Of a stretch of 64,000 nucleotides of DNA, positions 1-64,000 are shown one piece after another. The stretch covers positions 809,726 through 873,725 of the forward strand of contig FN649751.1 in assembly GCA_000310025.1 (NCBI GenBank), in the 5' to 3' direction. Below the pieces are notes generated by a model. It saw only the letters and a list, made by a program, of their open reading frames with translations, was not told the origin of the DNA and did not search any database. The translations under genes were made by a program, and so were the position numbers. The first letter of the stretch is position 1. The number at the start of each line of letters is the position of its first letter. The stretch is from Ectocarpus siliculosus (Eukaryota > Sar > Phaeophyceae > Ectocarpales > Ectocarpaceae).

Positions 1-1866
1 AGCGGCGGCCGTTTCAAAGCACCCCGAACGAAGAGCTTCATGAAGAGGAGTACCCCCGTCTGTATCCTCTGCCTCGAGGTCGGCCCCTGCGGCGATGAGC
101 GCTTCAACTACCTCCACATCTTCCTGGACAACAGCTGTGTGCAAGACGCTAACGCCATTGGTTCGGGTACCCTTCACGTCGACGCCGTGTTGAGTTAATG
201 CCTTCAGCACCTCTAGTTTCGTATAATAGACAGCCAGGTACAGGGGAGAGGAGCCATCATCGGTGGGGAGGTTGGGGTCTGCACCGCCGACCAAGAGGGC
301 GGTCACAGCAGCGCCATGGCCTTCACGAACTGCAAGGTGGAGCGGCGATTCACCCTCGGCGTGGAAATAGTTGCCGCTACCCCCGTACCTCATGAGCGCC
401 GTGACAGCTTCAGCGAACCCTACAGATGACGCGCAATGGAGAGGAGTCCAGCACTCCTTGTCCCTCGCGTTGACGTTTGCCCCGGCGGCGGCAAGAACAT
501 CGATGGCCGCCACATTGTTGATGGAGGCAGCAGAGTGCATGGCAGTACGGCCAAGCTTGTCCGTCGCATTTAAGCTAGGCCGGTGCAAGAGTAAAACTGT
601 CACGGCCTCAGCATGGCCCCCAACCGTGGCGAGGTCCAACGCGGTCTTTCCATCCTCACCACCACGAAGGTTTGGCTGCGCACCCTCGGCCAGGAGTGTA
701 TGAACGATGGCGGCGCTGCCGCCCTCTGCAGCCAGGTGAAGAGCTGAGAATTGATCGCCGTTCAGCTTGTTCGCGTCAGCTCCGCGCTGCAACAGAATGG
801 CCACTCCTTGCGATGACTCAAGCTTGGTCGCCAGGTGTAACGGTGTCTCGCGCATTTCACCTCCCTCGACGTCAATCTCAGCACCGGCCTCTACAAGTGC
901 GTCGATTACACCCGTGTCCTTGTTCGAGATCGCCATATGAAGAGCGGTGAGGCCCGCCTTATCATCCTCGCCCGCACGAAGGTTTGGCTGGGCTCCCGCG
1001 GCCAGGAGTGCTTGTACCATGTCAGCTGCGCCATCCTTGGCAGCCAGGTGAAGAGCGGAGAGTCGATCACCGTTTAGCTTGTTTGCGTCTGCCCCGTGAC
1101 TCAACAAAGTAGCCACGACATCCACTGAAGCAGTCCTTACCGCCAGATGCAGCGGTGTGTTACCCGCTCCACTCTCCGCGCGGGCGTCGGCCCCAACCTC
1201 GACGAGCACCCGAGCCGCGGCAACTTGGGCTTGAGCGGCAGCGATGTGCAAGGGAGTCATACCAGTAGCGCCAGCGTCATTTACGTCAACCCCGTGTTGG
1301 TTCAGCGTGCGTATGATTTCCACATTACCGAAGTACGCAGCACAATCCATTGCCGATTGATCACGGCCGCCGAAGCGGAGGTTGAGATCCGCGTGGGCAG
1401 AAACCAGAGCTTCGACAGCAGCGAGAGAGCCTTGCTCAGCTGCTACATGAAGAGGCGTACGATTGTTGCCATCAAGCACATCCATTTCAGGTTTCTGGAG
1501 TAGCAGTAGCGTAAGGATGCCGTGATGGCCGTGACGCACAGCGACGTGGAGAGGAGTATCGCCGCTCTCGTCCGGCTCTCCTGGCGATGCCCCCAGCCTC
1601 AGCAGCTCCGCAACGACCGCCTCCTGACCTCGCCTCACGGCTGAATGCACAGCAATGCCTCCTGCTCCCGCTTGGGCGAGCTGGACAACGAGATCCATCT
1701 TGCCCGCAGCCACAGCATGCTCCAACGGAGTCCGAAGCCACTCTGCCCACTGCTCAATGGAGGCCCCAGCACAGATGAGGTCGAAGATGGCTGCTTCTGC
1801 ACCGGTCAAGATGGTCCGAAGACGCTCTGTTGAAGAAGAAGAGCTACTCCGTACGCTGCCAGCCAT
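1..1866 (-). CDS. ankyrin-repeat protein, N-terminal 622 residues (runs off left edge)
   Basis: One uninterrupted frame runs from the ATG at 1866 down to base 1 and continues outside the window. The start is firm because an in-frame TGA lies two codons upstream. After a leader of about 45 residues with a short Ser run, the protein is a chain of about 17 ankyrin repeats, seen as repeated TPLHLA, ALHLAA and GADxN motifs at 33-residue spacing. Ankyrin arrays bind other proteins; the partner is unknown and no enzymatic domain or targeting signal is visible. I checked the frame at ten places along the stretch and found no break. The sequence is closely similar to the broken copy at 9839-12623, so the two arose by duplication about 10 kb apart on the same strand. 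The C-terminal end is missing here, so the tail seen in the paralogue can only be assumed. No intron is needed. Confidence 0.88.
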   Translation of the reverse strand, partial: MAGSVRSSSSSSTERLRTILTGAEAAIFDLICAGASIEQWAEWLRTPLEHAVAAGKMDLVVQLAQAGAGGIAVHSAVRRGQEAVVAELLRLGASPGEPDESGDTPLHVAVRHGHHGILTLLLLQKPEMDVLDGNNRTPLHVAAEQGSLAAVEALVSAHADLNLRFGGRDQSAMDCAAYFGNVEIIRTLNQHGVDVNDAGATGMTPLHIAAAQAQVAAARVLVEVGADARAESGAGNTPLHLAVRTASVDVVATLLSHGADANKLNGDRLSALHLAAKDGAADMVQALLAAGAQPNLRAGEDDKAGLTALHMAISNKDTGVIDALVEAGAEIDVEGGEMRETPLHLATKLESSQGVAILLQRGADANKLNGDQFSALHLAAEGGSAAIVHTLLAEGAQPNLRGGEDGKTALDLATVGGHAEAVTVLLLHRPSLNATDKLGRTAMHSAASINNVAAIDVLAAAGANVNARDKECWTPLHCASSVGFAEAVTALMRYGGSGNYFHAEGESPLHLAVREGHGAAVTALLVGGADPNLPTDDGSSPLYLAVYYTKLEVLKALTQHGVDVKGTRTNGVSVLHTAVVQEDVEVVEALIAAGADLEAEDTDGGTPLHEALRSGCFETAAA

Positions 1867-2752
1867 TGGTCAAGAGGGGGAGCACAGGCTGGCACAACAG
1901 TTGAGCAGCCCACCACTCTAGGGGCGGGATGATGGTTTACGTGGCGTGGAACGACCGCCGCTGCCTCTGGGTGCGGTTTGCTGCTCTCTTGTGCAAGGGT
2001 GCAGGGAGTTGCAGTTTTGCATGTTTTGCGTGTCTCGCCTTTCAAATTTGCGGGGACGGACGGCATGTTCCTCGACCCCATTCTACGTTGCTAGTACGCA
2101 AAAAATGTACGTAATTGCATCACGTGTGTGTTGATCCTTGGTTGGAAACCATGACATTGCGGGTATACATATGGCTGAGGCAATGGTGGTGATGTACGTA
2201 GAGGTGCCTAGGCGGCATGGAGCACTGCGCCCCGACACAATTGAGTGCCCACGATCAAAGTTGCACGTGAACCCCTCCCTCCGCAGTGTGTCGTGCAAGC
2301 AGGACAAACCCACGATGATCAGATATGACCACTGATGTAGAAGTATGTACGTATAGCACCCGATATTGCATTCCCTACCGTACCATACTTGGGGCGCCAC
2401 GAGAGTTGCACTGTAGCTCGAGATCAGCATTTGAGACCCTGTCGGGCAAGGGGTGGGCTATGCGAATGAAAACGACAGGGACAGAACAAGTGAATTTAGG
2501 TCGATAGAGACCTAAGCTCCGTCGAGCTTGGGAAATCTAATATCGGTTTCCCTCCATTCACTGAAAAAACTTCAACGCGCATCCCGTTCGACTGTGGTCA
2601 TATCTCGAATGGGTAGTCTTTCTGTGTTTGTAGTTCTGTTTCCTTGTATCGTAGTGCCTTACAAAGTCGGAATAGCAGCGGGGGGTGCGTGTTGGTGAGC
2701 TTAAAAAATGATTGTGTGTGGGGGTGTTGGTTCGGTGTCGTGTAGGCACAGG
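1867..2752. other. intergenic, upstream of ankyrin gene
   Basis: No convincing coding region. The first few dozen bases upstream of the ankyrin start resemble those upstream of the paralogue (12624-12660). A roughly 50-base segment near 2598-2650 recurs near 13060 and 57045. Confidence 0.5.
2598..2650. repeat. short dispersed repeat, copy 1
   Basis: The core TCGAATGGGTAGTCTTTCTG is followed by a TG-rich and then T-rich stretch. Related copies lie at about 13060-13115 (inexact) and 57045-57100 (nearly exact core). Copies 1 and 2 each lie a few hundred bases upstream of an ankyrin gene start. It could be part of a transposon end or a retained upstream element; I do not recognise it. Confidence 0.5.
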
Positions 2753-3589
2753 TCAAAGGCAAAATTCAAGTGCTCCGTATGATCCAGTACGTATCCTGTA
2801 CAGCTGCAGCTGGACGAGAGGTTTGGCTCTGAGTACCAGGGGTTCACCGGACCCCTGCATCATTTCGGTTTTTAAATGCGCGGTTGCCAGTTGTCCCAAA
2901 ACCCCAGCTACAGTACGTAGCTCCAGCTCACGTATAGGAACCCACACATTTTTTTGTTTCCCGCTCGTTGATGACAGCAGTAACGACGTATGTAGTTCAT
3001 TCATCGCCAAGTTGGTTTGTTTGGCTCTCTGGATGAAACTCGCACTGCTGTTGTTGTAACACACGACGAATATCGACGCTATTATATTGACAGGAGAAGC
3101 AGGTAAAACACACGTCGCACCAAGGTACGCCCAAGTTTCTTCGTCTCTGTTGTCGTCATTCATCTCAAGGTGATTCGAAACTACGTATCTCTCTCGTTCT
3201 TTTTCGGAACACGGCACACGGCGGATGGCGCTCGGCGCATGAAGACCATTGTCTGTTCTAAGACTAGGTCGCAGTTGCGTCATGCCCAGTATATCCACCA
3301 CACCAAGACCCGTCGCTGTTGTGCGTTTTTTCGGGGATGTCGGGAAGCACCAGCCGCTGCCACGCAGACAGGAGGAAGGGCATAAAAGAACCTTGTCGCT
3401 TTCTTGTCGATGACTGCAGTACCTTCCCGCAATGCTTGCACACATTACATCATCGCGCCGAGTACACTGCCGCTGCTGTTGACGTCTCCAACACGAGTCA
3501 GAGGGGAATATCCTTCGAGGGCGGCTCGATCGAATGCCCGAGTTCGAACACGAACGAAAAAGCATCTGCCACTTCCCCCACACAGGCAA
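2753..3589 (-). CDS. hypothetical ORF, 278 codons, possibly spurious
   Basis: This is the longest open frame in the gene-poor left region and no recognised gene overlaps it. The predicted protein of 278 residues has no domain, signal peptide or membrane segment I recognise, and its composition (many Ser, Arg and Cys) is that of random translation. No start context or neighbouring exon supports it. It may be chance, part of a lineage-specific gene, or a decayed mobile element. Confidence 0.15.
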   Translation of the reverse strand: MPVWGKWQMLFRSCSNSGIRSSRPRRIFPSDSCWRRQQQRQCTRRDDVMCASIAGRYCSHRQESDKVLLCPSSCLRGSGWCFPTSPKKRTTATGLGVVDILGMTQLRPSLRTDNGLHAPSAIRRVPCSEKERERYVVSNHLEMNDDNRDEETWAYLGATCVLPASPVNIIASIFVVCYNNSSASFIQRAKQTNLAMNELHTSLLLSSTSGKQKNVWVPIRELELRTVAGVLGQLATAHLKTEMMQGSGEPLVLRAKPLVQLQLYRIRTGSYGALEFCL

Positions 3590-6500
3590 GCACCGGTGAA
3601 TTCATATGTAGCAGGATCGAACAACCTCCGGCACCTCAGGGTGTGCTGTCGCATCCGTTCAGAACACCACCGAGAATGAATCGCAGGCTTGTGTTTTCGA
3701 GCTGGAGTGTTTTCGAGAAATCATGTCGTGGGCTTTCCGCCGGCACCCACACCAAAGCAAGCAAACCTAGCAAGCAAACCTTGTAATGGGGTTCAACTTG
3801 CTGAGAGCGTTACCAGTCAAGTTGGGCCGCTGGTTAATGTCTGCTCGTGCCACAGATAGTTGCTAGGAAAAGAACGCTTCGGGAGTTGTTCAAGTGAGAT
3901 GGATGAGGCCGCTTCAAATAGCGATATTTGTGTGGCGCAGGAGTGAGCTCTCCCATTGTCAACCAAAACCACAAAGGCACAACAAAGGTCAATGTAAACT
4001 TTGTGGTACTGTAGTAGGACAACAAAGTCTACGAACTGTATCCGGTACGACTGTCATCACGATCCTGATAACGCATACATATGGAGGTGTCGAATGGCGC
4101 CTTCCCAAAGCACAAAGGCAGGCCTCTCCTTAACAAAGGTGACCGATGCTCCCTTGAATGCCACATCACCTATGCATCCCAACCCGCTACTGACGTTCCA
4201 GATTCTCAGCATTTGGACGGTTCATCACGGCCAGCTCCAAAGTCAATCGCCCAAGGGAAGCGCTCGACTAGAGGAACAGCAGTCACGCCGAATTCAGCAG
4301 TGCTAATCGATTCCGAGCGACCTACGAAGAACGTTTTGGTGTTCAATGAATCGCCCCCGACACTGCCCCGTCTACTCTATTTTCTGACAACCGTAGACCG
4401 TTAGCGGGGAAACGTGACTAGGTCTGGCCGGCTGCTTGTTTCCAACGTCGTTTCAGAGTACCGCCGACCTAACACGAGGTACCACGAACACGGTCTTTAT
4501 ACGACAAAATGGAAGAATAGTGGGGACACGAGATAGCAGGGCGGGTGCAACGTTTGACAGATGTACTCGCGCTTCCAAGACGACATGTGCGTTCGGGATA
4601 AGAAGGACAGCCCGGACCAGATACATGCACCAACCAAGTCAAATGACGGTAACCTGCCACCGAAGAAAGGGACACGCTACGTCAAACAACAGCCTGTTCC
4701 TCAGGACGAATCTACAGACACGTTAGCTTCGAAGAGCCGCGTCTATTCACACCAAACACGGGCTCGAGAAACACTAACGGACGTGACGTTCATGCGGTAG
4801 CACCTGGAGATCTGCCATTCCACGACAAACAGCAACCTGTTGTGGATGGAAAACATGACGACCCGTATGTGCAACCTCGCAAATCATGAACACATTGTAT
4901 CGGGACGGGCAGCCCCCATCTGGTTAAAAGGAATATGGTAAAATAACAGCACAATTTGACCCAACTCACTTCAGCACTCCGCGAAGTTGCAGCCAGAATC
5001 TTCCCACGACGTCAACCTCCATCCCCCATCATCACCCGGCATGGCAAGCACAGGCGTATGTCAGACCCGATCGCATTTCCCTCTCGCAGGCCCCTGGGCG
5101 TCAGTCCTTTCAGCTCGCCTGATCAGGATACATGACCCTGTCGAAGAGCCAAACGAAAATTCAGAAAAACGGTCAATTGAATAGGACGGGGAACGAGGTG
5201 TGCGGGCGAACAAACTGGCGCACCAACAACCGTCAAGAAGGAGTAAACAATCGCATCAAATGGAAAGTGGGTAATTTGTGAAAGCACGACACCAGAGCAC
5301 CAAATAGAACCGTGCCAGCTTCATAGATCTGATGCCACGAAAAGCAATCCCATTCACTGGCCGTCCTTGCGTCATGCACGACGCGACGCACACCAGAACT
5401 TGGGCGCGACGAGGGTTCGTCTGGCAACGCCCAGGAAAGCATGAATAAGCCGCAACAACACATTGGTAGATGTTCTGACGCCGGATTGGTTGCGGCAGAG
5501 AACGAAGAAATCAGGAGCGCACTTTTCGAGTATCTTCTCCCCTGTATTGAGAGGGGTGTGGTCTGCGGCGAAGCAAAATCGTTCAGAGTTTTCGTGCCTC
5601 AAAAGGTTGTTGCAGTGTTCTTTTTTCTCGGGATGGTACTGAAATCCGAACATTTACCGTCGAGACTGCCCTCGCCAAAGACAGACTCGCGACGGAGCTT
5701 TTCTTCAGCCATAACGAGCTGTACAATCTCGCCCAGTTGGTCAACCACACAACCGTGTGATTGGCGTGTGGCAAGCGGCAAATGTTCATGTTGTGAACAA
5801 CAAGACAGGCAAATGATGAACTAGCGCATCTGCCGCCTGCAGCTCACTATTGGGCAACTATATGCAGATGAGATTGGTACGACCTGACCGATCACTAGAC
5901 CAAGCACGCACCCCGCCTCATTCGGTGAACTTTAGCGGGTACCATAGAACCTGAACAGCCAACCCTTGGGGTAAAACATAAGTGACGCCGTGCCATGTAG
6001 CTCATCTGCCGTTCGTAGCTTACATGAGTTGCATTGGTCACCTACCAACAATCAGCGCGGTGTATTTCTGAAACATGGCGAAACTATCACATGTGAGGGC
6101 ACACAAAACTGGATTCTTTCAAAGCCTGGACATTTTCCAGAGAACTCAAGCAGAACATGGAAAAATAGGAGGAAAAAAAACGGGCGTTTGGACGGGAACA
6201 GGCAGACCGATTCTTACGGTATCGGTTTGTGCGGGTATGGCAAAACCAATTGCTTACGGCAACTCGGTTGCAGACATACTCGTGTACCTGACCAGGAGCA
6301 CTCTCAAAAATACCAAACATTCAACATCATATCGCAATACATCAACTGTGTCGAATATTTAGAATCTTGGGTATTCACATATGCATATTAGTTCGCAAAG
6401 TCAACAATATTGAGCACTTCCATTGTCCCTTTTCACGTCCTGAAGCCGTTGAATGAAACCACTCTTGATGCCCTATCTTTCCCTCAAAAGCAAGATGGGA

Positions 6501-6696
6501 AAACCTGATGTATGTACACGTTTGATACCAGACCTCGTGCTCTTCTTCTACATCATTTTTTTTGTGTTGGGGATCAGTATCATCATACTATATCCGACTT
6601 CAGCTCTGCTAGAATTGCTACTCCTAGAGTTTGTTTATCAACATTCAGCACCGTTGTGTGTGGCGCGCGGCTGGTGCATGTGGATGTGAATGTCTT

Positions 6697-8190
6697 TAGA
6701 TGCCATCGACCGCGCTATCTAGCTACCAATGAGTGACCGCCAGTCAAAACATGCAAAGAAAAAAAAACTGAAGGCACGTGTGTCTTCACTCAGGGCCTTT
6801 ACAAACACCCCACGGACGCGGGAACAAGGAACCGGGAACCGGGAGAATTCCCCGTGTTCTATTCCACGCCGTTGCGTCATAACCACACAACATGCAAAAA
6901 CAGCACGCAGGCATGGAACAGAGAACACTGCAGAGCGCGCATGCGGTCCGCAGGAACTCGGAGGCAATAAACACAACCACAAAAGGCAGGATGAGTTGTG
7001 GTGTAGGTTTTGATCGAAGCTGTTGACGACAGCATTCATCATCTGTTAGAGCAGGCGGTGCTCGTCGCGCAGTCCGCACCCTCGAGAGTGCTTTGGAAGG
7101 GTTGATTTGTACAACGGCAGGTTGCCATCTGCTTTACCACCTCTGTCTTTCTCAAAACAACGACGGCTGCAGAGCATATCGTCGCCGTGGTTTTGCATGC
7201 GAGACACGTGATGATGGTAGGAAAGCCTAGATCACTTGAACCGGTAGGAGGCAGAAACTCGTGGCAGCGACATGCCCGACTAGATCACACACATCCCACC
7301 ACGTCCTGAATTGCCACAGAGAAGCCCGTGTTCCACGTTCCACATGGGTCAATAAAACCGTTTTCTTGAACGAGTCCATGAAAAGTCTTCGAACTCAAAA
7401 TTCCGCGCGATCACCAAAAAGGTGGAACCAACGGAGCCGCAATAGGTACAAGGATGTTAGTTGCGTGTGGTCGACCAATCAAAAATCGAGTTCCCGTTCC
7501 CTGTTCCCACTGTTTCCATTTGGATCAGGAGAGTATAGTAGTACACGCATTGAAATCCGACCTCACAGTGTCTTTCGTTTTTTGTCCGTGAATGCTGTGC
7601 AAAAGATACACTCGTTTGAAGGAGTTCAGAATTCGGGAAAGGGCGACGCCCAGAATGGCAACTGAAACATCTCCAAAGCTGTTGCGAGAAATTCCCAGCT
7701 CAACGCACGCCTTCGTTTGAACTCGCGCGAGCGTGTGTGCTGTGCGTGTGTGTGTGTGTGTGTGTGTATTATTAGCATCGACCGCGCTCACCGGCTGACC
7801 AATGAAAAGACGTCAGTGCCAGCGGGTAAAAATCAAGGTCCATGGAAGGGGCCAAAATTTGAAAAATGCGCAATGCGCTCAATGCGAATGCCAATACGAC
7901 TCTCTCTACATATTCTTTCACGTAGACACACATCTCAGTTACACAAATGCCCTCGCTCGGATCTAGGAAGCCACTGATGCAAAGAGCGGAGGACAGTAAA
8001 AGGGTTAATTCAGGCCCAGCCGAAGCCAGGATATCGTGGTATGCTGCATCTCCCAATATGATAATCGTACACTCCCAAGATCCAACAATCATCGTGTGTG
8101 TATGTGTGTGTGTGTGTGTGCGTATTCGTATTAGCATCGACCGCGTTAGCTAGCTGATCGATGAAAACAACTCAGTAAAAAACGGGATAA
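6697..8190 (+). repeat. three spaced copies of an ATCGACCGCG motif
   Basis: Copies start near 6703, 7773 and 8131. Each reads ATCGACCGCG, then a variable AGCTAGCTGA-like part, then AATGA or GATGA. The second and third are preceded by GT microsatellites and TATTAGC. They could be ends of a small non-autonomous transposon. No coding sequence lies between them. Confidence 0.45.
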
Positions 8191-8883
8191 AAACGCGAAC
8201 GGACACGCTTTCAACCACAGCGTTCTGCCGACAGGGGGGGGGGCGGCGTTGAACGGCAGTGTCCTGCTCCTGAAACAACGAGACAATTTATAATAATACT
8301 GCCAGGCAGCAGCGTTGCTGCAGACTCTCGTTCTGCCGTGCTAGCATCGTTGCCCTGTGCGTGGTTGCATTCTGTCCGACTTCGCTTTGCGCTATGGAGC
8401 CCCTACTAGCTTCAGCACCGTAATCCATGTATCTCTTTTCGAGCCCTCTCTACTACCGCCGTTACGCTGAAGGTCTGAAGGATAAAGGCCCTTTCTTCCA
8501 CACCGTCAAACACAAGCATGTCCCGCGTGCCAGATAGATGTTCGGATATGCTGAAGCAGTAGCAGCGTCGCTCCGACTCTCGCATACATGTATCAACCAA
8601 CAGGCATCTGGAAAGCTACGGGTCCGAAACATATCAGTCCAACACCAATGTGCATCAGATATCATTTGTGCAACCCCACGTGCACGTCACTCTGCATACA
8701 AACAACCGGGTGAATAGGATCCGGTCCATCACGCAGACGGAAGATGTCGCCCTCACATTCATCGATTTGTCCAACAGGTTAAGTCGGGCAAAGATTAACG
8801 GGTGGAATAGGACGACCCATTGCCCAATGTAAATATGCGTGCAGCTCACGTGGACCGGTGTGTTCGCACAGAGCCTATCGTAG

Positions 8884-8923
8884 AAATAGCTACGTAGCTC
8901 CAGAAATAGCTACGTAGCTCCAA
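8884..8923 (+). repeat. 20-base direct tandem duplication
   Basis: Two adjacent copies of AGAAATAGCTACGTAGCTCC. Each contains the palindrome AGCTACGTAGCT, so the pair can form small hairpins. No gene is adjacent. Confidence 0.7.
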
Positions 8924-9838
8924 TTGTAGGGTTAAGTGAATTCCTTGGTGTGGATTCATCTCAAAAACCCCATTGTGTATTTCCTATTTAGTGTAAATCG
9001 GTGCCTTGAATCAAGGCGTTCTTTGTCCCACATGATGCCGCATTGTCTGGTCCAGCAAACGCCAACCGTAAAGCAGGGTGTGAATTACGGTGTTTTCTTT
9101 TCCGTAGCAAAATCACAGACATTAGTCTATCGTTTGTCCGCAACAGCCGATTAAACTTGAAGAGGATCAAATGTTTGCGATAAAGACAACCAAAACTATA
9201 TAGCTCGTGCAAAAGACAACTCAGCGGGTATTGTTAAACGAATAGCTGGTTCCATTCAACAAACCCATAAGAGTTTGTGGTGATGCGATTACAGCGGAGC
9301 CTGCTTCAAGGCTTCGCAAAAAAACAAAACAGATAATGTGCGAGACCGACCATGCAGAATGGCCCGCTTCTCTCCGCAACAAAACACAACGATTCGTATC
9401 CCATGACATCCAGGATCACCGCTAAAGTGGACGCCCCGCGGCACGAGTCGAGTAGGCACGACCGTTCGATAAGATCATACCGTACAAATATTGTTCTTAC
9501 TTGCAGGTGAGACGATATCGCACGCGCCGTCTTGGTCTGCCTTTGAATATGTTTCCGAACTGCACAGAAGAGGCACGCAGACACAACAGTCCTAGGGATT
9601 CACGTTCCACTATTCTCTGTTGACCTTGGGCCCACACTTTCGACGGGTGCCAACTTGGGTACGGGGAACATAAGAGCAACAAAGGTCGTTGCAGAGCTTG
9701 CTGAGCCATGTGGATGCGTTGTGCGCTCGAAACAGTGAGCACATGGTATGGCGATGCATGTCCTGCTACGTTCATCCCAAGCGCAAACGCGTTACAACGT
9801 TCTTGCCAAGATTCATATTCGTGACTCACCTTCGTAGC

Positions 9839-12623
9839 TCACAAGAACTTCACGATGTTCCGGAAAACACCTTCTTCCAAGCCCACCACAGTTGCCATCA
9901 CGCCGTTCAAGCCTCTAGCGCGTACATCACCCGATGCTGCTGCTGCAACGCCTCGCACTCGCACTCTTCTCCCCATTCTAGCGTTCGCTCCTCCACCATC
10001 CGTTCTCATCAGCACCTTGTCCGGGAAAGTACGGGACAAGGCTAGCCAGCCTCGACGACGCCATGTTCTGTCCTTCTGAGCGTCCGCCAACAGCACTTGA
10101 ACGGGAGCAGCTTCTGCAGCAGAATACCATTCCTGTTGAACACGATACCCCCAAAACTCTGCCGGCATGCAGCCCACGTGGTAACTCCCGTCCTCACCAT
10201 CCTCGTATTCGACATTGTCGAAGGAGGTTTCATCTGCGCCCCATCTCAACAACAGGTCAACAGCAACTTCGACGAAAGCGGCCCTTTTGAAGAAGTCACC
10301 CATCGCTGCAGAATACAATGGTGTGCGTCCTTTAATGTTTTTCGCAAGGACATCGGCACCACTCCTGAGAAGGGCCTTCATTTCTGCGCCCCTGTGCTTC
10401 AAAGAGGCGATATGCAGGGGGGTATTGCCCATGCTGTCCCGGGCCTCAATCGCAGCACCTCCATCAACGAGGGCGTCGACCGAGTTGTGCTCTTTGTTGT
10501 AGGTCAAGGTGGCCTCGTGGAGTGGAGTGCGGTCAGACACATTTCGAGCCTCCGTGTCCGCGCCGTGTTGGAGCAGTTTCTCCACGACTTCGGAGGAACG
10601 ACGAGCAGCCACGTGCAGTGCGGTGGACCCCGCGATGTCGCGAAATTGATGTCCACACCGTCGGCGAGAACTAGTTCTACGCAGGATACGTTACCCCCTT
10701 CCGCGGCCGCGTAAAGGCTACCACGGCCGTTGACCGTCAGCTTGGTGGGGTCGGCGTCATACTTCAGCAGGGCGAGGACGATTTTGAAGCACCCCCGAGC
10801 GAGAGCACGGTGAAGAGGAGTACAGCCCTCGTCATCCTCGAGGTGGGCTCCTGCATCGATGAGTGCTTCAACTACATCGACATTCTTGACAGCTGTGTGC
10901 AAGGCGGTAGCACGGTTGGAGCAGATTTCCTTGACGTTCGCTCCGTCTTGAATCAACACCTTCACCACAACTAGTCTCGAACAACAAGCAGCCAGGTACA
11001 ACGGAGAGTCAGCATCTTTGCAGAGGTTAGGATTTGCGCCGCCGACCAAGATGGCGGTCACAGCAGCGCAATGGCCTTTACGTACTGCAAGGTGGAGCGG
11101 CGATTCTTTTTCGGTGTTGTAATGGTTGCCACCACCCTCGTGCCTCATGAACGCCGTGACAGCTTCCGCGTACCCTTGAGACGACGCGACATGCACAGGT
11201 GTCCAACTCTTTTGGTCCCTCGCGTCGACATTAGCATCGGCGGCGGCAAGAACATCGATGATCCCGGCGTTGTTGTAGGAGGCAGCAGCGTGCATGGCCG
11301 TACGGCCAATCTTGTCCGTAGCGTTCAAGCTCGCCCGGTGCTGGACTAAAGCTGTCACAGTCTCAGCATGGCCCCCGACCGTGGCGAGGTCCAACGCGGT
11401 CTTTCCATCCTCGCCTCCTCGAAGGTTCGGCTGTGCACCCTCGGCCAGGAGCGCATGAACGATGGCAGTGCTGCCGCTCTCAGCCGCCAGGTGGAGAGCA
11501 GAGTACTGGTTACCATTCATCTTGTTCGGGTCAGCTTCGTGCGCCAAGAGCATGGCCACTGCGTTGAATGACTCCAGCTTGGTCGCCAGGTGCAACGGTG
11601 TTTCACATGTTGCACCTCCCTGAGCGTCAACCTCAGCACCGGCTTCTACAAGGGCATCGATTACAACCGTGTCTTTGTTCGAGATAGCCAGATGCAGAGC
11701 AGTAAGGTCCGCCTTCTCATCCTTACCAGCACGAAGGTTTGGATGAGCACTCGCAGCTAGGAGTGAATATACCATGGCAACGGCGCTACTCTTGGCAGCC
11801 AGGTGGAGAGCGGAGAGTAGATCACCGTTCACTCTGTTTGCATTTGCCCCGTGCCTCAACGCGGCAGCCACGGTATCGACTGAGGCAGACGGCAGACACT
11901 ACCGCCAAATGTAACGGCGTGTCAACCCCGCAATCCTCCGCCCCGACGTCGGCCCCAGCCTCCACAAGTACATCGATCGCAGAAGCGTGGGCCCGATCGG
12001 CAGCGGCGTGTAACGGCATCATACCGGTAGCTCCAGCATCACTTAGGTCAACCCCGTGTTGGATCAACACGCGCATGACGTCCACATTACCGAAGTACGC
12101 TGCACGATCCATCGCCGATCGATCATCGTCGCCGAAGCGGAGGCTGAGATCCGCGTGGGCAGAAACCAGAGCTCGACAGCAGCAAGAGAACCTTGCTCAG
12201 CGGCTACATGAAGAGGCGCACGGTCCTCACTATCAAGCGCGTTGACTTCAACATCCTGGAGAAGAAGTAGCGTAAGGATGCTGTCATGACCTAGGCTGGC
12301 GGCGATATGGAGAGGAGTATCGCCGCTCTCGTCCGGCTCTCCTGGCGATGCCCCCAGCCTCAGCAGCTCCGCAACGACCGCCTCCTGACCTCGCCTCACC
12401 GCTGAGTGCACAGCAACGCCTCCTGCTCCCGCTTGGGCGAGCTGGACAACGAGATCCATCTTGCCCGCAGCCACAGCATGCTCCAACGGAGTCTGAAGCC
12501 ACTCTGTCACTGCTCTATGGAGGCCCCGGCACAGATGAGGTCAAATATGGCCGCCTCTGCACCGGTCAAGATGGCCCGAAGACTCTCTGTTGAAGAAGAA
12601 GAAGAAGAGGTACTCTCAGCCAT
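9839..12623 (-). pseudogene. ankyrin-repeat gene copy broken by four frameshifts
   Basis: Paralogue of the ankyrin gene at 1-1866, same strand and same start context (ATG at 12623, TGA two codons upstream). Comparison with that intact copy shows a 1-base loss near 12509 (which puts a TGA in frame at once), a 1-base loss near 12173, and a 7-base tandem duplication (GTCTGCC twice) near 11890. A further 1-base change near 10642 is judged from the ankyrin pattern. Between the breaks, long stretches stay open, including the 455-codon frame 10504-11871. The rest encodes more than 20 ankyrin repeats, then a tail of about 100 residues with a DRTWRRRGWLAL motif, ending near GVFRNIVKFL at 9839. I recall similar tails on many brown-algal ankyrin proteins. 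It is probably a recent pseudogene; assembly errors are the alternative. Confidence 0.8.
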
Positions 12624-13994
12624 TGGTCATCAAGAGGGGAAACACTTGCTGGCATAGCGAATCAGATGAGCACAAGTCTTCTCGGGAGGAAGGACGGTCA
12701 TCTCTACACGCTGTGCGCCAGCAACCCAGCAACCCCACTGCCAAGCGACTCGATATGATGCGGGGGGAGTTCTAGTGGACATCGTTGGCATGTCTCTCAT
12801 TTGAAAATTCTAGGGGATAGCACGGACCATCCCCGAAGAACCGAAGAAGATCGTTGTCAAAAAGGTTGTCATTTGTCTTTTCTATAATATCATGCATGGT
12901 GGTGCATGGTCATCATAAATCGAACAAGTCGAAGAAGATGATGGGCATTGTCGTAGGTTAGTATGTGGATGTGCTACAGTAGTTGGGGTCCAACAGTATC
13001 CTGAGAGGTGCGCGAATGTGCCCAATCTCTCGGTCAGCGGTTTTACGTTGTTAATAGTACAATATCGAATGGGGTGTCTTTCTGTGTGTGCTAATATTAT
13101 TCCTTAATATTGCAGGGGGGGGTTGGGATTCAAAGAACGCGATCCAGTGAGCTGCGAGCACCTCTTCTAGTGTTGGGCACCTGCCGCGATTGATACGTAT
13201 TTCCTGTCTGTGAGGAAAACTAATAACAGAGAGGCAGGTGTTGGGTTTTACTAACTGCTGTGGGAGGGGATCGAAGCTCTTTAGTTTCGCAAGTTCACAG
13301 CAGACTGAAGCACAGTACCATCTGTACAGACCCTCCCATTTTCTGAACCACAAGCTGACAACCGCGAGGCAAAAAGAGCGCGCTGCAGCAACCGCTTCTG
13401 TAGAGCCCTTGCACTCTCCGTTCAAAATACAAGCGATGAAGCGAGTTTGAAAAACATGCCACGTCCAGACATATTTTGTATGCAAAGCTGGCGAAATTCG
13501 CCAACTCCACACCTGCGCTGCAGCACTTGGCTGACCCACAGGTAGGCGTCTTTCCAGCTAGCTCATAAAGCTCTGAGTTCTCTGCGTTCGATTGAGCCTC
13601 ACACTTCCCGGACTCCTGACAGCCCACCTCTTCGGCTACCTTGTCCACTACCTGAATAGAGCGGAAGACAACGTGGCTGATAACTTCTCCATCTCTCGCT
13701 GAAAGCTACAAACAATCCTGCTGAACGCCTCCCTTGTCCTAAGCCCTCGCTCCTGGGATACTAAACAGAACCAGAACCAAAACCGTTGCACGAGGCTCAC
13801 AACGAAGAGCAGAAAAAGAACGACACGGGGGCATGGCAGACTGTTTTCTGATACTCAGCTCCACCATGCGACCAACAACGACAACACAAAACACGTTGCC
13901 TAGACGAGACCCATATTCTAGTTACGCCAAAACAGATATCACGCCAAAACCCAGCAAAAACAAATACCAGCACACACACCGTACCCCCCGCCCC
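12624..13994. other. intergenic between EMC1 3' end and ankyrin pseudogene
   Basis: No recognisable coding exon. A degenerate copy of the short repeat also found near 2598 and 57045 lies at about 13060-13115. A minus-strand open frame at 13051-13539 (162 codons) lacks recognisable motifs and I do not call it a gene. The EMC1 3' untranslated region should occupy the right-hand part. Confidence 0.5.
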
Positions 13995-16900
13995 CTATGC
14001 CCACTGTTCCGATAGCCGCTTGTGCGCTGCCAGCCTATTCGCTACTCCTACGGCGGTGGCCATAGCTCCGAGCACCAGCGCGAGCAGGGCGTAGTTGAAG
14101 TTGGGGTCAAGCATGTCGTACGTCTTCGATGGCGCCACGCGAGCCCCGAAAATGTCGAGGCCCAGCGCCAAGACAAGAGAGGTAGATTCCAGCCCGGTCG
14201 GCTCGGTGAGGACTCGGTCTACGCGCTCGATAACCTTTTAAGCAGAGACGGGAGTGGCGGGCATGCGGGTGGAGATGAGGGCAAAGGTTGGGGGGGTGGG
14301 GGGGGGGGGGGGAGGGCGGGAACGGGGGAGGGCAAACGTCAAGTAGGGAAGCATTGGTCCGAAAAGGCGAGGGCTACCGTCCGATGACAAGGCCACGGCC
14401 GCCGTACAAGAGACACCCATAACCGACTCGCTAGGACACGCGCAGTAGCACGGCCTTCAGAGTCGAAGCGAATACATGAGCCCTTCCCTCACCTTGTGGT
14501 AGGAAAGGACCTGGGTTGGGACCACCGGGAGGTATGGCTGGTACTGGATAAGTTTCTCCTCCTTTTCTGTCTTGGTCGGCTCTTCTTGGGGCCTCCTCGG
14601 ATCCAAAAATCTCCGGTCCAGTGACACCACCTTGTCACGAACGAAACAGCAAAATCGAAACAAAACTAAAATGGTCCTGTTGGCAGCGATGCACGAGGCA
14701 CGAGAGTCCTGCGACGGTTGTTAGTGGCTGCTGCACGAGAGGCGGAACACGCAGTCTCTGACAGGATACGCAAAAAAAACGAAGGGGGACAAAATATCGC
14801 TAGACCAAGAAGCAAAGCCGTCGTCAGTCAAGAACCTCCCCGTAGTTGACCGTGTGCTTTTGAAAAATTCAGAATCTCGCGAGGGCCATACCTCCCTTAC
14901 ACAGAGGGAGCAAGCCAGGCAGGATAATCCAAATCAAACACGTGTCCTCAAAGTCATTCGCCTCAACCCGCATCCGCTGCACACGAATAAGAGGCATGCA
15001 TGCTCTTCCATCGAGCTTTTCGCAGGCAGCGAGCGCACCTGACCGATTGCCGTCCCCACGAGAATGTTCTTCGAGGTAATGCCGTACTGGGTAAGGGTGA
15101 TACCCAACGCGGTCACCGGCAGCGGGAAGATGAACGTCTTCTGGAGCACGATCGGCACTCTGGACTCGAACGACGAGAATTCCTCCTTCCACTCCGGCTG
15201 CGGCCAGGAAGCCGTTGGGAATAGAACGAGGGTTAGGATCGTGACGAGTTGGTGTGTAAGTGGGATAGGGATCAAGACGTTTGGCGTCGTGGTCTACAGG
15301 AGCACCAACGCAAGGATCTCGTAAGACACCAAAGGAGAAGTCCTTTTGCAGACAGGCCAAGCATGACACACGATTGACACAGGGAGTCGATGCTCTCGCC
15401 TTGACGATGCGGCATGCGGTTTTAACTCACACCGGCGACACGTCACACAAAACAAGGTCGCCGTAAGTCCCAGCCACAAGCGGCACGAAAACTTCGAGCA
15501 CGAAATGGAAGGGTGGGCATACCCACCAACCATGCCCCATCGTTCCTGACTGCAGCAAATCCTTCCGTTCCTCTCACTCTTGACAAAACCAACGCACGCG
15601 CCACGGACAGCATCCTCAAGCTCACCCTGTTGAACGGGCTGAGGCCGTACTTGTCGATCATCCCTTCGTATAGACTCAGGGTCGACATCTCGGTGCGGTG
15701 AGACACCGCGCTCCAGTATGAGTACACCACCCAAGACTCGGACACCTGCATGTGCACTGGCTCGGCCGCACCCTGGGCGTACGCAAGCGGAACGTGTCGT
15801 AATTTAGGGTCAATGTAAACATGGGGACGGGAAGGGATACAGGCAACCGACGATCACCAAGGACGGCAGGCGTCGGTTATCAGGCAAACACTGGAATGAA
15901 AAACACAAGGTAAGACACTACATCGTTTCGGTGCGATACAAAAACAAAAATTTTCTTCGCCAAATCAATCGCGCACATAGCCTAGGTATTTCATTATTGG
16001 TGTGGCAAAACGGTTTACATATTAAGACACCACGGCTCATGACCAAAAACTATACGAGCAAAAACTAGGCTATAGATACCATTGGCCACCAGAACAAAAA
16101 CAAACAAAATCTAGACAGACCCGGAGGAGTTCTCGACGATTGATTCGAGTTTGACCGACATGTTTCTTCCAACGCGTCAGCACGTCGTTCCCCCTCGGTA
16201 ACGCGGTCACCTTGTGGGAGATGCGGTGGAGCACTCGGCCAGAGACGTAGTCCACTAGGGTCACCTGCAAGAGACGAAGCCGCCATTCGCTTTTTTACAA
16301 AGATAACGTACCGAGAAGAGACGGCAACATGGATGGAGGTGTACGGCTGCCGCCACCAAGCACGGCCGCTCAGCACACTGGATTGTGATTGTGAAGCAAA
16401 GAACAGCATGAACCTTTATAAAAGGGACACACCCTTCTTCAGCCCACACCCGCAGTCATCTTGTGCTCGCCCCGGTGGGCATTTGCAGGTTGACGACCCC
16501 TGTCCCCCAGGGGTAACAACCCGCATTATTTACTACGCATATTTCCATAGGTTAGGGTTGCACACCCCAGAAGCTGTCAGCCCTTACGACATCTTGTTTG
16601 ACGCCAACAAACACCCACAACCGCACACAAACACATGCAAGCACTGCGGCGGCGGCAACTTCGTGAACCTGCCCTACAATAACACAAAAGATAATGAAAT
16701 TGATCGAACACCCTATTTTTTATCTTGTCATCATGATCTTTGCCGCGCATGCTTCACAACCTCAGACCTACCGTGAGCTCCTGGCCTTTGCCGTTCAACT
16801 GCCCCGCATCGCCCCCGGCCCACTCTTCCGACTCCGCCTCCTCTGGGCAGAGCGTGGCGAAGGCGAACAGCCTGGGGTTGATGTACTTGATCAGCAGAGA

Positions 16901-19900
16901 GTCATCCCCTAGGGTGTGCGCCGGCGTCTGCACCCCATCCCTTCCGTCGGGGTATGCCGTAGCGACAACCTTAGACCTGAAAAAAATGGTGTTTCAACGG
17001 AGTCGGGGGGCATACTCATGTTCAGAGCATGCCTTAGCGGCTAGACCATCGACCAAACGTCCTCGAGAGGACGGAGCTTCGTTCCAACAGGACCGATCAC
17101 CGATGGCCACTGATCATTTCCTACTTTTCGCGATGGGTGGCTCAAAGAAAAGCGTTTTCCCTAGTCTATGAGGCGATGGCGAGGGACGCGAATAAGGGGG
17201 ACGATCAACATCATGCGCACCCCTTGCAGAATCATCACAGCTGTAGGTGTCTTTCTTAAGATTCTCGAGCAACCGTGGATTGTTGCGAAGCTGATCGCGC
17301 GAAGAACGTCAGTTGGGTTTTCGGCCACCAAGAAAACCCTGATTGCACTGTAATATAGGAGTGTCCGTGCCTGGGTAATTTGTTGAACCGCGTGGTTTCT
17401 AGCTCTACTCGTCTTGCCACAAACCTTGCGCACATGCTCGGAAAAAATTCTTTGAGCAAAGTGCAAGACGGAAAGGCGAGCCATTCGCGAAACACTACCA
17501 GCGCCATATTTCAGCCTTGTCGGGCAAACCATTCTCACCCCCCCCCCCCGCCCACCCTCTGTTCCAAAAAGACATGTGCGACCCTTTACCGTGTAGGGTT
17601 GAAGGGTACGGATGCCACCGTCGCCGAACCAAGCGGGCCTTCATCCTTGTCGCTATCACCCCCAGTAGCGCTTGGCACCACACTGAAGCTCTCCAGACCG
17701 GTCTCCGAAAGGCTGTGGTAGAAGAGTTGTGGCAGGAGGCCTCGGAGAGCACTCGAGGCCTCCGCTGAACGGGGCACCGCGTGAACCTGCCTGTGGCTGG
17801 AGTTGCAAGGAGGGGAGACGGGGGAGGTCGGAGGGATTAGTGTTCGGCGTGTGTTTTTGCAGTCCCAAGGACGAAAAATATTGTCCTGAACCAACTTGCT
17901 CCGGAACACACGCCACACATGTTGACCACCATAGATCAAGTAGGTCGGACAAGGCGGACCTCGAGAACACCCCCTCCAATCACGGATATGGAATGGTTGT
18001 ACACCTAGTAAGGTGGGCAAAGCGAGTCCAGAGGAGAGCCAAACACCGTGAAAACAAAAGTGAAAACAAAGAACAATCGGAAACATTAATTGTAGACCAC
18101 TCCGCAAAGTACTACCCCCCTAGCGTTCCCCTACCCAACCTACCTGTCGACCAGCATGATGATGTTCCGCTCCTGGCCGTCCTTCACGCCCAGGGGCACC
18201 GCAGAATCCACCTTCAGGTCCAGCTCCTCGCGGTAGGTCTCCAGGCCGGTGAGCGCGTCGAGTCCCGAAACTACGGTCTTGGCCTCCCCCACGGCGATCA
18301 CGGCCACCTCGGGACTGTAGCCCAGGGCACCCTTGCTTCGTGTGGCGTGAAGGAGAACCTTGGCGCCCGAGGGCATCCAGGAGGGGCGGAATAGGGACCT
18401 GGGGACGCCGTTACGCGATTCCGCGGGGGTTACGACAGTTACATAATGCGCCGCTGATCACATGCTGCAATAATGGGACGGTTGCATGTGGATGGGGATG
18501 ATGCTGCGTCGCTGATCGCATGGTGTAACAATGGGACGGTTGGCATGTGGATGGTGATGACGCGACGCTGATCGCATGGTGTAACCAAATGAGATGGTCT
18601 TGCAAGGTGCTTTCATGAATATAGTATAGTCAGCCCGCTTTCACGATTTTCATCGCCGGTCGTGAATATGATCCAACGCAAGACAAACGCGGCATGACCA
18701 AGGATGCATTCACCACGCGAGTCACGTCTACGACGTTCATGACAAGGTAGGCAATACCGGGGGGTTTTTGCCTTTGTTTTTTTTTTGCGGTAACCATGAA
18801 TGGTGGTCGAGTAGATTATGTTGTGCGGGGTCAAGAACCCTCACTCCGCGCAAGGTGGATGATCGCACCACGTTGTGCTAAATCGGTCAAGCACTCTCGA
18901 GGCAGTTACACAGTGCTTACAACTGTCTCTGAAAGTGAAAGCACCAGAAAAAAAACTACTATGCCATACGCAGCTGTCATTTGTACGCAAGGAAGTAAGC
19001 ACAAGATGCCGAACACCCTTAGCAGGATGCAGCGCACCCTTCATGCGACTGGCCGAATACCTCACGGCGCTTCGCGCTTGGTGATGTGAGAGCCTGGCCC
19101 GGTGAGAGCCCGGCGTGCTCCGTCCCGGCTTTGTAGGGATGCAAGGTCAACGGTCTAACGACTACGGCATGCACGACTATGAGTACCGCCCCCCCGCCCC
19201 CCCCCCTATCCCCCGGCAGAAAGATCGAACCAAAAGGCCAGAAAACCCTGCGTACCACGTAACCGAGCCGTCGGCCATGTCGAGGGCGTAGATCTTGCCG
19301 GCGGCAGTGGTGCAGACGGCCAGCTTCTTCAGCCCGAAGGCGGAGTGCGAGGCGTCGGCGGAGTCCAGCAGTTCAGACCCCGGTAGCCGGAGGCCCGTTG
19401 CGGCGTAGAGAGACCTGCCCACCAAGCTCTATACACGGCCAGAAGGTGGGGGAACAACCGTACGGAGTAGGGGGGAAGAGGCGAATCAAGGAAGAAAAGA
19501 GGGCCGAGAGAGAGATTAAAAGTTATGTATGCCGCGAAGTCTCAACTGATCATGATTCCTCAGCAACGCCAAAGCCAAAGGGTAGAAGTACAAACTATCA
19601 CCGAAGAGGTAATAATTTCTAACCACGAAACCGAGTTATTTTATTTCCACGCGGATGCAAAACACAATCAAGCAACGAGAAAGAGGCGAAAAACGTACAT
19701 ACGAAACGAAGCAAGTGCTAAACAGCATGCACCACATTCAATGAATTCCACACATACATCCTGACGAGCTGTCATTGCAAACACGTCTGCCGCACGCTTC
19801 AGGCAGTGTTGACCTCTGTGTTGACCTCTGACCGTTGACCTCTGGCCGTTGCCGGCAAGAGAGGGGCAAATGAATATGCAGCAGTTTGGCTTAGAAGCAA

Positions 19901-22900
19901 CCAGGCAGCACCAACAGCAACAGCAGCAACAGCAGCAACAGCAGCTGCAGCAACGTCGACGGAGAAGAAGAACGAGAAATCCAAACAAGCAATCACCGTC
20001 AGCTCTAGGCGATCAAGGCGCAGCCTCTCCCTCCAGCCCGGCACGTCGTGGTCAACCTCCTCCCCGACAGACGCGGCGAGAATAGCCAGCTCATCCTTCG
20101 ACGAGTCCACGAAGACCACCTGATGCCACATCATGGTGAAGGAGAAATGGTCGGTTCATCATCAACAGTTGTTGATCGTCTCTCTGGAACACGACTGCCA
20201 ATCTCTTACCACGTTGTGGAGCCTTCTCAGGTCGAGCCGCTTCGTGGCATCTACGGGTACTCCCCATTTCCTCGCACAAACTTGCGAAACCTCTGAAACG
20301 CAGCCGACATATATTGAATAACGGCGGCATGGTAGTACAAAAGGGTCTATTGTGAGCAAGCTGAAGGGGATTTGGTGTGCACCTAATGCGGTAAAAATCC
20401 ACCTTTACCAGCGTTTGAACCAATCCACCCGTCGAAACATGCAGAGCACAACACACACCCGAATCTTGAGAGCAAAAAAAAAAAATGGTTCCTCGCCTGG
20501 TCTGCCGCGGCCAGCGCTTCCTCCCGTACCCACTCCACCCCACCCCTGCCCACCATCTGAGCGGAATCATCCTCGCTCACGACCAACACCCGGAACCCCT
20601 GCTCCCCGGCCTCCAAGAACGCCCCCTCGATCCGTCCCGACGCGGCTCCTCCGAGCCCGGGCGACGAGGTCTCGAAAGAGTCTACCAACGCCGCCGTGAA
20701 GTCGCCAAAGGCGGTAACTTCTGCCACGCTCACGATCACCTTGTCGACCGGGCCTGGGAGATGGCACGAAGATGCGGTTTGTGGTTGTGTTGTCACTCGG
20801 TTCTGCGTAGCGTATGCCGTTGGGCGATGGTGAATGCAATGCTGGCCAGCAGCTAGCCGGAACACCCCCACGCGATTGGTTCTCGCTGTAGGCTCATCGA
20901 TGATTGGGTGGTAGCCGTCGATGAAGTCTAAGTACTGACCTATCTTCCCGACCTGGATGGCACCCGACGACGTTTCCATCACATCGAGCTACCGTTGAGT
21001 ACTCTTGGCCTAAACAACGAACGTATATCACCTTCGACCTTCTCCAACCCCCGCGCCTCTCCTCCAACGACTCAGCCGAAAAAAGAATATATATATTATA
21101 TAGTTTCACTAACCTCCTTGCAGCATGGACGCCGACGCCACGAAAGTCTTCCCCGACGCAGACACGCCTCCAGCAAGCGCACACCCGCCCCCCCCCGCGG
21201 CGCACGACCTCGCCTCCCTCGCGCCATCAAGGCCCGAAACGGCACAGGTCTTGTCGCCCTTGCCGCTCGACAACGACACCGCCACGGAGCCCCCGTCCCC
21301 TCGCCGGAGCTCGAGGACCCCCCCGTCGGTCCCCGCGAGCTCGGCCACTCCCGAAACGGCACCGGTTGCGCCGCGCAGGTCCGTCGGCAGGGGCGTCCGC
21401 GAGGCAAGGGGGGGGTCGGAAGCTGCGGGGAAGACGGCGAGAGAGGACCCGTCGCGGGAGACGCCTACAACGGCGAGTCCCTTCTTGTCGCCGCTGTTGC
21501 TGCTGCTGCTGCCGCCGCCGCCAGCGCCACAGCCCCCGTGGGTGTGGGCCAGCGAGACCCCTGCGGATGGATCAACGCCCATGCCACTCACCTAAGTAGG
21601 GGTGGGGTAATGTTCAGAAGAATGTGTACTGACGGGCGGCGCGAACTGTCCAAACCTATTGGACTATTTCGTGGCCACCCTTGAGTGCAGTTGAAAACGG
21701 GATCGGCATCAGTGTAGTATGCACGAGGATGGCGGTATCAGCGGGGATCGGTCATCGCTCGGATGCAAATTACATCCCCAAACGGCAGCGATTATTGTCG
21801 GTGGTTGGCCCAGCCCCGTAAAGGCAGCAAACATCTCGACCACGGCCAGTTTTCGAAGCAACGAATCAGAACAAGCCGCAGGTGACGATCCCCCTGGCAC
21901 CTGTAACCTCCATACGTCGATCACATCGCACGGAATGCACTCGACGCATGCTACTCCACCCTGCATGGGCACACAAAAAAAGGACCCACCTACCTCGCGT
22001 AGTACCAGAAACGGAACAAAAGAAAAAAACAGGAGAACCGGATGGAAAGCCCAACACGCTCTCACCGTGGCAGCCTTGTAGGTAACCAGGCGCTCGGAGG
22101 GGTTGATCTCCGCCACCACGAAGGCATCAGCCTCCGACGATCCTTTCTTCTTGCTCCAGCCGCCTGCCAGCAGCCCGCCGCCGCCGCCCGCCGCCAAGCG
22201 AAGCGACGTGAACGCCACCTGGATAGACGCGAAAAAAAACAAATCATCAATTCCTCAGAGAGCCCAACGCATGACGTAAAGGGTTACTAGAGCAAGGTGC
22301 CAGCAAAGGTTTGATTCCGTGCGGGGACTCGCGGCCATCGGGAATGGCATGCTTGTTCCCACCATGGGGGTTTCGATGCCGCTATTCCACCGCGTTTCTC
22401 CGAGCAACCCCTCAAGGAAGAACGCGGTTTACGTTCGAAAACACTTTTTGACAAAATCCAACATGGTATTTTCCGCGGAGGGGGGGCGAACAGCCCCATG
22501 GACAATGAACCCCCCCCAAAATCACCGACTTGACCAACCTATCATACCCCAGCCCCAGGGACAACAACCACTTCCCCCGCCCAATACAATGGAGGTCCCT
22601 CGAAAGTGCCGCTCTGCCCGACACAGCAATGCCGGCGAAATCGCAGAACATCGACGGAAATATTCTAGTCGTCTCATTCTCTGAAAAGCGCCGGGTGACC
22701 GGCATACTAGTTAGTGCCGGTGAGTCTGGCGGGGGCACTGCAACTGCTGCGGGGACCACTGCCATACCTGAACATCAAGGCCAACCACGGCCGCCAGGTC
22801 CGGCTCCCGCGCCGGCTGGCACCACCACTGTCCGAGCACCGCCCCGGAGCTGGCCGACAGGACGTGAATACCCCCGGCGCTCAGCACCACCACGTAGCCC

Positions 22901-24099
22901 CCCTCCGTCGAGACCACGCCCGCCGCGCTGCTCTCCGCTGGCGGCGCCTCCGCCTCCGTCTGCTCCGTCGAGGGGGGGTCCCCCCCCCCGCGGCCGAGAA
23001 AAGTCTCCCATATCATGCTGCCGTCGGAGGGAGACCACAGGCGGACGACGCGGCCGCCGGAGGAGACCGTCGCCGTGCCCGCGTTGCTGGAGCTGTGGGT
23101 GTGGGGGGGTAGTGATGTTGCGAGGATGGTGTCCTGTGGAGAGAGGACTTGGCGCCACCCGAGGTCTCCCGTTCGGGAGTTTATGGAGGATATTGTTGAC
23201 GCCTGAAGGGGGGGGGGGGAGTCTCCTGGGTGATGCAATATGGTACGTAACACTATGATATTGGGGTGAACGGTCCGACACAATATACCGATAGGTCTGT
23301 GTTGTGCGCGTGGAGAAATTGAGGGCCTAGTGTGAGCGCAATGCCGTGGCATTTCGTTGTGGTGCTAGAGGGGGAGCGGGGGCACCGGTTCCCAATGTCA
23401 GGATTCGGGTGTAGGGCGGCGTGGACAGCGGCAGCGCTACCAAAAACATGATGCCAACTTATCAAACGAGTAGCTCCCGTGACTTGGAGGCATGCGTACG
23501 CCAATCGTCCGTATTGCCAAGGTAAAAAAGTAGTCGGTGCCGCGGACCTGCCACACACGAACGTGCCGATCCCAAGTGTGCGTTACTGGAACCACTAACA
23601 AATATCTATCTACGAAGTAACTCTCAGTTTGGGCCACAATTTCGCTGGCGAGTAACTTGGTCATGGGCTGGACTGTAGAGGTGTGCACGTGTGAGGAACC
23701 AAGCACCAAAAGCAAAAACCAGTTGTGCCCCTTTGGTGTGGATGGCCGCAACTTGGTCATGGGCTCGACTGCTGTAGAGGTGAGCACGCGTAAGGCAAGC
23801 ACCAATCGCGACAACACTTGCTCGCCTTTGGTGTGGATGACTGCAACTGCTGTCGACGATAAACCACATCCCCGCAACACTGGCGAACGAAAACACCCCT
23901 CGTCTCTCCACCCTTTCCCCCAAAACCTCACCTCCCCAACGACAGTGATACCACCCCGCCCGTCGAACGCCGCCGATGCGAACCGCCCAAGGTTTTGCCG
24001 GTGCCAGTCTAGCTTGCCGACCTCATCGGCGTACAGCCCCGACGCGCCTTGGGCCAGCAGGCCGGCAATGGCGACGGCTAGTGTTATCCGATACACCAT
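13995..24099 (-). CDS. EMC1: ER membrane protein complex subunit 1 (EMC1)
   Basis: EMC1 is the large type I membrane subunit of the EMC, which inserts tail-anchored and multipass proteins into the ER membrane. Exons read by eye: 24099-23932, 23202-22768, 22218-22066, 21591-21114, about 20988-20940, 20739 or 20753-20497, 20119-19997, 19428-19256, 18398-18144, 17790-17590, 16976-16772, 16264-16211, 15772-15626, 15197-15039, 14630-14493, 14234-13995. The product is about 1070 residues (human about 993). It starts with a signal peptide, then the family's YADEVGKLDW entry and PQQ-like beta-propeller blades such as INSRTGDLGW. Later landmarks are LVDYVSGRVLHRI, SESWVVYSYW, TQYGITSKNILVG and LDPRRP, all typical of the conserved C-terminal half. 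The last exon carries TGLESTSLVLALGLDIF, APSKTYDMLDP and one membrane helix (ALLALVLGAMATAVGVA). Phases agree except entry into exon 5. Intron 6 appears to start with GC. Confidence 0.93.
17012..17170 (+). repeat. dispersed repeat, short form, in EMC1 intron
   Basis: Clearly similar to 28548-28700. Shared blocks include TTAGCGG, CGAGAGGACGGAGC, CCGATCAC and GGTGGCTCAA in the same order. The left end also resembles the end of the longer family at 28763. It lies in the EMC1 intron between exons 10 and 11, antisense to the gene. Probably a non-autonomous element. Confidence 0.6.
18452..18598 (+). repeat. minisatellite, unit about 57 bases, 2.6 copies
   Basis: Units begin at 18452, 18510 and 18566 with CGCTGATCrCATG, and each carries AATGGGACGGTTG and CATGTGGATG. 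It lies in the EMC1 intron between exons 8 and 9. Confidence 0.8.
18779..19215 (-). repeat. dispersed repeat about 400 bases, copy in EMC1 intron
   Basis: Reads in reverse complement as the same sequence found at 28730-29172. On the minus strand it begins with a G-rich run, then GTACTCATAGTCGTGCATGC, and ends in GGTTACCGCAAAAAAA. It lies in the EMC1 intron between exons 8 and 9. It has no coding capacity, so it is a non-autonomous element. The A-rich end and a tRNA-like left part suggest a SINE; a MITE is the alternative. Confidence 0.75.
19905..19955 (+). repeat. CAG/CAA microsatellite in EMC1 intron
   Basis: An imperfect run of CAGCAA and CAG units of about 50 bases. It lies in the EMC1 intron just after exon 7 (minus-strand order) and is not part of an exon in my model. 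Confidence 0.85.
23655..23845 (+). repeat. two-copy tandem repeat, unit about 96 bases
   Basis: The unit starts ACTTGGTCATGGGCT at 23655 and again at 23751. Both copies contain GTAGAGGTGwGCACG, AAGCACCAA and CTTTGGTGTGGATG. It lies in EMC1 intron 1. Confidence 0.8.
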
Positions 24100-25204
24100 C
24101 TTCCGGTGTCGACTCTTTTGCTTGGCAACCAGGTTTTGCGTTGTGGACACCTGGTGCTCGAGCACACTGGTGCTGATGAAGAGATTTGCGTCTCCTCCCA
24201 CGTATTCACCCTACCGATGGAAGGGGGGGTTATTCGCGGGGAGGACGGGGGAGGGGTGGATAAGCCGCATGCCAACTGATGCTTCTGCCTCTGTGCGGGC
24301 CAGAAAACGCGCATTGAAATGGGAGACGGCCCCGGCTCGTGCACGAAAGCGCCCCACACGGCCACATGCAACCCAAAGGCGCCTCTCTCGCTCTGTGTGT
24401 CTTCCTACTTTACCAGGAAGAAGAGATATGCGGCGGAATTCATGGTTGAGCGGAACATTCAAACCGCAGCCCCTTCCAATGACAATTATTGTAGGCTCCC
24501 TCCAAGGGGGATTGTTACTTACAGCAAGACAAAATCAGCGCACTGTACTGGGGATCCAACAAAGCTCGCTGGTGCGGGTCGTGGTGAGACGGTTCGTTGT
24601 TGCCGCGCACGGCCAATAGCTCCAGAGCACCATTGCCGCAGGTTCAGATCCCAATTTACAAGAATCTCTTCGAAGCACAGCAGCGAACGTGCTGTAGGTA
24701 TGTAACGCTAGGGAAGAGCACCCCGCCTACATGCTTGCCTACGACACTCATAAACTCGCTTCGGCAGTGGGGCACAAACCCAGCGACTCCCTCAGTGCCG
24801 CGTAGAAACGAACAGATCTACTGCTGTACACAACGTATATCAGCACGAGGAACAACGGCCGGCCTCATCGTCGTGTGCTGGGAACCCGAGATTGACCGGG
24901 AGTGGCAGGCACAGGCCATTATTTCCCTCGTTTTGCTTTTTTACCGGCATGAGACAGCTGGAAGGAGCCATGCACAGTACACTCGTACACACCTGAGTTT
25001 CAGCAGTCGGCGAGCGACAGACAACGCGCGCCTGCCCTATGTATGGCTAGTGCGGCGGCCTGGCCTATGATGGGGGGGGCGCAGCTAGCCAAGATAGTAG
25101 GGGGGGTGGCTGAGTGGGGATGCTGAGCAGACATGGTCCCAGTGTCCCAGCGAGTGCTTGCCGCACACCAACAGCCACAGACGCGTGCTTGCAGCAGAGA
25201 GACG
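24100..25204. promoter_or_regulatory. shared 5' region of EMC1 and SRP72
   Basis: The starts of EMC1 (minus) and SRP72 (plus) face away from each other across 1105 bases with no other gene between. Both promoters must lie here or in 5' untranslated exons. I see no clear TATA box at either end. The frame upstream of the EMC1 start stays open to an ATG at 24201, but the signal-peptide start at 24099 is preferred. Confidence 0.55.
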
Positions 25205-28200
25205 ATGGAGGTTGATGGAGTGGCCGAGGTGGTGGTGACGGAGAGCCAGAGGGTCTGGCGAGAAGTGAGAGCATGCCTTCAAAACGAGGACTTTGACAAG
25301 GCTGTACAGCTTTGCAACACAGGTGATGCACCCAACCGCGGCGCTCCCATCTTCTTATTGCCCCACGTTTCAGAGTACGGTAGGGCCGCTGGTACACACA
25401 AGCAAGCAGCAGTGGAGCTGCAACGGTGCCTTGCTGTCCTCTGGCGTACTATGCCCAGCTTTTAAAGTACTACGCGGTCACCTATCTATGTTGTGAAGCA
25501 CACCAGTATGCTGGGTCGCCGTCGAAGGCGGCGGGCAGTAAGGATTGCATCGCGGGATGCGGCAAATGAGATCGCGGACGAGAACCGCTACAATGCCAAC
25601 GAGCAGCTGCTGACATTACCACTGCTGCATAAAACAAGCGCTGTTAATTTTGACAATGGTGTGTGTGTCTGGTGCGATGACCCACAGAACACTTGTCAAC
25701 ACAAGCGAAGTTTTGTGCCTGTGGCGAGAGAGTGAGGCCGGGTGTGACGGGGGGTGGTGGCACAAACACGCCGCATCCCACCGCCGTCCAACCGAGTAAA
25801 TGTAAGAGAGGACGTAAGGAGACTTCTTCCACCTGCAAACCGCGCACGGTTTCTTATTCTACCATAATGCCCTCTTTGCGAGTTTCAGCATCAACCACCC
25901 TGCATTCTAGGTGCATATACCGTTGAACGAAAACCAAAGTGAAACAGGAGCAGACAAGCCCTCCGTCGAGTTCCGTTCTGTCGGCGCACAAGGAAGTGTT
26001 GAAGTGTTTTCCTGGCTATCGCGCCAACAGAACGGGACTCAACGGGGTGCTTGTGTTCCAGTCGATGTCTTGCCCAACCATGAAGGTCGGAAAGCTTAAC
26101 TCAACCATGTTATAAATGTTGCGCGTGTCGTCCAGCGTGAGCAAGCACGCGCGAAAACCACCCGGGCGTCAAACTCACGGCTTCGATCGCGGGCGGGGAG
26201 AGAAGTACCGCCTGCGGGCTGCTTTTCGCGCCTGCTGGCTGCCCAGGTTGTCCTTGAATCCTTGGTGCATGAGTGCGTGCAGTCTTGCTGCGTTCGTTGG
26301 GAGACCCAGAAACGATACGATGTATAGATTTCCACCCATGCGAGAAAAAAACTCGCCAACAAAGTTGTCAACAGGTGCATGTCAACAAGATTATGTCTTG
26401 TCGTCAGCGTCATGATCATTTCCACAAAATAATGCAGGCGTGCTATGTATCGATTTTTTCAACCTTGTCTTTGTGTCGCTTTTGCCTCCCGCCCCCGCCC
26501 CCCCGTCGATCGGTTTGCTCCGTTTACAGTCCGGTCGAAGAGCCCTGACGACATAGACGCCATCCGCGTCAAGTGCCTGTGCCTGATCCACCAAGACAAG
26601 TACGACAAGGTGTGAATAACCGCCGGCCAATCTCGATACAGCGCGCACCATCTTGTCGTCGGCGTCGTCGTTTGTCGTTTTGGGGTTGTGCTTGTGGCGG
26701 TAATTCAACGGGTGTTGTCTGGGGTGCTATGCCTGCACAGGAGACAAAGCTGGGTGAAGGCATGGGAGGGAGGGTGAGAGGGTTCAGCGGGAGTCTATTT
26801 GTGATAGCCGGCAAAGAGACAGAGGCAGGGAGAGAGAGGGCGACAGACACAGGGAAAAACACAACAGATGATACAGGAAGGATATAACGACAGACAAACA
26901 CAGATTAGATAGACAGACAAGGTAGGCAAGCAGGCAAACAAAGAGGTAGAGCAAAAGACGCAAATAGAGACGGAGAGGCCAACTGAAACTGTTCTCCTCC
27001 CGAAGGAAACAAACGCAAACGCAAACGCACACGGCTCACGAGGGAATGCTCCAACGCCTGTTGCCGTTTTGGCTGACTCGTGTAGAATCATGCGCGCCGT
27101 ACACGACACGGCGCCATTTGCAGCAACATGCTTGCTTTGCGCCCTCGGGAAAATCGAGCCGAGTTGGAACGAAATTGGGAGCGCCAGGGAGAGTGGCTGA
27201 AATTTGTGCCGGAGATGCCGCCTTTCCCAGATCAATGCATGACGCAAACTGGGCAAAGAATACAGGTGTCCATTGTTCAAGCTCCTGCCATATGTTTATA
27301 CAGCACGGCAATGTAGGGTATTCTTGTTGGAAGAAATCGACGAGGGACTCCAAGTTCGCGTACCTGGACGTCCTCAGCAGAACAAGAACGGGCATCCAAG
27401 GAATACACAACACCAAAGTAACCCTCCGACCCCTAAGCAAACGCCATTATTCCTTTGTTGGAGAATTCACCATTCGGGGTGTACACCAACGGACCAGGAA
27501 CAAGAAACATACCCATATTTTTGCGTTTGTCGTTGGATCCCTTGGAACCGAAAAACCGGCAAAAAACCCTGACGTTGCCATCCCTCTTTGCGGGGGGTTC
27601 CTTGTGTGTCAACAGGCCTTGCAGTCCGCGTCCGGCAAGCACAAGGCGGTGCTGTCGCCCGAGCGCGCGTACTGCCTCTTCCGCCTTGGCCGGCTCGAGG
27701 AGGCTCTGGAGGTGTCCAGGGCGGGGGAGAGCGGCGTCAGCGGCGGCGGTGACAGCAAGAGGGCGCGAGCTCTCCGGCATCTGGAGGCCCAGGTGCGGCG
27801 CGCAGATGGGGTTGGGTTACGTGCATGGTAGCTGTTCAACCTAAAGTACACGGTCGTTGAGCTGCGCGACTGAGGGTGGAAGAGAAAAGGCGGAGGAACC
27901 TCTCTCTTTGAGTGGGTTCAGTTAAAAGTCAAGACGTGGTCGTATTGTACGGGACGGCTACCAGACCCCAACGACCGCCATCCTCGTCCCCCCCCGTCTT
28001 TGCCTCACCACCGCGTGAGCATCGCCCTCTCCGCCCCTCACCTACCACACGCTTGGTCCTGTACGAACCTTCATCAGCCTCGACGCTGCTGCGCATCTCC
28101 CTTGCGCATGCCTGCTTTGATCACCCCACGTCGCCCCGTGCTGGTTGACCCTTGTGCAACGTAGCCTGGGCCGACGAAGGCGCGGAAGGCGTATCGGTCC

Positions 28201-31200
28201 TTCCCGGCATTGTATGATAGGGATGCGAGGTATCACGACTACGACATGCGTTTACCTGAGTATACGAACCTCCCTGCTGTATACGACGCTTTTCTTCTCC
28301 CAACATTGTGGGCCCTTCCTTATGCTAAATAGGCTTTGTACCGCCTGGGCCGGCACGGCGAAGCCGCTGAAGTGTATTGCTCCATCGCCGAGGACGAAGA
28401 GAGGAGGACCGGGGGCGGGGGGTTTCCCCCCGTATCGGTTAACGTGGCGGCGGCGTACGCGGGGGCGGGATGCGGGGAGAAGGCGCTGGGGGCGTTGTCT
28501 GTGGAGGAGGTACGTAAGCGGGGATGGGGGGGGGGGGTGTACTGTTATGTTTTGCATGCGTTAGCGGTTAGGCCATTGACCACGCGTCTTCGAGAGGACA
28601 GAGCATTGTTCCCAAACGGCCGATCACGGATGGCCAGCCGTTCCTTCCTGCTTTGCCAAAGGTGGCTCAATAGTGTCTTCCTTAGCCCATCTATCCTATC
28701 GATATCGCTTCCCGCCTTTTCAACCTGGTTCAGGGGGGATAGGGGGGGTGGGGGGGGGGGGTGTACTCATAGTCGTGCATGCCGTAGTCGTTTGACCATT
28801 GACCTCGCATCCCTACAAAGCCGGGACGGAGCACGCCGGGTTCTCACCGGACCAGGCTCTCACATCACCAAGCGCGAAGCGCCGTGAGGTATTTGGCGAG
28901 TCGCATGAAGGGTGAGCTGCATCCTGCTAAGGGTGTTCGGCATCTTGTGCTTACTTCCTTGCGTATGGATGACAGCTACGTATGACTTAATTTATTTTCT
29001 GGTGCTTTCACTTCCAGAGACAGTAGTAAGCACTGTGTAACTGCCTCGAGGAAGCTTGACCATTTTAACACAACGTGGTGCGATCATCCCCCGTTGCGCG
29101 GAGTGAGGTTTCTCGACCCCGCACAACATGATCTACTCGACCACCATTATGGTTACCGCCAAAAAAAAAAACGAGGTAAAAAAAAAAAAACGGTAACCTG
29201 GTTGCCGAGTTCACGAAGTGAATTGGCTTGTTTTACAACGTCGTTGCCAAGCGACGAAAACCCAGAACCCCGATGGCAACCACCGGGGGGGGGCGGCTTG
29301 TTTTACAACGTCGTTGCCAAGCGACGAAAACCCAACCCCGATGGCAAACACCGGGGGGGGGGAAAGGGGGGGCGTATAGACCCCCCACCGCTTTCACTGA
29401 TGGTGTTGGTCTCTTCCGTACCACGTTGTTTTCGGTTCAGAGCGGGGAGTTGTTGATGGAAACCACCTGGTGATTTGATGGTTGTATCCATAAGCACGAG
29501 TTATGCCTCGGAGTGACAACGCTCAAGTATGTTTTTTCAAGTATGTTTTTGGGGCGGGCGCATCGCGCGCAGTACTTATAGTTTCAATATCTGCAACTAG
29601 GCTGTCACTCTGCAACCTCTCTGTAGGGTGTTTCGCACGGCCGCATCGTGGTGGTTGAAAAGCTTGCCACTTCTTGTCGTCTGCGCTCTCGTGTGGTTTG
29701 ACCGGGCAGGCGATGGAGGAGGAAGGCGCCCCGTGGGAGCTCTTGTACAACCTCGGGACCGCGCTGGTGCAGCGACGGGGGGGTGCAGGGGACGATACGG
29801 CGGCTGCGGAGAGCTGTCTCCAACAGGCGGAGGAGGCTTGCCGAGAGGTATATTCGGACACGCCATTGTGAAAATTGATGCCGTGAAGGTTTATCCGGTT
29901 TGGCTTCTCGGGGTGCACCCGGTGGGCGTAGATCGTGGGCGGGATCAAGCCTTGGGTTTTGACGTGAGTTGTTACCGTCGAAGAGGAGAGCGTTGGTCGC
30001 GAGGATCAACCGAGCCCGGGTCGACAAGGGCGAAGCGAGTCGAGCACCGTATGAGGGCTACGGCAGCCAACAATACAATACACGTTGCTCCCGTGTAGCT
30101 CTGCTGAATTACAAAAAGTATCTCGATATATATTTTTGGTTTAGTGTTCTTGGAATGACTCTTTGAAGACAGCATTATGACCGAACGCTTTTTGTGTGTG
30201 TGTGTATTTTTGTGTGCGTTTCAACTCTATTGCACGTGCGCATGTTGGCGCTTGGTGATTGGCGGCGCGACAGTCTTTGGTAGCCTTGGGACACAGCGAC
30301 GCCGAGGCTGCTGACGAGGCATCGATGGTGAGGTCTCAGCTAGCCTACGCCGCCAGCAGGGCGGGGAAGACGGCGGCCGCTGCCGAACAGCTCAATCAGG
30401 TCGTGCGATCCAGGTGCGACCGCTGCTCTGCGGTGTGTGTAGTGGTGCTGCTTGTTGTCGCAGCGGGTTTGTTGCTCGTTGTCGACAGGTCCGCTGCTCG
30501 TCGTCTTTTATCCGGTGTTGTTGTTTGTTGGTCGATGACAGCAGCGTTGTCGTTTGTTTCAAGTGGACCATTGAGAGTGAGGCAATTCGTCCTCTAAGGA
30601 ATCGGTATTGCACCTTCCCGTGCTTCACGGACTATCTTCCTCGAAGGTGCATGACCCCTGCACCTCTTGACCCTGGGCATGCTGCTAAGCTGCGGTGTGC
30701 ACGGCTGTGTCGCTACTCTGTCTTAGAAAATAGGAGCATATTATTTACAAAGAAAGACTTTCTGTTCTCTTTTTTTTGTTTTTCTTACTGTGCCGTTTGG
30801 TTTCGCCTCTGTCGTTTTGGTAGGCCGAGCGATCCCGCCGTTTCGCTGGTGTCGACCGCTAATCTCGCCGCATTGGGTGGCTACAAGGACCAGCAAGAGG
30901 CGCTCAAGAGGTATTTATCTCTCCGCTTTTTGTTGCTGTATTCGCCACCCTGTTTCGTTGACGGTGGATTTTCTGTGTCAGCATTAACGATCTTTTGAAG
31001 AGTCAAAGCTTAACGTCGGGGCATTCCGAGTTCCTACCTACTTCCCTTGTCCGCCCCGTGAGACGCAAAGCACCCCCCAATGGGTGTTAGCCTTGATCGT
31101 TGTCGGCCACCGTTTTGTTGTCCCAGTCTGCTTGTTGTTTGTTGTTGTTGTTGTTCCTGTCGCTACTGTTGCTTTTTCACCCTGTTGTTGGCCATTAATC

Positions 31201-34200
31201 CAGCACATCGCCATCGAACGGGCCGGCCTCTGCACGAGACCTTTACCAGGGGACCTGCGGATGGACCTCGTGACCCCCCCCCCCTCCCCTCTCTCCGACT
31301 CTTTGTGCTGCTGATTGTGTCCGGTTCAGGTTGAAGGCTGCGATGTCGGAAAAGTCCGAAAAGGGTCTCCTAAGCAAACAGCTGGAGGCGTGCAGGTTCA
31401 ACAAGTGTCTGCTGCTGCTGCAGTGCGGCAAGGTGCGTCGAGAGTTCTCACCCCGCTCGTGGCCGTTTCGTGCCCCGGATGTTGTTGTCCACGCTTGTCT
31501 CGGACCGAAAAACGAGCTACGTGTTGGTGTGTGGCCGCACGTTTATTACTTGGCGCTGAAGTGCTGGAGCTCGGCCGTACTTTTGTGTTTCCTTCCTCCC
31601 TGTGTTGGTAGGTATTTTGTAGATACGATGATGCGTGGTTCGGAGGTGGAGCCCCCTGCTTGTAGGTGGTAGGTGATGATGCAGCTACAGCGGTGGTGGG
31701 GAGGACGGGGGACCTTTTTGATTGCGTCTGGATGTTTGGTTTTGGCACCCGGGGCTGGAGTTGCTCGGTTCTCTCTCTACAGGGTAATACTCAAATACTG
31801 AAATATTCAAAAGAGAAAGAGGGGGCGGGGGAGAGAGAGAGGGGGGGGAACGCGCTCTCTCTTCGAGAACAGCAACAGCAGCAGCAACAACAGCAACAGC
31901 TCTAGTCTTCAGGGAAGTGAAGCGTACCTGACAGCAGTGGGAGGACGCCACCGGCTCTCTCTGATGCAGTACCTACGACATCCCCCGTTGCCGCGAAACC
32001 TCTCCGCGGGAAGCAAGATTGCACTTGAACCACTTCATATCTGCACATGTTGTGTTTTTTTGTGCTTCGTCTCGTCCCTGTGGGTGTTGGTTCAGACGGA
32101 GGAATGCCGCGATGAGCTGGAGGCTGTCAGGTCCGCTTACCCCAACAGCGACCTGGGGCCTCGCATCGAGGCTGCGCTTCTGAGCAAGCGAGGTATGAGC
32201 AAGTCTGTCGTGTGTGTGCAAATGATGTGGCTACCTGTTGTGTAGGCCGATGTTGCCTGTGATTATGGTTTCGCGGCGAGCCCGCCCGCAGCACTGATTT
32301 CAGAAGCCATGCATGCAATCAAGGAAGACTACCCGTCCCCAATACTATCACCGTTGTAATCTAAAGGGGATGTGTTGAAATGTTTGCAGTGTGTTCCCGT
32401 CATGTGTCCCTTTGTGTTACTGCGATTCAAGAACATGGCGTTTCAGGTTGCACGCTTTCGGTCGGTAAGCCACCCTGCTCGTTGTTCATTTCGTTTCGAC
32501 GGACGTCATCCTTGCCCGTGTTCGGTTGAGGTGTTTGTGCGAACTCTTGCGCTGAGTACTTGTATCGACCTTAGCTTACGCAGGTTGTCGCTGTCCGTTT
32601 CGCTCCCTCCGCTCTTGTTGGTTTCAGGAAAAGGAGGCGAAGCCTCGAGCGTGTTGAAAGCCCACCTCGCAAAAGCGAAGCCCGGGTCGAAAGAGGAGGT
32701 GTCTCTCAAGCTCTGCGTTGCCCAGGTACACTACCCTCCACAAGCGTCCAACAACTTTACTTGATTAGCCCGCCTTTTTTTTTGTGTACCGTTGTCTGTA
32801 TGCCCTTTCATTGTACCTTGTTTTTTGTTTGCCCTTCGATGTACCCTCTTTTTTTCTTGTCCTTCGGTATACCTTCTTTCGGTAGGTTTTTGTTGCTCCT
32901 TTTACATGTGCTCCTCGTCACTAGGCCCGCTCTGTACGAGCGTTGGTACCTACGAATAGATCGCGCCGGGCAAGGGTGACTCTGAACGCTTGACGTGGCT
33001 TGATTCCATGTGGACGAGGGATGCGTGCACTGTCCGGGGGGGGTGTTTTTCTTGTGTTCGTTTGAGCTAAGCTATATAAAGATGGAGAAATGCGATGACC
33101 GCAGCAGCTGCCCCATTCTGAGCAGTAGGCCAAACCCCACCGCCCTCTGTCTCCGCCCGTTTAGCCTGTACGAGGTTGCCGTATATTTATTGCTTCGAAG
33201 TGTCCTTGACAATGTATGAACGACGCGAGGTCAAAGGTCTCACACCTGTGGCATGCGTTTACATGTATTGTACCCCTCGTCACGTACTCGCGGTGCCCCC
33301 ATGTTTCCCTTCGCCCTGCGGGCAGCTGTACGCCACGGAGAACGACTTGACCCTTGCTGCAGAGACCCTGGAAGGAGTGGGGGGAGCCGTGAGTGGAACT
33401 CCAGCGGCGGCGTCGGCGCTCGCCGGGCTGTACTTGGGGATGGGGGACACGGAGAAGGCGGCCGCTGTAGTAGTGCGGGCTGCCGAGGCGGCTAGCCGAG
33501 GGGACCATGTGAGTTCGTGGAACAGGGTAGTAGTGGTATCGGGGTTTCGTGTGTGATTGTGCGCGTTGTGTGTAACAGGAGGTGTTGGGTGTGATGTAGG
33601 CGAGGACGCGTTTTGAGAGCGAGCACAGGAAGACCCCTGGAACCGAAACACTAGGTTGATGCATACCACAATGCTCCCTCATGTTTTTTTTTTTTTCCGC
33701 CGCGGCTCCGTGGTTGGGGGATGTCATGGAGATGTCCCCTCAGTTCCTTGCTTCAGGGATGCATTCCTCTCGAATCAGCAGCACAGTTCATGTCGTCTAC
33801 ACTGTGTTGTTGTTTTCCATCCGCCGCGCTGCTGCTTCGAGCGCGCGCGTGTGTATAGTGTCAGTTATTCTGGCGGCAGTCTACAAGTGTCTCAGTGAAA
33901 ACGTAGGAAGTTTACAGAGGAACCTTTTTTTGCTTTTGGTCTTACTTAAACTGTCATTGCCTTGCATCCACCGCGCTGATGCTATTTTTTCTCGCGTACT
34001 CTTCATTACTTGCCGTTTTGTGCATCGACAGGACCTCGAGGGGGACGAGCAGGCGAGGGCCTTGCTTGGCATGGCGGACTGGCTGCACGACCAGGGGTTC
34101 CACCGCCAAGCCGCAGACACGTACCAGAAGGTGACGAACTGCGGAGCCCCCGCGCTGCCTCCCCTCTCCCCGCCGATGTTGTGGATGGGTAGAATGATGC

Positions 34201-36201
34201 CCAAGTTTTCTCGATTTTTTTTTTTTTCTCGCTTGTTTCGACGTCGTGACCCTTCGACCGGTGAGCCGGCGCAACGCTGCTGTTTTGCCATAGCACACCC
34301 CTGGAGTGTTTTTCAAAGCTCGATTTCTCTATACAAACATGTGTACAGCGGAAGGAGCGGCGGTGCCGAAAGCTTCTAGAGCTTTCCGAAAACGCGTCGT
34401 TTGGCTTGAGGTGGGCGTAGGGCTTTTCCTCTTTGTCGATTCTCGGTGGTCCATTGGTGGCCCTTTCGGCGTTAACGGTGATTGGAAGAACCAACATATC
34501 GCGAGGGTTGGGGATATCGGGTAGGGACATGAGGGCTGGTGGCGTTCTAGAGCCAGCGGGGAAGTTCCCGGATCCGTACGCCTTTTGCTGGGCCCCCACC
34601 TCCGGCACCGCGTCGCTGCGTGGCCCCCCTTGTCCGGCTGGGCATGTTCGAGCGGGGCACGTGCGCGCAGCAGAAATACACACGGGTCACCACCCAAACA
34701 TTCTGATCGTGTTCTGTTTTCTCTGCTTTTCCTTGCACCGGAAATTTTAGTTATTGCCTGCAACTTGATGGACGACCCCGATAAGTTGATGCTCCTGTGT
34801 TTCGCTTTAACACGTCTTCTCTTGTCGTTCTCTCCGTTATGATTACCTCTGTGTTGATTTAGCTGCTGCGGCTGGGAGCAGAGCTTGACGGAGATCTAAG
34901 GATACAAGCTCAGGCCTCCTTGGTGATCGCATAGTGAGTCGACTTGCCGGTTTCAGCTGTCGGTTAGCCTCCTCGTCTCCGCGCTACTATAAGTTTGTGC
35001 GGCTGCTGCAGGCACGCGGAAACCAGATGCTTTGTATCTGGCCACTGCTGTTGTTGCTTTCAACCAAGGCTGTCTCACTGCTTTTGATTTCGTCTGTAGT
35101 TTTTGTGTTCTTGTCTTGGCTTCAAATCAGCGCTCGCAATAGGGTGCAGGTCTTATTTTGGTGGTCTGGCTTGTGCTTTTGCACTGGTTGCCGCACAGCC
35201 TTGCTCTGGTCACATTCCCCAAGTCTGTGGCTTGTGCCTTGCAGTGCGAGTGAACTTTTGTACAGCCTGTTGCACCGCGTTGCGCTGGTCACAACACAAA
35301 CCCCGTACCTGGTAGTCAGGTTCTCCAACTAAGTTCTGCATACGGCTGTGCGTTTGTCGCTGCTTCTTGCTCCTGTTGCCTGTATCCGACCGAACGTAGA
35401 TAACAGTATATTATAGTTTTTTTAGTCAATCGTACCGTTTCTGGCTTGCACTTATAACGACTACACGGCCTCCATCTCGACGAAAAATTTGCAGTTCGTA
35501 CTTCGACAGCGGCAAGTCGGAGGAGGAGGCCAGCAAGCTGCCCTACAACGCTGACTTTGGTTCGATAGAGGGCTTAGACCCGCTTGCATTGGAGATGACC
35601 GAGCTGCCCCGCTCCAGCAAGGTGAGGCATCGCTTTTTTTTTTTTTTAGCCCACCCCTATTTTTTTTGGGTAGGTGGGTTTCCTCGTTGGGAGACGGAGG
35701 GGGGCGGACGCGTGTGCTTGATCGGCGTTGAAAGGGGGCTCGACATGTAGTAAAGGTTTGGTAAGTACTGCTCTGCCGGGCACGCATTATGTGGCGAGTC
35801 GCTGGGACGGCGAGGGGTGTCGAGGGGGGAAGAGACTTTCTCGTTTCTGTGAAGCTTTCTTGTCCTCGAGAGTGTTTTTTTTTTTCCCTTGTCGCCACTG
35901 TTTGCACACGGAGGCTCTGTACCCAAGGGCGATATCTCTGTATTGAGTAACCCCTACACCTGTGGCAAACCCTTTTGATGCCCTCCTTGCTTTTGGTTGA
36001 TATCCGGCGCCCCCACTTGCATTGCAGGCCCGGAAGCTTGTGCTTGTGGACAAGGCGTCGCAGAAGGCCGAGCGGCGACAGAACAAGCGGGACCCGGAGG
36101 CTATCCTCAAAAAGAGGGCCAAGAAGCGTGCCAAGTACATCGCCAAGCTCGTGGAGGACGGTCAGTTGTGGTTGTGGTGGTGATGGTGGAGGTGGTGGTG
36201 A

Positions 36202-36232
<31 letters not shown>

Positions 36233-37732
36233 GCTGGTGTTGCTGGTGTTGTTCGTAATGTTGTTTTTGCTATTGATGGTGGTGGTGGTTTTGGTGATGA
36301 TGGTGGTGTTGCTGCTGCTGTTGTTGTTGTTGTTGTTGTTGTTGCTGGTGTTGCTGGTGTTGTTCGTAATGTGTTTGCTATTGATGGTGGTGGTGGTTTT
36401 GGTGATGATGGTGGTGTTGCTGTTGTTGCTGGTGGTGGTGTTGTTGGTATCTGCATAGTGACTATGACGCCCCCCCGTCGGTGACCGCCAGTTCCGGGGA
36501 TCTGTTACAATGCCATCGCTCCCTCCCTTGTCCGCTTCTCCACCAACAGGAACGATTCCCCGCGTGCTCTCTGGTTTTCATCAGCGTACACCCTCCCCAA
36601 GAGAAACGATCACAAACTGCTGCTTTCGGTCCAAAGAACATGATTGGAGGCATTGTTGGTATTGGATTGGTTGCATGACGTTTTCGTGGCCACAGACCGC
36701 GTCTTTGCTAGATTTTGAGACTATCAACTGACACGAGTTTAATGTGAAGACAACAACAATGACAACAATGACGTTGTTGGTGTTGCTTTTTTTCTTGCAA
36801 AGGCAAAAAAAATCCATCTCTCCCACAGACAAGAGCCCGTCAAAGATTATCAATGAACTCACGGTGTTGTATGATAGAGGTCTATTTACACTCTGTTAGG
36901 GACTCTTTAGGTCTAACCGATGTTGCACTTTGCAAGGTTAGGTTCCTCACGCGAGCAAGGCTAGGTTCCTTACCCTAACCCTGACCCCCCTCACCTTCGC
37001 CCGAGGCCAAAGCACGGCCTAGCGGCCGCGAACTGGCCGAGAACGCGGCTGCGCCGCGTTCTCGGAATGCGGAACGGCGAGAGGGCGCTGGAAAGGGTCA
37101 AGACTAGGAACCAACGCCGGACCAATCAGAGGGCGTGAAACCGATAGGAAGAGTCACTAACAGGGTGCAAAAATTACTGGTATGATGACCAACCTGAATT
37201 TTATTTTATTTTTTTTGCGCGACAGGCAAGATCGATCCCACCAAGCCGGTTCCCAAGCCCGATCCCGAGAGATGGATTCCGCGATCACACCGGGCCTACG
37301 GCAAGCGAGGACGAAAGCGCAATAAGTTTGTCGGAGCACAGGTATCTACGAGATCTACTACGGCTATGCTTCCTTCCCCCCAATGACTGTGCCGTTTTAT
37401 TGTCGTTGGGACCCGAGCGACTCCTCCAATATTATTAAGATCGTTGTTGGTTCGCACGACTATGCTTTCCCCCTGTGGCTGTGCTGCTCTTTTCGTTTTT
37501 ATTGTCGCCGAAACCCAACTGCTTCCTGCAGCAAGATGGGGATCGTTTTTGGTCGGCCGTCCCCTTACCATGCTTTCTCGAATATGATTTTCGCGTCAGG
37601 GGTCCGGGGATGGCGCCGCGAAGGACACCGCGAAGCTCGACGCTCTCGCCAGAGCTCAGGCGAAGCAAGCGGCGAGTGAAAAGGTACGCAAGGGCGATCT
37701 ACGGTATATCGGAACTGGATGTCGGCCATGCA

Positions 37733-37765
<33 letters not shown>

Positions 37766-38204
37766 TTTTTCGTACTGATCTTGTCGGACGTGACGGGCGA
37801 TTCTGTTTTGTGTCTTGTCTCCGGCTCGTGCGCTCTCCGGCGAGAGAGGGGAATTTTGTTTCTGTTACATGAAGCTCCAATCCCCATCCTTGTTGCTTCG
37901 GTTTGCCTGGCTGGTGACGAAGAAGTACCGCGGTGTGAAGCAAGTCCAGGCTGCAGGTCTAGCACAGCTCTAGGTCCCACGACCCCGGTGCTTGGTATCC
38001 TACAATGTTGCGCTACATTTTAGGTCCTACCCGCTCCTGCGACATGACGCCTCGTAAGCCTTACATCCTATTTGTTTTGTTTTGTTCATTGATTATTTTT
38101 GTCCTGACGCGTGCATGCACCGTGATTGTGTATTCCTCGGCTAGCAGGCGGCCGTTCTTCCACCTGGAGTCGCGATCGGAAAGAGGGGAGGCAAGAGGCG
38201 TTGA
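25205..38204 (+). CDS. SRP72: signal recognition particle subunit SRP72
   Basis: SRP72 pairs with SRP68 on SRP RNA and is needed to deliver nascent secretory and membrane proteins to the ER. Exons: 25205-25322, 26530-26609, 27616-27792, 28333-28509, 29710-29847, 30274-30413, 30824-30910, 31330-31432, 32096-32192, 32628-32725, 33326-33508, 34032-34130, 34863-34933, 35495-35621, 36028-36160, 37226-37341, 37600-37683, 38148-38204. Every junction is GT-AG with matching phase, giving 694 residues (human 671). The N-terminal two thirds are TPR-like helices (NEDFDKAVQLCNT, AYCLFRLGRLEEALE, LYNLGTALVQRRG, LSKQLEACRFNKCLLLL). Next comes a basic segment (LKKRAKKRAKYIAKL), then the family's RNA-binding signature PDPERWIPRSHRAY at about residues 621-634 with the following RGRKRNKFVGAQG, and a basic GKRGGKRR end. 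About 84 percent of the gene is intron. SRP72 is expected in the cytosol with SRP68. Confidence 0.96.
28548..28700 (+). repeat. dispersed repeat, short form, in SRP72 intron 4
   Basis: Partner of 17012-17170, same orientation. Starts GCATGCGTTAGCGGTTAGGCC, then CGAGAGGACAGAGC, CCGATCAC and GGTGGCTCAA. It sits directly before a longer related element at 28730. Confidence 0.6.
28730..29172 (+). repeat. dispersed repeat about 400 bases, copy in SRP72 intron 4
   Basis: Matches the reverse complement of 18779-19215 over its length. It has a G-rich run, GTACTCATAGTCGTGCATGC, then CCGGGTTCTCACCGGACC, CGCGAAGCGCCGTGAGGTAT and CTCGACCACCAT, and ends GGTTACCGCC followed by an A run. The 5' part up to the GGGTTCTCACC block resembles a tRNA-derived head with A and B boxes, so a SINE is likely. 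Confidence 0.75.
29225..29364 (+). repeat. two-copy tandem repeat, unit 70 bases
   Basis: GGCTTGTTTTACAACGTCGT begins at 29225 and 29295. Each unit ends in CCCGATGGCAAmCACC followed by a G run. It lies in SRP72 intron 4, directly after the dispersed element. Confidence 0.85.
36180..36445 (+). repeat. TTG/TGG-rich repeat with a duplicated block of about 120 bases
   Basis: A GTT microsatellite is followed by GCTGGTGTTGCTGGTGTTG, TTCGTAATG and TATTGATGGTGGTGG; the whole order then repeats. It lies in SRP72 intron 15, directly after the donor of exon 15. It creates long low-complexity open frames on both strands that are not genes. Confidence 0.8.
37734..37764 (+). repeat. GGC microsatellite in SRP72 intron 17
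   Basis: Ten or so GGC units in the last SRP72 intron, 50 bases after the exon 17 donor. Confidence 0.8.
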
Positions 38205-40724
38205 TGCGGGGGGCGGGGGGGGAGGGGGGCGCCGGTTTTGGACTCGTGGCTTGCCGCATGCCTCCTGCTTTGCGCAACGCGGTGCAGTCGCGTTCCTGCT
38301 GTGCGTCGAAACGTTCCGACGCCTTTCGAAAGCTTTCTCGACAGTGCTGGACATTTGCTAAATGCTGCAGCGCTCACCTTCACGACCCTTTTGACACGGT
38401 TGACCGCTGCTGCGGCGGGACGGTACGCCTACTAAGATGGTGGTCAAGGTCGATGGTTGCCTTGCGCTGAGACGCAGCAGGAGGAGATGGGAGTAACCGT
38501 CCTGGTTGGATCTGGTATCCAGGGAGAATTCTAGTAAGACTGTGGTGAAACCATTCGCGAAACTATTTCTTTTGTCGTGGTGTGGTTGGTGTGCACGGGG
38601 TGCATCGGGGCCAACAGCGCTATATTCCGAAACGTTTCGGGAGGTTTTGGGGTCACTTGTTGTGTTCTGCTGTTGGTGGCACTATGGAGAAGGGTGTAAG
38701 CCATGCCCTCTACAGTCCTTTTTTCGTCGAAGGAATCCGTTTTTTGTCAATCACGACACCGAACCAACACCCAGATAGACTAAATACAGTGGCGGGTTAG
38801 CCCCAAAGAGGAGCAAACAAGAACCAAGCCAGGGGCACAATTTGGCTATGCAAGGCACACCGCGGCCAGCCTCCAATGAGCGTGGTCGTGGCGCGACGTT
38901 GAGGGTAATGTAGGCGACCTAGCTAGGCGCTTCATACCTAGGAGTACTCACGCAAGGATACCAGCACCAAACATTCGGATTTTCTTTGAACGATCAAGCC
39001 CGTACGTCATTTTCCTGCTTCCTTGTTCTCAACGAAAGTCCTTGGAATCCCGTGGAATAGCAACCGTCCCCAACCGGAATCACTGCCTTCCATGAAATGG
39101 TGCAGACTCAGCCTTGGAAAGCATGGGCGCAATAAGTGATAATGAGACCAGGTTGTCACGGCCGAAGCCTCTGCCACGACGGAGCCCATGTTGTGTTTCC
39201 CGATTGGTGAGGTAGGTGTAGGTCTTGTTGAAACCTTGTCATAGCAATGAACTTTCGCCATTGCCTAACGAAGTCCACTGACAGAAAGCGTACGGCCAGG
39301 AAACCTTCAGTATCGTCGACGGACGGCTTCATTTGGAATGAACGTGGCTTCACTTGGTTCACGGTCACAATTGGCGTTCCCACGATGAAAAGCCAACAAC
39401 AGCGGCATCGTGTGTCTACAATTGATCAAGGATCCATGTTGACGGATTCAACGTGCTCGACGATCTGTAAGAATCATCCTGCATTTCATTTGGATGCCAT
39501 CATGATAGTTAAAGAGCGTTCTGTGTTTGTGTCGATGGTGGCACTTCGTATCTCGACGTAAACCCCGGAGTTTCACAGTGTAGCCCTCCGGACCATAGCT
39601 GCGTAATAGTGGTACGACATCCAGCTGTTTTCCGCGCTGGCCGTTTCCCTTCCTCATAGTCTATTCCTTCATGTGGCACAGAAGTGAGTCGTTCACATTT
39701 CGCACCACGGATTAGACTCCGTCGGCCACCTCATGTCGACCCCATTCGGGTCGAGACAGACAGCCGTGCCAAACAGCACCACCAGGACCTGCAAAAGTAG
39801 CACGCAATTGAAATTGTCATATTGACTGCCGTGGCGGTGCCCTTCACTTTCGCCTGTCCGGGGCAAACAGCCTCCGCCTCCGTGTTGATCGGACGAGTTT
39901 TCTTGGAAGGTAAACATATCCTAACAGAAAGACTACCCGTTCGAGATATAAACCCAGTCGAAAGGGATGTGTTGAAGTCTTTTCGTTCACTCTACAAAAG
40001 GGGGAAACGATGGTAGACGAAGGCCAACAATGAAGGGATACAGATGTCTTGCTTTGCCATGGTCGTGAGGCGAGACGGGACGCATGTGGTCCTATCCTAC
40101 GGTTGCGTGACTGTCAACTACCACAGCGAGACTATTTGCACCTGCTCGCGAACAAATCTAGAATACCGTGTCAACAGAGAGAGGACGCAATATAAAGCAC
40201 TACCTGGTACTGCAATAATCGCAACAAAGACGGACACCCGGCTGCTTGGCAGTGTACGGGCCAGACACCGTCAAGAAAGTTAGGCTCGAATTTTCACGAA
40301 CACAACATAAATTATTACTGTACGTTAAAGGATAGACCTAAATGCTTTCCCATGGGTACGAAACTACTTCCAAGTATATAGCAGAATACATTGGAGGCGC
40401 GTCCTTCACTACATGATACCATGTACATTACAGTACCTAACCTGTTCTCAGCAGCGGCGAGGTATAAGAGACTAAGCCTTGACCACACCTTGACATTTCT
40501 TTGCTGCGGGTCCGTACCACCGTAGCGGTGCGTACGTGCGTACGCCCGCAGACAAGAGACGGCGAGAAACACTTCAGACCGCGGGCCCCCCTCCCGTACG
40601 CCAAACCTCAATAGCCTAGAAAACGAAATAAAAACTGGTTACACATATATCTCGAACGCGTCTTTTTCTCTGTATTTTCTCTGCATTTTCTTACAAAAAA
40701 AAATGAACTCAGAGCGCGAGAATC
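38205..40724. other. intergenic between two convergent gene ends
   Basis: SRP72 ends at 38204 and the F-box/MATH gene ends at 40725, so the 3' untranslated regions of both lie here. No coding exon was recognised in any frame. Confidence 0.6.
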
Positions 40725-43700
40725 TCAGTCGTGCGACCACGATGTTCTTCGCCAGTTACAGCGTTCGGCCGGCACCGTGAAAATTTCCTCCAGCTCGTGG
40801 TCGTCGGTGTGCCCCTGGAAGCCGGCTTCTCTCTTCCAATGGCCGTTGGCGAAGAGGTAGCGATGGCGCGGAGCCGGCTCCTTCTTAGCGTTGCACTGAT
40901 GGCAGAGGTCGTAGTCCGGGCACGCCAGGCAGTGGTACCGGGGACCCGTGAAGTCTTGCGTGCCGCTGGAATAGAAGAGGATCCGCGACATATTGTGGGC
41001 ACGGATAGGGTTGGGATGGATCACGTGCAGAAGCGGCCTCTTGGTTGGTTCCCTATTGGCCCGTTCGAGACTGGTCGGGTAGGATTGAATCGACAACTCC
41101 AGGTGCGGCGAGATTAATACCAACGCAGATTCGACGTCCTGAGTCAACTACTTCTGCGCCCACACAATGTGGATTGGCCTTGAATTGGGCAACATACATG
41201 GGTGGTGGAAGAGGGACGGACTAAGGTTGTCGTCTAACGAAAAGCGCAAGCGCTAAATTACGCGGGGCGGATAAGGAGAGCTTCCACATCTATATTCGCA
41301 CGAGGAAAAAAAAGTAGCGACGCTCACCAAGAGTCGCAAATGAAGGCGAGCTGTCTTCCTTGAGCGATGTACTCCAACGTTTCCCTTGGGTTCACGTGCC
41401 GCTGTTGGTCGTATGCGATACGAGTCCGGAACCCCTGGTACCCTAGAGATTCGCAAATCTCTACCACTTCCGCCATCTACGTTTGGTTCGGTTTCGGCGG
41501 CAATAGAGGGGGGAAGAGTGTGCGAACGGTTTATCTCTCTTGCATGCATCAACGTCCCCCATTGAAGGAGAACCTTCTTCATGGACCACACTCCGATGCA
41601 AAAGAACGTGCGAATGGATGCAGTCCGCCCGCCGAACGTGGTTGGGTTTGAGTCACACGGCCAAAACATCTCCATCACGTGCAAAAGCAGTAGCCTCCTC
41701 CTCCCGGCGCTTGCACGGCGGCGGCACCCGGTACCCGTGAGCGGCGCACACAAAAACGCCGCAGAATCCGACGACGCGACGCCGGCAGCAGCACCACTCC
41801 CACGTACAAAAACCACAAACTGCCGCGGCCATTAAGAACAGCCAGGAGCACGGAGTTGTGGAGCATACCCACAAACATTACCAGCCAAACAAATCAGAGA
41901 TGATATAACTACAATACTCACCTTTATGAGATGCACGCGCCCTAGCGGCCCCTCCCCCCTCAGCAGCATGTTCATCTCCTCCACCAGCCCCTCGACGGCC
42001 GCGTTGTACGTCCGCCTCACGGCGGGACGGTCCCCGGCGCGGAAGAAGCAGATCGACGTGCCGGAGGATAGCCCGGCCCGCTCCAGGGTCACCCCGACGT
42101 CGCCGCCGCCTTGCTCTCGTTGCCCGGCCGCCGCCGCCGCCGCCGCTGCCGCTGCCGCTGCCGCTGCCGCCACGGCGGCGACACCTCCTCCCGGACTCGG
42201 GTTCAGTCCTCCTGGCGAGGTTGACGGGGGAGGGCACGCGAAGAAGCGCTCGTTCTGGGAGGCACCACCCCTGACGGCGGCGGTGCTTCCTCCCGACGGC
42301 TCCGCCGTCTCCGCGTTGTATATCTCCGGGTCGGTAGCCACTACCGCGCTCTGCCAGACCCAGGGCAGATCCTCGACGTACGCCTCGAGGTCTTGTGGTG
42401 CCAGGGCCGTGTCGTGCTCGGCCGCCGCCAGCTCGAAGAGGCTTCGCAAGGGGCTGGATGCCCGGAGGGCAGCGTGCGTGAGATACTTGGGGGTGGGCGG
42501 CGAGGCCGCCACCCCGCCGCCGCAGCCGTTGGAGTCACCGCCCCTCCATGTCCCCGCCGCTGATTGTGATTCTTCGTTGCCCAGCCCTAGAGTCTTGACG
42601 AAAACTAGGATGCGCTCTTCTGGCGGAATTCTTTGTCCGTCCCCGCTTGCGCCATCGGCTGCTGCGCCATCCTCGTCACCGGCATCATCACCCTCGGAAG
42701 CCGGTGAGCCGGCGGTAGGCGGCGCGCTTTCGTCGCTAGCCGACTCCCAGGCCAACGTCGACTGCTGATGAAACGGGTAAACGTCCGCCGTTCGGGAAAG
42801 CCTCACGCCGGCGTAGTTGTCCTCGGGGTCCGGTTGCGTCGAGGGCGACGACGACACCCAAGATCCATCGGTATCTCCTGCGCCGCTGCCGCCATCACCG
42901 CTCCATCTACTGCCGTCGGACGATGGCTCGAGGGGCGCCCCCGTCTTCTCCTTTTGCCGCTGCTGCTGCCGTCGTCGCAGCCAGACGCGCGAGAGACGGG
43001 TCGCGTCCCTCCCCCCCTCCGTCTCCCAGAACCCCCCGTCGCCCCGCTGCTCTACCCAGAGACGCACCCTGCACGTCTCGTCCACGGCGTCACCGCTAAG
43101 AAGCCGGAACAGGCTTGGCGAGTTCTGGCCGTCGTCTAAGAATCGCGCCGGCAAGCCTTTCCCGCTGAGCACCGACGAGAATTAGGCCAGGAGGGGGAAT
43201 CAGGCAGGGAGGGGGCACCGCGGAGAATCAGGGAGGGAGGGGTATCCGTGAGCGAGTTGGGTGAGGTCCTCGTTCGATACTCGTCTCGCCCTTCCTCTGC
43301 GTGCCGGGACGACGTCAAAGCACCGCTTACAATTCGCCCGTACCATACAAACAAGCTTCAAGAGTTTGGTTCTGTGCTGGGCCGTGCCTGCTGCATGACC
43401 CGCCGGTTTTGGGTGAGGGCGGGGGATTCACCGGCACGATTCATACGTCGCACTTCCCGAGAGAGAGGGAGGGGCAGAGCGACCGTGCCGGGCGACCGTG
43501 CGGGGGGGGGGGGGCTTACACCGCTAACCGGTGACGCTGCTTCGTGAGGAAAGAGCCCCGCGCGTGCCTTGAAAACCATCGGCGCTACTGCCGATCATCG
43601 ACCCCGTGGCATCGGCCAAAGAAAGCTGCAAGCGTGTGTGCGAAACTTCCCGCGCGATACCTAACACTTTTAAAGTTTCACAGTAGAAAACCATATATAT

Positions 43701-46700
43701 TCCTTTGCGCAAGGCGTTAACCGAAAGGTCCCCAATGCCCACCCCAACTGAAAATGACGCATGCATAACCGCATATCGCACCTGAGCAGCTGTCGCGGCG
43801 CCAGCGGGCCGTCCGTGAACGGCTGCGAGATCACCCAGAGCCGGATCCCCTCCCGCTCCACTCCGAGCGTCCGCGCGATTAACCCCTCCACCTCCTCGAG
43901 GGTGGTGCACCGGAGAACCTCGAACGTGATGCACGGCAAGGGACCGCCGCCCTTTGCGGGCGTGCTGGTGTTGCGTTTCTTCCCTCCAGGAGAAGAACGC
44001 CCGTCAGAACCGGTGGCCGCGGCGGGGGGGGTGTCCCGAGGATGGTTTCGGGAAGTTTCTGATAGGGAGACAGGGGTTGGGGCAGAGGCAGAATGCCACA
44101 ACGGAGAGTTTGTGAGTTCACTGATAATGATGTATGCAGCGGAACGATGAGCTGTCTCAAGAGAGGGGTCAGCCAAACCCCTTGGCACTACCACGCCGCC
44201 TTTAAACAGGGACCACCCATCTACGGTAACGCAACACGTTCGAAGAGCCGAACCACCGGCGGTAAAGACCAACCCCACAAAAAAAAACAAGGCATGCCCA
44301 AACATATTATGCACGTAAGAGCGTGCGACGCACCTTGCTCTTCCTCCTGCTCGGTCCCATCGTTGCCGTAGAAGTGAAACCGTCGGTCCCTACCGCGAAC
44401 CGGAACAACCCCGAACCCGCGGTGGGAAGCGAGGTCGGCCGTGGTGTAGACGTGCAGGAAGAGGAAAAGAAGCCGGGCGCGAAGCCGCACCGTGAGCCTG
44501 CCGTCCTTCACGAACCCTTGCTCCGGGTCCTGAGACATGTCGCGAGAGAATCGCGGGCTGAGGGTTGAGACCGAGTCTACGGGGTGGGGGGGGGTAGGCG
44601 TTGTACGATGCTGAGCTCCTACAATGCTGCTTGTTGGTGAAGAAGCGCACCCAGGCATGCAACGAAGATTGCGAGCGCTTGCATACGACCCCGGCCTTGC
44701 CGCGCCGACAATCTCAAAGCAGGACCCAGTGGTACTGCATGGGACACCAGCTACAGTGACAGAGCCCGTCCGACAACGGTACCAAGTCGCCACCTTACCG
44801 CCCACGCACCTGCACCTTGCCCATCGGGATCAGGCAGTGCACCCCCCAGCTGCGCCTGCCCAGCCAGAACCTGTCCCCCTCCATCGACGACACCCACACC
44901 ACGCCCTTGTCCCCCGCGGTTTTCACCGCCGCCAGGGAGAAAGCGGTGCAGCACTCGCGCGCGATGGCCGCGGGGTCCCCCGCGTGCGAAACGATGGCCG
45001 CCCTGCCCTCGCGGGTCCGCGCGCGCCGCCTCCTGCGACGCAACCCGTGCGGATCGCTCTTGGCCTCCGCTCGCGCCCCCCCTGCCTCCTCGGCTCCCCA
45101 CGGTTGGCCGACCAACAGGTGCTGCGGAGGGGGCGGAAATCCCTCGAAGGACGCCCCGCCGGCCACTCCCCCTACCCCCCAGGGAGGAGTGCCCGGGGCG
45201 TCGTCGTGGAAGGCCACAGTGAGGTAGACGGACAGGCCCTTCTCGACGGGAGGCGCGCCGGCCGCCTCCGCCTGGCTGGCAGCGCGGGGGTTGCCGGTCG
45301 GGTCGGCGAGGAGCATGAAGAGGTAGCCGCACAGGGAGAACGGGGGGAAGTACCTCCGCTCCGACTGTAAAAGCAAGAGCCGCCGCGCGCCGCCGGTGTG
45401 CGAGAAACATGGAAGGCGAGGAAGGGGGGGAGGGGGGGGGGGTAGCAGGGGTTTGTGGTGGCAGCACCTATGTGCGTACCTCGTGTGTGTTTCGAGTGTA
45501 CGCCAGAGTACATACAAGACAAACACTTGCAACAACGGGCGGGGGCAGGGGGTTGTGCAAGGGACGACGTAGGCTTTCGCCGGGCCAAAGTCGGAGGGAG
45601 AGAGTCAACGACCGAAACGTGTGGTCACCACGGGAGACGAAAGGTCAGAGGTCCGCGGACTTCACGGCGCAAGTACAACACAACGACGAGCCGCTCTACA
45701 GCGGCGGCCGGCACCACCGCGTGAATCCACCACCACAACACGGCGCAGCAGAGCAAAACACGCAGCACCACAGCACAGCGACACACACCACCGCCCATCC
45801 CTCACTCGCCTGTTCTGGGTCCCCCCCCTCCATTCCGTCAGCCCCGTCCGCGGCGCCCCCCGTTACCGCCTCCATGTTCCAGTCCAAGACCGTGGAGCGG
45901 TTACCTCGGTTGCCGTCAAGGAAGGTTTCTCGGTAGTCCCCCTCGTAGGCGCTGCAGCACGTGTACGGCGACCGGCTAAAGTAGTAGTCCCGCAGGTGGG
46001 GGAAAGCAGACATGCACGCCCGCTGGGAGGGGGGAGGGAGGCAGACCAGGTCGGACAATATAGCGGACACGTGGGTTTATTGTCTTGCATCACGGCACAC
46101 AAAAAAAATCCCAGCGGGGTGGGGAGATATCGTGACTTCTCTCCATGAAGGGGTTTCTTGCTGCAGTGGAGGGGGTGGAATGTGGGAGACTCTTGTGGAA
46201 AGAACATCATTCACTCCCGGGGTCGTCGCGCATCATCCCGTCTACGATAACGCACGAGTCACGCTTATCCCCCAAACGCACGTACGGGAAAAAATAAGTC
46301 CCTGCGGCCTTGAGTCGTGGAACCCCCCGCACCAACATCAAGCCCTCGGACTCTATTGACGAGCAAAAATTCACATGTAGTTTCCGCCCCACCCTGATCG
46401 TATGCTTACGGCCGGGGTGTGATGACGCCAAGGACGCCATGTCTCCCGCTGATTTCGCTTCCGAGGAGTGGGATCGCTCCCGTGTAACACTTCCCCCCCA
46501 ATTTGTAGAAAATGTACATACAACCAAAGAGATGCTGGCCTTTCGAGAAAACACCACAGTCACTCCAAGGGGAACTTTCTCAGCAGGGAGTGGGAAGAAG
46601 AGAAACCCCCCTCTTGGGGGGAAAAAAAAAAATGAATCTCGGATTACTTGGTGCGCCCCGCCCCCGGCTCACCTGCCACAAGTGTGCCCGATCGGTGGCA

Positions 46701-48744
46701 CGCCGCCAGCAGTACGAGACGGCCTCGCAAGACAGCAGCCCGTTCCCGTCCAGAAACTGAGACCGCACCGTCGAGGTTGAAACGAAACACCGGCAAAGAA
46801 AGAAAGGTGGAGAGATGAGCCAAACAGAAGAAAAGGTCCAACACATACCCAGCAGGATACCACTACATGGGGACCTAACGGACTCGGGATATTGCGGAAC
46901 GGCCAAGGGAGCAAGCTCCAGGTTCGCTGCGGCCGCTTCGCGATCGAGCTCGAGTTCGAGCGCCGAAGGGTGCCGCTTGGACCAAGAGCACCACGTCGTC
47001 CTGGTTTGGCCCCGTGAGCTGCCTAACAACCCAGGCTGCACGTGCCTCGTGACTCAAAAGGGATACAAATATGTATTTCTTGTTTTCCAACATATACTCC
47101 ACACACACGAGTCGGGGATAAATCACACCAGCAACTAATTCGCTTGGCGTTTTTTAGAGGCCGCCACGTCACCCCTCAGCAGCTGTTCCGTCGCGCGTCG
47201 ACTTTGCATGCAGTCTCAACGGCCTACCTACATGTTTGGCCGGTGTTGCCCTCGGTTTGGTGTTTCGGCCGTTCTGCCTGATTTGCCTAGCAAGGGTTCA
47301 TCAATTGTTTCCTTCGTGTGTACTCACGGAACAAGCGCGTTCTGCGAAGCGAAGTTACTTCGACATGCGGGGGGATATCTCACCGACATTTGTTTTTCCT
47401 ACAGCAGTACGACAACAGCTGCTAGGAGATGCTTGCCCGCGCCAAAAATCAACCTCATGGCCGGAACGACCCGTGTACGGAAATGACTGCCATGCGGCTG
47501 TATAGATCCAACATCGCCCCGCCGGTACATACTTCGAACGACGGTGTATTTGCCAACGGATACATACTTGTAGAGAGTGCGAGGTTAAGATTCCCTGTGA
47601 GAAGATACGCATATCTACTATTATATTATACTGTAACTATCCTGTGGTCTCCATCTGCAAATGCCGCCGGCGATGGCTGTGCATCGATTTGGGGCACGTT
47701 TTTTTTTTGCAGCCGACCCTATTTTTACTTGGGCAGGTCGATGGCCAGAGTCGTAACGTGTCTTGGGGTGGCCTGGCTTAACCGGGCCCGCGCGAGACTA
47801 GCATATCGAGGAGTGCCGGGACTGCCGGGGAGCGGGAACAAAGTTCCAAAATTGCAACTAAATCAATCACTTCGGCGGGGGCTTTGGGCAGTCGACGACG
47901 ACGGCAGCTCTACTTTTTTAGTCACTCGGAACACGCACGAAGACGTTCAGCTACTCTGATCCGCTCTCTCTCTCTCTGTGTCTCTTTCAACTGCTGTCCT
48001 TCAGGGGAGAACGCGCATGAGCACACGGCCCTGCTGCGTTCAAGTAACAAGTTGTTGCCAAGAGTTGCAAACATCCCGCCGTCGCTCTTGCGGTGTACAA
48101 GATGTACAGCAGTACTGCTGTAGAATGCTCTCCGTTTGGTCGTGGTTCTATTTCTACCTCTCTCTCTGCCCGCCACATGCACACACGTGCTGCGTCTATC
48201 GTGTCCCGCTATGTAGCAAAAGCGATCCTACGCCAGGATGTGTGATCTGCCATGGTACGAAGTAGGTATATATTTTCCGCCTCTGCACACAAGTACAAAC
48301 GAAGGAGGTGCACACAATCCGTAACTTGATTGTAGTTGTATCTGCAAGGCCAAACAAAATGGCCCACCAACACACCGCCGTCAAAATCTCCCGCCTTAGA
48401 AAGGAATCAGCGTCAGCCGACAGACAGATGGGAGACAAAGCCTCCGCCAACAACGCACGCACGCCCGACCATACCAGTGTTAGAGAACACGGGAGTGACA
48501 TTGGACGCTGCCAAGGCGCTGCCCGCAGGGTCCACATTTTTGGTACGGTACATCGGCGGTGGAATTCCGGCACATTGTTTTCAAGAGAGAACGGCAGTAG
48601 AGTCGTTGTCATCAGGCCCACCTCAAACACCGTGTCGAGCACCTCCACAGGAACCGTCGGGGCCGGTGCTTCGGCGAAGGCCTCGCCTCCTCCGGCTCCA
48701 GGCGGCTCGCTCCTCCCGCTCGGAGCCCTCTTCCTTTGATCCAT
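40725..48744 (-). CDS. F-box/MATH/USP7-like HUBL/ZZ protein, no protease domain
   Basis: Nine exons with GT-AG junctions and matching phases give 1007 residues: 48744-48622, 46756-46673, 46022-45867, 45364-44810, 44529-44334, 44058-43782, 43164-41922, 41476-41328, 40965-40725. The F-box spans residues about 30-75, from VPVEVLDTVFE across intron 1 to FLDGNGLLSCEAVSYCWR and LWQ. A MATH/TRAF-like domain follows at about 115-325, opening with VLDWNMEASERRYFPPFS and closing with DPEQGFVKDGRL as in USP7. USP7-type ubiquitin-like domains follow (HVYTTADLASHRGFG, EREGIRLWVISQPF, RILVFVKTLG, TSICFFRAGDRP). A poly-Ala run lies near residue 800. The C terminus holds a ZZ finger with Cys pairs at 925/928, 940/943 and 949/952 plus His residues. 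No Cys or His box of a USP protease is present. The likely role is a substrate receptor of an SCF ubiquitin ligase; this is inferred from domains only. An alternative ATG lies at 48783. Confidence 0.85.
42120..42182 (-). repeat. GCN trinucleotide run coding poly-Ala
   Basis: GCC/GCT-type repeats inside exon 7 of the F-box/MATH gene encode about 16 consecutive Ala residues, between the second and third ubiquitin-like segments. It lies in a flexible, low-complexity linker and may vary in length between strains. Confidence 0.8.
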
Positions 48745-49081
48745 CTCTAGCCAGCGGTTGTGACCTCTCCCTGGCTCTCTCAAACCCGTTCACAAAGGAC
48801 AAAGATGCGGTGTATATCTCAAAAACCGGCAAAGGGTTATCGGTTCTACGCTCTTGCTTACCGCGGCTGCTAGCGCCAGTACTCGCGCTCAGCGCGACCT
48901 ACCGCCTACCGCCTACCCACGGTGCAAGGTGTTGGCAGCAGTCGGTTGTTGGTGTGCCACCCCAGTGCCCAAGAGAGCACTGAAGAGCACGCTGCGAGTA
49001 AAAAAACACCAAAATACGCACGAACGGCACAAAAGGAGAACTAGCCGCATGTGGATCGGAGTTTTCGCCTCGAGAACCAAC
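48745..49081. promoter_or_regulatory. short shared 5' region of two F-box genes
   Basis: Only 337 bases separate the chosen start codons of the F-box/MATH gene (minus) and the F-box/ankyrin gene (plus); a later start at 49151 would make it 406. It includes a CTACCGC tandem (CCTACCGCCTACCGCCTACC near 48897). No TATA box is evident. It is probably a bidirectional promoter with both 5' leaders. Confidence 0.55.
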
Positions 49082-52000
49082 ATGAACTCCCCATCCAAGA
49101 CGAAACAAGAGGGAGCGGCGGCCGTGTATTACTCCAGCTGTGTCATCACCATGGCGGAGAAAGGGACGTGTCACCTACCCCTGGCGTTCATACCTGACGG
49201 AGCCCTGGCGATTGTCTTTTCCTTTGTAGCTGTCAACGATTTGCTCTCTGCGAACAAGGTACGCATGAAATACACCAGACGCGGAGAGTCTACAATATAT
49301 CGCAGTATGTTGCGTGCGCGTGTCCAGCATAGTTCTAGAGCAGTAGACGCTGCTTGCATGGCGTCAAGTATACCCCTGCAGGCGTCAGGCAGCAGCACCA
49401 GAGTCAAAAAGGCAAAGGGCCCGGGCAATGTCGTTGTTATCTTGAGTTCGGTTAGATCTTATACCAACCTTGTTGAAGTTTACGTCGCTGTTTTGGTGTT
49501 GGTGGGACTTCCCACAAGAACAACAGCTCTCAACATCCGCTCGCGCTACTTGTAGAAGCCTTAGCCTGTTGTACAAATGAATGTAAAAGGAGCATTTCCC
49601 CCCCTTTGCATGGTTCTGGGCCAATGGGCGCAAACGCCAATCGACAACCACGGGAAATGGACCGGTGGCTGCTCCATTTTCAGGAGCGTTTCGACCAATA
49701 GTCCTCCTACCTTTCCCAACCCAAACAACCATTGCACCCAAGGTGTGCCGAGATTGGGTATTGGATGGAACAAGGGTGGACCTGTGGGCTTCGCTCGGCA
49801 AGATCTTTGAAGTGGCGATGCCCGTCTCCCTAGGGCCTCAGACTAGCCAACGAGCGGCCGGTTCGACCGGAGCGACCGCAGGTGGAGGTAGAGGGAAACG
49901 CGTTTTAAGGTGCGATTTTGTGGTGCTGCAATCATGTTCACGTGTGGCTCGTGGCAGTTTGCGTTTCTAATTGAGAGCTTGTTCTGATTGCGTGACGTTG
50001 CCGTAGCCGGGTTCGGTCAAACTGGCTTGGCGATGAGTGTTTTTGTCTCTTCCGGTCCGGACACAACGCCTTGTTTTTACCCACATCCGTCGGACTTCTC
50101 TGTTTTTTTTTGCCGCTGTTCTCTGAAGATCCGGCGCTAACGCGAAGCGGACGTTCTTGAAGTCTTATGCCGCGGCGGTCAAGAGCGACAGGTGACAGAA
50201 ACCAAACGCGTGCGTCGATCTGTAGATGCCACACGTCCTGCTGACCATGACCTCCTGCTGGTTATTTTACTACCACTTTTCAAAGCTCACGAGAGGTTGC
50301 CGTTGGCACTGAAACACTGCGGTCAGCGCTGCCGTTCTTTGGTATGTCCCATGGAATTCATTTAGCGCTAAGAATTTTTCCGTAGAGAGAACGGAGTCTT
50401 GCCCTGTGTTTTTTAGACCGTTCGCGGTGGCGTGCAGGGAGTGCACCTGTGCGTAATTTTCATTCGGCGTGTGTCGCCCACGCCAACTGACAAGCTGCCT
50501 GCAAAGTGACACATTCCCGAATGCCTTCGACCTTGCACTGCCGACCGTGCGCTTCTTCTGTGGGACTACCTTTGTTGAAGGCTAAAGCACGACTCGACGC
50601 TGTCGGAGGCCTACACCCTCTTCCGCATGAAAGACTCCGTGATGAGGCTGCGCACTCTGCTGCGTCGCAGGTGGGGGCTAACGTTCCACCCCTCCTCGAA
50701 GCCCGACCAAAACAAGAGGATCGAGAACTACGAAAGCAGCAGCAACAGCAGCAGCGGCGGCAGCAGCAGCAGTAGCGGGGAACTTGGCCTTTTTTTCCCC
50801 ACGGCAACTGCAACGAGCAACTGCCTTTCTGGAACAGCGGCAACTCTCAAAGCCCGCACCAATGCCGGGGCTGACAAAGACAGAGCGAGGGGCACGTGGA
50901 GCGGAAAGGCGAGGTGGTCGTTCAACGTGGACCACAGGCACGGAATATTTGAGGGAAACACTCTCCTTAATTTCGCTGGTGAGTAGTATCCGAGAGGCTT
51001 GTACTACAGCATGCAGCCTGATATTGTGGCATCAAAACCTCTTGTCACAATGTCAACATGCCCATGAACCCGATATATCGAATAGTGGCACTGCACTTAT
51101 TGGTGGCATGTTCTCCTGTTGCCCCTACATGCCACCATATCGGGCTGCTTGCTGTACTCGAAACTTCCGCCGCTATAGTCGGTATTTCCAAAATGATGCG
51201 AGGGACTACTGTCTAGGCGCTCTGTTGGGTGGGTTTGTAGGGCATTGGTGTCCAAGCATTTCCAGCACCGGCTATCGAGCACTGACAAGGAAAAGCGTAC
51301 ATATGAAGCGTTTATTTTTTAATTTATCGGTATCAAAATATAATGCTGTTGGATGGCTGAACGCACGAACGAACGCAGCTTGAGTCTTTATGAGCAAGAG
51401 CCCATACTCCTGGTTTCCGACACGCCCGATGCTTCCCATGATGATAGTACCAACGGTACCGCCTTCCTCCGGCGTTCCGTGCCCTATCTCACCGCGAGCA
51501 GTCCGCTGCGGCAGAAGGAAGTGCGTGGAGTTCATCCTGTGGCAAATGGGCGCCGACACCGAGATCGCCGACTACGGCGGTTTCACTCCCTTGCTCAACA
51601 CAGGTAAGCCACGACGCCCGCCAGGCCATTTTGCAGCACTCGGTGGAGGGTATACCAGGCGCTTTGCCGCACACACGGGTTTGTACTCATAGTCGTGCAT
51701 GCCGTAGTCGTTTGACCATTGACCTCGCATCCCTACAAAGCTGGGACGGAGCACGTCGGGTTCTCACCGGACCAGACGCTCACATCTGCAAGCGCGAAGC
51801 GCCGTGAGGTATTCGGCGAGTCATATGGGAGAGGATGAAAACCTCGTGTTGGGCGTGAGGCCGACCGCCTTACATGCTGCGATATTTTGTCGAGGCACTA
51901 GCGGTATGAGATCTCAGAGGACCACCTCTGCAGCGTAGTATGGCTGCAGACCACGCCATGCGTCCGGTTGCGCGTAACCCCTCTGTATCAATGCGGCCCA

Positions 52001-52716
52001 TTGTGGACGAATTACCAACATGTTTTCAGACCGCCTACTCACCACCGCCCCCTTCTCCGTCCTTACAAGGATGCGTGGTCAATGGTCTAACAACTAGGGA
52101 CATGCAAAACTTGATCTCCCCCCCCGCCCTTTCACCTGCCTTCCCGCTACAGCATGGAGAGGCGATGCCCCTCTCCTCAAGACCCTCCTCGCAGCGGGCG
52201 CTCGACTTGACGTGAAAGGCGTGTCTCGCGGGGTGGGGCCTTTCAGTCCCCTCGAATGGGCTGAACGCAAGGTTAGTAAGGACAACTTTGTGCTGCTGAG
52301 CTCTTTCAGTCTCGCTTTAACTCTTTCCCGTCACTTCCGCCGTGGTTTACGCGCGCGTGCGCTAGAGTACTGCCGGGTCACGCCCCAGCTTGAACCCCAA
52401 GGAATGCAAAACGCCATAGGAATAATGATGCATTCGAGTATTCAGGGACTGGGAGGGACGCGCCGTGGAGGTTCAGTTGGTGGTGGTCAACAGTGGTGCC
52501 ATCTGTACCTTCCCAAAACCCACCAATGCACCGTCTGCGATACGTTCCCTGCAGAACCGCCCGGTGACAGCGGCTTTTCTACGGAGCCTTGAGGCACGAG
52601 AAGAAGAGGGGGGGAGTGCTGAAGGAGCAGGACCAGGGCGAGGCAACAACGGTAAATCCAAGGTGAAGGCGCCGAAGGAACCGACGCACTCGGACGTCCG
52701 TGTGGGGGCACCATAG
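49082..52716 (+). CDS. F-box protein with ankyrin repeats
   Basis: Seven exons with matching phases: 49082-49258, 49743-49909, 50129-50191, 50581-50978, 51502-51603, 52153-52271, 52555-52716, giving 395 residues (372 if the ATG at 49151 is used). The F-box is CHLPLAFIPDGALAIVFSF and LLSANK in exon 1, continued by VCRDWVLDGTRVDLWASL in exon 2. A helical region follows (SDRLKHDSTLSEAYTLFRMK), then a Ser-rich stretch. Ankyrin repeats span exons 4-6: GNTLLNFAV, CVEFILWQMGADTEIADYGGF with TPLLNTA, and PLLKTLLAAGARLDVKG. The tail is basic and charged. The F-box should bind SKP1 in an SCF ligase, and the ankyrin repeats should choose substrates; both roles are family knowledge, and the substrate is unknown. 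Exon 4 may hide a small optional intron starting at the CAG/GTGGGG near 50668, since the Ser-rich part stays open either way. It is divergent from the neighbouring F-box gene. Confidence 0.82.
51683..52124 (+). repeat. dispersed repeat copy in F-box/ankyrin intron 5
   Basis: 51683-51827 matches the left part of the element at 28763 (GTACTCATAGTCGTGCATGC through CGCGAAGCGCCGTGAGGTAT). Near 52067-52124 a degenerate inverted copy of the same end follows (GATGCGTGGTCAATGGTCTA, then a C run). The middle is unrelated, so the intron carries a fold-back pair or two fragments. Confidence 0.6.
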
Positions 52717-53910
52717 CCCAACCCTCCAAGAAAAAGTGAACAAACGCGTTTCCCCTTCGATGACGTTAATTTTGATCAACGCCGTCACGCCGCGTTGTGC
52801 GTGCCGCTGTCTGGACCGCGAATGGGCACGGAAACGACGCTGGCGGTCGGCTCGTGTCGTAAGGGAGTCACTCTCTCGTATGATTAGCGAGTTTTGCGGG
52901 GAATTCCGTCCTTTGATTTCATGTGAATGCATATGAACGGACGAGATAGTGTGCAAGAATTGTTTTTCAGTTTGTATGGTGCAAGTTTATCAATATTTTA
53001 TCAACAAGCCAACATTGGCGAATAGGCGCACCTGCACCCAGTGAATACATCACCTATGGTTAACGATGCGAGGACCAATATTTCATATTTCCCCCGTATT
53101 TGACTGCGGTCACCCGCGGCCATGCAAGAGTGCAGTGCTGTCGCCGGGCCTGCAAGAGGCATCAGCGGAGTCGGTGCAGTGTTTCCTTGCTTGTTCCTGT
53201 CGTTACGTCGAGGAATGACAGGTTGAGGCCGATCTATACTGTTTTGTTTTAGGCAGCCCGTTCGGTTCGATGCGATGGCCGCCGTAGCAGTACGTTGTTT
53301 CTTTCATGCTGCCTGGCATAATGAGCTAGCGTTGGCGCTGTTGTTGCCGTGAGTCCAGCTTGTTGGAAGTTCGAAATGTTTGCTTCCGGGGGATATCGCC
53401 GATGGTAGTCTCCCTTGGCAGTACATACGATTGATGGGTCCTAGTTCCGTTTCCGTTTACTGCTGAATGAATACCACCGTACTTTCGCGTCGCTAGTTTA
53501 TGAACCCAGTCGGCATACAAAATCATCGGTGTCGCTTGCTACGTTGGCGTAGGTGAAAAACGGCGCACAGGACGCATGTTGATTCATCCTTTGAACACGA
53601 GTCTACCATTCCCAGCGTTCCGCATTTGCATTTACCAGCACACCAGCTTCTGTACATCATGTTGGCCTCTACCCGGAATTCCAGACACATTGGCTCGTGC
53701 ATCGGACGGAACTCAAAGTGGTCGCATGAAAATGCTAGGAGGCACACATGTGAAGACAGTATGTTTCCGTGTCTATACTGCTTTTGCACAAGAAATTCGT
53801 TTCATCGAGGAATATCTAGCTTAGGGAGAACCGTCGATTCTGTCAGAGGATACACCCCCAACCGTGGCAGTGCCACTGCAGTCCCCTGGCGCACATTGTT
53901 GCATATTAAA

Positions 53911-54327
53911 TCAGTGGGCCCGTCGCAGCAACTTGAACCTCTGTGCCAACGGGTTCAAGATCTCCTTCCGCAGTTCCTCGGTGATCACGAGCCCTCGATG
54001 GAGGGCAACATTCTGGCTGCCCTGGCCCACCCCCCCGGCGCTATCCTCCTCCTCCCCACCAATCTTCCCTCTTCCAGACACACCGCTGCGACCGACGTAA
54101 AACATGGTATCGGGTGTCCACTCCCCCGCCCTCGCGTCACCAGCATCTTCGGCAACTGCTCGGCTGTGGGAAATGCCATTGAAGAGGTCCTTTCTGATCT
54201 TTTCTTGGGGCCTGGATGCATTTGGGGATACCCTGCCTCTCAGCGGTGATCGGGATGACGGGCAGGGCCTTGACGATTTCGCTTTGCCCCTGTCAGGGGA
54301 CTGTTCGAAAGGAGGGGGAGAGTCCAC
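53911..54327 (-). CDS. hypothetical ORF, 138 codons
   Basis: An open frame with somewhat gene-like composition in its second half (GLVITEELRKEILNPLAQRF before the stop), which could be an amphipathic helix. No family is recognised and no partner exons were found. It could be an exon of an unrecognised minus-strand gene or chance. Confidence 0.18.
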   Translation of the reverse strand: MDSPPPFEQSPDRGKAKSSRPCPSSRSPLRGRVSPNASRPQEKIRKDLFNGISHSRAVAEDAGDARAGEWTPDTMFYVGRSGVSGRGKIGGEEEDSAGGVGQGSQNVALHRGLVITEELRKEILNPLAQRFKLLRRAH

Positions 54328-57044
54328 GCGGACGGAAATTGTGTCACACGAGTCCAGGTTCTGAGCCCTTCCTTGTTTTAGGGCCGCGTGGCTTGGTCAC
54401 TTGGTTTTCACACCCCCGTGATCGGATCAGGGAAATGTCAACCGGTCAAAACAATCGATATGACTTCGGGCAAAACCTGTTGGGCAAACCCGCCAGAAAA
54501 CCAAGACTACGGTAGTGCTGTATCTCGGCAGAGCCTCACCTGGCGCAACCGCGTCGTTGCTCCCGCCTCCCGGCCTTTGTACCCTTTATATCCCGATCCT
54601 GACACACTGCCATGCGCGGAAACGCCCTCCTCGTCGAAACGCTCACCCAAAGTTTCGGTGGTACAAATTGCCTCATCGTTGGGCTCATGAGGAGGAGCCC
54701 GGTTGGTCGAGCACCCGCCTTCGTTGTTGGCCTTGGGTCGTCTGGAGTCAGGTCGTGAGGCAAGGAAAGGGAGCACGTGCTGCCAATGTTTGAGTTAGGT
54801 TCCGTGGATCGCGCCGCCTGATTTGGTGGCCTCTTTGCCGCTGTGAAATTGCTGCTGCGGTACTGCTGCTGCTTCCCCATCAAGTAGCAAGCCCCCCGAC
54901 CTGCACCTAGAACCCGCTCGTGTAAGGTACAAATCAGTTGGTTGGGAGAGTCCAACTCACCATTCACTCCATTCCCGGAAAATATGAACTCCCCCAGCAA
55001 CACTTATCGAGCTTTTATACTCTTCGCAACGGGCAGGGTCCAAACGTTCTGTGAATCTTTGCGCTGCCTCACCACCCTTGCATGTCCCAGAGTTGCAACC
55101 TCTACCCAGATTACAACACATACAATACGATCTTCTCCACAACTACTTGAAGAAGCTACATATGTGTATGACTCTGGAAAAGTATCGGGGGGCATGTCAT
55201 CTCCCAACCAGTCCTTTCACTTTGATGTGCACTGCGGGCAACGGTGTTTGTAATAGCTGGAGGAGGAGGGGGCGGTGGACAAACCTGTCATACACTTTGT
55301 CGTGCACCGCGTTGAAATTCTGGCCACCACTAGATTGCGATCTACCCGTACGACCTCACCTATATCTTCGGTCGCCCCCCGGATCAGCCGTGGATGTTCT
55401 TGGCGGGTTTTCTGCCCGGCACTCTGCCGCGGCCAACCGATAGTATGACTCTAACAACGCGAGCTCCCGATTCCCGATCAATCCCGACTCAGCTTTAGCC
55501 TGGGCCTGGGTTTGTGTCAAATGTTGAGCTTGGAAACAAACCCCATGAGTTCACAGATGACTATGCTTGCGGTGCAAAGGGCGACACCATCGCTCTGACG
55601 AGAATGAAATCAGCGCTCAGTCATGTTGCACACTGTGCATACGCCCCTGCGGTGCCGACTTTGCAGTCCAAGTGTCCCCACAGAATCAAATCTTCCGAAC
55701 ACAGGTATGTAGTATCATTTGCATGTCTTCGTTCCTGGTTATCCGGTTGGGGAGAGAGCGGTGTGAGTTTGACATTGTACCTTCCAGCGTCGAAGGCTGT
55801 TTTCTGCACATTCATGGAGTGGCCAAGTGCACGAGTGTACCTGTTGGGAGCCCTCCCGCCGAGCGCCCTTTGCTGGAGTGATTGCCTTTGCCGTTCCGTC
55901 TCCTCGTATTAGCGGGTGCTTCAATCGTCATGTGCAGGTGAACGAAGCATATGTAGTGATGCCCACGTCAATATGTCACATGGCGAGCGGCCTTTATAGT
56001 ATACGTATGTCAGCTCTTTTGAATACCTTCAGGAGAGACTGTACCTGCTTCTAAAATTCCACGTTGGAGGGAAATGGACGTTTTCTTCATTATTATTAGT
56101 CAAAGAATGATTTTTCCTGGAGAAACCATCTACCACACACAGAGCCTCGGAGTAGAGGCGAATATTTAAATGTCATACGGCGAACATGTACCGACACATG
56201 ACAAATGGAATGACATGGCTTCCTCGGCGAGCGCCCGACCCGGTGTACATGTACTTTGAAGTAGTGTTCCGCACATACCTTGAAACATTTGTTGTTGGCA
56301 GGAAACTCCTTCGTGGCGGCCGCAAATGAGAGAGGTGCCGTATCCGTAGTGACCCAATGGTCGTCCCTTCGGGGGCGATTGACGATGGCCTTGCCGATCG
56401 CTATTCGATCTCGGCGGGGCATGCCTTGGCTGCTGCAACACTGTACAGGAGGTAGTGAACGAGCGCACGGATGCGCATGTTTTGCATTAGCCCTTCGCAC
56501 TGCAGGCGCCACCGTGCATTTGTTCAAGGTCAGTGAAAAAATGCTCACATCGGGGCTGCGCCCCTTCGCTAAAAAAATGGGGAATTCGCACGAATCATGC
56601 CCCTCCTATGAAAGCGGTATATATTGTATAACAATAGAGCCGGAGCGCGTCCCATATATCTCCGCTGACCCAACTGACCTTGGTTGGCGTCTGAAGCAAT
56701 GATTCAGTGTCACGTGTCTTCTGGTGCCTCCCCGTCGATGTCGAAAGCAAGAGCCGAATGTCGTGGTCATTGCTCTTGCCGGCACGAAGATGGCGTACAG
56801 TTCGAAGGCCGTACAGTGGCAGGTCAGGCCTCCTTTCCAGGACGATGCTTCGCGTGCTCGCAACCATGCTTTGTGTGAAGGATCAGTTGGGGGGTCGAAG
56901 CGGCGTGGGAATGTGTGTGTCCACCACGCGCGCTTGTTGACCAATGAAAAGGCTTGTCAAATGTGGTCGGATTGTTAGTTTTGTTGCTCTTCGGCATATA
57001 TTTTGACGTTTCGTGCGTGTTCACCTTCGTCGTGACTATTCGTA

Positions 57045-57100
57045 TACATATCTCGAATGGGTAGTCTCTCTGTGTGCGTATTTATTATTCCTTTATTCAC
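57045..57100 (+). repeat. short dispersed repeat, copy 3
   Basis: ATATCTCGAATGGGTAGTCT is shared with the copy at 2598 and is followed by a TGTGTG and T-rich tail. It is not near an ankyrin gene start. Confidence 0.5.
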
Positions 57101-58968
57101 TGCGACCACCTTCTTCAGCACATTTCCATGAGTCGGGGCCCTTATTTGTGCGATGTGTTTTCCTCAAAGACCACGCAAGAAGAACCACCAAAGAACGCTA
57201 TCGTAGCAACATCACTACATGCATGTTGTGTACACATGCACCAGGCTACGGCACTGTGTGCGACCAGGCCTTTGGAGTCGAGGAGGCGTTCCCACATGAT
57301 TCATGCGTTGTTCAACCCCTCTCCCAGCACAACAAAATAGTAGTCCAACACACAAGATGGCCATCGAGCAGTCTTGGTGAGCCTGCGACCTATAGAGGAG
57401 ACATCATCACCACTCTTTGCATGTTTAATCATATGAAGTTCCTGGGTAGAGAGATCGTAACGGTAAGATAACAACACCACTTCAAGTATATGCAATACAT
57501 CTTCCTTGAGGATCAGTTGAAACACATGTCAATGACCATCCGCAACTAACTGTGAATTGATCGCTACAATTGTATCATTATTTATCCTGGACACTCTCAC
57601 CAATCAACGTTTGTTCTATGAAAAGAAAGATAAAATGAGGCTTGCGAGGATCACAACATGCGCACACATGCCCTAATCCGAGCAGCTGTATCGCAAGCAA
57701 CGAATTGACGGTGTACGTTTTTGTCCCGAGAACCGCTGGTACTCTTGACTGGAATCGTTTGAAGCAATCCTTCAGACAATTGGCGGAAATTTCAACTCCA
57801 CTCTTCTTGGGATTGCATGAGAATGAGCGAAAACATCATTCATTCGTCGTGACGGGGCGCCCTTCCCGTTGCTCGTGCTTCTGCGCCGTGAATTTTTCAC
57901 AACTCCCGAGCTTCTTGCACAACTCTATTAATCGACATGCCGTTGGCTATCTTCTTCCCCGTTACCTTGAAGTCTCATGCACCCATGGCCAATTCCAATT
58001 GCACTGCGGGCCCGCCGCAAGATGATTCTCGACTAGGGTTGGCACTTGTTCATTTCGAATTTCAACCTCTCGACAACCCGTTCATGGTAAGAGCCATGCT
58101 ACGAAAGTTGGTACAAACCGCGTTCGACTTCCAGCTAGCTGTCGACCGAGTTGTCCCACATCAACAACTATATTTCCAACACCCAGAAATCTATGGCCTC
58201 CAGGTGGGAGGAGGCATCGCTGTGCACGGCAAGTCGAGCAAACAAAAATCACTGTACTCTTCCGAGAAAACTGAATGAAACACGGACAGTCTACTTTGGC
58301 TCGCGTCGCGGCGGCAAGCGGTGCGCCAACTATCGCCCCGCGACAAGCAGTGATGTGCGAGCGTGTTCGATGAGCTATTGTACCTCACATGAGGTCTCTC
58401 CATGGTGCTCTTGTTCGCATGTCCGCACACCAGCACCTCTATTCGTGGCATATGAGATATCATCGCCTCTATGTCACCCTAACCCGAATCTACCCTCGGG
58501 GAACCGTCTGCTGCTCTGCAAAACGCCATCACATCCAAGCGTGTTACACGAAACAAGTGTCACAACCTGACAAAATGGCAGGCATGGTGCATTGAATTCG
58601 GCGTCAGTCCACACTGTTTTACGAATGGCCGAACTGGACAACAAATCTAGTCATCAACGAGAATAGCGGGCCAAATATCCCAGCTACCGTCGTGCTTCAT
58701 TCGCAAGGAACCTCACACGCTAGAACGTCACGATAATCACAGCGCGGAACCCTTCCACACAAGCGGGAATACTCAAGAGACAAGCGCGAAAAACAAAAAT
58801 CTTGCTGCTATTGCCCCGAGTGATCTTCCCCAGGCGGCCGGGATCCTATTGCAGAGGCTGCTCATTACACAGCACTTTTACGGATATGAAAACAAAGGCG
58901 GAACCTGATAGCGCGTGTGTACAGGGACCGCGCTAAACTGATGTAGAGCTCGATGGCACTTGCAGTGC

Positions 58969-61900
58969 TCATAGACTTCGGCATCCAGCGCTGGCCCTCG
59001 TATCCGCATTGGTGACGGGATTGGTGCCCTTGAGGGTAGGGTTCTTGCACAAGTTCTTCTGGTCGAAGTCACCCATGTACGCCTGCGGCGAAAATTGGAG
59101 GAAATTTTCAAGTTGATGTGAGGAAGAAAGGGTGGGTCAAGCCATGAGGCTGGTTTCCCCCCACCGATCTAAAGTGCGCGACAATTCACATGCAGCAAGA
59201 ACTCAAGCGTGCAAGCCGTGGGAGCAAAACAAAATTCGAGTAAACAACCCAAAACTTGCGAACATGTCCAATGGAAAGAGGTGATTGTTTCGTGCACGAA
59301 ACGTCTTTGCTTGGTCACACAACAGTGGGCTGTGCGTGGTTCACTGGGAATCTTCAGGATATCATTTTTTCTCCCCGGAGTGAAAAACAAATCTCAACAA
59401 ATAAGTGAAATTCTTATTAGTACACCATATAAGGAGGGGATAATCTGCGAAAACTACTAATTAATAAGCCAGAGGGAAAAGTTGGAGAGCGTCTCCAGGA
59501 TGACCCAGCTGATTTGTCAGGTACGCACCGAACGGTGTAGCGTGTCCCCCAGATGGGACGTCACACTTGCAAGGATCGCACGTCAGCACTCCCCAGATTT
59601 TGAAAGCTAACTGGGGTAGCCACGGGAACCAGAATGTTCTTCTCTAATTCATACTCTGTGGTTCGGGCAGACACAAAGCCGGTACGCCGGTCTATATCAC
59701 GTCAAAGGTGGCCTGCCTCTACACACCTAGCGCCATCAAAGAATAGCCCACAGCCATATACCCAGCACCGAACCCCTTAATCATACCCGAGTCACGAGTC
59801 CGCAGAAAAACACCAACTCACCAACGCAACATTGGAGCGCTATCGTTCTCGCATCGGGTTTACTTCCACCGAGACACGTTGAACCCTACACACGACTCGT
59901 CCCGAAAAGGCTCACAGACCACGACCCTTTGCTCCAGCACATCTCCCAGACGCCTAGAAGGTTACATGTCGCCCGTCACAGACACAAGTACCAGTGAATA
60001 CCATCCATCCCCACAATAACGCATGCGCTGATTGGATAGATGGAACACAACGGGTTGTGACTATTGCGCCGCATTCGTACCTCCGTGAAGTCGGCATTTT
60101 CCACGTCCGCTCCCGTGAAGCTCGTGCTCGTAAGAACCGCGTTCTGGAAAATAGCCCCCTGTGCAACAAGAAAACGACGTAAACGACTGAAATAGTAAGC
60201 GCCAAAGAACAAGAAAACTTTCACGACGAGGAGGGCAACTCCCCTTGCCAATACTGCTATCCATACAGTGGTAATTTCGTTTAATTTTCTCGAGCTCGTC
60301 TAGGGTCTCAGATGACGTTTTCCGTCATCCAACTCCGTCACCAATACTCTGGCTAAGAGCTGGCTAAGAGTATCCAGGGTCTCAGGGACAAAAAGCATCG
60401 CAAGTGTTCAGCCTGGGTTTCGAACTCACGACTCGAACATTAGTAGAAGCCGCACTCAAATTATTAAGACGGTCAGCAGGGCTTTCTAACGGGTGATCCT
60501 CCTCGCGCTCCGCTTATGAATGCTCCGCGAATCACAAGCCAAGCGACCGTAGTACCGTCGGACTCCGGCGGCACCGCATGCCGGCGGGAAAAGGGTCACG
60601 GGACGGTCCTACCGTGGGTTTGTTGGCGTGCCTGGCGTGTGCACAAGCCCTATCCTTGACCGTTTTGAAACGCATGTTGTTGCCAACGCAATCGATCACT
60701 TGCGAATCCGCCCTGGAGAAATCAGCAAAAAACACGCACACGAGGGCGTAACGTTGCAAACCGCGACACTTGTGTGGAACGACTTTCGGTCCAACCGGTT
60801 CGTACCTTCATGGAAGAGCCGTCGAAAGAAACCCGATCTACGACCGCGTTAGTGAAGTCAGCTTCTTCCCAGTTGGAGCTCTGGGCCCATCGTCCCGAAT
60901 AAGGAGCATGATCCGCGCAGAAAGAACGGAACGAGACAGAGGTTCCCGGTCAGATAGGTAGGTAATCGTGAGTTGACCCGAGTCAGCTATCAAGGAGTGT
61001 CCTGACCTTATCTCCTGATTCACTGCTGTGTCGGCACCATAAATGAGTAGTGTCGACTTTGGTCAATGGTAGTCATAGGTCTACGGGAACTCGGGGCTCC
61101 GTGGTATCAATTGCTAATGTTGGTGGTGTTCTTTGCACACAACCTTCTCTATCTTGGCTACCAAAATCTTGTGCATGTGTTCACGCTTTTGTTGGACACT
61201 TCGAAACGGCCGGCGCGTATTTTGAAGCCAACAACATGATCGCCACAAATCCTGAAATATGGCCAGACAAAGCTGATTCAATACACTCGATTGGAGAATG
61301 GAAATGTTAGAGTACCGCCCATCGTGCATCATTCGGTTGTCTCGTGTGGCATGTACATGTGATGGAACCTCTGAACACAGCGGATGCCTGGCCACTAACA
61401 GGGTGCTGCCTTATCCGCTACCTAACTCACCCGTGCGTAGGCCTTGGACATGACGACCTCCTTGAAGTCTCCCTTGGAGAAGTTTGCTTCAGAAGCGATG
61501 ACGCCGCTCAGGTCGAAACCGGCCGCCGATTTCCCGCTAGAAAAAATGACAGCAAACGCGTGGAAACAAAGGCACAGGCAAAGCCATCGTTACATGCGTG
61601 CGGGCAAGCGGTACAGAGAGTCGGTTGCCGAGGTATCAGTGTCGATCTCGACGTCTGCCGATCTATCTACAGTCAGACTCTGTCTCGATAACCTCCTCCA
61701 ACCCACAACGCCCGGAAAGTTGCGAGAGAATCAGAGCCCCTCCAGCAGGACAACCCACGATGAGCGTTGACAGCAATCTTTCCCACGCTTCCACAAGCCA
61801 CGCAAACGATTCCTTGGTGGAGAGAAACGATCCAACATGAGAAATCCTCTCGTTTTTTTTTCACGGGAAAACCCGCCGCATCAGCCTGCCGAACGAGTAC

Positions 61901-62695
61901 GTAGGAGTGGCGTTTGGTCTGCTCTGACAGACCGCGCCCAAGGAAATAGTCGTATCCAAACGAATACATCACTGATAGTTTTGCGAGAAGCGCCACGATA
62001 GGCTACGTGCAAGACTGCTTGCATGCTGCGCAGCTTGGTGAACACGCACATACCAACCCAGCACGTGTGACGGTCTCAACTACTTGAAGTGTACTGGCAC
62101 TGCTGCTGTACAGGACAGGAGCTGATGCGTTACCGTATTCCGAACTGCGGCAATAGCCAGCGTGGTTCCACGAACCTCATGTCGCACTCTCGTAGGTCGT
62201 ACAGCTTATCCCTTGCGGCATTCGCCTGTCCCATAGCACTGCTCTTGAACAGGCACCTGCGGCAAAGAGCAATAGCCAACACCAGGGGCAGGCTGTGTTA
62301 TTGACCTACCTCCCTCTCATGAGCGAACACACACGACCGGCGCAATCGACCCAAAACATGAACAACAAAGCTTTGCATCCAGCAGGATGTATGATGCACC
62401 TGTCCTTGCCCTGACCGACCGGCGGGAGGCTGAACTTCGTCGTCGATCCGTCAGCCAGAGCGGCCTCCCCTCCCGAGAAGAGCACCGCGGCGCCCGCTAG
62501 AAACGTCCCCAGCGCTACCCGAGCGGAGTTGTTGTCGAGCGACATGGTCGCTGCTGCTGTTGGTGCTGTCGAGCATTGGCGAGTAGAAACACCTTTTCGA
62601 AGGAACCCGCCGCTGCAGGGGGCTACGAAAGCAGCGGATTGTTCTAGGTGCACTGCCAGCGCAAGCAGTGCCGTGGGTGCTGATGTTGCCTTCAT
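58969..62695 (-). CDS. thylakoid-lumen pentapeptide-repeat protein
   Basis: Five exons with consistent phases (62695-62400, 61536-61431, 60880-60806, 60158-60081, 59082-58969) give 222 residues. The leader is bipartite: a signal peptide ends at SAAFVAP (Phe23), the hallmark of heterokont plastid import. A second hydrophobic segment follows (VALGTFLAGAAVLF) with an ALA/D cleavage site near residue 84. No twin Arg precedes it, so Sec-type thylakoid transfer is likelier. The mature part has pentapeptide repeats of the A(D/N)(F/L)xx type (ADFTN, VSFDG, AIFQN, TSFTG, ADVEN, ADFTE), which fold as a right-handed beta helix. It ends with the two-Cys tail LCKNPTLKGTNPVTNADTR..SAGC known from plant lumenal pentapeptide proteins such as TL15, TL17 and TL20.3. 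Their biochemical role is unclear. The stop is TGA at 58971-58969. Confidence 0.9.
60290..60530 (-). repeat. possible tRNA-derived SINE in intron
   Basis: On the minus strand GAGTTCGAAACCC resembles a pol III B box, and a structured tRNA-like stretch precedes it by about 50 bases. Nearby are the inverted repeat GATGAC..GTCATC and a duplicated GGCTAAGAGCT. It lies in the intron between exons 3 and 4 of the pentapeptide gene. No functional tRNA cloverleaf could be folded by eye. Confidence 0.35.
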
Positions 62696-62794
62696 ATTGT
62701 GTATCCTAGTTGCAACAGCAGGGAACCGGGTGGTTATGTGTTGTGCGACACTGACTGCACGAGGCCAGAGGAGGGCGAGGCTCGCGGGGAGGGG

Positions 62795-62806
62795 TCATAT
62801 TTATAA
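62795..62806 (-). promoter_or_regulatory. possible TATA box of the pentapeptide gene
   Basis: The minus strand reads TTATAAATATGA about 100 bases upstream of the start codon at 62695, a suitable distance for a short 5' leader. It is flanked by G/C-rich DNA, so the AT-rich patch stands out. The transcription start is not visible. Confidence 0.45.
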
Positions 62807-64000
62807 GACAATCTGCCGAGCCCCTCACCGTCTTTCTCTCTCCTTCAACTTGTTGTTGCACCTCGGTCTCTAGACATCAAATTAACGGCAGCAACTAGCG
62901 ACCAGGACATCGGACGAGCAGCGGAAAGGCAAGGAAACCCTAGCTTGTGAGCCGGCGTGGACCTCACCGTGGATCTTCGGCCGCACTTCGCGTGACTGAA
63001 AGCTTTCTCGGGCGACAGAAGAAGGGTACCAGCGGTGCCGCGCTGGAAAGTCTTGTCGTGAGTCGTGAGTGTGACGCGCGTTGTCTTGCAGAGAGTCGAG
63101 ACATACATGTACGCTATACACTTCACCTCTGCTCTATGCTCGCACTCTCTGTTTGACTGGCTCCGGTATCTGATGGCGTCTCCTCGGTGCTGCTGTGCAT
63201 CAGCTTTCGGTCGGATCTGTCTTGTGTCGACGCCGGGACAGGGAGTTCAACATAGACTAGACACGTCCCACGACGATCTTTCAAAGTTTTCAAAACAGAG
63301 AGATGAGGCGCACATCGGTAACCCCGCGCACGCCAGTACCTCAAGGCACCAGGAGAAGCTTCTCTATGTATACCTTCGCGTGTTGTCGAGTATTGCCAAG
63401 AAACCTCGTCGGTTTCGGGCTTTATGAGTTTCATCGCGCACCGCGCTGCTGAACCAAGCCGCCCTTTCCGCAGCACGCTCTCTTTGAATGTTGTGGATAC
63501 CCCGATTAACCACTCCGTCTCGCAGACCTTCTATTTTCGGCTATTTATTGTACTTATTTACAGGAGTGTTGTGTGCGTGGTCCTTCATCGTATATCTCCA
63601 CATAGCGCTGCTCTACCGTCGCGCTGTATTCTCACCGCGCATACACACACAGGAGGTTGATGTTTCCTGGAGCATGGGGTTTCTCTCTGGCGTCTCACCC
63701 TCACACACAAGCCCAGCCCGCGCAACAATAGGCCCGTTGTGGACGTTTTCAGCACACGATTGTGTGAAAGTCTGCTACAAATGCACACGGCAATCAATTT
63801 TCAATTTTCAACGTCCCCCTGCTGTGATCGCGGATGAACACGCACGTTGACGTTTCCCCGCCTTCCGAGCCCGACGCCTCTCTCTACATTATCGACACAC
63901 CCACACAAGCGCAACCGCCACATGCACCATATGGATAGCAGTCCGGCTTTAATTTTTCTTTTGTCTCGGGGTTACCGGCCTGACCCAGTCTCTTCAACTT
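62807..64000. other. upstream DNA, no gene recognised
   Basis: No exon with recognisable motifs was found. A minus-strand open frame at 63123-63476 (117 codons) has no known domain. Confidence 0.5.

Follow-up and report, generated by a model that had tools for sequence, protein, structure and literature searches.

A nine-exon gene of Ectocarpus siliculosus predicted to join an F-box, USP7-like docking modules and a ZZ zinc finger: a candidate SCF-type substrate receptor

The window analyzed here is a 64,000-nucleotide stretch of the genome of the brown alga Ectocarpus siliculosus (contig FN649751.1, positions 809,726 to 873,725). A gene model on its minus strand, at 40725..48744, comprises nine exons with 1007 codons and a stop. 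This model, which the first-pass annotation had proposed with matching phases throughout, was reproduced exactly: all eight introns are of the GT-AG type and the phases agree at every exon junction. Reading on in frame into any of the eight introns meets one or more stop codons, no intron has a length divisible by three, and the GC content is 0.675 in the coding sequence (GC3 0.79) compared to 0.52-0.64 in the introns. A second copy of the gene was not found in a protein search of the genome, in which the 12 matches listed were the gene's own nine exons and three weak matches; the latter had E values of 0.05-0.3.

The N-terminal part of the protein carries an F-box encoded by three exons. Exon 1 (48744-48622, aa 1-41) supplies the N-terminus and the start of the domain, exon 2 (46756-46673, aa 42-69) supplies its core, and exon 3 (46022-45867) supplies its end (aa 70-73), followed by a linker and a possible first strand of a MATH domain. 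The F-box proposed earlier was borne out by a Pfam scan of the unaltered 1007-aa protein, in which F-box-like was matched at aa 31-73 with an E value of 5.7e-8, above the Pfam cut-off. With exons 1-3 joined, the score was 32.8 bits against a cut-off of 24.3, whereas exon 2 by itself reached 17.8 bits. The other F-box model, PF00646, scored 12.1 bits, below its cut-off of 20.5, and NCBIfam had no match within the first 504 residues. A SKP1 gene and cullin genes are both present in the genome.

The MATH domain has its bulk in exon 4 (45364-44810), including a 74-residue loop (aa 179-252), and its C-terminal strands in exon 5 (44529-44334); by eye, VLDWNM in exon 3 is probably its first strand. 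The Pfam scan of the full 1007-aa protein, run at a limit of E 10 with HMMER filters that discard most matches above about 0.1, did not list MATH. On shorter pieces, MATH_2 was matched from a start in exon 4 with an E value of 1.3e-5 and 25.9 bits when the loop was cut out, and with 0.0023 and 18.6 bits when it was kept, in both cases against a cut-off of 32. In a PDB search with the MATH piece, USP7 chains were top-ranked and accounted for 9 of 17 matches (best E value 0.27). The matches on pieces and the rank of USP7 thus speak for the MATH domain named in the first-pass annotation, but the domain is divergent and stays below the cut-off. MATH_2 also gives a slight preference to the chosen exon 3 donor (25.9 bits from profile position 24) over an alternative GC donor (25.3 bits from profile position 46).

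In the MATH alignment, the counterpart of USP7 W165 is retained, but Ser stands in place of the aspartate just before it and Cys in place of the asparagine four positions further along. The corresponding USP7 residues, D164 and N169, presumably have roles of their own. According to PMC4624675, W165 is required for the binding of p53 and MDM2 by USP7. Comparison of the MATH piece with the HUBL segment described below revealed no resemblance (718 of 1000 shuffles), a scan of prokaryote contigs with exon 4 found no relative, and a single-sequence AlphaFold model of exon 4 had a mean pLDDT of 36.8. A genome profile search with MATH_2 and USP7_C2 returned zero matches, controls included, and is therefore uninformative on absence.

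USP7-type ubiquitin-like (HUBL) domains are predicted in the next two exons: exon 6 (44058-43782) encodes a linker and then HUBL1 (aligned at aa 415-462), and exon 7 (43164-41922) encodes low-complexity linkers and a divergent HUBL2 (about aa 644-835). Neither the full protein nor the HUBL pieces matched a HUBL family, USP7_ICP0_bdg included, in Pfam. Against a two-sequence USP7 profile (human and own-genome), HUBL1 scored 19.4 bits, with an E(Z=1) of 1.3e-9, and its score was reached by 0 of 5000 shuffles; further shuffle tests gave 0 of 2000 and 0 of 1000. In a PDB search with the HUBL1 piece, USP7 made up six of the seven matches (best E value 0.5), with a ribosomal protein ranked first. 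The score of HUBL2 against the same profile was reached by 25 of 5000 shuffles (30 of 5000 with loops kept), and its further tests gave 31 of 2000 and 59 of 2000. A third ubiquitin-like domain at aa 849-924, plausible by eye, was rejected (Smith-Waterman comparison, 828 of 1000 shuffles; no relevant Pfam match), and similarity to HUBL3 was not detected. USP7_C2 (HUBL4-5), a profile named in the first-pass annotation, was not listed by the Pfam scan of the 1007-aa protein, and neither was the UCH family at the limit of E 10. A full-length PDB search with an alternative 1061-aa model returned 36 sequences, USP7 not among them; a scan of viral contigs with exon 7 found no relative, and for the portion of exon 7 that encodes HUBL2, a single-sequence AlphaFold model had a mean pLDDT of 34.5. 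On these comparisons, HUBL1 appears to be correctly assigned, the case for HUBL2 is weak, and no HUBL domain beyond HUBL2 is supported.

USP7 holds a pocket for KxxxK clients at 758-DELMDGD-764, of which E759, D762 and D764 are required by the client ICP0, and changes at D762 and D764 reduce its binding of GMPS and UHRF1, as reported in PMC4457826. In our MAFFT alignment, itself weak over HUBL2, D758 and E759 lie opposite a gap, D762 is replaced by Ser and D764 is replaced by Thr. The same genome has a separate catalytic USP7-type gene on another contig, C484, in which the equivalents of E759 and D764 are retained (MAFFT alignment). The presence of this separate gene indicates that the locus is not the genome's USP7 misread.

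The C-terminal part carries a ZZ zinc finger. Exon 8 (41476-41328) encodes a segment without domain assignment and then most of the first ZZ CxxC, and exon 9 (40965-40725) encodes the remainder of the ZZ and the C-terminus. As first proposed, the domain is clear: Pfam matched ZZ on the unaltered protein at aa 922-961 with an E value of 1.1e-10 and 41.6 bits against a cut-off of 21.4, and the cysteine pairs are complete (C925/C928, C940/C943 and C949/C952), with H962/H970 as candidate histidines. The exon 9 acceptor at 40965 completes the first CxxC across junction 8-9 and gives this better value, compared to 4.4e-7 for an acceptor at 41070. The 1061-aa model, which combines acceptor 41070 with the GC donor after exon 3, interrupts the ZZ and was rejected. 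In the PDB, the ZZ was closest to p62 (7.1e-7), followed by BIG (3.4e-6), KCMF1 (1.2e-5) and PRT1 (2.8e-4), with weaker matches to HERC2, CBP and ZZZ3 (histone-tail or other ZZs). The N-degron-binding triad of p62, D129/D147/D149, aligns with D926, D945 and D947; I127 and R139 also have identical counterparts, and N132 is replaced by Gly. Such an aspartate triad is probably common among ZZ domains, and hence is insufficient for N-recognin status.

Whether these domains belong to one gene depends on the junctions. Domain matches bridge junctions 1-2, 2-3, 4-5 and 8-9, and junction 6-7 falls between HUBL1 and HUBL2. Junctions 3-4, 5-6 and 7-8 have no bridging domain match and draw their support from phase, splice consensus and short introns. 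It is unlikely, but the best placed of the alternatives, that two adjacent genes lie here, most likely exons 1-7 (F-box-MATH-HUBL) and a separate 129-aa ZZ protein from the ATG of exon 8, with intron 3 or intron 5 as a less probable place for the break. Exon 8 does open with an ATG directly after TAG, and the piece from exon 8 on scores ZZ at 5.9e-12 by itself. However, the exon 7 donor (AAG|GTGAGT) is in phase 0 with exon 8, and introns 3, 5 and 7 are only 502, 275 and 445 nt long, which leaves scant space for a 3' end and a promoter.

The proposed order of an F-box, USP7-like MATH/HUBL and ZZ is thus supported, with no detectable protease and with a divergent MATH domain. Given this fusion, and SKP1 and cullins in the genome, the protein is most naturally read as an SCF receptor. 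We consider it the best explanation, at a probability of roughly 0.57, that the locus is a single gene for an SCF-type substrate receptor which docks clients through USP7-like modules of altered specificity and uses the ZZ as a second contact; such a gene would probably select proteins for destruction. First, the N-terminal F-box is expected to bind SKP1-CUL1, judging from the domain and the partner genes. Second, the protease-free MATH domain may dock short client motifs together with one or more USP7-type HUBL domains, by analogy with the roles of both in USP7, where the client motifs are [PAE]xxS and KxxxK (PMC13376213). Third, the specificity of these modules would have shifted away from that of USP7. 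Fourth, the ZZ could make a second client contact, most likely with an exposed protein N-terminus, and the presumed outcome would be client ubiquitination.

In a bolder alternative, suggested by the three N-degron-binding aspartates of p62 kept in the ZZ, the protein would be an SCF-type N-recognin, a cullin-RING receptor in which a p62-like ZZ reads an exposed N-terminus and USP7-derived MATH/HUBL modules an internal motif, so that each client would have to present two signals. This is improbable. A further unlikely possibility is a non-catalytic competitor or scaffold, whose MATH/HUBL part sequesters partners and whose F-box binds SKP1 or other proteins without an active SCF. Certain F-box proteins function outside SCF, and the Pfam scan did not list a catalytic domain, but the F-box-like match exceeds its cut-off and SKP1 and cullins are encoded in the genome. 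Least likely is the proposal of the first-pass annotation that an E3 receptor takes USP7's own clients and opposes USP7: USP7 is the commonest PDB match of the MATH and HUBL1 pieces and the W165-aligned tryptophan is retained, but the replaced D762 and D764 weaken the idea, the aspartate and asparagine beside the W165 counterpart are altered, and HUBL3 similarity and USP7_C2 were undetected, so that this part of the claim was not supported.

If the nine exons form one transcript, the SCF receptor reading would mean that the targeting half of a deubiquitinase has moved onto a ligase receptor, that the same type of module serves both ubiquitin removal and ubiquitin addition, and that a ZZ finger possibly reading N-termini has been placed on an SCF receptor. 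A literature search over titles and the beginnings of abstracts found neither the deubiquitinase targeting half on a ligase receptor nor the ZZ on an SCF receptor.

Several known systems resemble the predicted protein in part. First, as in USP7/HAUSP (MATH-UCH-HUBL1-5), MATH precedes HUBL1 and perhaps HUBL2; unlike in USP7, UCH and USP7_C2 are not listed, D762/D764 are replaced, and an F-box and a ZZ are added. Second, MATH is a substrate-docking module in E3 components such as SPOP and other MATH-BTB proteins of CUL3, and TRIM37, and it may serve the same purpose here, whereas coupling would be through an F-box and a USP7-type HUBL is added. Third, as in SCF F-box receptors, the F-box stands at the N-terminus and is followed by protein-binding domains; the survey in PMC4327156 names Kelch, LRR and WD40 as frequent partner domains, and the word MATH is absent from its main text, whereas MATH is among the accessory domains here. 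Finally, among the ZZ N-degron readers p62/SQSTM1, BIG, KCMF1 and PRT1, the ZZ sequence is closest to that of p62, with a Gly in place of N132, and it sits on an F-box protein.

The minus-strand gene at window 40725-48744 most likely encodes an SCF receptor whose docking modules resemble those of USP7. Its nine exons, running from 48744 to 40725, assemble into 1007 codons plus a stop. The length given in the first-pass annotation was recovered exactly by placing the end of exon 3 at 45867 and the start of exon 9 at 40965; an alternative chain of 1061 amino acids, which differed at these two points, was dropped. With this exon 9 start, the first CxxC becomes complete over the junction of exons 8 and 9, so that the Pfam ZZ match improves clearly, its E-value falling from 4.4e-7 to 1.1e-10. 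The exon 3 end gave only a slight gain in MATH_2 (25.9 versus 25.3 bits), the match beginning at profile position 24 and not at 46. Each of the eight introns is of the GT-AG type, has a length not divisible by three, and would interrupt the reading frame with a stop if retained; GC content is 0.675 in the coding sequence versus 0.52-0.64 in the introns. Exon 7 (41922-43164) is long, at 1243 nt; its pieces resembling the USP7-type ubiquitin-like (HUBL) domain are separated by linkers of low complexity, in which a long run of alanines occurs.

Several domain matches span exon junctions. The F-box match covers exons 1-3 (32.8 bits together versus 17.8 bits for exon 2 alone), the MATH match covers exons 4-5, and junction 6-7 sits between HUBL1 and HUBL2. 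For junctions 3-4, 5-6, and 7-8 the support comes from matching phase, consensus splice sites, and the shortness of the introns (502, 275, and 445 nt, respectively). A possible first MATH strand was placed in exon 3 by eye, and the Pfam MATH match begins only in exon 4, which slightly lowers confidence in a single gene. The main structural rival is a separate ZZ gene starting at exon 8, which contains an ATG; the ZZ match covers exons 8-9, and junction 7-8 would be the point of division.

The proposed profile assignments held in part. In the unaltered protein, Pfam placed an F-box-like domain at aa 31-73 (E 5.7e-8) and a ZZ domain at aa 922-961 (E 1.1e-10), both above cut-off, and detected no MATH, HUBL, USP7_C2, or UCH; USP7 was absent from the 36 PDB sequences matched by the full-length 1061-aa chain. 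The divergent MATH domain is split by a 74-residue loop, without which MATH_2 scores 25.9 bits (1.3e-5; cut-off 32 not reached) and with which it scores 18.6 bits (0.0023). In a phmmer search of PDB, the loop-less piece ranked USP7 MATH first (E 0.27); USP7 made up 9 of the 17 sequences listed, the others being six sialidases, a designed protein, and a ketosynthase.

Pfam on separate pieces of the protein returned no HUBL, and the HUBL1 piece matched seven PDB sequences, a ribosomal protein at the top (E 0.36) followed by six USP7 (best E 0.5). Targeted comparison of HUBL1 with human USP7 HUBL1 gave E(Z=1) 1.9e-6, a score reached by 0/2000 shuffles with HMMER and 0/1000 with Smith-Waterman; a profile built from the human USP7 and that of the same genome gave 1.3e-9 (0/5000 shuffles). 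HUBL2 is collinear with USP7 and its match is weak: 25/5000 shuffles without loops and 30/5000 with loops reach the score against the combined profile, and 31/2000 and 59/2000 (HMMER) or 57/1000 and 74/1000 (Smith-Waterman) against human HUBL2 alone. Swapped controls gave 2013/5000 for the HUBL1 sequence with the HUBL2 profile and 1257/5000 for the reverse. Of the USP7-type ubiquitin-like domains first proposed, HUBL1 is thus supported by the targeted comparisons, HUBL2 is weak, and HUBL3-5 found no support in the protein. The segment between HUBL2 and ZZ (41328-42010, aa 849-924) shows a helix-strand pattern recalling another ubiquitin-like domain, without statistical support.

The USP7-like MATH and HUBL modules would act as docking modules of the SCF receptor. 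In USP7, MATH reads [PAE]xxS motifs and the UBL reads KxxxK motifs (PMC13376213), the UBL2 pocket requiring E759, D762, and D764 (PMC4457826). In an alignment resting on the weak HUBL2 match, these three residues face a gap, Ser, and Thr in the gene product, and the same-genome USP7 retains equivalents of E759 and D764. The tryptophan matching USP7 W165 is retained in MATH and its neighbours differ. The replaced pocket residues and the changed neighbours of the tryptophan argue against the earlier suggestion that the protein recognizes the same clients as USP7.

The genome encodes SKP1 (1.4e-15) and cullin exons. A search of the 189-Mb assembly found no second copy of the gene, listing its nine exons and three weak matches (E 0.05-0.3). 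A catalytic USP7-type gene lies on another contig, C484, where the HUBL family scores 18.2, 15.7, and 15.0 bits, below cut-off exon by exon, and the Cys box, His box, and HUBL exons were recognized by eye in the reading frames. Head to head with the gene lies a second F-box-like gene (49151-49967, plus strand), with some 400 bp separating its ATG from the start of the gene under study; its two exons, joined by eye, score 19.3 bits (E 0.00095; cut-off 24.3 not reached). Beyond it, frames at about 51460-52300 look by eye like ankyrin repeats, two short pieces having no Pfam match.

F-box, MATH, HUBL, and ZZ are each already known as domains. The combination was not found described in the titles and abstract beginnings of the open-access papers searched. 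Among PDB sequences, the ZZ of this gene is closest to p62, then BIG, then KCMF1. Because residues of the p62 Nt-Arg site are frequent among ZZ domains, identity with them is a lead and not proof, and may point to a different specificity. The p62 residues I127, D129, R139, D147, and D149, which line that site (PMC6197226), have identical counterparts here, and N132 is replaced by Gly. Plant PRT1, which takes over type-2 N-terminus recognition, combines two RINGs with a ZZ (PMC11371169); in the gene under study the ligase link would be the F-box.
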